In this document: piece by piece, positions 1-64,000 of the stretch
Numbering within the stretch: position 1 is the stretch's first letter
How the letters are laid out: each line of letters starts with the position of its first letter
Assembly: GCF_002234675.1 (NCBI RefSeq)
Contig: NC_019859.2
Location: 16,896,311-16,960,310, forward strand
Reading direction: 5' to 3'
Source of the DNA: Oryzias latipes
Lineage: Eukaryota; Chordata; Actinopteri; Beloniformes; Adrianichthyidae
Length of the DNA stretch: 64,000 bases
Translations under genes and position numbers: made by a program
Notes under the pieces: model-generated
Told to the model about the DNA's origin: nothing
The model's input: the letters and a program-made list of their open reading frames with translations, nothing else
Databases searched by the model: none

Positions 1-636
1 AGAGAAAAACCAAAGATGTTAACATTTTATTTACAAAGTTGTTTTTTGTTTTCTTCTTGTCATACAGAAAGTAAAAATTTAGCTACAACCTTGATTTGTG
101 CAACAGGCAGCCACACTAAAAACAATGGCTTGCAGGTTGCACAGCTGCTATAGCAATTTTTATTGAGGGGAACAAAAAAAAAAAGGAACGGAAAAAAATT
201 AAGGGAAAAAAAAACTGAAGGGAGATAATAAACCCCAAAACAACAACAAAAAAAATATAAATCATCCAACAAATTATTAAAAGCACAGACCCAAAACTAG
301 ATACCAGTCCCAAAGTCCTAACGCGGGAATATATAAAGAGGGATTGACAGAAATTGTGGAATGCTGAGTGGCGGGGGCTGCCTGAGAAGCTCAGGGGTCA
401 TGAGTGGCTCTCAGTTCCATGGGGGCAGAAGAAAAGGTGGTGGGTGGAGAAAAATTGGAGGGGGTGGGGGGTGCAGCTCCACTCGGCCCACAAATCTGGT
501 ACAGTCTTGCGCCAATAAAAGCGCGGAGCTTGGGAGGGTGGATTACAGAGGTGGTGGGTTTGTTGGAGGAGGGGGGGGGGGGGGGCAATAAAGGGGGTGG
601 GGGGAACTCGGTGGGCTCTCGGTCTCAATTTTGCCT
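1..636 (-). other. anp32b 3' untranslated region and polyA signal
   Basis: Sequence downstream of the anp32b stop. AATAAA on the minus strand (TTTATT at 26-31) is the likely polyA signal. The stretch includes a G-rich run at about 569-588 and A/T-rich sequence with long A tracts at 170-255. Open frames here follow the purine/pyrimidine skew and show no family resemblance. Confidence 0.5.
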
Positions 637-4634
<3,998 letters not shown>

Positions 4635-4649
4635 CTAAAAGACGTAAAA

Positions 4650-5365
4650 AGTAAAAAAAAACAAATTACAACTTCTTCATGCATAAATATCAGATTGTTC
4701 TGCTTTTTAAGATGCAAACATGAAAAAATAAAAAAAATTCACAGCATTCCCTTTAAGAATGCAATGTTTAGTGCAAGAAGATGGAAGACAAAAAAATTGT
4801 TTTATTTACTTAAAATCCCACCCTTATAATCTTTTGATGATGAGACCCAGTGGTCCTTTAATTATGATTGTTGTTTTTGGCCAAAAACCCCCAAAAAACC
4901 TTGTGTCGTTTTATGGGACATAGTTGCTGCAGAGCGGCAGGAAAGTCGTTAAGCCGACCCTCCTTTCCCATAATCCCTTTCTCTTTCTGCTAGCTTGCAG
5001 CCCCTCACAACCCCAACCTAACATTAGTGGTGCAACAAAAATGACGAGCAATATCGGAGCCATCCAGACTTACAGTTTTGAGCAAAATGCAATTCGGACA
5101 ACAAAAACAAAGACATAAATAGATCCATTTGTCTCCAAGTGGCTGCATCAGAATGGAGCAAAGCACGGAGCCTATGGCCTGCTGGTCGTAGATTTTGTGT
5201 TACAAGTTTTTTTCCAATAGCCATTTTATCATCTGCTCCTGATTAACAACAGTTTGAGTATAGGTTAAAAAAAAACAGAAATGTTCTTCCTCCATGATCA
5301 GAAAAATGCCACAGGAACTTGTTAAAAACACCATTTTAATTGCAGTCGAGCTTTAATGGAACTGA
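4650..5365 (+). repeat. Dispersed repeat family R1, longest copy
   Basis: This stretch next to anp32b exon 2 shares ordered blocks with three other places in the window: 'TGTTTAGTGCAAGAAGATGGAAGAC', a 'TTTTTGGCCAAAAA' palindrome, 'GGGACATAGTTGCTGCAGAG', 'TCTGCTCCTGATT' and a 'TTGTTAAAAACACCATTTTA' end. It carries no open frame of note. Length and spread suggest an old non-autonomous transposon; the termini are not clear. Confidence 0.6.
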
Positions 5366-8300
5366 TAGTTACACCACACTGATACTGCATTATTTAAAAA
5401 CTAAAAGTTTAAAGCCTCCAATCAAAGCCAATTTATCCACATCTCACTGAGTGTAGACATAAGGTTTCATAAAATAAAGTTATTATTGAAATGCAAACTA
5501 ACAACTGTTTAAAAATAGTTTAAAATCTTCCGTAAGAACATTTTGTTTCTTTAAATATGAAAAACAACTTTGAAGGCGGAGTTAGTTTGACTCCGTTTTG
5601 CTCACACCGGTTGCGCAATTAATTGCTGGACAAAAAAAACGTTGCGAGAAGAAAAAAAAAGTTCTTGACAATCGTCAAAGAACACGGTTACTTAAAACAT
5701 CGAAACGAAGAACTGCTTTTCTTCAGCTCAAACATGTCTGTGTTCCGGGTAAAGTCTTTATCTGTCCGACACAGACATTTGTGGTGCGTTAAAAGACGAA
5801 GGAGAGCAAAGCCGCTACTACTTCCCACGGTCCGCCGATGCACTCGCTAATGACAAATGCAACGATTTTGGGAGCTAGCTTGCTACACGCTAGCCATTGC
5901 CCCTTTTAAACGCAGCCGTTCAGCAGAGGAGCAGCTAGAGAGCTCCGTCTGTCCGCCATTAGACAAACCCATCGGCAGCGGACGGGATTGCGAACACACG
6001 TCTAAATTTTCATTTTTTTCTTTTTCTCGATTCGCCAAGCTTTATGTGGAGGTGGAATACTACTTTGTAGTCGACTGAACGATTATTGCCAGGGTGTTAC
6101 AGAAATACTTTGAGGTCGAAGGATAGAGAGCGGAAATCTAGTAAAAAAAACAAAGATGGAGACGGTTCCTTTCTCCCAAGGCTTCAAAGACGACAGAATG
6201 ACAACATGGCGATTCCCGAGCTACAGTATGCAGATCTCTGAACACTCCAATGGTGAAAAGTGCTTTTTAAAAATGAAATATACCGATGTAACACATGATC
6301 AGCATTAATTTTTCATCCCATTTTCTCATTACTTCCGTTTGAGCCACTCGCGAGCGTCGAGTTTTTTGGTCGCCGCGTGCATGAAGCGCAGTGCGCCCCG
6401 GATCTCCGTGCCTCACACAGGCAGGCAGGCAGGGTGATTCGGCTTTTCACGTCGTTAGCTAACCCAGCCACCACGGTTGACTGTAACATTTGATTCTGTT
6501 TAGGAATAACTGTGATGCTATTAATTGCTGCGCCTCTCTATGTATATAAATTGGGCGGATAGGGTTTGTGGGTGACAGAGAATGGGATAATATGGCGGGA
6601 ACAAATGAGTAAATTAGCTTATGTGAATTACAGGAAATCCATGTTTAAATGTTTATAGATTTGTACTGTAGAGAAAGGGAAACGTATCTGTGTGACAATA
6701 CAAGCTATTTACACGACTAACAGCTGCACATTTTATAACAAAAATATATCGGTATAGACAGTTTAAAGCTCCATAATATAAACAGTCGCACGCGGGAGTG
6801 GTTGCTTTATTATATTTACTATCGTGGGGTAAATTGGTAAATGATTTTTACCCCCTTTTGTGTTCTGAATTTGACCATTTGAATACTAATTTTTGCGGTT
6901 TTCTCAAAAATAAATTTTGCCAAATCTATGATGTATCTACTGATAAAAGTCCGTGTATGTTAGTTTGAAATTGTTCACGCTATTTATTTAAGCGCCCATT
7001 TTTAGCAGTTGTGTGCTAGCAACAAACATGGCTTCCGATGGCTGTATAAGCGCTGTGTGCATGGCAAACGCGGCGCAGGAAGCAGCTCTCCCCGATATGT
7101 CCGCTTTGAAACGCGAAGTTTGGCGATTTGTACCCCGGCCGTAGGAGTCGACCTGTGTGTGTGCATGCACCGTGGACCGACCGAGGAGGCTGCGAAATGG
7201 TTAAAGCACTGCATTCATAGCCAGCGAGCAGGGGGGAAACCACCGCTTGAAAGTAACAATTAAATGCTGCTTCTTTTTTCCACCCCGTCTCGTTGACCCT
7301 CATACGCCCAATCCACAACAGTACCGAGGATTTAAGCGTGTTGAAAGACTTTCTTCTCCCCGAATCTAAGCCATGTGGTCAGCATTAGCTTCACAGGTCG
7401 CAAAGCAAATGGAGAAGGAAAAAAAAAGTGGCAAGCTAACGCGCACGGCTAGCCAGAAAACTATGGGTTTAAAAAAGCACGACTCACATCAGACGGTGTC
7501 CTGTTTCTTAGCTCCAAATGGATCCTTTTTTTCATGTCCATCTTCCCCTTATATGCAGGCTAAAGTTTTCTCTGTCGGGCTTTGCTGGGATCTTGAGTCT
7601 AAAGGCAGAGATGCCCTTATGGAGGGAGAATATAGGGCTGTATAATGAACTGAGCCAACGCTAAGTTAGTCGGAGAGAGGGGAAACCATGGAGGGAAACG
7701 GGACTGAAACAAAATATATGCTCAACAGCGCCATCTGCGTCCAGAAACGCCCATCGCGCCTGAAAGGCCATTGCAGTCAGAAAACATGACGCTGCTGTGC
7801 TTCAATGTATGTTTTTCAAACGTTAGGCTTTTTTTGTGCAAATTAGTCTAAGTAGAAATATATATACATTGTGAAACATTATTGATCATTAAACGCTTTC
7901 TTTTTTCTATTCAAACAAACACGTATCTTACAATTTTTCTGTTATTAACTCTGATAAACATGATTTTAAAGTAATAAATCATGTATTTATCTCATGTCTT
8001 CCAGTGTCTGCCTGGTTTGTATTCTGTACATTTAACCAATAAACCACTTTTCTTGTTATTCCGTCTCCAAACGACTGTTTTTTCTCCCCCCTCCCCTTCT
8101 TTTGGACACATGTCTTTAAAGGAGGGGGTGTATTTGGTTGGAGGTAAAGAGAGCACTGTCTATGCATATGGAGGGTAGGGCACCCCCCTCCCTCCATGCA
8201 ACCCCTCCCCTTTACTTCCTGAGACATCCAAGCCCCGAAGCAGAAGACCGAGTTGAACAGAGCCAGGTTGTTGAGCTTTGCTAAAGTTGAGCAAAGACTT

Positions 8301-9000
8301 GATATTCTGAAAATATGTGTAACTGCAGAGGTCCTGTCCTATCCGGCTGCCTGTGGCCTGACCGTATGTTGTCATGACAGAGATTCATGCTTGGTGCCAT
8401 CAAAACACGCCATTCTCTCTTTTATTTTTTAAATCAATGCTGTTGTTTTATTTCTCCTTTATAGTAAGATCAATTTCTGTTTACCTTCCATATTTTATGT
8501 AGTAGTTTTATGTTTTAAAGATTTTTTTCCAAAAATATATGTAAAAAACAAACAATCAAGCTGATCTCAAAGTAAAACTCTTCACTGGGGAGTTGAGGGG
8601 TAAAAACAAATGACAACTTCATGCAAAAAATCAGATTGTGCAACTTCAATACAAATGCAAAAAATGCATAATTTTAGAAATTCTTTGTGGTAATTATTTT
8701 GAGAAAAAAACCTCACTGTTATTCCTTTATTTGCATTTTAGTAAATTAAGTTTTGCTTTTAAGATGCAAACATGAGTTTTAAAAAAATTCCCAGCTTTCC
8801 TTGAAGATGTAATGTTTAGTGCAAGAAGATGGAAGACTAAAAAAATAGTTTTCTTTCATTGAAGTCCCACTCTGATAATCTCTTGATAAAGAGTTCCCAA
8901 TGGTCTTTTAAGTATGATTTTCGTTTTTGGCCAAAAAAAAAGTTGTTTTCTGCAGCTTTGCTGCAATTTAATCATATTTAACGTCTATAATTGTATGACA
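5366..9000. other. anp32b upstream region / first-intron span; CpG-richer, no coding exon found
   Basis: This stretch lies 5' of anp32b exon 2 and 5' of hemgn. Segments near 5570-6010, 6330-6470 and 7000-7350 are richer in CG dinucleotides than the surroundings, as expected of a housekeeping promoter, so the anp32b start is probably here. A TATA-like TATGTATATAAATT occurs near 6539. No stretch translates to the conserved ANP32 N-terminus on the minus strand. The open frames at 7009-7318 on both strands are overlapping shadows of CG-rich sequence. Confidence 0.4.
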
Positions 9001-9010
9001 AACACTAATC
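8565..9010 (+). repeat. Dispersed repeat family R1, second copy
   Basis: Shares 'AAGATGCAAACATGA', 'TGTTTAGTGCAAGAAGATGG' and the 'TTTTTGGCC' block with the copy at 4650-5365, in the same order and orientation. A local direct repeat ('AATCAAGCTG...GAGTTGAG') is found at about 8553-8597 and again at 9007-9050, bracketing the copy. Confidence 0.55.
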
Positions 9011-9404
9011 AAGCTGTTATCAGAGTAAAATTATCACTGAGGAGTTGAGAGACTTAACACTGATAGAGGTTTTTGTCATTAGATCAATTTAAGCATCATA
9101 GGAATTTGATTTTTTTTCAACTTTCTTTTATCCTTTTTTTTGCAATAGTGCTCAGCTTCATCCAAAAAAAGTGCATAAAATCCTTTTTAAGAGGCATATA
9201 GGCAAATGCACTCAATCTTACATTATAATCCAGCCTGCATAAACTTCTCCCCCTCTGCCCAGATCCCACTGAATTTAAAGGATCCCATCAGCATTAGTGA
9301 AGAGTGCTATTTCATTGTTTTTCTCCTCTGAGTGGGTCAAACACACATATCAGGGTCAAATGTGTTGTGAGAAGATTCAGAACACTCCCAGCACTCTGTC
9401 TGAG

Positions 9405-9779
9405 AGATAAGGCGGCCATGCCTCTGCTCCATTTTAAAAATGTAAGTGTACATGATACACTTAATCCCAAGAGATTATTCAGAAATGTTTTAATTGTTTA
9501 TTCATCTATATGGTGTGTGATTACTGCATTCAAATCTTACACAAACCTGGTGTTTAACTTGTCTCTCTTTTAGTGCTGGGATACTGAAGCACAGATAAAA
9601 TCATTTAAACTTTTGCCACTTTTTTGACCAAAGTTACTTCTTTATACATTTCTTTCTATAAAATATTTCCCTTTTTTTTAACCTTTTTCCAGCTCACCAC
9701 TCACTCTTCATTTCTTTTTTTTCTCCCCCCACTCTGACAGCTCTGTGCCAATTCCTCCGGCTTTACAAATATGATAAGG
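9405..9779 (+). promoter_or_regulatory. GATA motifs upstream of hemgn
   Basis: AGATAAGG at 9405-9412 and TGATAAGG at 9772-9779 are strong WGATAAG matches 520 and 150 bp before the hemgn start codon; a weaker AGATAA lies near 9813. HEMGN is a known GATA1 target in blood cells of mammals, so erythroid control through these sites is a reasonable inference. An acceptor-like CATCCTACAG at about 9821-9830 hints at a 5' untranslated exon further upstream. Confidence 0.45.
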
Positions 9780-9923
9780 CTCGAGCTGCAAGAACTATGC
9801 TAATGGTTAACCAGATAATTCATCCTACAGGGTGGGAATAGACAACAGTTGGAGGCTTTTCTGTCTCTTTTTTGGTGTGGCTGCGCGCCTTTTGCCACAC
9901 TCATTGAAAAGGCAAGAGTCCGA

Positions 9924-11589
9924 ATGGAGGAGACGCTTCAACAAGAGAGGCAGGAGTTGGAGGACACAATCCAGAATGAGGAGGAAGGTAATTTACAGTT
10001 CTCCTTCTCACTTAATTGAATCATTTTTTTGTGATTCTTTTAATATTGTTCATCAGCTCAGACAAGGTGTTTAACATCAGTGCACAAATCCAACACTAAC
10101 ATAAGTGTGCAAATAGTATAAAAAGGCCAGAAAAGTATCATTTTTTTGTCAACAACTGCAGTTCAGCATGTGTTTAACATGCATTTCACATGACACCACC
10201 TAAATGTGACTTTCATGAATGGATTTGTCTTTTAAAGGTGGGATTCGTCGCCGATTGAGAGACAGGGACCTCCTCAGGAAGAGAAAAGCCGAAGCAGAAG
10301 AGAAGGAAACTTACCAGTGGGTTTTTGGGTAAATTGGTTTGAAAGCACAGTCGGCATGAGTGCAGTAACCTACAGTACAACTGTGGGACGTATATCTGTG
10401 GAGTGATAAAGTGAAGAATGTAGTCTAAACAACTGCAAGTGGAGCAGAAGTAATAAACGCTTTCTATTCTTCACCGGGACGGTGTACTTTACTGGGACAA
10501 ACCACTATCAGCTACTTTACTGCTTATCACTCCTCTGGTTTGTATTGAATATGGAGCAAGAGAAAACCAAAGGTTGCTTTGGTCAGTCTATCCACAGCCC
10601 AGGTCCCAGTCAAGGACTTTGTACTGTTAGTTTTTCAGAAAATCTTCCAGTATAAATATCTCATTGTCCGCTGCTGGTGACTTTTGTCACAACTGTCGTT
10701 CTGTTTCAGGGTGGAGAGCCAAAGAAAGAGATCAAGAACTCAAAATGGCACGAAGAGGAGGGGGAGGCCCAGAAAGATCGACTCAGGGCCTCACATGTCA
10801 GTTGTTCAGGAGGAGGCGCCTGACACTCAGTTTCCTCCTACAGCTGCTGTGGCTCCTGCAGCGGCGGCGGCAGACATCTCAGAGCAAATCTCAGGCTTTC
10901 TGCCCCCCTGTGTGGTGAAGGAGTCAACGTCAGCTCCTGCGCTCGCTTCTCCTGGACTTGACTTTGTCCAGAGCTCAGTGTTTGATTCTACTCTGCCATC
11001 TTCTGCTCCACTAAACCCAGTTTTGGTTACCTTCTCTCCTGCTCCTCTTCAAGATTCAGCTTCACTTCCAGCTCTGACCCCCGATGGAGCGCCACCTCTA
11101 TCTTTAACCACAGGACTTGCTCCTGCTTTTGCTCCTTCTCCTGCTCCACTTTTTGGTCCTTCTCCAGCTCCTGCTCCTCCTGCTCCCGTTCTTGGTCCTA
11201 CTCCTGCTCCAGCTCCAGCCCTTTTCCAAGACGGTGTTCCAGCTCCAGCTCTTGTTCCTCCCTCAGCTCCCTCCCAGTTGGAGAACCTGTACGTAGAACC
11301 TGGGCGGGGGGAAAATCTTGAAAAGGTCCAGATTGAGGACTTGGGTCCTGATGAGGAGGAAGATGTTTCTGCATACCCAGGAAAAGGAACAGATGCAGGT
11401 GGGAATGTTGTTGAAATACAACAGAAGTTCAAATCTTTGAAAGATTTTGATTTACGCCCCCGTTAACTACCCTTCTCTTTGTCCTTTTTAGATTTAAAGG
11501 AAACGATGCTGATCAATGCGCCAGAACAAAACAAAATCTTCTCAGTTCAAACTTTGCCCTCCACACCACAGTATCTGCCTGGAAACTGA
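9924..11589 (+). CDS. hemgn: Hemogen (erythroid nuclear protein), 4 exons, 313 aa
   Basis: Exons 9924-9987, 10238-10328, 10710-11398 and 11492-11589 join in phase at GT-AG sites. The conserved hemogen signature spans the exon 2/3 join: RDLLRKRKAEAEEKET (31-46), YQWVFG (47-52), then a basic stretch ending in KRRGRPRK (67-74), an AT-hook-like and nuclear-localising motif. Human HEMGN has ELLRKRKAEVHEKET and SQWLFGEQKKRK at the same place. After residue about 155 comes a long Pro/Ala-rich, low-complexity part, then an acidic segment (LGPDEEEDV) and a short tail ending YLPGN. Hemogen acts in the nucleus of blood progenitors to promote erythroid differentiation and acts downstream of GATA1. Position between anp32b and trmo matches human order. 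The start is the first ATG in the exon; polyA signals AATAAA lie at 11907 and 11916. Confidence 0.88.
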
Positions 11590-13800
11590 TCCTGTTTTTC
11601 CTAAAATGACCTTTAAAATGCTGGTTTTAGGCTAAGAATGCGCTCAGTCAGTGTTGGAAAAACACATTTTGCTTTGCTTTACCTAAAAATCAAGGAAATC
11701 TTACCAATTAGTTTGCTTATTTATTCACTGAAACATTAGAAAAAATATATTTTACGTGTGTGTTTATGCGTGTATTTTATCTAGAAGTCAATATGCATCA
11801 CATTAAGCTTCTTTTTTAATGTGCTAAAAATGTTATGTAATTATAATACGTTTGATTCCTAGTGTTGATAGTAAAAGGATTATTGTCTTATTAATACACA
11901 TGTAGCAATAAAAAGAATAAAGTGTGAATAAATGACGTGTTTTCATTTTAAACAAGGCTCAAAATCGGTTTAGATGCTTTTTTTGTGCTACCATTGAATG
12001 ACTTGTTTTGTGGGATGGATATTTTGGAATTTAAAGAAACAAATAATATTTTCCTGTGATTTAAAAAAAAACTATTTTTGACCAACAAAGTGTAGCCTGA
12101 ATGGTGTGTGGCCGCTCCATCATCAGATATACCAGCCTGGCACCTCCTCCTCCTCCTCCTCCTCCTCTTGCTGGACGCCAGCCTGCTCTGTCACTGCTGT
12201 GCATGGCTACAGCCAGTATGATGGCATGCCGTTGCAACAAAGAATCACTCAACTGAACACAAATTTGATCATTTTTTCTTTTAAATTAAAAGTATTTGAG
12301 TAGGATTGAAACATCGTTCTCTGCACAGAATCTAATGCATCTTTTAAGTGGATTAATGAGGGCATAAATGATCAAACAGTGAGCTTTTGTATGCAACCAA
12401 AATATGTTTCGTGTCCACTGTCCACGTCTTGTAGCGGACATAGACGGAAGCAATGAATCAAAGACAAAGAAAGTGGAGACAAAAACACATTTTTGGCACA
12501 AATGGAACCGCGTACTCTTGCTCTGCTAGGCTGGCGTTACATTTTATTTGAGCTTTTATTAAGTCTTTTACTATGTCACTTATTTTATATTTTACTTTTT
12601 AAGTGTTTTAACCTTTTAGTTATTCTCATATAGGCTCCACGTAAATAAAAGCTATCTGATTTATGTCTCAGTTAACATATGTTGTATTCCAGAAGCCCAA
12701 AGGCTTAGTCCATGTGATTTTACATGTTTACCTGAAGAGGTCACACTTGAAATCCTTTTTATAGAATTTCTGTGCCCTCTTTAAGCCGTTTTCTTCCCTG
12801 TCTCCCCCTCATGAATTCTACCCGTCTGCTTCATGTCATCTGTGATGCTGCTTCAATATTGCAGCAATATTTCCTTAAGAATTGAATTAAATATATATTT
12901 TAATGTAAAGAAAACATTTTACAAATATATATTTTTACAGTTTTACCTTCCTATTCTGCATTATTTTCATTTTAACTGTCGATAGAAGTTTCTCGTCTGC
13001 TTTTCATTGTTCCCATTTACAGGACACAATGTCATTAGAATAATCCAGAATGACTTTATTTGATTCAAAAGAAACTGCTTTTGCAGAACTTACTTAACCC
13101 CTGAAAACAACAAGTTATATTGTTTATTCGGTTGTTTGTTTGCTGTGCCACTATAGCTCGAGTTAATGAAACAGGTGTAAACAGTCAAATGATTGTTGTA
13201 AAATGAGAACTAGAGTCGCTTTAGGATGAAAAATGTTCAAGAGTATTAATCAAACACTGTTAATAAAAACAAACATATAAAAAAAAATTAAATGATTATC
13301 CTGAACTTGTTCCCTACATTTTTAAATGAAGTTGTTGACATGAGGAATTACAGGGTGACAGGGGTTCAATACGCCACCTACTGGCAGGTTAAATTATTGC
13401 CATGCATTGAGATGCTTTGTTTTTAGACCCCCCCCCCCCCCCACACACACACACACGCGCACACACACTCACACAAACACACGCTCAAACTAATATACAA
13501 ACTTGTGTACACTACAAATTCCAGTGCTGTTTCCTATCTCATATCTCTGTCCATCTTCACAAACCTGGTCAACACAAATCAAATCCTTAGCCTAATAATG
13601 AGTAAGAATCCTTGAAGTTTCCTTTTTAAATATTATATATATACTGTACACTTAATATGTTCCAATTGAGTCTGAAGAAATATTCAGTTACTTCCTACAT
13701 TCTGTCTATAGTAGAGTTGCTATATTTATACTTAATAAAATAAACAAATATTATTTGCTGCGGGATGCTATAAAGCTGTAATCTTATCAGCCTTGCACAG
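11590..13800. other. Intergenic, hemgn 3' UTR then AT-rich sequence
   Basis: The hemgn 3' UTR probably ends just after the AATAAA signals at 11907-11931. Beyond it lie a (CTC)n tract near 12146-12168 and unique AT-rich sequence. A poly-C run followed by (CA)n begins near 13430 and runs to about 13490. No gene is seen. Confidence 0.5.
13427..13490. repeat. Poly-C and (CA)n microsatellite
   Basis: A run of about 16 C is followed by alternating CA with a few interruptions (CGCG, CT). Simple sequence. Confidence 0.9.
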
Positions 13801-13809
13801 TGACACAAA

Positions 13810-14180
13810 GTCTCGTCATTGTTTTGATGGGACTTGACCTAAGGTCAAACATGATGGATGTTCAAAGACATTTCTGGTGGTTTGCAGCCTCTGACACAAG
13901 GCGGCTCGATTGCATAAAGAAATTAATGAAATTGCACGTTTGCCAAAGAGTTTCATGGCCAAAGGTGGTGAAAGTCATTGATCTTCTAGCAGGACAGTGA
14001 CTAGAAACTCGCTTCAGAAACCTGGTTACAGACAGAGTGATGGTCTGAAATTAATCTAGCTTCAAATCCGATAGGAACACAGAGGAGGACATCACAGGTG
14101 GAAGAAGCATCGAGCATTTCTGAACGACCTGAAGCGGTTTGCAAAAGAAGAGGGGGTCCAGAGGTGTAAGTCTGAAACTC
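13810..14180 (+). mobile_element. Degraded Tc1-like transposase remnant
   Basis: Translated pieces match the Tc1 transposase in order: FWWFAASDTRRLDCIKK (from about 13870), a QDSD block near 13992 that recalls the family's QQDNDPKHT, a region matching the 'SPDLNPIENLW' part near 14065, and RFAKEEGVQRC-like residues near 14140. Stops and frame changes are many, so it is an old dead copy. No inverted ends were identified. Confidence 0.6.
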
Positions 14181-14939
14181 ATTTATTTGTTTATCATTTT
14201 TTGTGAAATAATCATTTTTTGAAAAGGAAAATTCATATGGTCACTACTTATAACATATAGATTTATCAGATTAAATAGCGTGTCAAACAATGCAAAATAC
14301 AACGGATATACAATTATCAAAAAGAACAGAGTTCAGAAAAAAAACCCCACATTCCCGCTCTAGTTGTTTGGTTCTATGTTCTTCGAGTCCAAAGGAGACA
14401 TCCTAATGCATCTTGGGAAGTAAACAGAGGGAGGCGCGAGCGGCGTTCGTTTTTTTGTTGTGGTCGGTCGTTGTTTGTGTGAGTCTGAGCTGAAAACAGG
14501 AGCTGCTGCAGTGATGGTGTCTTCAGTTCAGTGACCGAAAGATTATCAAGTGTTCATTAAGTGCTGAAAAAACCCTGTTCAGTTAGAGGAGTACATATCA
14601 ATAATAAAAAACTTTATTGTACAAATAAACATATACAAATAATATACGACTGGAACTGATACACTGAGATCACAGCTAAGGTAGACAAGAATCGAAAGTT
14701 TTCTCTGCATTAAAAAAACCCCACAAGTGCTGATGATCCAGAACGGTTTGGTTACAGTAAAACAGCAAATAAATGTTTATAAAACAATTATCAACTATTG
14801 TGTAGCATGTTGGAGGTTTTCTAAGACCCTGAATGTGTTACCTGATCTGAACGATGGAAAAAAAACCTAATGACCCACTAAATGAAAATCGTGTTTTTGG
14901 TGTTTTTAAAAAAATTTTTTTTCAACTTGTCCTGTCCAA

Positions 14940-16040
14940 CAGCTGGGCAGACAGATGAGAGCTGAGGGCCTCTTGTGTTGGACATATTTTACTTTAACAA
15001 GAGGGGTTATTAGTTTTTGGTGTTTTTAACTTGTTTTGAAGCATTTTTCCCATGCTGCACCAGTAATGTTAGGTCGGGATTGTGAAGGGGCAGTAAACTA
15101 GCGGCAGAGTGTGTGAACAAATGGATGACGGGAAATGGGGGTGGGCTAACTTCGCACCAACAGTCCCAACTGTGGTACGGATGTTCTCGGGTTGCCGGAT
15201 GTTCTCGGTCCTTCGGGGTCCTTCCAATGAGTTATATCATAGAGGAGACATCACGAGGAGAGCACCGCATCTTGGTGAGGTCAAGTTTTGAAGACCAAAC
15301 CATTTTTATAACATTTAATAAAGAGCTCTGTTTTTACTTTCAATCAGTTCATTATATGAAAAAGAAGAATGCTTGAAATTGCTTAGTTTTGTTCAGAAGT
15401 ACAAACTTCACGAGTACCCTAACTTAACTAGTATTAGACTATTTAGATTTTTTCTATGTTCTTTATTTTATTTTACTTATGTTTTTATTTATTTGTGTGT
15501 TATGTTCATTGTTTCTTTTTTTCCCTCTATTCTTTATTTCTATGTTAATATTTGTTGGCAATGGTGACTGATCTTCGAGGCAATATTGATTACATTGTTA
15601 TTGTTCGTTGTTAACGTCATTGTTAATGTATGATACCGCAATTGTGAATAAAGTTTTAAAAAAACTTAGCGACGTTAACTCATTGGTCGTGGCAACTTAC
15701 AGCCAATCAAATAGTGTGACGTCATCATTGGTCGAAGGACCCCGAAGGACCCCGAGAACATACGGCAACCCGAGAACATCCGGTACCCACACCCAACCAC
15801 AACTTTTCAAGAAATTGGCAGTTTAAAAAATGTTTTGACTAAAAACAGCAAAATGAAAAGACCACTGGGAACACTTTAAAAACGGACCAAAAGATGATTG
15901 GAGTGGGACAGAGCAGACCCATGTTGATGCTGTAGGGAAAATGTTTATTAAAAACTCTAAAAAAGACTCCTAAAATGGCCTCCCTGTTCGACACTCAGCT
16001 TTCAGGGGTTGGTCTGTGGGGTTAAAACACCAAATGGTTC
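14940..16040 (-). repeat. Dispersed repeat family R1, minus-strand copy split by an insertion
   Basis: 14940-15165 reversed matches the copy at 4960-5030 ('CCTAACATTAGTGGTGCA' there; GCACCAGTAATGTTAGG here). 15820-15930 reversed matches its 'GGTCCTTT...CCCAGTGGTC' and 'GTCCCACTC' blocks. The two halves are separated by the inverted-repeat element at 15172-15790, which therefore arrived later. Confidence 0.6.
15172..15790. mobile_element. Non-autonomous DNA transposon, about 60-bp inverted repeats
   Basis: The left end (15172-15231) holds GGATGTTCTCGGGTTGCC, GGATGTTCTCGG and TCCTTCGGGGTCCTTC. The right end (15726-15790) carries the same blocks reversed (GAAGGACCCCGAAGGACC, GAGAACATACGGCAACCC, GAGAACATCCGG). 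Each end thus has an internal direct repeat of GGATGTTCTCGG. The core is AT-rich, with no open frame resembling a transposase. It interrupts an R1 repeat. Confidence 0.8.
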
Positions 16041-16204
16041 TTATTGAAAACAAACTTCTTTCAAAAAGGATTTCTGATGCAAAAGAAACTCAGGTTCACT
16101 CTTATATATGGTGTTCATCTCATAGCTCTTGTAAAGCACCAACAGAACAAAAATAGCAAACAACTACAGAAATGCATCTTAGAAAGGTCACAAAATGAAA
16201 TGAA

Positions 16205-16510
16205 TTACCGTAATCTTCTTGGTAGGTTACTACGGCAAATCATCTGCCTCCATCTGACCCGCTTCTTTGAATCCCCCACACTCATCCCCCTCATGTCCTC
16301 CATGGCTACATCCAAGAACCTCCTCTTTGGTCTTCCTTCAGGCCTCCTTCCTGGTAACTCCAACGTCAGCATCCTTTTATCAACATCATCACTGTCCCTC
16401 CTGTCAATCTGTGCAAACCATTTCAGTCTTCCTCCCTGCAATTATCTCTGGAACATCTCACATGTTCTCTGCTGGATCCATTCCTGATCTTCATCACTCC
16501 CAGAGAGAAC
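16205..16510 (-). mobile_element. LINE fragment: C-terminal end of a reverse transcriptase ORF
   Basis: The minus strand encodes RLKWFAQIDRRDSDDVDKRM, ELPGRRPEGRPKRRFLDVA and VRWRQMICRSN. This is the characteristic post-RT tail (RLRWFGHV-RRD...GRPKRRF-D...VRWRQMIR) of many fish non-LTR retrotransposons, probably of the RTE-like group. The copy is 5'-truncated and short; the reading upstream of 16441 is interrupted by a stop. Confidence 0.7.
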
Positions 16511-16619
16511 CTGCAAAACCATTCCACAAATTAAACGATTTTGTGCATTAAGATAATTGTGAAAACTCAATAATAATCACATAAGCATCTTCCTGCTGTT
16601 CACTGGTCTTAAAATTTGT

Positions 16620-17400
16620 TTCCCTTTCAGCTGGCAGGAATAATCAAAGTATCTGTTCTCTGTTTCAAAATGAGCTTGCCCCAAAACTGTGTGTTATCTC
16701 CTACTGGAATAGCTTTGGATGTAGAATTCAGTGGGAAAAGGTTTGGTCCCTGCCCCAAAATTATTTCATCACCAATAAAATCAGAGAAATTTCTTTCAGA
16801 ATTCTTCATAAATTTTATCCAGTGAAACACTTCTTTGATAAGTTTAAAAAAGACATAAACTGTTCATTTTGTCATTCCTCACCAGAAACTGTGCCTCATC
16901 TTTTTTGGTATTGTTCCTTCACTCAATTATTTTGGAAAGATTTGATACATTTTATAAGAACTGATCTATTTGAAGATTATAGATTATTTTATGAGCATTT
17001 TATTTTTGGATACTTTACACAAGGGAGACTTAATGCAGAGAAAATATTAGAAGTTAATTTACTTATAATTATGGCTAAATACGTAATACACGTGTAGATA
17101 TGAAAACAAAAAAATAGTATTTTATGTTTCTGTTGTTTTTTCAGAAAGAAATGGTACTGTATGTAAACAGTATAAAATCCTCCACTAACAAAAAAGCTGT
17201 CAGAACATTTGAAACATGGTCTCTCCTGAAACTTTAACAGATTCCTTTGCCTTTACTATTTTTTTTTTATTTTTGCTTAACCTGTTTTACATTGTTATTA
17301 TCATGTTTTTATATTATTTTTTGTTCATTTTCCTGCACACAGTGTGGAATTTTCTTTGGTATTTTGTATATGCAATATTTGTTAATAAAGTTTTTTAAAA
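16620..17400 (+). mobile_element. L1-clade LINE, 3' end fragment
   Basis: Reading along the plus strand gives KIREISFRILHKFYPVKHF (from about 16767), the Cys-His motif CSFCHSSPETVPHLFWYC (16863-16916) and further ORF2-like residues to about 17093. This matches the C-terminal zinc-knuckle part of L1-type ORF2. An AT-rich 3' UTR ends AATAAAGTTTTTTAAAAAATT near 17384. It is 5'-truncated, as most LINE copies are. A different LINE piece lies just upstream on the other strand. Confidence 0.75.
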
Positions 17401-17780
17401 AATTGTTTCCCCTTTAAACAGACTGAAGCTTCTCTATACTGCCCCCTGCTGTTGAAAATATTGCGCGCGCGATTCTAAAAGCAATCTGTGAAGAATTTGC
17501 GTTTTGGGGTTTTATATCTTCTATCATGTCCCATGAATAAAGTGCAGTGGCTCCCAAGCAAGTTTTTGAACAATACTGTAAGAAAAAGAACTTTATTTTC
17601 ACAAAAACCGTCCACATTTGACCGTCGTCTGGTCACATGAAGCGGTCATGGTTGGCCAACAATTAAATCCACTTCCGCCTCTACAGGGCTCCATGCTTTC
17701 CCCACAGTTTTCTAAGGTCTCTACTGCATTAGTAATTTGCGCCCACAAAAAACTTATTACTAATACATATATATCTAAAA

Positions 17781-20700
17781 ATGAAACCGCCGTGTGATTG
17801 TTGCAGCGAGCATATACAAAAACTGAACCAGCAGGTTTCTGTCATGCGCAAGGAAATAAAAAACCTGAGGTAAGTTGGTGTACTTTGTTTTTTTTTTGGG
17901 GGGGGGGGCTCAAAAAGCCTTGTAAATAGATGCAGGCATTAAATGTGTGTTTCTGTGAGTAGAGCAGTTACATCGATAATATTAACGAGACTGGATCTTT
18001 TCAGGAGTTACATTTATCAGCCCATAGTTCTCATGGTTTGTAGTTTTCTTCTTCCTCTCTTCAGACAGATGCTGGACAGTTCAGTCAGAGCTTTCCGCAA
18101 ACATCTGACCTCAGTTCAGACTGCTGTGTCCAGGATGAGCTGCTGCAAGGAGGAGAAAGCTACAGCACCTGCAGCCGCCTCACCTGCTTCTCCACAGACA
18201 ACTTTAGAGCAAGGTCTATTCTATTCTATTCTATTCTATTCTATTCTATTCTATTCTATTCTAACCTGTTCTTTGTGACAATAAAAGGGGAACAGAGAGA
18301 GAGAAAAACACATAATTTCTGTCCTTTTTACATAATAAATAAAGTTACTGGTACACCTTTTTTCCTTCCCTCAGAAAATAAAAACAAGAAAAAAAATACA
18401 TCAGATATCAAAAACCAACAAATGAGGGTTCCTTAGTTTAAACTCTATAAAACTGTTAAAGATTGACAAAAGAAACCAACCTTTGTGTATATTTTTGTAA
18501 TGTTACATAAAAAAAATACAAAATATGTTTCTTGATTTAGCCTCTGTAATTTGTGACTGAAGGTCACTCTATAACCTCACATCATGTCATTTTTTTAAGT
18601 TGCATGCAATTTTAAATTACAATTACTCTTATTTTTTTCTATTTATTTGTGTATTTTGAGGTTAACATTTATCAAGCACTTTAAACATTCATTTTAAAAT
18701 ACCACAGTTTACTAAATGTGTAAATTTTAATATATTTGATAAAAGGTTGATTGGTCCCCATAGCTACTTCCTGTGATTCATTATCCTTTTGCTTTTTTCT
18801 TTGTAAAATATAAATGTAATTTCTATTAGTCCCCATATTTCATTACAATAGATCAGGTATGAATAATCAATACAATGCATTGGTTTCTTATGACCATGTA
18901 AATTTATATATTTTTATTTAAATATGAGATTTCCAGGAAAGCTGATCACCCATCTAACCATCATGTATATCAATCAGGTGATCATGCATAGTAAATATAG
19001 CTAGACGTCATTTGTTGAAGATGATAATAAAGTTCTTCTTGTTAGAAAGCCAGAATATTGATGTATTAGCTTCAATTTCAGGGATTATCCAGACCACGCC
19101 CATTGGTTTCATTAGTTCCTGTTTCGCCATGAAGAACGGGACTCCCAGGCAGCCCACGGTTTGTGGTCCGTCGCGTGCAGAACTCCGAATCCAGCAGAAC
19201 ATCTTCAACAACCCTCAGCATGCTCTGCTGGGGCTGCAGCAGTTCTCTTACGTCTGGTAGGTTGCAGCGAAATAATAATTTGTGCACACAAAATATTATT
19301 TTTTTGTGAACAAAATAATTTATGTGCACAAAATATTCATTTATGCACACTTAATGTAATCAAAATTCCAATTTGTGGCCACAATGAATTAATTTGATGG
19401 ATTTTTAATGTCTTGTTCAGGGTTTTGTCTTTTCTTTGTAATCACAGATGTTTCTCAGATGTTTCTCTGTTCTCTGTCTAACCAGATTTGTTCTCGTTGG
19501 CCTGATCTAAATGCTGCCTGTGCTCACATAAACAGTTTTTATGGCAGTTCAGTTGCCTTTTCTGAGCAGTGTTTGTCGTTTATTCAGTTTCCATCATTTC
19601 TTCTGCCTTTTGTGTTCTCTCCTGTGTGCAGGATCATTTTTCTCTTTCACAAAAATGGACAACTGAGTTGCAAGGCCAAAGTGAAGCCTCCTCGACTGAA
19701 CGGTCAGAGGGTCGGAGTCTACTCCACCCGCAGTCCACACCGACCAAACGCCTTGGGGCTGACGCTGGCCAAGCTTGACAAAATTGAAAGTGAGTGTCGG
19801 TGAACCAAAATGTAGCTTTTATTCTCTAAGATATTTCTACATCTAATCAGTTAAAACCACTGAGCTTGAAATAACTTTACTTAAAACCATCAGTTTGGGC
19901 AGTTTATCACCTGGCATCAGTGTTACGTGTTACATCTAAAACGGTGACTAAATAAATGACCGTTTCATCGTCAGCGTCTCGGCCTGCTGATGTGAGATAG
20001 CTTAAATAGTTGTTCTGCACTAAAATGATGTGTGAACAGCAGCTCCCATGATGCCTTTCAACTGATGATGTCATCAGATAGAACTTTCAACTATAAAATA
20101 ACCAATTTTTACTAATTCATTTTTGAATACAGACTTGAGGTAAATTGTTTTAAATTCCTTTTTGTTTTTTACCTTTTAGGACACCAGCTTAAAAGTTTAC
20201 ATTTGAGCGTGTATGAAAGGTTTCATTAACTATTTTGAGACCACTATAACTAGAAAAAGACATTATTACTTATTGAAAGCGTATGATCTGCATTTGTTTT
20301 GTTGGTAGGTCATGCACACAAACAGAGAGCAGATTGAGTCTGAAAAAAATGACCATAAAATGCCACAACCTTCCTTGTTTTTTTTTGTGTTTTTTTTTTC
20401 AAATGTCAGGATCCTTTCTGCCCATTTGATGATTTATGGACTTTAAATCATCATCTGGTTTTTGGGAATTTAATTGATCTTTTCATTATTTTTGTGACAC
20501 GCTGAAATATTCGTAAAGTTAATTTGTTTTGAAGAGGTTTTGACATCATGAAGGTCTGATTTAAGAACTAAGCTGAAGTTAAAATGCTTTCTTTTCATTT
20601 TTATTCTTCTTGAGGTGACACATTATACCTGTCAGATATTGACATGATTGCCGGTACGCCGGTCCTGGACATCAAACCCTACATACCCGACTACGACTGT

Positions 20701-21512
20701 CCGGACGTCAGGATGAGCCTGGAATCCCAGCAGACAGACTCAGATCAAAATATTGGAGCTCCTGGTGACCTGGACACAGAGAAGAATCCTGTAAAGTCTG
20801 ATGAAGATGAGGAAACGGATGCTCCAGGGAATGTTACAGAAATAAATGCTGAGGTTCTTCCGACAAAAAACTGCTGTAAAAAGGAAACTTCTCCACTGAG
20901 CACTCAGGTTTCTGCTCCTAAACACCTTCAGAATGTACTGAAGGAGGTCGAGGCCTTTGTGACCCACATAGACACCTGTCAACCGTCCTGTGAGAGCAAG
21001 ATCCAGGTTTCAGACTCTGCGAAGTCAAAACCAGCAGGTCTGAGCACGGAACGCCCCTGCTATGGTGTGGAGGCTGCTAGATGGATCAGACAGCCTCCTA
21101 TTGCCAGTCTGGATGTGCGCTTTACCCCACGGGCGGAGAGCCAGTTGGCAGAGTTCCTTCCTGCGCACCCATCAGGTGAGCAGAGACTAAGTCCCCATCA
21201 GAGAGGGCTGTTGTGATTCACACAGGTCAGAAAAGTGAGAGTCTGAAAAGCCCAAGCCGTTCTGTTTCTTCCACAGGAGCTCCTGGCAGCGACAGACCCG
21301 GGTTCCAGTTCCTGCGCAGTACAGACGAAGCAGCTTCTGCCATCAGGGGGATCCTGTCAGCCGACCCGAGGTCGGTGTACAGGAGAACTCGCTGCAAGGA
21401 CAGGCTCTTCTTCTTCACTTTGGACACAGCTGACGTCACATGCTGGTTTGGGGAAGACTTTGCTGAAGTTCTGCAGGTTCGACCCGTTCAGAGCCACATG
21501 AAGAGTTATTAA
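17781..21512 (+). CDS. trmo: tRNA (adenine(37)-N6)-methyltransferase, 6 exons, 455 aa
   Basis: Exons 17781-17869, 18065-18213, 19082-19256, 19632-19789, 20615-21175 and 21277-21512 are in phase throughout (1,368 nt). The first 79 residues form a short coiled N-terminus (HIQKLNQQVSVMRKEIKNLR). The TsaA/YaeB-like SAM-binding domain follows: TPIGFISSCFAMKNGTPRQP, GLQQFSYVW, FLFHKNGQLSCKAKVKPPRL, the family hallmark YSTRSPHRPNALGLTLAKL (about 167-185) and DMIAGTPVLDIKPYIPDYD. The fifth exon adds an acidic, variable linker before a C-terminal domain (DVRFTPRAESQLAEF; RRTRCKDRLFFFTLDTADV). Family knowledge: the cytosolic enzyme uses SAM to methylate N6 of t6A37 in certain tRNAs, giving m6t6A. Human TRMO has 441 aa. 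The polyA signal AATAAA is at 21613-21618. The donor of exon 2 abuts a (TATTC)n repeat. Confidence 0.95.
18214..18262. repeat. (TATTC)n pentanucleotide microsatellite at a trmo donor site
   Basis: About nine CTATT units begin directly at the intron-2 donor (GTCTATTCTATT). Its place within 2 bp of the exon end is unusual. Confidence 0.9.
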
Positions 21513-22600
21513 CCAGATCCTGTTGAATGTTCCTGCTTTATCTTCCGATTATTTATTTCCTCTGTATTTTTGTCAAACCCACTTGATTAAAAATGGTGCA
21601 AAAACGTAACCAAATAAAGAATTATAAAACAGAATTTCTGCTTTTCTTTTGCCCCTACATGCACAGTGTGGAGGCAGACGCTTTTGTCGGTGCCCTTAAA
21701 CATTTGATGAAATCCACAGTGAGCAGTTCCAGCAGAACACAATGCTAATTGTGTATCTAAACATTCATACATTATGAAGATTATTGGTGAAACGACAGTT
21801 TTACTGTAGATAATTTAAATAAGTTGAGCTGATTATTGCTGCAACATTTTTGTTCAAGTGTAATTTGTAGCCAAAGTTGTTCCCATTAGGCCACATGTGT
21901 TATTGTGTGCAATTGTGTTTTTGGAGTCCATTTAAAAAAGTGTCTGTGTGTAACAACAGCAATTCCTACAGTCCCACAGGTCGAACTTATGGTGTTTAAA
22001 GTTTATTTATTCAATTTTTTCAATTAAATTTAATTTGTATAGCCCAAATTCACAACAACAGTCGTCTCGATGGGCTTTGTTTATCATCATCTTTGCCAGT
22101 AAAGCAGTAATTCAATGCGAAGCAGAGAAATTTAAAAAGGAACTTCTGTCTTCAGTTCCAAATAGAAAATATAAACAATAAATTATAAGGTTTTACCTTC
22201 ATACAATAAAAATACACATGACTCTTTGAACTAAATGTAATCAATTCTATTCTTAGAGGACATTTTGTCCTTTTTTAAAATGCTTACATTTCAATACCTT
22301 CTTGTTTTTGTTCAAAAGGTGTAGCTGACATAGAATTCCTTTAGAAATGACCACATCTTTGCCTAAATCATAATAAAAATGTTTTAATTGTAGAGTAATA
22401 ATAATTTAAAAAAACCTGAAGATATTCTTTTTAAAATGCCAGATTCTACAAAAAGGGATCTTTATTTTATGCTTTCAAATTGAAGCACACGATCTATTAA
22501 TCAATTTAAAAATCTAAATCATTTGTAGTAACTCATAATGTGCGGTAGATGGCAGCAGCAACGATACTGCACAGAGAACACGGCGTGGCTGAAGTAACGA
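21513..22600. other. Intergenic between trmo and spag5
   Basis: After the trmo polyA site, sequence is AT-rich and mostly unique. Near 22020-22080 a short motif (AATTTGTATAGCCCAAATTCACAACA) resembles a dispersed repeat common in fish genomes. No open frame of note. Confidence 0.45.
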
Positions 22601-22613
22601 AGAAGAAAACGAA

Positions 22614-22735
22614 CCAATAGGAGCTCAGATGTTTGTGTTTTTGAACCAGACGCGGTTGAAGGCAGCTAAAACGACACTCGTTAACAACTGTCATTTGTGC
22701 CTTTTCTACATTGAAGTTCTTGATTGGTGATATTT
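22614..22735 (+). promoter_or_regulatory. Candidate spag5 promoter with CCAAT box and CHR-like motif
   Basis: CCAAT at 22614-22618 is followed 22 bp later by TTTGAA (22640-22645); a reverse CCAAT (ATTGG) lies near 22723. CCAAT boxes upstream of a TTTGAA CHR element are the known layout in promoters repressed outside G2/M, and SPAG5 is a mitotic gene. A donor-like CAAAG|GTACAT near 22739 suggests a 5' untranslated exon here, spliced to the coding start at 23482. All inference from short motifs. Confidence 0.35.
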
Positions 22736-23481
22736 CAAAGGTACATTTTTAATTTAACAACATATTAAGTATTTACTTAGTACCGTTTAGAGAGCCCATT
22801 AAAATGAAAATTTGTTTGTTGATTTGTTGTTGATTAATGTTTATTTTACCTAATAACGACAAACCGTTTTGCCTAATTCGAGTTGGAAAATTAATTGAAA
22901 TGCAAAGTTACTCAAGTATACATTTTATATCCAGATGTTATTTGTATTCCGGAATTTAGTTCACCCTTGCAAAATTATAGTATCCGAAATGTTTGACTGA
23001 AGTCCACAACAGTATAAATTAGAAATTACTTGTAAGGCTGTGATATTAGCTAAAATCACATTAGCATCTATTTGAGATGCTTTAGCATTTTGATTAATTT
23101 TTTTATTTCTCTACCTCCACTTTAATAAAAACAAAAAGAAATGCAGATAAACTATGTACCTTTTATCTGAAGGGGTGATGTATTTAAAGTGTTCTTATTG
23201 CAGATCTGCTATGTTTATGAATGCCCCCCCCCCCTCCCACAACTGTTGACTAGTTTGCTTTACAATAAGTGAAGATTTTGATTACAAAGTCAACTACAAT
23301 GTTTGCCTTAAAATCAAGAAAAATTGATTTATTTACATGTCAAGTTGTTGTTGAATTCTAAAAAGTGGAGAAACAAGGCGGGACCTGGAAACATTTTAAA
23401 ATGACATAAAAAAACTGAACAGGCTTGATAAAAGTTTGTTTTTGAATGCAGTTTTAAAGGTTTGTCCTCATCTTCGGAGTC

Positions 23482-26400
23482 ATGTCCTCCAGGAAGTCGA
23501 GTTCCAGTAGGGAAGACCTGGTAAGACTTTTCAGCTTCCTGATCAAGAAAGAAAGGAAAGTTTTTGACCAAAAAATAAAAAGCAGAGTAACAATAATTTC
23601 ACCAACTTTTGTTCACACCAGCCTTCCAGTAAACATGGAGAGCGTACACCCCTTCGAAGTCTGGACAATGAAATCCTACATTTTTCAACTCCGTCATCTG
23701 AACTCAAGAAGCTGTCCTCTGAAGCTGCGAAAATGTCAATGGTAAGTTTATTTTTTTTCCATTTAAAAATATTCATTTTAATATATCTATCTCATACAAA
23801 CCATCTTTGTCACCAACAGGCGAGCTTTTCGCCGTTCGGCCCAGAATTCCAGTTGAATTCCCCTGTGTTCACCAAAATGACACAGAGCAGTCCTCCCCAT
23901 GTGGACTGGTCTACGTCCGACTGTGGACCTGAAGAGGTCACGTTCAAATCCTTTATGTGTGACGGTGGTGAGGTTGAGATTCCCGAGTCTACAGTTTGCC
24001 ACCAGGCGAGTATTATTTTGCCTACAGATGTTGACACTTGCTGCAGTCGAACCGAAGATACGATCCCCTGTCCCAGCGTGATGGAGCAGTACTGCTGTGA
24101 TCATGCAGAACACCCCTACTACAACCCCAACATCCACCAAGCCTGCGCTGTGGACATCGGCTCGCCAAGACTCGGGGAAACCTCCGCTCAAGCGTCTCTT
24201 GATGCCACCAGTGACGGACTACCTTACACAGGAAGTGAAGACCACCATATCACTTTGAAATCCTTTGACTGCCACGGAGGGGAGGTGGAAGTTTCCGATG
24301 CCACCAAGTTACAAGACGAGACCATTCCATTGCCCACAGAGCTGGATTCATTAGAAGACAATAGTACAGAAATCGCTAACTTCTCTGATTTTAGCCATTT
24401 ATGCCAAGAAGAACATGCTGATCACCCATACTGTATAAATGACAAATGTCCTCTGATCGCCACCTTTTCTGAAACCATAACTGTTTTTGAACAGCCTGGA
24501 AGCAAAGCTACTGAGTTGCCTTCTAACAGGCTTACCTGTCATGAAGATGAGATTCAAATCTCAGTAGATGAGAAGAGTTTTCTCCATTTACCAGCAGTTT
24601 CCAGTAAAAAACCCTCTAACGATGATCTAGCTCCAAGCGTTTTGGCCGCAGAACATGATCTGCAAAGTGATCACCTAGACTGCTCTGTTCCAAATGATTC
24701 CTCACCTCACCATGAACAGCTCTTCCCCAACCAGGAAATACTCTGCAGTTCTGGAACCTTTGGAGATGAACATCTGGATCGGACGGTCCAAGGAGATCCA
24801 GTTAAAGCCGCCTTCTGTGCTGTCTTCACAGCAGGAGGCGGCACTGGAAAAGCAGTTGACGACTCGTCTGGTTTACCTGGACAGGCTCAAATGAAAGAGG
24901 AGGTTGTAGAAGGTGTGGGTGATGGAGATTCACCAGTTTTTAATGAATCCACGAACAAACCGAGTCAGAGGGCTTTACTCGGCGAAGCCACGGATTGTGA
25001 GGTAGAAGATGTGACACTAACGCATCCTTCAGTGCTCGCTGGGCCTGCAGAGGTTTCTGTGGATGACATAGCAGCACAGCAGGTTAATGCATCACACAGA
25101 TCCTCTGAATTCAGTGAGATAAAAGAACGCGCACTTGGCTCATCATCTGTTAATGGTCCTCTTCTTTGCAACTCTGCGGAAAAACCTGTGGAGAACACTC
25201 CTGCGGTTTTGAAGGTCCTGTCAGAATGTCACTCTCTTGCTTCAGCTTGGAAGTTGGGAATCCTGAGTCCCATTGTCAAGAGAGCATCTATTTCTTTACT
25301 GAAGGCGAGTGAGCAGATCGCCAAAGACAAAAACTTGGCGGACGATTCTGTTCTTGAGGGTGACAAGAGCTTATTTGCCGCGTCTGGGTTATGTACGGAG
25401 CACTTGGAGAGCCCCATGCCCAGCCCTCTGTTCAACTCCACGGTGGTGTGTCACAAATTCTCGCCAAGGTCGGCCACAGTGCAAGAGGGCGATTCGGGTA
25501 AGCAGTCCTGTGTCGAGCCTCAGCCTGAAGTCAAGCAGCACGGTGAGGAGATTCCACTGATTCCTGAGGGGCAGCTTCAGCAGCAGCTTCGGCAGATGGC
25601 AGAATTCCTCATCCTGGCGTGTGGAAAGATTGGCCCCGCCGTCTCCACCTCTGCCCCGCCTCCTTTTGAGTCCCTGAGTGTTTGTGTGGGCACCAGTCCG
25701 GTCAAACTGGTGGACTGCAGTCTTAACACGTCTGGCCTGTTTGAGAGGAGAAGAGAGTTCTCTGTAGCGGATTCCTGCACCCTGACTGACCCCCTCCTGT
25801 GGAAGTGAGTCTTTTCTGTCTCTGAACTCTAAACCTCCCTGGGATTTTGGCTTCAAAGTAACTTCTGGTGATGTTCCAGTTTACCTCCAGGCAGCTTGGA
25901 GAGTTTGCCCAGACGGGAGCTGGAGCAGAGGCTGACGTCCAGCACCATCATGATCGAGGCTCTGGTCCAGCAGCTGGCCGCAGCCCGGGCTCATGGGGGG
26001 GTCTGCGCAGGCGCTGCTCCTTCAGACCTCCGAGAGAAGCTGGTGCAGACGGACCACACCGAACTCAACCAGGTAAGAAGACGAGCTCCTTGTAGATGAT
26101 GCCGTGATTGAATTTTTACAATATTAGTCATCGGTGTGTCAATTCTGCTCTTTGATGATGTAGACATCGATGTACAGAGACTTGTATCTGGAAGCTTTGA
26201 GCAGGATTGAGAAGCTGGAGCTTGATGGGGAATCCCTGCAGAGTCTCCTGTGTTCTTTGGATGATGTGAGGGCGACCATGGTGAGGCTTAAATGCACTAT
26301 AGGTTCAATAAATATATATACCTTAGTGATCATATTTAGCCTCAAAATAAACTTGTGCCTAAATTCTAACAGGCTAGTTTGGCTGGAGACACGGACGCCG

Positions 26401-29400
26401 CCCTCTCTAACGTGAAAGAGATCACAGTGGATATTAGAGCGGACCACCAGAGCCCCTGTCACACGTAACAAACTTGTCTTTTATTTTAATATTCCTCTTC
26501 TTAATCCATCCAGGTCTAAATAGTTTCCTCCTGTGTTTCTATTTTTTATTTTTTCAGTACGGGCAGATGAAGGCTCTTTTTTGACAAAGCCAAGGAGTCT
26601 CAGAGGAGAACGATGGAGAAGGCGAAGGAAGTTATCGCCCAAAGAAACGACATGAGGACTCGGATGGAAGACGCTTTCACAGCTAAGGAAGCTGTAAGCG
26701 CTGACTGTCTGGATTTGGAGTAACACTGCGTGCTCCTGCGCCCCCGTTCTGCATTAACATGAACTTCTGTTTGTTGTAGGCCTTCAGCGCGATGGAGCAG
26801 CTTAGGAGACATTGTTCTGCAGAGATCTCTGCTCTGGAGGAGAGCGTGGGGTCTCAGCAACAGCTTGTGGCTGCTCTAAGACACACCTATCCTGAGCAGG
26901 TACACACACACACACACCTACACCTACACGCGGTGCATCTAGTTTCTCTGAGCGTTAATTATCTTAATAATCTGAATGTTTGTCTTTCATGCTTTAAATC
27001 CACAGGTTGCATTAAACAAGACTTGTAGTGAAACTCTAAAGTCAGCCAACGAGCTTCTGTCCCAAACTATGGATGAGCACTCCAATCTGATGAATGAGGT
27101 TTGGTTATTTTTATTTTAAATTATAAACTAAATGCACAGGTGTTGTATTTCTAATGGCTAAATGTACACTGCTTATCAAAGTCTTAAGACAAGTTAAGAA
27201 AATGTAGGAACTTTCATTCCAGAGCTGAAACTTATCAGGGTTCTTGCTGGAGCTTCAAAATGCAAAATGACAATAATTAAAACTAACATTTTTAAAAGAA
27301 ATGCACAGTTCATCAGCTGATCAGACGTTTAGCGCCGCAGCCTTTTAAAGACAAAAACAGAAACACTTTCATTCAAAGGTATTTCCTTAGTGTAGTAAAT
27401 AATCGCCCCGTCAAGGTCTCTTGATGGCAAAGGCAAAAAAAAGTCATTGTTTTTTAACATGCAGGGTTGTTGCGCTGCACAAGCAAGGCCTCTCACAACG
27501 TGTCATCGCTGCTGAGGGTGGATGCAGAAAAATAGTAGTTTTGAATATTTTTTTGAAGGATCTGGAGGGTTACAGAACAATAAAGTGGCAGACCCCCAAA
27601 ATATTTCACTGGCACTAAGCCGAGGATCCAGACAGATGTTCATCAAGAAACGGGATGGTCCTCGACCCAAATTAAGACCGTCACTGGTGCTGCTGACTGT
27701 AGCCAAGCAACAATCGAAGGGCTCCATCAAAGGTCACGTCAAGGGAACACCAAACCTGGAAGAAAGTTCTCTTCTATGATTAGAAAAAAATGTCCGTTTC
27801 TTCTTTTTACATTAAGCTCTACTTAAAACCTTGTTCAAATCTAGCCCTGCAAAATACAAATTCTTGCCATTGGTCTTAAGATTTTGATCAGGATTTTTTA
27901 TATTTCGTCTTTTTGCCTGTATGTTGAATCATTACCTTGATGTTTTTTGGTTTTCCTAGCTTTGCACAGTCCAAAACCTTCTGCAGAGAACTACCCCCAT
28001 GCTTCTGAGGCTGAAGGAGGCAGCAGCCGATGCCCTGACGGAGCGGGACGAGCTCGTTTCTGCAAGAGATGCAGCCAAAAAGGAAAAAGAGCAGGTCTAA
28101 TGCTTTTGTTTTAGTTTGAATTTTTTTTAAAAAACATGTTTTTTCTTTGCCCTAAAATGTTTTTCTCTAAAACACTTTTACAGATGGCAGAGGAACTGGA
28201 GGAAGCGCGTGTGAATCTCCAGGCTGCTGGACAACAGATTGGGGATTTGAGCCTTCAGGAGACCATCCTCACATCAGGTAGAGTCTGAAATCAGGTTTTT
28301 TTTTTTTTTTAGCTTGATTATCCATTCCCCTTGTGATCTGCTGAATTATTAATGATTTACAAACGAAAATGTTTCAGAAATGGAGGTTTTAAGACAGAAG
28401 CTAACAGAGGAGGAGGAGGAAAAGACTCAACTTGACAGGAAGGTGACAGAGTTGTCTGCCACCATTTCCTCCACACTGGCCTCCTATGCTTTCTTGGAGC
28501 AGTCTCTGGCTGCTGAGACCGCTAAGTATGTTTGCATCTCGGTAAAGAACCGGCATATTTGAGAGTTTAAAGGAAATGTGCTTCGTTTTTGTTCATTGAA
28601 AACACACGATTTGTTCTTTTTTTGTTTTAGGTTGCAGCTGTCATGGAAAGACATCCAGCAAGCGAATGAGAGAGCCTATCAGTGAGTGGGAATCATGTTC
28701 GGTTCATTTATTTCCAGCTTTCTCCTTTCTCTTTAGTTTTAGATTTAGAGAAACGCCCCCCTTCAGTGCCGCTTGTCCTTTGTGTTTGCTTACCACCAGG
28801 TTGGAGGCATCTCTGGGCGATTCAGAGCGGCGCGTCCGCCAGCTGAGTCAGGCTCTGGCTCACAGCGAGGAGCAGCTCGGTCAGCTGCAGAGCCTCTCGC
28901 AGTCTCAGAGTTGTCAGATCCAGCAGCTGCAGGATGCTTGTGCACAACTCAGCAGCGTGAGGGAGATGAATGAGGTTAGCTCATCCGTGTTCTGACCTCT
29001 CTTGAATTAATTCATCTATTTTTTTGCATTACTCTAAATTGCCTGACCCTATTTCATAAATGGCTTTTGCTCATATTAGTTCCAGGAATTCTCTGCTTCT
29101 CATTGCAGATTAACAATGAAAACAGATTCTTTCTGTTTAACGATTTCCATCTGCTTGTGTTTTTTTTTTTTCCTGCAGATCTGAACAAAATCTAAGTGCC
29201 CCTTCGATCATCTTTCGAATCATTTTAAACGCGTTTCCAGTGTTCTTTTAATTAGGATGATGCCATTTTTAGCCAAAAATAAAAAACAAAACCTGTGTTT
29301 TTTTTAGGACATAGTTCCTGCAGAATGGCAGGAGTTCATTAGAAATTCCCCTCTGTTGTTGGCTGGACTGTAAGTGCAGAGCAACCCCTCTTCCTCTTCC

Positions 29401-32400
29401 TCTCCCCTCCTCTTTGCTGAGAGGGAGCTTGTAGCCCGCCCAGCGTGTTTTCTGTCACAAATACGCTCCTTTGCAAACGGAATTTTTGCGTCTGCTCCTG
29501 ATTGACAGTTTGAATGAAAAAAGTACCCAGAAATGCAGTTTTAATCTTTCTTTTTTTTATATTTATGTCCTCCAAGAACATGTTAAAAACACAATTTTCA
29601 TTGGAGTTGGTCTTTAATCCAGTCTGAATGTGTTTTTCCTGATTGAATGGTGTTTTTTTGTGTTGAAAATGGGTCTGTCCTCCATCCTACATGTCAGTTT
29701 CTGCAAATGGAGAACGAGCTGGCGCGGGAGCAGGTGGTTGAGAGCGAGCGTCTGCTCAGGACCAACATGCAAAGTCTGCGGGAAAGAAACATCCAGTGTG
29801 AGGACCTGAAGGGGGAAGTTGGAAAACTTCAGTAAGTTCAAGCTAACATTCCCTTAACTTATGTTGACTTCATTTATACATTGCTAATTGTCATCATTAG
29901 GCATCCTTATTCCACTAGCTAGCACTTAAAATAACATTTGACAGTTTTTACGACAGATTTGAGTCTTAATGGAAATTTGCAAGCGAGTCTCTGAAATGTT
30001 GTTATCTTTTTGATAATTTACCAACTGCATTTCTTTATGTTTTTTATGTCCATAGATATATTGGTTTTAGCAGAAACATTACAAAGAATCAGAATCCAGG
30101 AGTTATTTTGCGTGCACTTCTAACATTCTTTGGTCTGAAATTGCTTTTTCGGTCAATGATGGCGCGTTTGTTTGTTGCAGGACTGAAAACCAACAATTGC
30201 GTGAGCAAATGGTGGTCACAGAATCTGCAGCCAATTCAAACCGGCAGGAACTGGAAGAGAAAATGGCTCAGGCCGTCACCCAGATCACGTTGCTGCACCA
30301 CACGCTGAGAGGTGTGACCGATGAGCTGCATGCTGCTCTCAATGACCAGGTAAGGTTACATAAATGAGTTTAGACGGTAAATGTGCAGGCCGCACAATAA
30401 ACCGCAAATTTATTATTATCGCGACATCAAGTTGTGAAATATCCTTATCGCAAAAGTCGGGGAAAATCGCAATAAATTGGTAAACCTTAAATGTGCTAAA
30501 ATAATCTTATGGCAGCTTTAATTATTTAACAAATCGAATAAATCCATTTATGCATTTGACCAATCAGATGAAGCCCTTGATGTTGTTGACCAATCGGATG
30601 GAGCTTTTATGTTAGATGTTGGCTTCCTATGTAGACGAGGGTCATTTGGAGAATAATTTAATATATTTTGACTCTTATTGAAATTAAACTGTTGCAGTGA
30701 AATGGAAATGTTTTAATTGTTTTGCTATTTGTTCAAGTATCGCAAGTTATATCGTCATCGCAATATTGATCACTAATATCGCATATCGCAAGTTTTCCTC
30801 ATATCATGCAGCCCTATTAGACAGGGATTTCTCCTGGACCTCATTTAGGAGGCTGTTTGAACATCGTATGAAAAATGCCACCTGGATGTGGAGGGAGGAC
30901 GTACCACAGCGAACCCAGAACAGGCTTGAGAGATTAAATTCTCCTGGATGCGTGATGGGGAGGGAGGTTTGACTTTACCTGCTGTCTCTGTGAACACCTG
31001 ATAAACGACAAAGAGTAAAGAAATGCGTGGATTTGAAAAAAAAAAAAAATCCAACTATCCTGATTTTATTTAGGTTTAATTTGGAAGAACTGACTATCAA
31101 TGCGAGCATGTTGACGGGTATGTAAGTCCGTTTATCAAGACCACTCAAGTACTAAGTGCAGAGCGTCATTCTTAAATGACACTACGAATGCAGTGACCTG
31201 TGAGAACAAGTTCTTCATGGCTGTATCCTCAACAGAACCAGAACCCATGGACCATGGAGCCCGGCCCCTCCTCCAGCTCTTTAGTTGACTGCATCATGGG
31301 AGCTCGAACAGCTGAGAGACAGACTGACACTAAAACGGAGGAACCTGCTGGATCAGGTGCTTGATTGTTCCTGTGTGTGTGACATTCATGCGGCCAACAG
31401 CTGTCAGCCTCATTAATGCAGTGATGCCCAGTTCCGTCTATACTGAGAGTCTTTATTGCTCTCCAACTTTGTCAAGTCTGACACTCAACCTGCTGTTTAA
31501 GGAAACTGGGGATGATCTGTAGAAGTTAGGATTTGACATAAACGAAAACTTTTTAAAATGATCTGCTGATTTAGTTTACTTTTTTTTGGTTATGATCACA
31601 GCTTTTATTAAACTAAATTATGAGTTATTAGTAAAAGAGCCATCTTTAAAAGAAAAAAAAATGTAGGAGACGGATGTATAAAAAAAATGAATTGCTTTTT
31701 CCTCAGACAAACCTGAATCCAACGGTGAAGCTTTGTTCAGTGAGACCAGCGCCTTCACCCGTGTTGCAGCACCTAAGCAGAGCATAAAGGCAGAGGAGCT
31801 GGAGGAGGAAGAGGAGCAGAGCAGTGTGGCTGACCTGCTGTCGGGCCTGGGCTGCACCGTCGCAGAGCTCACCGCTGCGCTCAAGGCAGTGCGGCAACGA
31901 AAAGATGCTCAGCTGGAGGAGCTGCAGAGGATAATGTACGTAACCGAACACAGATGGAGACAGATGGAGACGTGGTATCTGTCACATTATCCATTCATTA
32001 ACATTACTGAAGAACCAAATCGCTTTGGTTTCAATTTACAAACTCTCTATTATTTGATTTTCTATTCAACCTAATTTTGAAAAATATGAATTTGTCAGAT
32101 TTATGTACTAAAATCCTTTTTTTTTTTGGTTATCAAAACCAATACAACGGAGAAGATCTTTCAATAATAGAACAAATCATTTTTTAGATTATTTCTAACA
32201 AAAAATTGAGATTTTCTCGGCCTGCCAAGGATAAAATAGCTACATTTTAAATTTAACAAAAGATGAAGGTTAAATGTTTAACACATTTTTTATAAGCCAG
32301 CTCTCATTACCATCATTTTAAAAATGGTCCTTTTTTTTTTTTGTTTTACTAAAAATGTACAAACCTAGGTTCACACCATCTCATTTGTTTACCTGTTCAT

Positions 32401-33666
32401 CTGAAAAAGAGCCCCAAACATTGAAATTGTTTTTATCAGTAATATTTAGGGAAAATAAAAGTAATAAAAAAAACTTGAATTTTGGCCCTAAAAATCATCA
32501 TCATAAAATGTGTAATTCCAGCTGCAGCCTGCAGGTGGAGCAACAGACCATAACCAACAGGCACGAAGCTGAAGTCCTAGAGCTCAAAGTTCAGCTCGGC
32601 CGTCTGAATAACTTGGTTGAAAAAGGAAACCAGGCTCTGCAGCAGAAAGCTCAGGTGAAATTCTAACTTTACCTTTTATTTAAAAAAAAAAAATTTGTGC
32701 AAAAGGTGAATGGAAATGATGAGACGAGTTTAAAAAAAATGTGCACTTTTAATTTTATAGGATGAGAAAACTTTAAATAAGCTGATGGCAGATGTTCAAG
32801 AGACCCAGGAAATTCTCAGCAAACATAAGAACGACAATAACGTAAGGAAGTAAAACGTTTAAAACTCGTTCTTATCTGCTGTCTTGATTTTTCTAATGTT
32901 TGTTTTGGATTTGAAATTCTCCCAGGAGCTGCGAAGGGACGTCGCCGAGCTTCGGCGCTCTCTCCAGGAGTCGAGAGTTGAGGGTCAGTTCCTGCGAGAG
33001 GAGCTGAAGAGGGCAGGAGGCCAGTCATCTTACCCGGCACATTACATGGAAGAGAAGATCCAATTATTGAAAGAGGTCCGGAACTACTTTTGTTTTTTCC
33101 TTTTTTTTTAAAGGACGCAGAACCAGTTTTGTGCTTTTCCATAGCAGTTTTCGAGCTTCTTGATCAATAAATCAATATACAACTCATTAAATTGAGTTAT
33201 CTTTCACATGTCATGTGATGTTCAGGTGGAAAGAATGAAGGTGAGACTTCAGGAAGCCGATCAGGCTAGAGCGAAACTCCTCGAAAGAGCAAAGAGACAT
33301 GTAAGTTCCACTTTTTGGATTATTTTCTCCCTGTATTATTTTTATGACAGAATCTAAAAAAGCACCTTAATTAATCTGGGATGTTTTTATTCTCTTCACA
33401 GCAAATCATCCATCAAACTAACCAGCAAAAAATTGAGAATGAGCTCCAGATATTGAACAGCATGATTAATAAAGTCAGAGAGGTGAGAGATCCTGTTGTC
33501 TTCTTTTTAACCCCTTGTGTACCGTTTGTCAGTTGAATAACTCAGATGTATCTGTCATCTTGTTTTTATTTATTTATTTATTTCATTCCTGCAGACGCTC
33601 CTGTCTTTGCCAGACGTTGTGCAGAAATGCGACCAGCTCCAACAGCTGGTTGAATACATCGGATGA
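23482..33666 (+). CDS. spag5: Sperm-associated antigen 5 / astrin, 24 coding exons, about 1,575 aa
   Basis: Exons: 23482-23520, 23622-23741, 23820-25804, 25880-26072, 26164-26280, 26373-26464, 26573-26693, 26780-26899, 27006-27098, 27960-28094, 28184-28277, 28378-28525, 28631-28681, 28800-28974, 29698-29831, 30181-30349, 31236-31356, 31707-31935, 32522-32654, 32761-32841, 32926-33075, 33226-33300, 33402-33482, 33595-33666. Phases agree everywhere except that exon 7 needs a second-choice acceptor. Matches to human SPAG5, from memory: RRELEQRLTSSTIMIEAL, SLRERNIQCEDLKG, ETSAFTRVA, and the end LLSLPDVVQKC-DQLQQLVEYIG (human LLSIPEVVRGC, LQGLLEFLS). Exon 3 encodes a disordered 660-residue N-terminus with internal repeats; everything after it is heptad-rich coiled coil. 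Astrin works with SKAP/kinastrin at kinetochores and spindle poles to stabilise microtubule attachment. It is longer than human (1,193 aa) because of exon 3. PolyA signal at 33731-33736. Confidence 0.92.
27165..27902 (+). mobile_element. Tc1/mariner-like transposon, degraded, in a spag5 intron
   Basis: Imperfect inverted ends begin at TA dinucleotides: left TACACTGCTTATCAAAGTC..TTAAGAC, right (reversed) CTGATCAAAATCTTAAGACC. Inside, 27460-27780 translates to helix-turn-helix-like residues (RVVALHKQGLSQRVIAAEGG) and a KKRDGPRPKLR stretch like the GRP linker of Tc1 transposases, with the rest deleted. Only the DNA-binding half survives. It lies between coding exons 9 and 10 of spag5, in the sense direction. 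Confidence 0.8.
29240..29625 (+). repeat. Dispersed repeat family R1, copy in a spag5 intron
   Basis: Contains the same ordered blocks as the copy at 4650-5365: AGCCAAAAA, GGACATAGTTCCTGCAGAAT, TCTGCTCCTGATT-GACAGTTTGA, and GTTAAAAACACAATTTTCATTGG near the end. Confidence 0.6.
30387..30816 (-). mobile_element. hAT-like non-autonomous element (family H1), solo copy in a spag5 intron
   Basis: Reading on the minus strand, it starts TAGGGCTGCATGATATGAGG, runs through GCGATATTAGTGATCAATAT, two copies of 'CCAATCxGATG', and ends near CGGTTTATTGTGCGGCCT. It matches the element at 55609-56013 over its whole length. No transposase. It is placed between coding exons 16 and 17. Confidence 0.75.
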
Positions 33667-34094
33667 TTTGTTTATGACTTTTATCTAGTTGGTTTATTTA
33701 TATTGTACTTTTCATGTTTTATGCAGATTGAATAAAATGATTTTGTTTTCCTTAAATGTCCTTTTTTTTTTTGTATTCTACTTTGTAGGATGTTGCTACA
33801 TTTATTGGTCTGGCCCAATTGGGTCGCTCCAAATCTTTATGAACCTCTTCACATTCCTGATGCGACGGGTTTTTATGGTGCTGTTTTCTTGAATGGTGGT
33901 CAGAATCCCCGGATGCATTAAAGTGCCTGTTCAAACATTTATCAACATTTGAATTCTCAGTTTTGGTTTTCAAAATTATAAAGCAAAAAGGATCCCATAC
34001 TATTGTTTTCTGTTCAAAATGGAACCAATACAACACTTGAAAATGGGCCAGTTTTGGCTAAAAAAAACACAATTTTAATGTTTTAGAAAAAAAT

Positions 34095-34546
34095 AATATT
34101 TGTAAAGTTAAATACAAGATTATAAATCTTGAACAAATTATAACAATGAAGATGATAAACCTTTAAAAAAAAGCTCCTGCTTTCTTAATGTCAAACATCA
34201 CATTTGCAGACAGATGGTCGCTTTAAACTTTTAATTTAAAGTTTTGAACAAGGATTTTAACAGTTCTTCATATTCAACTGTAATAATTTAACAATTTGTT
34301 AAACTGTTGTCTACCCTCTAAGCTTAAATGTTTTCATTATTTAGTTTTTTTTTCTGATAAATATGATTTATTTTGTAGATCTAATTAAAAGTAGTGTTGC
34401 CCAAAAAAAATCATCAAACTAAAAATATTTGTAAAGTTAAATACAAGATTATAAATCTTGAACAAATTATAACAATGAAGATGATAAACCTTTAAAAACG
34501 CTTTCTTAATGTCAAAAATCACATTTGCAGACAGATGGTCGCTTTA
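34095..34546. repeat. Direct duplication of about 125 bp
   Basis: 34095-34225 and 34424-34546 are near-identical over AATATTTGTAAAGTTAAATA and on through to CAGACAGATGGTCGCTTTA. The only clear differences are a short insertion in the first copy (AAAGCTCCTG region) and a base change. The repeats are 329 bp apart, downstream of both spag5 and foxe1. Confidence 0.9.
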
Positions 34547-34804
34547 CTTCTAGGGGGATGAAATGTCATTTTCCTTTATCAGTGGATCGGAGTGCATCGA
34601 TGCTTTGACGGGATAAATGAGGCCGGTCACAGTCACTGCAAACACCAGGGCTCCAGACTGCACTTCAAAGCAGTCGGGCTGAAACGCTGCTTAAAAGTAA
34701 GAGAAAACCCCCTCCACTCCTAGTAGGCTTTTATTTTGAAATCAAAAGATTGTCTGATGTGAAACAACTGAAAATGCAATGACACTGTGATGTCTGTAAT
34801 TTTT

Positions 34805-35279
34805 TTTTATTCCTGAACATTTTATTTACAGAGTGGCCTTTTTAATGCTGTTCTTTTTCATGGCAAACATAAAACCAGTGATCTCCACACAAGCTGCTTA
34901 CGGTTAAGTTTGGACCACAATAATTTATATAAACATCACACAGTGTGCCATATCAGCTCTGAAGTACCGTCAATATTTAACTTGCACATTCAAGTCACAA
35001 CAAAAACAGTAAAACCTGCAACCACACATCTACTTTACATGTAAATGGCATCCCCGCGCTTTGACATTTCAAACCAGACATTTTCAATGTTTTCAGCTGT
35101 AATTTGCCATCAGTCCTGACGGTGAGCTCTAGCGTTCATGCAGGGAAGTCACAGTTGGTTTATCATCATCATTGTGGCTTTTATGAAATCCGTGGTGTTT
35201 GGATGCAGGTACGCCTGGCTCAATTCACATCCTCTGAAGTCCACCATGGTCTAAAGCTCACACTGGCATTCTTAGTAGC
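34805..35279 (-). other. foxe1 3' untranslated region with candidate polyA signals
   Basis: Minus-strand AATAAA occurs as TTTATT near 34806-34811 and 34822-34827, about 455-475 bp beyond the stop codon. The sequence between is unique and AT-rich. Confidence 0.4.
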
Positions 35280-36365
35280 TTAAATTGCAGAAACAAACCG
35301 GTCAATGTTCCCTGTGTAAGTGGGGTGTCTTAGGTATCCCCCAGTATTGGTGATCGGCCCTGGACTGTTGTAGTGAGAGAAGGAGCCTAGCTGCACTGGG
35401 GAGACCCTGCCATAGTGGTCCATCGTCTCTGCGGGGCCGTGAGCTGAGGCGTGGATCCGGCCAGCTGGTGGGTAGCTCTGTGTCGAGCCCTGTCCGTAGG
35501 AGCTCTGGTGGTGATGCGAATGGCTGCTCGGTGCAGAGTAGTTGAATCCTGGGTGTGCCGTGGAGCGGGGAGCCACCGTCCCCCCACATGACTGACCTTG
35601 ATAGCTGGGAGCTCCTAAGCCACAGGGCGTTGACCCGTTCATGAGTCCCTCTGGACTGAAGGTCCGACTGGGCTGCTGCATGCCGTCTACCCCTTGGTTG
35701 GCCAGCATGCTGGCTGCAGAAGGGTGTCCTATGATGTTGTTGATGCTGAACATGCGGGTCTGACTGTGAGCAAACCCAGGCGGGGATGGAGAGGGGTAAT
35801 AGGCAGAGGGCAGCTGCTGCCCGTAGGTGGGGCTGACAGTCATGTTTGGGTAGACCGGGTTGGAGTATGCAGCTGACCTGGGGATCTGGACGGGAGAGAA
35901 AACCGGCGTGTCGTGGACGTATGAGGCATAGGTGCTGAGGTCGCAGCGCTTAAACCTCTTCCTGCGCCGCAGAAAGCTGCCGCTCTCAAACATGTCCTCT
36001 GCATTTGGGTCCAGGGCCCAGTAGTTGCCCTTTCCAGGCCGTCCTGGCTCACGGGGGATCTTGATGAAGCAATCGTTGAGCGTCAGGTTGTGGCGGATGG
36101 AGTTTTGCCACTTCTTCGAATTGTCTCTGTAGAAGGGGAATCGCTCTGTGATGAATTTATAGATGCCTCCTAGTGTCAGCTTGCGATCGGGGGAATTGGC
36201 TATAGCCATGGAAATGAGAGCGATGTAGCTGTAGGGGGGTTTTCCTCGTTGGAGGGGTCTCTTCCTCCTTCGGCCTCTCGGTTGCTCCTCTGTCTGCGGT
36301 GGAGGGTCAGAGGTCGGCAAAACAGCATCTGATTGAGAGTCCTTTTCAACCTTGACAACTGGCAT
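35280..36365 (-). CDS. foxe1: Forkhead box protein E1, intronless, 361 aa
   Basis: A single open frame from ATG at 36365 to TAA. The forkhead domain is residues 42-135: [15 protein letters not shown], the [20 protein letters not shown] helix region, recognition helix [13 protein letters not shown] (88-100), wing [19 protein letters not shown] and [10 protein letters not shown]. The basic [13 protein letters not shown] just before it, and the RRRKRFKR just after, act as nuclear signals in the family. The tail is rich in Ser/Pro/Tyr/His. The N-terminus has VKVE (4-7), a SUMO-type motif; human FOXE1 has VKEE in a similar place. FOXE1 is a DNA-binding transcription factor for thyroid and foregut/palate development. 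Like its mammalian orthologue it is a single-exon gene. It lies tail-to-tail with spag5. Human FOXE1 has a poly-alanine run that is absent here. Confidence 0.97.
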
Positions 36366-39300
36366 CTTGGACAGATGAACAAAAGTGTCCTCAGAAGAGA
36401 GAAACTTAAATTTATGGCACCAATAGTTCCTTCAGCGCTCCTTTATCTAAAGTGAACTAAACAAGGTCCCAAACAACAAAAATAAATAAAAGACATCTGC
36501 CCATCAATCTCTTGCTAAAGAGTTTTTGACAACTCACAGTCTTTGAGTCCAGAAAATCTTCTTGAAAATGCAGGAGAAGCAATTCAGCTTTTCAGACTAA
36601 AGTTTCATGAAGTAGTGATCCCTCTCCGGCTGTGTTCCATTGTTTGCTGTCAGCTTAGGTTGAAGAGTTGAGCTGTGAACGCACCATTTGCAGTGCTGAA
36701 GGTGTGAGAGCCAGTGAGTCACCCAGTTACCTGAAGAGAGTATTACCTGCCCAGACAGCCGGAGAGCTCCGCCTCCGCTCCCCGCATACCTCACCTATCA
36801 TAAAGCTTGTTAAAGTTATCTTTAAGGAAGTTTTATTAAATTAAGAAAATATAATAGCTTTTTTTTTGTATTGTAAAACATTTAGCCCTTGAAAATATCT
36901 TTAGTCTGTAGTTGATTTAAAATAAAAATATTTGTGATTACAGCTCTCCAAACATTTATTTTAGCTGTTAAGAGCTGGAACTGTTTCCTCTTTTTATTCA
37001 AATTTTTTCTTAAAGCTGACCTCAGTTTATTTTAAAAAGTCTGAAATGGTCTATGTTGTTTTGACGTTTAACACTAAAACACCTCTTTAGTGGTAACTTA
37101 ACCTACGGGTTGTTTTTCTATCTTGCTTCCTTGTTTGTTTTGTGCCAGTGGTTGGACAAGCCAGCTGTGTTAAGAGATGTAAATGTTGTCCAGACAAAGA
37201 CTCTCCTGTGATTTCAGCATGCAAAATACAGACCAGGACGCAATCTGAACCTGAAACTGGAGGGGAGAGAAGGATGATCCAATATTGACCAGTGAGTTGG
37301 AAATGGCTCCATTTGAGAAAAGCTGCAGCAAGACAATTTCAGTGTCACAGATCATCCTTTTTTATCTAAAATCTGCCAGATCCATCCCTAAACCACCGCA
37401 GGTCTCTCCCAGACTCTGCGGTTTGAGGTGGTGCCGATCCCGTGTGCTTTTCTGGTGGTTTTGAAGTTGCAGGACGGGGTTCACCCACCCAAAGCTTTTA
37501 ACCAAACAGAGTAAAAGCCAGCAGCACACTCCCACTACTCAACAGCAGAATGGGTTCAGGCTGCAGGCATGTGTCAGAGCCGCTGCAGAGAAAGACCCAG
37601 AGAGCTGGTTTGCTTAGACAAACAGCCCGATGAAAAGTTAATTCCTCTAGGAAGGTCTGTGGAGCTTGTGGAGCAGCAGCACCCTGTTTTGGGATCGATG
37701 GGTGTGGTATGTGATAAGACGAGGGTAACGATGAAATCCAAACCTGTTTGGTTTTGTTGGAAGAATTTTTTATCACTTTGAGTAATTGGAAAAGGGAAAA
37801 AAGTGTATTTTAGGGAGGGCATAAAAATTGAAAGATCAAAAACTGAATTTTTTTCCATTTTATGTTTCAGTGAAACTTCTTTTTACAAAACTTTTTTGCA
37901 CAGATAAACTTCACTGCGATTGAGCAAAAAAGTCCTTTTGTTGGTGCTCTGAGGAAAAATTCCTAATTAAATGTATTCCCACAACAAATAGCTAAAACTG
38001 GATCTAGAGCAGAATTCTGCAACCATATACTAAAAGAGGCATTCGGGGCTGTTTCATACTGATCAAAACCTAGTAGGAGCCACAAAATCTTTAAAAAATT
38101 GAATACAGCTTTTGCATTCATTTGTATTGTCGTTACTTTTGAAATATGCATGAATTATATTTCTATTTTTGCATGAATAAAAACAGAAATATGCAGAGAA
38201 AAATAATTTTCTGTAAATATATATACATTTTGTAACTTTTGACAGAGGCTCGTGTGGCTTTCTTTCAAAAATAAAAGACATCCTGTGCCACACAGGATCA
38301 TCCCACTGAAGCTAATGTTCTCCAATGAAAGGTTTTAAACAACAAAGTAAAAATTGGCATTTTCTCTGTCAACTTTTTCCCTATTTACTACTGTTGTTAA
38401 CCTAAACATGACTATTGGTTTATGAACCAATAGAACTAGTTTAAAGACTGAAAAGAAATTCTTAACAACTGTCTTCTGTGTAGTTAATAACCATTGTTGT
38501 GACACAAAACAGAGTCATAAAAAGAGTGATAAGAGAAGATCAAATCTGTTGCTAAAGTAATCTCTGCACAATGGTAAAGGAATGGGAGAGCACAGCACAG
38601 TGTAATGTCAGCAGAACTAATCTAAATTAAATCGATGTTGACAAAGTCATTTTTAAAATCCCTGGCTACTATCTTATTTTTCTTTAACCAGCGAGCCACT
38701 ATGGAGGGCTAACAGCCACTGGTGGGTCTGGAGCCTCATGTTGCAGACCCCCATGTTTACGTAGAATTATATACAATAAAGATGGTTCCGCATGCCGTTG
38801 ACACTTTTTTCACACATTTTTATGTGTACGGTAATTGTGTTTCATGATTTATCAAATGAGCAATAATAATTGTGCTCTTGTAAACCTGATGCTGTGTTGA
38901 CCCTTTTTTGGGAGCAGCAATCATATTATTGTTAAAAAAATCTGTTTTCAGTTAGTATTTACAGGTAAATGAATAAGGAAGTAGACAAAGATCGGGTTAT
39001 TTGAAATTTATTAAATAAAAAATCTGATCCTATAACACTTGAATACTATGAACTCTTCAGAAACTAAAATGGTTTTATGACATTTGTATTTGATTTGTAA
39101 TATCGTGTTTAGTCGTCCCTATCGTCACAAGACCATGACTGCTATTTATCCACCCAAGCCTCTGACAGGTTTGATTGACATGTAATGCAGTTTGCAGCAG
39201 ACCTCACCATTTGCTTCTTATGCTCGATGGTGATGAACAATCAGCGGTGAGTAACTTCTCTGGTACTTGTTGATACTGGAGCTCAGGCTTACATTTGTCA

Positions 39301-42300
39301 TTGTTCGCTTCTGCATTTTGATTTAGCTCTTATTCAGTATTTGCAGTCTAATGTTTGCCCGGAGGCTTTTTATCATTGCATTTGTGGTGGACGGATTAAA
39401 GAGGGCTTATGCTGCTGCAAACTCACTCCACTGTCAACATTTGGTATCACGAACCTGTTTAATGTGTCAATGCAGCCTAACTACTTCAGTCAAAAATGCA
39501 TCAGTATAGATTAAAAGTTGATTGACTTGACAAAATCTTTGTAAAGTGATACCACTGAAGGTTATTCACATTTATTACCTATTTGTTTCAATCTAAATCT
39601 CCAAACCCCTGAACCTTTTCTAAAGAGCCCTTGAGCTCAGCATCACTGAGTGCACCCCGGAGCCTCCAGGACTGCGGAGCCACGCTCTGCTGCAGCTGTG
39701 AGAGGCCTCCGCCTGTCCATCACAGGGTGGTGTAAAGACGCAAATGACGGCCGGAGCCAGAGACAGCTGCACAGCCGAGCAGCGCTGCAGCTGAAGCAAA
39801 TGAAGAGCTCTACACTTTGTGTGCCATCTCTGGCCCTGTCTGCGCCAGCGAGAAACGGCTCTCTCAAAACAAAGACAAACAAATGAGACATTTGAATTTG
39901 AACACTTGAGTTTAACCATTCAGTGGCTGCAGCTTGGAATGGTCTGTGGGATTTGCTCTTGTCACATTAGCAGAGAGAGTTGAATGAAAGCTTTAAATGT
40001 AGAAGTGGTTGACCACAAACATTTTTAAATTGTCATAAAGCAAATAGTATGTGTAATGTAGATGCATTCAACTCTTTAAATTTTTTAAAAAGTTTAATTC
40101 TTTTTAATAGCAAAGACTAATAAACTACCATTACGGTACTGAAAGGTTCTCTGCCCTTCCACCCACAGAAAGTTTAGCCTGGAGAACCTACTGGGTCAAA
40201 TTTGGTCACTGTATTTTTATTTTTTCTTTGATTTATTTTGTTATTTTAGTTGATGTATTTATTTTTAAGGACTGGCGTGTACCCCGTCTTCATCCAACAG
40301 GCTAGGCTCCAGCAACCGTCTGAGACCAAAAGAGATAAAGCGGGTTATAAGAAAATGGATGGATTTATTTATTTTATTTTTTTGGCTACTGTTCATGCCT
40401 GCTACCAAAAATGAACAAACGAGCAACAAATAAAATAAAATAACTTAAAATAAAAAATGTCAAGTTAACTTTAAAAACCTAGAAGAAATTTGTTCTTGGG
40501 TTCTCCAGGGTTCAACAACCCACAACAATTCATTTTCTAAAGTAATATACTTCAGTAAATGTTAATATACTTAACTCCTGGAAGTAAACTAAAGATTTTT
40601 TTGATAAGTTTCCTTCAAGATCTAGAAAGTCAGTGAAACATGACCTGTTATTACAGCAGTGGGTGGACTGATAGGAAGGCCGCTGAAGTCCTGACTCTGT
40701 TTTTTCCTCCCTCAGAGAGGAAAATAATAAAAAAGAAACCCTTCCATTTAAAAAGAAAATCCCAGATATGTATGAACCCTTTTTTAAAAGTACTTCAAAA
40801 TGTAAGACTTCTAAATGTTTTATTTGGTTTGTTTATATTTTATTTTTGTAACAATCTTTACTTTTTTAGTTTGATTTTCTTTAAAAAAAAATCTTTTATG
40901 CTCTAAAAGATTAAGTTTGTCCTAAGAATTTTTTTTTAACGATTACCTTTTATTATAACAAAGAGCAATAATGACAATCTGCATAAAAAATAATAATAAC
41001 AAAACACCCATTTAACAATGGTACATTCTTTTTTTTTCATTTTTGGATTACACTTTGCATCCATTCTTCTGTGTGTGTGTGTGTGTGTGTGTGCATACTG
41101 TGTGAGGCTCGGGGCAGCGTAGAGAAAGTGAAGGCATCTTGTTTGCATTGGAAGCTCCAGGGGTTGGTGGGGATGCAAAGTCCTGACGGTTGACTTGCTT
41201 CAAACTCGGCCCAGTTTACATAACTGAAGCAGCTCACTTCTTTGGGAGCCGCCGTTAAATCAATGTCTGCCCTCCACAGTCGCTCTCCATGAACATGAGG
41301 AGATCAAAAGAAGAAACACCTGTCATATATCTATAGAATCTGTCAATAGTTTGAAAAAAACCAAATATCTCAGGGCCTTACAGCATGTATGTTTTAGTCA
41401 AGTTTTCTGTGTGGAGGAATTTATAGGCTGTAGGGATGCAATAATTTTTTAGGTTAGGTTTTAGGTTTTGGGGGCTTATTTTGTGCACAGTCAAAACATT
41501 TCAGTAACCAAACCATTCCAGTGATGTTACTGTTTGAAATTTAGATTCGGATTTGTTACTTGGAATGTTTATGAAAAAAGAAGGGTTTATGAAAAAAAAT
41601 GTGGCTGTTAGACAATGGCTTTAGTTTTTCAGAATTTATATTTTATTTTTTAATGAATTTATTTGGTTCAGTGGCAGTAAATCCAACCATCAAGCTTCAC
41701 ATTTTCTCTGAGATTTGGTTTCTGTGCCAAGCATTAGGACCAAACAACTCTAATTTTGTCTTTACTTCCTTATTTGTTTAGCTGCAGTTTAGTGAATCTC
41801 CACTATAAAGTCTCATAAAGTGTGGCTTCCACACATTTAACATGCTCAGTTAGACCTTTAAGATCAGATATGAAGCACTCAATTATAGTTATCTTGGCAT
41901 TTTACGACCAAACTTTGGGTCGCATTTGTTGTTTTACTCTTTTATTTATTTTAAAATGCTTCAACGACCTTTTCCACATAAACGGGAAGCAACAATTTAT
42001 CTGTCTGTCATTGAAATGCTTCAGACCAGTAAACTGCTTAAGTTTTTGCTCTTTCTGAACGTCTGGGCAGCAGCTAATAATCATCAGTTTGTTTTGCTTC
42101 TGTAAATCTTGTAAAGGCATTTATTAACTTCTGGTTAATGCCCATGCATTGCTGTAATGACTTTATGTTTTTAAAACTGCAGGATTGTAACCCAAGGGTG
42201 CTTCACTGAGGTCTGCGGGGAAAACACCACTGTGGCAGGATATGTGGTGTACTAAGAAGCTCACGTCATTTGTAAGTCTGAAGTATTTAACTCTAACTTC

Positions 42301-45100
42301 AGGTCTAGTCTTCCGTCTCAACATTTATGTTTAAAAGGAATATTTCCTCATCATAAACTACTGGAAACATAACAAAGGCAGCTGGTGTTTCTGGATCTCC
42401 AAAATAAAAGCATCATAAATAGAACTTTTGTTTTGACATTTGACTGATGTCCTGTGCTGAGAGATAAAAAAAAAAGATTGTGTTTGCAGTCTTAAACCTT
42501 AAGTCTTAAGCTTGATTATTGTTTAAACGTAGTAAAAATGTTATATTTGAAGAGCCAAATAAAAAAAAGTCAAGTCTCAAGTGACTCTTCATGCAAGACC
42601 TAAGTGTGACTCATGTCCAAGTCTCCATTTCTGGAAGTTTAAAAGTGATTAAAAGGTAACAAAAAGGTTTATTTCTAGTTTTGATCTATTTGTAAAATGT
42701 GTTGCTACGTTTGAATGTAATCTTCCATTTTTATCGGTATCTGTAGTAGTTTACGGATCCGGTTCATTCTCTGACTAACAGTGTGACTCACCCTTTGCCT
42801 GATCGCGACAGTAATTCACTTCTGCAGTGTAGCACAGCTCACAATTAAAAGTTATGCCTCGTTGCAAATGTCAGTGCATCTGTGTCAGTTGGTGCTCTGT
42901 TAGGATCTGTGTGTCAACACCTCATAGATGTCTCAGCCTGCACAGAGCAAAGGCAGCCACACATGAGAATTTTTTTACCCATGCCTGCACCTGAAAGGAG
43001 CCTGGGTTTCACAATAGACTTGCATGTTAGGGTGGCCGTGGAGGTTGAGCACCATCCTTATTTTGTTCTACTTCATTAACACGGATTCATTTCTGTCTGT
43101 GCGTCTGCTGTCTCAACACCAAAGCGGAGAGGAGCAAAGCAGGGAGGTTTTTTTGGCTCTGTGTTTCCCATGAATCAAAGCTTTGCTGTCTTGTCTTTTG
43201 AGCAACGCACTATAACTCATTCCGTGTGTGGGCGCAAAATGGCACGCAACTTGTTGAACAAAGGGATGACATTTGTGTGCTTTTCTTTTAAAACACCTTT
43301 TGTGAATGAAACGTTCCTCCAGTTATTTTAAATTTCCTATTGCGATGCTTAAAAAGAATGAGAACTTTCCCATGTTTGCCCTGTAAATGTAGAACTTTTC
43401 TAATCAACTTTATAAGTGTTTTTGGTTCTCCCATGTCATCCAGCTTTACAAAGACAGAATAAAAAGTTAAAAGGTGGAAATAACTTCAAATGTAACCAGT
43501 CGGTTTTGGTTTAAAGAGACTGAGAAATAAAGTGTAGTGTAAAATGAAAAAAGCATCAAAAAATGTAATCATCAGCGTTGAAAGTGCTGCCTGAAAGGTA
43601 AAGAAAGTGACTTTTTCTTTTTTGAAGCAACAAAGTCGTTAAACCAGAAACTGCTTTCTAGTTCAAGCCAGGAAAGGAAAGGGTAACTATGCCCTCAGCA
43701 ACAGGCGTTAAAGTGACCACTTTCGTTGAAAAGTCTTTGAAAACAGGCTTCATGCACTGCTGTGCACGTGTCTATGACCATTTTCTGGCTCTGTTTATTA
43801 AATTAACCCTAGATCACCACTCGTATTATATTTGATACGTGTGTTTCTGAGACCCCAATCTCATTAGCATAATCCAAACTTTTCTTAAAAACCCATCGTG
43901 TATGTTCCTTGGTACATGTTTTCTGTCCTGTAGTTCATCATCATTCCACTAGGGGCAGTACAAGGGCTTTTCCTGTCCATGTCTGAATGGCTGCTTCCAT
44001 GAAATCTCAAAAACACTTTTGTGATGATAACTTTTACAATTTCATAGTGAGAACAACTCATCTAATGTCATTCTGCTTTTTTCTTTTTAAAACGACCATT
44101 CGCTGTATTTAAAGAATGCACATTTGTTGATAAATGCTTTATAATACAGTGACAGTATGTTAAAAATGTGGTTTAAATTGAAGTCAGTGCGTGAATTAAG
44201 TGTTTTTTTCCTGAACAAGCATGTCAATATTTTTGTGTATTACACTAACATTTTTATGAGCAAAAACGTAACAAATCATCGACCAAATCAAAATTGATAG
44301 AATTTATGTCATAATTTTTTAAAATGATTTTATTAAAGATAAAGAAAGAAAATATCTCAAATTAAAAAAATATGAATTTTATGTCAGTTCTTTGATGTAA
44401 AGGGCTTGACAGGATTAAAATAAGCTGTTTATGGGTTAGAAAACTGATTATGCATAACTTCTGAACAAATGCACGGCCAGCTCAATATCTTGTACGTCTA
44501 CTCTGTTCATTCGGGGGTTCAACACAAAGCTTTTGTTTGCCATTGCTGACAAGCTTTCAGCGCCACCCAAATCCTCTGACTTCCAAACAGGAAGACAGGT
44601 ATTCATGCAGCCTCTGAGCACAGTGTTGTGTTTTCTCAGCTGACATTTCTTTTTTAAGGAGGCAGATGAAGCACTTGTGGAAAAGCCTTTGGCTTGGAAT
44701 ACAAATGTTTGTCGTTATTTGATGTTCACCCAGGTTTCTTTTTCAGTACAAGAAGGAGGAAGAATTTTTGTTCATAGAAGTTCTAAAGACTCATGGAGTA
44801 GTGTTGAGAATAAATCAAATACAAAGTCAAGGATCTGAGTTGATTGAAGTCCTTGTTTCTTCTCACAAGCATTAGCAGTGGACAGAGGAGTCTTGTTGTC
44901 AGTTTGCTTCAGTTCAGTGCAAAATTTGTAATATGACCATATCAAATATGTGCTTTACAGGTTTGCAAAAAGTAATTAGTTTTCATCAGCCTGGAGAGTT
45001 TTTGTACTGATTACAGAAAAGCCACTTCCCTTTTCCTGAATCTGTCATTTTAGATTTGCTTGTGTAAACAGCCTGTTTTTTCTGCTCCATTACAAAAGAT
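36366..45100. other. Gene desert upstream of foxe1
   Basis: No coding exon recognised. The first few hundred bases hold the foxe1 promoter. A GC-richer island at 39630-39890 and a (GT)n at about 41069-41094 stand out. A stretch near 40270-40375 (GGACTGGCGTGTACCCCGTC, GCGGGTTATAAGAAAATGGA) is the 3' tail of a common fish LINE/SINE type. The rest is AT-rich. Long-range control elements of foxe1 could be here but cannot be shown from one sequence. Confidence 0.45.
40268..40375 (+). repeat. LINE/SINE 3' tail remnant
   Basis: Blocks GTACCCCGTCTTCATCCAAC, AGGCTAGGCTCCAGCAACC, AAAGCGGGTTATAAGAAAAT and GGATGGATTTATTT match the 3' tail found at the end of many fish retroposons (GGATAGGCTCCAGC... AAGCGGGTTAAGAAAATGGA). 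The copy is short and divergent. Confidence 0.6.
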
Positions 45101-45114
45101 ACTACCTGGTTAAA

Positions 45115-45303
45115 TAAATGATATATTTATATAACACTTTTCTACCTTCCTTGAAGGCCCAAAGCACTTTATAGTCTCAGTCACATTCACACACACATTC
45201 ACACTCTGTTAACTTACGGTGGCGCCAACCTCCAACCACCACGAGCAATGTGGGGTTCAGTGTCTTCTCCAAGGAAGGACACTTCAACACACAACGGGAC
45301 CCT
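45115..45303. repeat. Dispersed fish repeat ('CACTTTTCTACC... GGGGTTCAGTGTCTT')
   Basis: ATATTTATATAACACTTTTC, AAAGCACTTTATAGTCTCAG, CACATTCACACACACATTCA and GGGGTTCAGTGTCTTCTCCA form a well-known interspersed unit of teleost genomes. No target duplication was identified. It abuts the inverted-repeat element that starts at 45304. Confidence 0.5.
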
Positions 45304-47457
45304 AAGGGCCTTGTCACACAGCCATTATGTACATTTTGCACATTTTCCATGTATGAAATCTCTGTCTTACGGGATACTTGCTTGATCTATGTAATTCATA
45401 TGTGTTTCTTGCCTTTATCATTTGTCGATGTGTGCAGATGTCTGTCGAGGGTTTCGGCCAATGGGTCTTTATGTAAATTTGGTTTTGAGCAGTTCAAAAT
45501 TTTGGGTCGGTTGAGAATTACGCATGTGTATTAAAGTTTATATGAAATTATTGCGTAAAACTTATGCAATAGTGCGATATGCAGATGCAAATTTGTGTAA
45601 TTCCACGACTGTAAAGGCCTGTTCACACCGGGACAAATTTCGCGCGTGATATTCGCCGACGTTTAACGCTTCGTGACTAAACAAAGGGCACCAATGTGAG
45701 TGTGCACACCGACGCGAAAAACGCCACGCGTAAAAGTGTCGTTTTTTTTAAAACGTCTCGGGTTCGTTTTTTTGGTTTGACGCACCACGTCAAAAACAAT
45801 ACGACCAATGAGAATGCCGCTTTTGCACACGTGTCTGGCGCTTCTGAAGTTACAGTAAAACACAACTTGGGGGCGCTTAAAAACAAAACTGTCTTGCCGA
45901 GCACACATACGTAACGGCGAAGAAGATATACGGCAGGTAGCATCTACACTGCCGTGAAGAAATAAGACAAAAAAGTCGAACTCACTGACGGACATTCTAA
46001 AATATCCCCGAAAACGCTCATGATGCATTTTCAGCTCTTGTACCAGTCGATAAAACTCCCCATGTTCTACTCTCCTCGTAACTATGGGATGTACCCAAAA
46101 TCGGCGTCTTTTCCGGCGTCTTTCATCATTCAACAGAACAATAATTTCTTTGTTTATGTTCTTCTTTCTTCTTGCTTCTTTCTTCTTTCTATATGTTGTA
46201 TGATTCTGACAAGCGCGTAAATACTTGCTCTCTTCTTCTGAGTGAAAAGTGAGTTTAAGAAGCGTAAAGTTGCGCAGCGCCACCTTGTGTACAGGGGGTA
46301 TTTCTGTTTTACATTAAGCGCCATCTAATGTCAGGGAATGAATTTGCATACTCACTCGGCTCATCGTCAGCGAAAATTGCCTGGGTGTGAACACAAAAAA
46401 CGTGGCGAAAAACGCTGGCGAATAACGTGCGCCGATATTCGTCCCGGTGTGTACGGCCCTTTAGTGTTCCACGTATGTCTAATGGAGTTTTCACACATGT
46501 ACCAACCAATATATATATATATACATATAGGTGGGGGTTTTGTTTGTTATTTTGGCCTCTGTTCACCCTGAAGTCTTTTTGCTTCACTTTTAGTTCTTTT
46601 CGGTTTTTTTTATTCCTTTGTAAATAAATGTGTTAATCTTTGTATAGAGAAAATTCTTTTGTTTTTTTTGTTAATTTAAATTTGGTGACAAAACCATTAC
46701 TTTTTACATTATGCTCTTCTAGGGCCCCTAGACTTAAAAGGGGCGTAAAACAGATGAAGCATTTTATTGCAAAAAACAATAAGCTGTGACTATTGTATTT
46801 CATGCTCTGCAGTATATCATGCAATGGGGGGAGCATGACATTTCTAAAGCATGGCTGGCTCCGTGGGAACCACTCGAGAAGCGCGTGCTACAGGAAAACA
46901 CTGCTGCTTTAGTGAGCTCGGATCCATCGGGCAGGAACTGCAGAGTCTAGCGGGCGATGAGGGCCTCAATAAACACTCCAGTGGGCCGGAGTGGTCTTCT
47001 GCTGGGGACTTGACGTGCTGCGGGGCAAGTAGCGACTTTCTGATGACAGACAGAATTTGCGCTCAGTGTATTTAAACACGCATGTGCAGCGACGTATGTA
47101 TCAGAGGATGTTCGATTGGCCGTTCTGCATGTCAATCAGGTCATGTACTTCTTGGTGAGGATTTTAATTTACTGACAGATTTTTTTGAAATATATTTTTA
47201 TTTGTTTTGGTTATTTATCTTTGCTGGCCTGCGATCTACCCTCATTTCCTTGAAGATCGACCGGTTGATCACGACTGACTGACACTCTGACTAAACGACT
47301 TTACGTAGTGTTAAATGTGGTACATTCATAATAGGTCTGTGAAAATTTCACGTAATTTCAGAACTTTTCTCACTTTTTCTACGTATATTCACGTATGGCC
47401 AATTGTCATTCTTGTAAAATGCCCAAAATGTGTTTAGTGGCTGTGTCCCACGGCCTT
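45304..47457. mobile_element. Inverted-repeat DNA element family D1, copy A, with nested insertions
   Basis: The left end AAGGGCCTTGTCACACAGCC matches the right end reversed, AAGGCCGTGGGACACAGCC. Shared sequence with copy B (58010-58845) includes TACATT-TGC-CATTTTCCA, GATCTA, CAGATxTCTGTxGAGGGTTTCGGCC, GGTTGAGAAT, and near the right end GTGAAAATTTCAC and CTCACTTTTTCTACG. It has no transposase of its own. It is broken by a PIF/Harbinger element at 45613-46462. A further about 700 bp (about 46530-47285) absent from copy B may be another insertion. Confidence 0.75.
45613..46462 (-). mobile_element. PIF/Harbinger derivative with partial transposase ORF
   Basis: Inverted ends: left AAAGGCCTGTTCACACCGGG, right reversed AAAGGGCCGTACACACCGGG, followed by CG-rich 'CGAATATCGGCGCACG' type sequence on both sides. 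The minus-strand open frame 46283-45663 (206 codons) includes RRRFWVHPIVTRRVEHGEFY, RLVQELKMHHERFRGYFRMS and VSEFDFF. This is the N-terminal signature of PIF/Harbinger (HARBI1-like) transposases (WWVHPINxxR... F-xLxxELR... YFRMS). After that the frame no longer resembles the family and the DDE core is absent, so this is a deletion derivative. Confidence 0.8.
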
Positions 47458-50400
47458 AACCTGCGATTTTCCGACCAGAGGTGAACCGCTCTACCTCTGC
47501 ACCGTTACAAACGTGAAGAGCAGCTAACCTTTATGGATTTTAGAAAAGCCAAGATTCATAAAATCCACATTTTTTTGTGCAAACATAGAATATATAAACT
47601 CTAACTAGAAAATCAGTCTAACAGTCATGAGTTAGAAAGTAAATGTTTCAGTAGAAAACATTAGAAAACGAGGGGTGTTGTTTAAGCGAGCAAGGACAGC
47701 CAGGTTGATTATGGGCAGAATTAAGCTATTTTTACTCTTCATTCAATTCTACCTTGATTTTTTTTTTACTCCCAAATATATATTTACAGTGCAGGCAAGA
47801 AGGATTTTTTTTGACCAACTCTCAGCATAAAAAAACAACACCATTCATTGCTTTATTGCCTAGCAACTGCTAAAGAGACCTCAGCATCTAGAACAGAGCT
47901 GTTTTTCACTGTTTGTTAGATCATATAAGGCCTGTTTAGAAAAAAAGGCCTTCTTTTTGTCTGTTTTTTTTGGAAGATTTCGAGAGCTAAATGAGCCAGG
48001 TGGTGGCTCATTTTTTAAGCCCCTAAGCTCTTATCTTCCAGGACGACTTGAGTTGGGGGGATTCAGGCATGAGCACTGCTGCAGGATGCGATGCAGAACA
48101 GTCCACTTGTGCGAGCAGCAAGAGCCCGTTGTGAGGCTGGGCTGCGCAAAGGGAGGTTGTCCCTGTGACTCAGGCTTGCATGGTAACTGGCCAAGAAAGA
48201 AAGAGAAAGAAATCTAGGTTGGTATGCTGTTTCTTTCCAGTGCCACCTGTGTGTCTGTTACAGCGGGATTTGTACCTCCTCAATCACTGACACTCCTGGA
48301 TTATCTGTTCTTAAAGGAAAAGGCCAATACAAGCCACATCTTGTGTGCAAGCAATCAGGTGTTCACACAACATGTCTTCCCCTTTGTGGATAGAGTCTGC
48401 TGAAGAGCTGCTACCAGTGTAATTACTGCAATTACCTGCTGAAGAATGTTTTCTCAGTGTAACTCTTCACATTTGTAAGTTTATTACATTGATCTCAAAG
48501 CCCCCCTGAAGCCAAATTGTATTTCTATTTGGAGCACCTTGACATAGAGGTGAATTTAGGCCTCTGTAGCTTGGCAGGTTGCTTCATAAGCAGCCTTTGT
48601 GGTATTGTTGGAAAGTGTTGTGGGCTTGGGTTTATCAGAAAGTCAAACACAGGGTAAAGGTTGGCTGGCTGTTGAAGACAGAAAAACACTTAAGTAGTGC
48701 TGATAATCAAAGTCTCATCTGGATTCTCACTGCAGGTGACTCGACATTACAAAAAAAAAGTACCGGTGATGGAGACAAAACCACCCTTTGACCCCTGACA
48801 ATGTCATTTACTAAAGCTCTTATCTTTACTCTTAACTGCATTAAATTATTATCTAAATCTAAACTATTTTAGGAAAACAGAAAGAGAAAAAAAGTCAAGA
48901 AAACAAACCAAAACTTGCTGATTTTTTCTAAACCAGCAATCAAAATAAAGCTTTATAGTTAATTAGTAATATGTACTAAATAGTATTAAGATAATAAATA
49001 GTATTAATAGTATTAAGAAAAATTAGCAAAGTTTTACAGTGAGGAACAATCATCTGGATTGGAGAGTAGTTTAGTAGCTAGCTAATCACTAATTATTACT
49101 CATTTGTGACTCATGACTTGTTTTTAGTAAACTACTTATAACTTATTAAAATTGTTATTATAATATTATTAATAATAAGGTACAAAAATACTTTTCAGGC
49201 CATGAGGAATAGGTTTGGTAGGTAATTATGACCCTTTAAGTAACTCATAAATCACTTTTTTTCTAAAGAAATGTATTATTAGTTGACTATTTAAAACAAT
49301 ACACTGCATGAAACCGTGGAGTAAACAATACTTTTACAAGATTTTTTTTATAGTTTCTTTGATTGACCTTTTCTCTTATTTTCAAAACAAAAAATAAAAT
49401 AGTTAAATAAACATAATGAAAAGAAACTGATAAAGCGCTCAGAAAAGGTGTGAGTAGAAGAAAATCTTAATTAAACACAAGAAGCATCACGATACCAAAG
49501 TCATGATTGTCTGTACATTCTCTTATTAGGCCTTTCGTTTTTTGGCACGTTCTCAACACTTTTTAGTCAACTTATTGTTTGTTTTTGATACAAATCTGAT
49601 CTACTGCTGGTTTGTTTATCTAAAGAAACAAAAAAATATTATAAAACTGTTAACAAAGTTTAAATATAGGAAAATAGTTACATTTGTTGATTTATAAAAG
49701 TAAGCCAATGTAATTTAACATTTGATATGTGGTGGACTTCTGTACTTGAATTCTGTGGATTTCACAAGAATAAAGATTAAGTGTATTTTACCATCAGCTC
49801 TTTAAGATCTTAGTAAAGGTGCCAAAGTAACAAATATTGAGACAAATGGATAGCTAAACAGAATACCAGTTTATGCTATTTGCTTGAAACGTCTGCCATG
49901 TCTGAGAACACTAACGTTTCTTGGTTTCCACGCGTAGGCGAGATGAGCATTGTATCTTCTTTCAAAACAGCTTGTGCTGCTGGTACGTGAATGTTCTGTT
50001 GTCAAACAAGTTATTCTGGATTAGTTGACAAAAGACTTTGTGAATCCATCTATAACTTTATACCGACTACCTCCATGGTGAGTTAAAACTTAGATTAAAT
50101 CTGCAGATTTGCTGGTGTGTACAACATCACCATAAAGGAAGAATTACAGATGGAATCCATTTCTAAATTGTGTGCAAGCGTTGGGTTTGCATGCCCAAGT
50201 GCACACGCTCCGGTTGGTTTGGATTGTGTGTGAGTTTGAGGCAGTGCTCACAGGCTGGTAAACTTGAGCAATTACTCTCCATCATGCAGAAAAATAGTTA
50301 CAGATGCACTTTGGCATGGCGATGGGTGTGCACGTGTCAGGAATTAAAGACAGAAAGAGAATTTGTCCAGAAACAGACAGGTTCCACCACCTCACATGCT

Positions 50401-51839
50401 CAGACGTCTTCACACCGAAGAGGAGGGGAAGTTCTCACACCTTCTAATAGAAAAACAGGCTTGTTTGAGATCCCACCCTCCCTAACATCCACTGCTTTAT
50501 TGATTTGTTTGTGTATCAGCTTTTTTGTTTGGGACACCATTTGAATGGACTGACGGATTTGCACACCAAATGTTCTCCCATTGTGGTGTTTTGCATGCTG
50601 TGCGGCTGGCCCTCAACCTGGCACCATTCATCAGGGAAGCTCTTTTTCCCTGGCTGAGTTGGTCCCCGAGCTAAACCACTGTGGACAATGTACAACCCAG
50701 AAAAAGAGGCAGAGAAGCTAAAGTGCCCAAACCCTGGCAACCACTTTATCCGTCCAAAACCTTCCAAAGTGAGAAAAAGCTTTTTTTTTTTTTTTAAGAA
50801 AAACACTTTTATTAAGAATGCTTCTCCCAACAGGATCTGTACATCTGTTTGTACAAAAAAATGTATCTGCTTACAGAAAAATGCACGTGTAACAGCCATA
50901 TGATATTCTGTTACTAAACATAAACCATTAGCAAATATTTGCGATCTTTTTAGGTTATTTAAAGTGCAAAATTACACAAGAAAAGATAATAATAGAGTAA
51001 ATAGAGAAATAAAAAAAACATAAAAGGACAGCATCTGTGCAAATCCAGTTGCGCCACCTTTATGGGCAGATTAGATTTATGCAGAGATGATGATAACATT
51101 TTCTTTAGTTTCAATGCATTACTTTTAAAATTCAATGAAACTTAGGGAAAGGTTGAAAAACCTTTTTGGAAAAGATTACTTAAGATGGTGACAGCAGGAT
51201 TTGCAATTTTTTCCATTCCTTTTTTACAATCAATCCGCAACAACTGTCCAGGTTTGGTGACATTAATTATTCTGTGTTCAGATGGCCTGCAATAGAACAT
51301 ATTCTTTTATTTTTTAGTGGTTAGGGCTAACAAGGTGAACAGTACCTTCTTGGGGCAACACTAGAAAGTGTTCTAACTGGGAACTTGTTTAATCTACTGG
51401 GAGGCTTGTATACCTCGTGAAAGCAATAATAGCATAGCTAAATGATCAGGGGCATTGATTTCTGTGACCTGAACCTGAGTAATGCTTTGCTACTGAACTT
51501 CTGTACCAGTCATAGTTTTTTTATGCACAGGGGTGTCAATTAGTGTATGTTGCACCAGGACACCCTATAGAGGTCAGTGATCGACTTTGTTGCTAACTAA
51601 TTTGTCTTGAACACTCTGAAGAGAGGAGTGGAGCCTTCATCTGATCACCACCTGGTGGTGAGTTCGATTCCCAAACAGACTCTGTAGAGTCCATTTGCAA
51701 CTTTCCCAAGTCTGTTTGAGACTCTGTTGGGACTCTTAAAGCCTCTGTAGGGACTCTGTGAGTCTGTTTGGGAACGTCTGGCTCAACCCATAGACCATAG
51801 ACAGAAAAGCCCTTTTATACCCACATCAAAAGAATCTGT
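47458..51839. other. Gene desert, unique AT-rich sequence
   Basis: No coding exon recognised. Less AT-rich parts occur at 47955-48570 and 50160-50560. A homeodomain-type double site (TAATTACTGCAATTA) occurs at about 48420-48434. Open frames are short and show no family signature. Confidence 0.4.
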
Positions 51840-52048
51840 AACCCTTGTGCTATCCTAGGCATTTTAACATTGGGAGTGGGGTCATCTAGACCCACTAGAC
51901 AGTGCTTTGAACCTTTTTTCTTCAATGATTTGTGCTCTTCACTGGTGTCCATGGATTACATGAAATCTTTCCACCTTTATCCACCTTTGTCATGGTAGGG
52001 AGAACACGTCGATGTAAGGGTGGGGTCATCTAAGATAGCACAAGGGTT
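51840..52048. mobile_element. MITE family M1, copy 1 (209 bp)
   Basis: The ends are perfect inverted repeats AACCCTTGTGCTATC / GATAGCACAAGGGTT, followed inward by near-inverted TAGGCATTTTAACAT-TGGG and GGGTGGGGTCATCTAA. The central blocks GTCTAGTGGGTCTAGATGAC (reversed here), CACTGGTGTCCATGGATTAC and TCATGGTAGGGAGAACACGT are shared with the copies at 55076 and 58486. Confidence 0.9.
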
Positions 52049-52084
52049 AACCAGGAACCCCGGCCTGCTGAAGGCATTATGTCA

Positions 52085-52325
52085 GACTGGACCAGAGAGA
52101 GGATGGATGGATGAATAAATGAATGGATTGATTGATGAATAGATAGATGAAAGGATAGTGGATCTATGGGTGAATGGTTGAATGGATTGATGAAGAACGG
52201 AGTTGGATGGATAAATAGATGAATGGCTGACAGGATGGATGGATGGAATAATGGATGGATGGAATAATGGATGAATGAATGGATGGATGGATAAATGGAT
52301 GGATGAAAGGATGATTGGATGGATG
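52085..52325 (+). repeat. (GGAT)n / TGGATGAA-type minisatellite
   Basis: About 240 bp of variants of GGATGGATGAATGAAT. It follows CAGACTGGACCAGAGAGAGG and is probably an expanded retroposon tail. Confidence 0.9.
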
Positions 52326-52329
52326 TAGT

Positions 52330-55075
52330 TTGTGTTTTATGGAATTAGATAAAATAAACAGAGATTTGTGTTGTAGTTAAAGCCTTTGGTGACTCTTTGT
52401 AACTCTTTCTTTGTAAAAGATATCAGAGATAAAACAGTTGGACATTTTACACTTTGACCTCTTTTAGCATAACTTGTTTTTGTTGTCACTAAAAACTGAT
52501 AAACAGAGGCGTCCTGGCTGATAGGTGGGAGCTCCATGCACTTGGGTATTGTTTGTTTCTCCTCGTGGCCACGGTCCCTCCTTCCTGGGCTCCGGCTCTG
52601 CTGCCGCCGTACAGCTGCCTGACCTGTTTCGCTGCTTCGTTTGTCATCTCCAATCACTTGCTTTTTGAGCAGCTCTGACAGACGGGGGTATTAGCTGCCT
52701 CTGTTTGGTGTTGAGAGCCGGGCTTCCCAGCTGAAAAGAGAAACTATGCAAGGACAGCACAGCAAAACATGTAGCAACACACAATGGCACACTCCTACCA
52801 ATTCTGCTCTGGGTGCATATGTTAGGACTTCTCTGAGGTTCACCTTTCTCTTTTGTTTTGTTTTGTTGAACTTTTGTTCATCTTCTTTTAAAGCCAAGAA
52901 ACTTTTCTCTTAGACAGGAGGCCATAAAAATACTCAACTTTATGATCATTTGTCCTTATTTATGACCCAGTTGTGCAGGTATTAGAAAAAGGAAAATTAT
53001 TTTTTCTAACTATCATTAGTATCTTGATCTTTAATAATGTTTCTGCAACTTTCAAGACACTGTTTGGACAATTATAGTGTGGATTACTCAAAAAAAGGTG
53101 GAAAATTTTAAATAAAAACAAGGGCTGACACTCATTCCTGTCTTCATAAAGGCTTACGTTTTATCTCTCAGTAGTAGAAATGCAGCTGGCTATACCCAAA
53201 GATTAAGAAAAGGAGAAGGTTTAAGCCCAGCACTTGTTCCAAACTAATTATTCATTATTTATGACAGAAAGCAGTGTAACCAGTGCGCTGCAGTTAGATT
53301 CTGAATGTCCTTTTGTTCCCTTGGCGTCGGAGGGTTTGTGGAACTTGACTGGTGTGGGTACTTTGCGGTCTGCTGTGGTTTGGGGTTTAACAAGAACAGA
53401 AATGCAGCTTGCCATTCATGCATTAAGAGGCGCGTCTGATTCAAGTGTCAGATATGATGGAGTGGCTGCCTACGCTGCTAGTTTAAGCTTGCTATGGTTG
53501 AGCTGATGACTCCTCGTGTAGCATTTCTTCCCTTTACACGCAAACTAAATATGTTTCTAAATCCAGCTCATGCAGACGGGCCAGTTAAGCTAGATTTGAG
53601 AAGAAAACTTTCCTTACAAAACAGGTGAGAAAACAAAAACTCTGAAGGCAGGTAACGTTCTTTTAAAATGTACTGATAAGTGTTCAGTCAGGGATCGTGT
53701 GGCGTTTAAACGTGGCGTGGTCATTAGTGTGTCAGGGTCTGCAGCACAGGAGGGTTTGAGGAGACAACACGGCCTTTAAAAAAAAAAAATACAGGCCACC
53801 CACGAGGAAAAACCACTAAAGGAATGCTTTTACAAAGATCTCTGCGTTTCTGCTGTCAGACCTACAGTATGTGTGTAGATCTGTGTTTGTCACCACATAC
53901 CTCTGCAGGATGGAGGTGGAGTGCATGCTCATTTTTCCATGTAGTGGCTCAGAGTCAGTGGATGCAGCCCCGATCTTGGATGCTGACAGATATTTCAGTG
54001 CGACCCCCCCCCCCCCACTTGAGTGTCAGCTGTGTTAATTCATACAAACAACTGAACAACAGTTGAGCAGTAATTGAATGACTCCTCCAAATGTATTTGT
54101 TTAAGCAAAGGTTTAATTGCTCATTTGGAAAGATGGAGCAGTCATTCCACCTCCCGCTCATTGCTGCCGGTTGCCTGATAAAACACTTGCAATGACGTCA
54201 GCGGAAAACTGTTACAAAACAACTGGTCAGAAAAAATATCATCTAAAGGAAGATTGAAAACATTTGTGTCTATGTTTGCCTATTTTTACAGGTTAGCACT
54301 TACCAAGGATAAATAAAAAACTAGACTTGATAGATCATAAAAACCAACTGAATGATCTTCTCCCTTTCATCATAATTACACAGACAGTGAGATTAGTGCA
54401 TCCCAAGAAAAACCAATCAAATGTGTGCCAGATCTTATCAGGTTTGCTGTTGACAGCCTTTGCTCTCTGCATTTTGAAAATGATTGTTGTAATGTTTGGC
54501 AGCCGGCTCTGCCAGTGCTAACACGGAGAGATGGCGGTGAGACTGACGCATGTGCCGTGTCTCCAGCTGCATGTTTTGGCATGGAAAAGCTGCTTTGTGT
54601 TTTAATAAAGTTTGATAAAAGAAAACTATGAATCAAATTTTCCATGAAATAAAATGTCACAGCAACAAACATTTCCCGTCTTAGGTATTTTTATTTTTTT
54701 GATGATTCATTTTTGGGAAATAAATAAAATCTGAAGGATAAAGTGCACAAAAGAGATATTTATTTTCAGATACTTGAGAAGAATTTTTCCTTCAGAAATG
54801 CCGGATATGTTTACATTCTGTTATTTTTGGCTGTAGTGTGTTTCAGTGAAGAACCATTGCACGATGACAACCGGAATTTTCAGTCTAATGATAACTTTTC
54901 TTTTAGATTATTTCTTTCTGCTGAAAATTCGGTCGCAGAGTTAAAACGTCAATTTTTAATCTTGTTTCCAAATTTGCTTGATAATTTTTGTACATTTTTT
55001 TTCTTTTATTTATTGACACTGCAACAAATTATTTAATGCTTCCTTATGTCAGATCTGGTTATCAAAGGTTCTCTT
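52330..55075. other. Gene desert, no gene seen
   Basis: A GC-richer block at 52490-52730 stands out and might be conserved non-coding DNA. A poly-C run lies at about 54006-54016. Open frames up to about 106 codons on either strand show no recognisable domain. Confidence 0.4.
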
Positions 55076-56148
55076 AACCCTTGTGCTATCTTAGATGACC
55101 CCACCGTCACATTGACGTGTTCTCCCTACCATGACAAAGCTGGATAAAGGTGGAAAGTAGGCCTGCACGATTTTAGTAAAATCTGCAATATGCGATATCA
55201 GTGTTTGAAACTGCGATGACGGTATGACTTGCGATAAATGGAAAAATAGAAAAGCAAAAATACCAATACATTTTGGTTTCAGTGTGAGTTTTATTCAAAT
55301 AATTCAACACAACTTAAATTAACGTCCAAGTTTTATTCAAAAAGAAGAAAATATATTTACCATAGAACTTGCCAAAACTATGATGAATGATTACAAAAAA
55401 TTTATATAGATGCCCAGGAATAAAATAGGTTGGTGTCTCCTACATTTCCATTTTACTGCAAGTGTTATTAAATAAGTCAACATAACTTAAAATCCAAGTC
55501 TTTTTCAAAAAGGAGAAAAAGTGAAGACCTATAGCTGTGGCCAAAACATAAATGAACAATGAAGAAAAAAGATAGAGGCCCACAACTTAAACGTGACCTA
55601 GTACGAACTAGGGCTGCACGATATGAGGAAAACTTGCGATATTAGTGATCAATATTGCGATAACCATATAATTTGCAGTAAATAAACAAATAGAAAAATA
55701 AACAAAAACATCATTCCCATTTCATTGCAACAGTTTAAAAATTATACTCCAAATGACCCTCGTCGACACGGGGGACAAACATCTAACATAATAGGACTCC
55801 ATCTGATTGGTCAACAATGGGAAGGCGTCCATCTGATTGGTCAAGGCATAAAGGGATTTATTTGATTCGTTAAATGCTTCAAGCTGCTAGAACATTGTTT
55901 TAACACATTTTGGGTTTGCGATTTATTGCGATATTCGCCGTCTTTTGCGATATGCCTATTGCAGAGCTGGATATTGCGATAACGATAAATTTGCGGTATA
56001 TTGTGCAGGCCTAGTGGAAAGATTTCATGTAATCCATGGACACCAGTGAAGATCACAAATCATTGAAGAAAAAAGGTTCAGAGCACTGTCTAGTGGGTCT
56101 AGATGACCCCACTCCCAATGTTAAAATGCCTAGGATAGCACAAGGGTT
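55076..56148. mobile_element. MITE family M1, copy 2, split by a hAT-like element
   Basis: Left part 55076-55157 (AACCCTTGTGCTATCTTAGA...AAGGTGGAAAG) and right part 56014-56148 (GTGGAAAGATTTCATG...GATAGCACAAGGGTT) together make the 209-bp M1 unit once one 8-bp duplicate is removed. The order of blocks is the reverse of copy 1 and the same as copy 3. Confidence 0.9.
55158..56013. mobile_element. hAT-like element H1, composite copy with perfect 8-bp target duplication
   Basis: Ends TAGGCCTGCAC and GTGCAGGCCTA are inverted repeats. GTGGAAAG flanks it on both sides (55150-55157, 56014-56021); an 8-bp duplication is the mark of hAT transposases. A second left end, TAGGGCTGCACGATATGAGG, occurs inside at 55609; from there to 56013 the sequence matches the solo copy at 30387-30816. 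The 55158-55608 part holds two diverged tandem blocks of about 125 bp (from TTTATTCAAATAATTCAACA to ATAGATGCCCA, and from ATTAAATAAGTCAACATAAC to ATAGAGGCCCA). No transposase. Confidence 0.88.
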
Positions 56149-58009
56149 ACATTCTATAAACTTACTTTGAATGTGAGCTGTTGTTTAAACCATTATTAGC
56201 TTAACAAGTTTTGAATTAATGCATTTAAATGTTTTTTTTTGTCACTTTAAACATTTTTTAATACAATTTATTGTACTTTAATTTAAGTTGCTACAGCGAA
56301 AAGAACGTTTTCTGAGCTAGTTATATCCTGGTGAGAACCTTTAAAAACATGTTGCTTTTAAAGCTGATCTGAATGTTTTTAAATATAAATGTACATTGTT
56401 TTCCCTAGGTGTCGGCATTTAAAAAATAAAGTAAAAAGGTTACTATATAGTTGCAATTTTAGTTTTTCATATCCTTTCCATAATTATTATATATATTTCC
56501 CTTTAAGGATGCTTTCAAGTTCAAATAATTAAAAAAATCTAAAAATAAAAAATAACACAGAAAAAGGAAGATTCCAAAGCATCTAATAACTTTTATGTTT
56601 TCATACCGCATGGAGTAGGAGACGCCCTTTATCCACAGTACCCACCTGTACACATATCCCAGTGCCAGTTACTTCATCTTTTGGTTTGCATAAGTCTTTG
56701 TAGTCTCACGGCACATGTGCGGAGCAAAACAAACCGAGGGCTGAGTCCATATTTGCAGTGATCAGGATGTGTGACACAGACTCTGACCCAAGAACCCAGC
56801 AAAGTTCATATGCGGCAAGACCTCAGGTTCCCCTGAACTGTAAACATCACGGTCGCACAGCCGTGCACGCGTGGTGGTGTGTGCGCTTGATGTGTGGAAC
56901 AGGGGTGTAACTAAGTGCATTAGGACTGAAGTGAGTGCTGAGAGACAATGGGTGGGGACACGAATGGCTCACTGTCCATCAGCTGTCAATCAGCTTAACA
57001 CTGGTGACACATCAGAAAAGCTTCACTTATCTCATCTGATAACTTTTCTGATCTTTGTTTAGCACAGAGTGCAGAATCACTTTGGCTAAATATTTACTGT
57101 GTGCAAAATCTATTCAAGTAACTTTTAAATGACAAAATAGATACTTTTATTCCAAATGAAAAACCCCGGGCATCCTGATTTTTTCCCCCTTTTTTCCTTT
57201 TTCCTTTAGCTAAATAGTCCTCAATTACAGAAAAATGTAAGAATTATTATTGCACACATTTATTTAAAAAATGTTGCAATTGCACATAACTGCAGAAAAT
57301 AGGCAAGTTTGCAAATAATAACTGTCATTCACTGAAACGATTGTGTTCTGTGCACACAATATAAATGACATGTAAACACAACTTGTCTTGTGTTGTGAGA
57401 ACACGATAACAACATTTGCCCACAAGATAAATAGAAAGTAAAATCTCTTTTTCTTTTTTATCCCAAGAGCACACAATAGTAATGTTTACACAGGATTTAA
57501 TTAGATTGCACAAAACTGTTTCTTGTGCTCATTAACAAAACTTGAAATTGAAAAAAGGTACGAAAAACAATTAACAAATTTAAAGTATTAATGTTTTTTC
57601 TTCTGTAAAAATGACACATTTTTAAGCTTAAGCCTGGTCTAAACTAAATACATCTCATATTTACAGTCTACATTTATATAATTTACAACAGCATAAACAA
57701 AAGCAGCATTTATCTTAAATATTTTTATAGAATTGTTTGGCTCATTTTAGCATTTAGAATTTAGAATTCATGTTTTCAGAGTGGTTTGGGTGAATATGTG
57801 CTTTCATTTGGTTTAGGTATTTCTATATTTATTTCTATCCTTTTGACATTTTTTTGTATGGTCGCCTGTTTACTTGTAATGTCTTATGTTTTCCTACTTT
57901 AAGACACTTTGTGCTGCTTATATGTAAACTTTCCATTTTAAGTAAAGTTTGATTTGAACCAAAACTAAATATTTTATCTAAATTAAATACAGCGAAACTG
58001 GCCAACTTT
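56149..58009. other. Gene desert, unique AT-rich sequence
   Basis: No gene, transposon end or simple repeat of note was recognised. A moderately CG-containing block is seen at 56700-57000. Confidence 0.4.
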
Positions 58010-58845
58010 AAGGTCGTGTACGCAGTCACTACGTACATTCTGCGCATTTTCCAAGCATGAAATTTCATTTTTTGTGATACATGCATGATCTACATAAGTC
58101 ATAACTGTTTTTTGCGTTTGTCATTTGCTGATGTGCGCAGATATCTGTGGAGGGTTTCGGCCGACAGGTCTTTACGTGAATTCAGTTTTGAGCTGTTCAA
58201 AATCTTTAGTTGGTTGAGAATCACGCAGTTTATGCGTATTTTAGTTAGTTTATGCGCAATTATTAAGTAAATCTTATGGACTTTCGCATTGTTTTTGCAA
58301 AACGCATACACAAATTTGTGGCTTTCCACGACTGTTCCAATGGACTTTTTCATGCATGTACCACTGATGGATAATTTTTAATATTGTATATACAATGCTC
58401 ATATCTGTTAAAATTATGTAATTGACGCACAAATTTTGTCTCTAATTTGGGTTTTACATTGATTGATGTGTTTTTTGCGTGGTTTATCCCTTGTGCTATC
58501 TTAGATGACCCCACCCTTACATTGACGTGATCTACCTACCATGACAAAGGTGGATAAAGGTGGAAAGATTTCATGTGAAGATCACAAATCATTGAAGAAG
58601 AAAGGTTCAGAGCACTGTCTAGTGGGTCTAGATGACCCAACTCCCAACGTTAAAGTGCCTAGGATAGCACAAGGGTTACTTGTACTTCTTCCGTGGTTTT
58701 AACGTGATTCATTCGTGAAACATCTGTGAAAATTTCACATGAAGACCACAACTTTTTCGCACTTTTTCCATGTTTACTCACGTATGACCAGTTTTTATCC
58801 ATGCAATATATGCAAAAATGTATGTACCTGTGTGACACGGCCTTT
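58010..58845. mobile_element. Inverted-repeat DNA element family D1, copy B, with an M1 MITE inside
   Basis: The left end AAGGTCGTGTACGCAG pairs with the right end reversed, AAAGGCCGTGTCACACAGG. The inner sequence runs parallel to copy A at 45304-47457 (GATATCTGTGGAGGGTTTCG, GAGCTGTTCAAAATCTTTAG, CATGCATGTACCA). It is interrupted at 58486-58677 by an M1 copy. Without that it is about 644 bp. Confidence 0.78.
58486..58677. mobile_element. MITE family M1, copy 3 (192 bp), the empty-site reference
   Basis: The left end reads ATCCCTTGTGCTATC and the right GATAGCACAAGGGTT. It contains an uninterrupted AAGGTGGAAAGATTTCATGT, exactly the site that in copy 2 carries the hAT insertion. A 17-bp gap after TTTCATGT (lacking the AATCCATGGACACCAGT part) explains its shorter length. 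Confidence 0.9.
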
Positions 58846-61169
58846 ACTATGAACTAGACAACACGATTGCAGTAAGGACCGCTATGAAGTATAAACCGGC
58901 CTTTACTTTTGTTAAAGCTGCAGCAGCACTAATATCATTTTTTGTTTGTGCAGGTTGTAAAGGTTTGCAGTTTGTAACCAGGTTCACACAAGCATAAAAC
59001 ATATTTGACATATTTTTGAAGCTTTGGGGTGTTTACAGCTACAGACTTAACTGATAATGTTGTGCAAACAGGATTACCCTGAAGGTTTTGGGAAGCAAAA
59101 CGATATTTCATCAACATTTTCTATGCTTTTGAATTTAAAAATATAAAACAGTTCATCATATTAAACATTGCAGTTCTTCTCTTATAACAGTGATATTGAG
59201 CAAAACTGTGACATCACGGTTTGTGTTGAGCTTTTGCCTTGTGTGCACAAATGAAAAGCTGCTAAACTATAATAGCTCACCAGTATTTATTTGAGTAAAT
59301 TACACTGACTTATCACATGTCTTTTTTTTCTACATTGAGCGTACAGTTGTAGAATGCGATGCAACAGTAAAATCAAACAAACCAAAACACAAAAAACAAA
59401 GACAATCATGTGCAGCACAAAGAGGCCATCCTGTAACATCACTTCTGGGTAATATATTGTTTGTATATATATATACACACACACACCTACACTCTATATT
59501 TTTGTCACAGTTACAAAAATAAAATACAATACTATAGATGCGTGACTATACGCACAAGGTGAAAACAAAACACACAAAGCTGTACAGTCCTCATTGAGGG
59601 CAAAGATACACGGCATTTTAAAAAACCAAGTGAGAAAGAAGGAAGGTTTGCTTTGTCTTAAAAAATGAACCAATACATGACATCTCCCAACTGTTTCACT
59701 ACACTTTAAAGCCAACAAAGTATCTCATTTGTGCTTCCTTTTGACAAAAAAAGACCCCAAAACAATTAAAAAGTAACACATATATGGTATTTGTAGGTTT
59801 TGCATCACTCGTTGTGGGTCTGTTGGATGTAATGACTCAGTGCATTGACGTTATTTTGTATTTCTCAAAAAGCTTGGCAGGACATTATCTCTCTGATCCC
59901 CCCGAACATAACAGAAACTGTATGCAAACACGCAACCCCTCCCTGGACATGCATGCATCACATCACTACAGCATGTGTGAAAGCAAAGAGCGCAGCTGCA
60001 GCACAGCACAGCAGTTCATACGTTGTCCATGGTGAAACCAAGAGCCTCCAAACTAACACACATGTATGGGTTCATCTGAGTTTCCTTTTTTTTTCCAGTA
60101 AGAAAAGAGAAGGAAACACTTTCACACAATAGTTCTGAAAAACAGAACTATTTGTTCACAAATAGAAAGAACCTTTAGTGTAAGCTACATTAGTTTTAGG
60201 TGACTAAAACAGGAAATAAATTATGTTTTTTCTTTTTACTCCCAGCATCTTAATCTACTGTGAAACTACAGCACACTAAAGTGAGCAGCAGGGAAAGGAA
60301 GCAGCTTCTGCAGCCGCAGAAGAAACAGCTGCCCCAGAGGGCAGTTAAACGCTTCACAATACATCAAGAAGATTTCTTAGTGCTTATCAAGTATAAGCTG
60401 AAAAACCATGAAAATGTGCAAATTGTACTTTTTCTTACATGTAAATGTCAAGATTTCAAGCATCACATCTCACGTTTTCCCACAATTTGCTCACGTATGT
60501 AAAGTTTTACAACCATTTTCTGATGAAACACCAGAAGACAAGCATTAGCTTCACAGCCTGGTGCACATATCCCAAGTTGTGCCACCAATCATTGGTAAGA
60601 ACGTACTGAAACTGGATCGGCTAGGGTTAAAATGAGGCATGCTTACAACTCAAGGGACAACAACCACGAAATAGAGGCATGTTAGAAACAAAACAACCCA
60701 GATTTACTTTTTTAAAATGTAAGAATGACTGAAAAACAGTTAACCTACGAACTAAGAAAAAAAAAAAAGAACAAAAAACACACATTTGTTCTGCCTTTTT
60801 GTAGGATAGTGCAGAAAAGCACCTGTACAAAGATGAAAATGTGGATTTGCAAAGCTGTCCTGAAAAACTCATGAAGGACTCACGGCCAACTTAAGCCAAG
60901 ACAATAGCTGGGACAGGAAAGCCAAAAACAACAACTGAAGACTGGAGGTACGTCGGGGGGGGGGTACAATAATACCAATCCTGCCTTTTCCTCATCATTG
61001 TTACACTCTTTATGGTGCATTCTTGCTCTTCAGTCTATGCTGCTGCTGTTTTGACCCTTAAGGAGGACTGACTGTGGTTAGCAGGAAATAAAGTTTAGTA
61101 ACAGGTTAGTGGAAAAACTGGAACTGGAGGCCAGGCGGTGTTGCAGACACAGCTGGTAATCTTGACTTC
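58846..61169 (-). other. Region beyond the endophilin stop codon; probable 3' untranslated sequence
   Basis: Endophilin transcripts have long 3' UTRs, and this side is downstream of the stop at 61170. Minus-strand polyA hexamers occur, for example TTTATT near 59286. The stretch 59860-60060 is GC-richer than the rest. No open frame with family resemblance is seen, and how far the UTR runs cannot be told. Confidence 0.35.
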
Positions 61170-61366
61170 TTAGTGGGGCAACGGCACAAGGATATCCACA
61201 TAGTTGATGGGAAAAAAGCCTGAGTTGCCATGCAGCATCCCTTCGTACCAGTTGTCGTCGATCTTATTGGTCAGAGTGATGATATCGCCTTCCTTGAAAC
61301 CTAGCTCCCCTTCATTCTCAGGGTCAAAATCGTACAGCGCACGACAGGAGGGCTGGTCCAAGGGGG
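61170..61366 (-). CDS. sh3gl2: Endophilin-A (SH3GL2-like), final exon with SH3 domain
   Basis: Acceptor TCTCCAG precedes 61366; the exon opens in phase 1 and encodes [19 protein letters not shown] and on to a stop after LVPLPH. SH3 landmarks: [26 protein letters not shown] and SGFFPINYV, which bind proline-rich motifs in dynamin and synaptojanin during synaptic vesicle endocytosis. [12 protein letters not shown] and the LPH end are closest to human SH3GL2 (endophilin A1), while the preceding PLDQPSC is like SH3GL1. The BAR-domain exons must lie beyond the right edge. The A1 assignment is likely but not certain, and which fish duplicate (a or b) cannot be told. Confidence 0.85.
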
Positions 61367-61457
61367 CTGGAGATTTGGAAAGATACAGAGTGTTACAGGA
61401 GACTGGAGGAGATCAAGATGCTGCGTATAGATTATTATAATTACATTAAAAGCTCAC

Positions 61458-61469
61458 CTGGAGACCTGG
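61458..61469 (-). CDS. sh3gl2: Endophilin 12-nt microexon 1 (encodes A-R-S-P)
   Basis: Minus-strand CCAGGTCTCCAG is flanked by an acceptor with a long pyrimidine tract (TCTTTTTCCC..TTGCAG) and donor GTGAGCT. The length of 12 keeps the phase 1 frame of the SH3 exon 91 bp downstream, giving (G)CC-AGG-TCT-CCA-(G). A UGC sits beside the acceptor, the kind of motif used by the neuronal microexon factor SRRM4. Probably an optional exon in the linker before SH3. Confidence 0.6.
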
Positions 61470-62548
61470 CTGCAAGAGGGAAAAAGACAAAGAGATTCAA
61501 ATCACGAGTCAGTGAACAGGTTCTCTTAATCAGAGTTAGGAGGAGCAGGTCAATATTTAAGGGAATATAGTTGTGTGGGAGAGTTAGATGAGAGAATGTA
61601 GTCTTTTTTTTCCTATGTAATTCTTTCACAATTGACAGAAGACAACAAAGACTAATATGTTGAATTTTGTGAAGGAAAAACTTGTTTATTTCTGTCAGAT
61701 GTCTGGATCCTTTTATAAAAGTTAGAGAGCAGCCTTGTCTCTCTATCTGTCCTTGTGCAGGTCCAGATATAAATACTGTCTTTCATCTATTCGAAGATAA
61801 ACACATGTGTTTTTTTTAATACTTTACAAATGTTGACCTAAAGTTTTTGAACAAGACAGCAAAAATGCTGATTTCTTTCTTTGAGATGATTTATTAGGTC
61901 ATCACAGCAGAATGCTACTTTGAGACTCTTTTTTGCTATTTTGCCTTCAGTCTGTGAAAGAGCATGTTCTGTTGCACTGAAATCACATGGATGGACTGGC
62001 TTGTGGGATTTTACCATTTTATTGTAGTAAAATCCCACATGCCAGCATCGAAAGATGATTAACTTTAAATACCCGCTCTGATCATCTTATGATCTGCTGT
62101 AAAAGTGTAGTGGTCAAAACATGCTACTTATATCCTGACTGCTGTTTCAATGCATAAAAAAAGGCTACATAATTTACTTTTTTCATTTTACTTATCTACC
62201 AAGTCTGTTTCTATGAACTTTTTCGTACAGTTTAGTGTTTTGGGATTATTTGCAGAAAAATACTGTTTTCTGCACCTGTATTGAGAAGTTCTCAGGCAAT
62301 CATGGACAAGTGAAAACATAGAAATGTAAATCCCATGTTGAATTGTATTATAAATGTAAATAATTCCAAAGCAAAAACCCAAATATACTAAATGAGAGTT
62401 CACTAAATTATTCTGTTTTTTTTCTTTTTTACTTTTCTAACTTCCTGGAAAGTTATGTACGCTGTGTGTGTACTGGGTCTAATGCTGCTTTCACACTGGG
62501 CTTCTTGGGCAAAACAAATAACTTTCTATCCTTGTTTGGAGAAAAAAA

Positions 62549-63245
62549 TACAATGGAGGAAATAAGCATTTGATCCCTTGCTGATTTTGTTGTTTTTCCC
62601 ACCTAAAAAGAAATTGACCCTCTGCCATGTTAAGGTCATTTGAACGGTGAGAGACAGAAAATCACAAAGAAAATCAAGACATCAACTCTAAATAATTTAT
62701 ATACATTTAATTGCATTTCATTGAGGGAAATATGTATTTGATCCCATAGTAAGAGTTCAGGTTCACACAGACCAGTAAGACTCTCCTCATCAACCTGTCA
62801 CCTGTATTGCAGACACCCGTTTGCACTAATCACCTGTAGAAAAAACACCTGTCCACAGAATCAGTCAGACTTCAAACTCTCCAACATGGGAAAGACTAAA
62901 GAGCTTTCAGTGGATTTAAGGAAGAAGGTTGAAGACCTGCACAAGACCAGAATAGAATACCAAACACTATATCAGCTAGAAGCTGGGGGTCTAGATGACA
63001 ACTGTTGATTTGATTGTCCATGACCATCAATCCACCTATAGGTCTCAGACTCATAACAAAATCTTCAACATTCTTGTGAGAGATAGGCTTTAAACAACAT
63101 GGCAGGAGTTAGTTAATGATCTCAAAGCAGCTGGGACCACAGTCATCAAGAAAACCAATGGTTGCAAAGTACTCCTGCTTACGAGGGCACATACTGTGTG
63201 CAGGCCCGCCTGACGTTTGCCCATGAACAACTTGATGATTTAAAG
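62549..63245 (+). mobile_element. Tc1-like transposon remnant in an endophilin intron
   Basis: It starts at TA with the typical end CAATGGAGGAAATAAGCATT..TGATCCC; a second such motif, AATATGTATTTGATCCCAT, lies near 62730. From 62886 the transposase start is readable: MGKTKELSVDLRKKVEDLHK (with small changes). Later blocks match 'HGRSL..LKAAGTTVIKKTN' (near 63120) and ARTYCVQARLTFAHEQLDD (near 63185). The middle and the right inverted end are missing. Confidence 0.8.
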
Positions 63246-63441
63246 TCAATTTCTTGATTATCTTTCATCGTTATTTTCTTTCTCGTATTGTTTAAATGAA
63301 CCTCTCATTGGGAAGAGAGACAGTCAGCTCTTCTCCAAGTGGGTAAACCTACAATATCAGCAACTTATTTCCTCAAGTGTGTGTTTGTGTGTATTTATTT
63401 AATCTTTTTCTGACACAGTTGTCACTAAGATCTCATCTCAC

Positions 63442-63462
63442 CTGGATCCGCAAATAAAGAGT
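63442..63462 (-). CDS. sh3gl2: Candidate 21-nt microexon of endophilin
   Basis: Minus-strand ACTCTTTATTTGCGGATCCAG lies between GGGGTTATAG and GTGAGATGAG. The donor is strong and the acceptor tract weak. Length 21 and phase 1 keep the linker frame, giving D-S-L-F-A-D-P, and it ends in CCAG like the two 12-nt microexons. May be chance. Confidence 0.4.
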
Positions 63463-63729
63463 CTATAACCCCAAAAATATCTATATTGTGACAGCAGCTG
63501 CAGGTTTAATATCCAGACAGAAAGCTTTCATCCTCTCATCTGACTCTGAGCAAACAAGCACATTTCCCAAAAATGTTCAGTTAACAAAAAACAAAGGAGA
63601 AAACAGGAGTTAGAAAGAAACAGCACTGCACTGCAAGCAAGAATGCAGACGGAAAAAACACACGTGAAAGAAAAAAAAATAAGAGTGACAGTGAGACTTT
63701 GGATGTCTCCCATAGTCACTCTTTCTCAC

Positions 63730-63741
63730 CTGGAGATCTTG
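63730..63741 (-). CDS. sh3gl2: Endophilin 12-nt microexon 2 (encodes x-R-S-P)
   Basis: Minus-strand CAAGATCTCCAG sits between the pyrimidine-rich acceptor TTTTCCCTCCTCTTACAG (with CTGC just upstream) and donor GTGAGAAAG. It differs from the microexon at 61458 at only two of 12 bases and uses the same phase, so both together would give RSP-A-RSP-A before the SH3 exon. Confidence 0.6.
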
Positions 63742-64000
63742 CTGTAAGAGGAGGGAAAAGCAGGAGAACAATTGTCAAAGAAGAATTTTAGCAATCAAAT
63801 GTTGACATGAAGAAACAATGAAGTGATGTCGCAGAAATGGAAAGGTCGGTTGAACACAAAGTGAGAAGAGCCTCATTTAACACCAGCGAGACAAAAAACA
63901 ACACATTTGGATAAAGTTGTTCGGACAAAAGTGAGCAGACAATAAAACAGAGAAAACAAATGCTGATCTGCCAGAGAGCTTTGGATTATTGGAGTTGATC

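Follow-up and report, generated by a model that had tools for sequence, protein, structure and literature searches.

Four predicted Ala-Arg-Ser-Pro microexons may tune the linker of a medaka endophilin A gene

Results

An endophilin A gene at the window end

The stretch of Oryzias latipes DNA analysed here (64,000 nucleotides of contig NC_019859.2, referred to as the window) contains exons of a tRNA-methyltransferase O gene on the plus strand (19393-19800 and 20614-21213; TrmO_N) and, on the minus strand, a forkhead gene in a single long open frame (35283-36431; Pfam Forkhead, 9.3e-38), which we take to be FOXE1-like. A third gene, also on the minus strand, extends beyond the window end. Its last coding exon (61170-61366) encodes an SH3 domain followed by the stop codon (Pfam SH3_1, 2.8e-16), with the Endophilin-A1 SH3 structure 2knb as phmmer match (6.1e-35). 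We located the exons of this gene one at a time, in tblastn searches with a human SH3GL2 query. Eight other coding exons were read and form one open frame; the first coding exon, corresponding to the N-terminal helix, was not found by tblastn with this query.

The BAR exons, linker and C-terminal SH3 domain reproduce the architecture of the endophilin A family, and Pfam, phmmer and tblastn agree with the earlier note, made from the letters of the window alone, that the exon at 61170-61366 is an endophilin SH3 exon. The best phmmer match of the BAR region is the SH3GL2 structure 1zww (2.7e-116), with 392 bits for SH3GL2 against 324.5 for SH3GL3; none of the 60 matches shown is an A2 BAR chain. 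The SH3 domain itself scores nearly equally against A1 and A2 (124.8 and 122.4 bits). An early BAR exon (window-equivalent 67403-67471) seems to use a GC donor, AAAAG/GCACGT.

Four short in-frame elements between the linker exon and the SH3 exon

The earlier note had proposed two 12-nt minus-strand microexons ahead of the SH3 exon. Both elements are present at the coordinates that it gave: ME4 at 61458-61469 (CCAGGTCTCCAG; acceptor 9.7, donor 7.0 bits) and ME3 at 63730-63741 (CAAGATCTCCAG; acceptor 8.6, donor 6.9 bits). They agree at 10 of 12 bases, are preceded directly by TGCAG or TACAG and followed directly by GTGAG, and each has 91% pyrimidine at positions -25 to -4. Both fit, without introducing a stop, into the phase-1 intron that precedes the SH3 exon. 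Exons of 12 nt share a phase automatically, hence the common phase of the two is no evidence in itself; the weight lies instead on the missing stops and the common Ala-Arg-Ser-Pro (ARSP) reading.

Reading the same genome past the window end reveals two further elements, which begin 111 and 253 bases beyond it: ME2 (window-equivalent 64111-64122; 12 nt, CAAGGTCTCCAG, ARSP; acceptor 9.1, donor 6.9 bits) and ME1 (window-equivalent 64253-64267; 15 nt, GTGCCAGGTCTCCAG; acceptor 7.0, donor 7.0 bits), a copy with an additional Gly that reads GARSP. The original pair is thus part of a four-copy array, contained in the 3.2 kb that separate the linker exon from the SH3 exon and running, in the direction of transcription, as elements of 15, 12, 12 and 12 nt that encode GARSP, ARSP, ARSP and ARSP. 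The linker exon (window-equivalent 64529-64644) carries an ARSP unit at its own end, ahead of the array; it ends GGMHG-ARSP-G, followed by gtgag. The proposal of a duplicated microexon that would lengthen the BAR-SH3 linker in ARSP steps, with one Ser-Pro per copy, is therefore supported in part, with the copy number corrected from two to four, the first copy adding a Gly, and the series of ARSP units starting already in the linker exon.

All four elements are in frame and phase 1, so that any subset joins cleanly, and each of the 16 include/skip combinations yields a single frame that stays open as far as the stop codon of the SH3 exon. Since ME2, ME3 and ME4 are identical at the protein level, the 16 splice forms correspond to 8 proteins. 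Depending on the combination, the linker would measure 47 to 64 residues (between linker bounds that we set ourselves) and contain 8 to 12 Lys and Arg residues and 1 to 5 Ser-Pro sites. ME4 and ME1 each contain an inner AG at which splicing could produce a frame-shifting exon of only 8 nt (14.5 bits for ME4 and 13.0 bits for ME1). The intron between ME3 and ME4 also contains a dispersed repeat on the minus strand (searched stretch 62545-63250, ends approximate), with at least 49 matches in its own genome, this copy included; the nearest other copy is 86% identical among the matches listed, for which 40 of 830 first-look candidates were scored.

Splice-site scans and motif searches argue against chance

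Units this short might resemble each other by chance, particularly as the CAG/GTGAG end is itself splice consensus. We scanned for short exons with weights that approximate vertebrate consensus splice-site frequencies, requiring at least 5 bits each for acceptor and donor, at least 12 bits in total, a length divisible by 3 and no stop, all thresholds being our own. Both strands of the window (128 kb) contain only two candidates at this level, ME3 and ME4. The 3.2-kb interval contains four in-frame candidates, and all of them encode (G)ARSP; lowering the cut-off to 6 bits adds only a 24-nt extension of ME1. For four such candidates to arise by chance, a rough Poisson estimate gives 1.6e-9, subject to the thresholds being ours.

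When candidates of any length were admitted at 12 bits or more in 456 kb of background strands (the window included), seven matches were found. Three of them are ME3, ME4 and an 8-nt version of ME4; the remaining four lie elsewhere and measure 27, 30, 7 and 8 nt. Beyond ME3 and ME4, this background holds no 12- or 15-nt candidate at 12 bits or more; at lower cut-offs, such candidates do occur elsewhere, two at 10 bits or more and six at 8 bits or more. Furthermore, a search of the 25-contig, 734-Mb genome for the 20-base motif YAGCMAGRTCTCCAGGTGAG returned three places without mismatch, all in this gene. ME1 differs from the motif by two mismatches because the bases ahead of its last 12 are exonic. 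Allowing up to two mismatches gave 27 matches, compared to 9 for the reversed control pattern; the microexons account for four of the 27. The sole one-mismatch match elsewhere, on C13, has no pyrimidine tract ahead of it. Seven of the other 22 places, each with two mismatches, fell within the scanned background, where one (L029) corresponds to an 8-nt candidate of 14.0 bits.

The copies are also far more alike than their surroundings. When the final 12 nt of each copy are compared, 65 of 72 pairwise positions agree (90%), compared to 116 of 408 (28%) in the sampled flanks (-60 to -27 and +7 to +40), a value near the level of unrelated sequence, and the copies share one peptide and one frame. 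Taken together, the splice scans, the genome-wide motif search and the divergence of the flanks lead us to reject chance resemblance, to which we assign a very low likelihood, and the four predicted microexons are very probably real exons.

Probable duplication and coding constraint

Local alignment of the flanks revealed no excess over shuffled sequence in 10 of 12 comparisons. The two exceptions are the downstream flanks of ME2 and ME3 (no shuffle of 200 reaches the observed score) and those of ME3 and ME4 (3 of 200), and these suggest that some copies may be younger. Among the five ARSP units, i.e. the end of the linker exon and the four microexons, three columns vary, with at least five changes, all synonymous, where about 31% of random changes would be expected to be so; the four microexons alone show two variable columns and two changes. 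As most of the sampled flanking intron sequence is no more alike than background, we infer that the copies arose by duplication and have been selected for coding, with the evidence for selection coming from within one genome.

This pattern bears on the possibility that the elements function at the pre-mRNA stage, with little or no inclusion in mature mRNA, and influence how the 3.2-kb intron is removed by serving as decoy or recursive splice sites. Their splice signals are strong, and ME1 starts with GT directly after the acceptor AG, as a recursive site would. However, a role in splicing alone would not require that ARSP coding be conserved and all changes be synonymous. The interval is also short for recursion, and the GTGCCA that follows the acceptor of ME1 matches the donor consensus poorly. 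We therefore regard a purely pre-mRNA role as very unlikely.

The array is found in one of five endophilin A genes

Five endophilin A genes were found in this genome. The SH3 exons of the other four are 89, 80, 70 and 69% identical to that of the array-containing gene, with the next best match at 47%. Among the five, ARSP microexons are seen in this gene only, within the stretches scanned. The closest paralogue, C18 (L014), has a linker exon that ends AKSP-GRSP-G, corresponding to two such units, and no microexon; its last intron (640 nt) contains no candidate at a cut-off of 6 bits. The last intron of C4, where the linker exon ends SRNP-G as read by eye, contains one 21-nt candidate at 6 bits, which does not code for ARSP. 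No candidate was found at 6 bits in C17, where the linker exon was not located and the scan ran from the exon before it up to the SH3 exon. For C3, only the SH3 exon was located; the 29.7 kb upstream of it contain three candidates at 6 bits, none of them ARSP-coding. Pattern searches of prokaryotic and viral contigs, collections not aimed at fish, returned 139 and 44 stretches, respectively, with no confirmed relative. It may be that in C18 a similar state is hard-wired through the two units built into its linker exon.

Splicing features and the question of regulation

All four predicted exons have the length (3-27 nt), frame and splice-site scores of microexons. The zones free of AG ahead of their acceptors extend over 57, 119, 128 and 51 nt. 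An AG-free zone of at least 51 nt, a cut-off picked after seeing the data, is found for 4 of 4 microexons but for only 4 of 25 other acceptors, none of which reaches 119 nt. The comparison set represents 25 of 26 acceptors listed from four endophilin genes (one C17 pattern was not found); the list omits the linker-exon acceptor for C18, C4 and C17 and the SH3 acceptor for C17, and no C3 acceptor is on it. UGC within 40 nt of the acceptor is not enriched, occurring in 3 of 4 microexons and 15 of 25 other acceptors. Of the two features associated with SRRM3/SRRM4 (eMIC) control, the array thus displays the long AG exclusion zone and lacks the UGC enrichment. Neural control of the array is hence plausible as judged from these features.

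The microexons might nevertheless be constitutive, with the full GARSP-ARSP-ARSP-ARSP series present in nearly all transcripts and no regulatory use. The strong acceptor and GTGAG donor that each of the four possesses would fit such a situation, as would the AKSP-GRSP of C18, placed within a linker exon where no microexon candidate accompanies it. Exons this short are, in contrast, usually hard to include without special help. The long AG-free zones further resemble those of regulated microexons, with long AG exclusion zones reported for eMIC-dependent fly exons in the accessible part of PMC8797185. On balance we consider constitutive inclusion unlikely, if considerably less so than a pre-mRNA role, and alternative, graded inclusion probable.

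Discussion

The explanation we favour overall, at a probability of about 0.62, is that the gene contains a four-copy array of (Gly-)Ala-Arg-Ser-Pro microexons that are variably included and tune the linker between the BAR and SH3 domains. The microexons would be alternatively included, probably more so in neurons, so that cell types or stages would differ in their total of ARSP steps, to which the linker exon contributes one and the array zero to four. Because ME2 to ME4 encode the same residues, only the number used would matter for the protein, and not which. With every step the linker would gain 4-5 disordered residues, a single positive charge and one Ser-Pro site. Inclusion could thereby tune the reach of the SH3 domain from the membrane-bound BAR dimer, as well as how strongly the linker restrains BAR-driven assembly, and proline-directed kinases, putatively acting at the Ser-Pro sites, could cancel the added charge as a second layer. 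The kinase and assembly steps of this scheme are inferential. That the array mainly tunes linker length, charge and phosphorylation is put forward tentatively. We are similarly cautious about the idea of a splicing counter, in which the number of exons included, rather than their identity, would set linker length, charge and Ser-Pro content and so provide graded BAR-SH3 coupling at synapses.

Published work on the endophilin linker, so far as the available sections extend, is consistent with such a role. The linker is described as disordered and bearing modification sites, with linker swaps altering function (PMC12457278), and it has been reported to restrain BAR-driven phase separation (PMC9418313). 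According to the portion available of PMC8065113, endophilin partners, dynamin and CRMP4 among them, are targets of Cdk5 and GSK3beta.

Several known systems resemble the array in part. SRRM3/SRRM4-dependent (eMIC) neural microexons are likewise 3-27 nt long and in frame, have a strong pyrimidine tract and a long AG-free zone, and occur in vesicle-traffic genes, but the four medaka elements differ from these in being mutual copies that encode one peptide and in showing no UGC enrichment. Fast skeletal troponin T contains alternatively spliced small exons, among them the short P exons that are repeated in birds; as in the array, a run of short in-frame exons would vary a repetitive stretch, albeit in a different gene and tissue. 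In zebrafish, a larger share of lineage-specific microexons has evolved, with endocytosis among the enriched terms, according to the available text of PMC12626424. RPS24 provides a case of consecutive microexons in one vertebrate gene, with 3, 18 and 22 bp microexons between exons 4 and 6 that are variously combined (PMC11162997, as far as accessible); their unlike lengths set them apart from an array in which a single copied unit encodes the same peptide each time. The schistosome micro-exon genes, as presented in the accessible part of PMC4015677, share with the array the presence of many tiny exons and the generation of protein variants by differential splicing. In those genes as much as 75% of the coding sequence can consist of microexons, and the products are mostly secreted proteins of the parasite, whereas here four microexons are set into a conserved BAR-SH3 protein.

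Single neural microexons are thus known already, as are groups of unlike microexons such as those of RPS24 (PMC11162997, in its available text). The endophilin B exon described in the accessible parts of PMC8797185 (EndoB) and PMC13387927 (SH3GLB1) belongs to another gene. Among the open-licence literature matches listed, and within the text available for each, we found no description of an endophilin A linker microexon or of an array of copied endophilin microexons that encode one repeat; the available parts of PMC11445533, PMC13387927, PMC12559242 and PMC2447309 contain nothing bearing on an endophilin A linker exon. Such short exons easily escape annotation, and some of the four may already be annotated in public gene models.

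Endophilin is central to synaptic vesicle recycling. Where single microexons behave much as on/off switches, an array of interchangeable microexons, if true, would amount to a stepwise dial on a disordered linker. This would make testable both the role of the little-characterised endophilin linker and the effect of the number of identical Ser-Pro steps that it contains.
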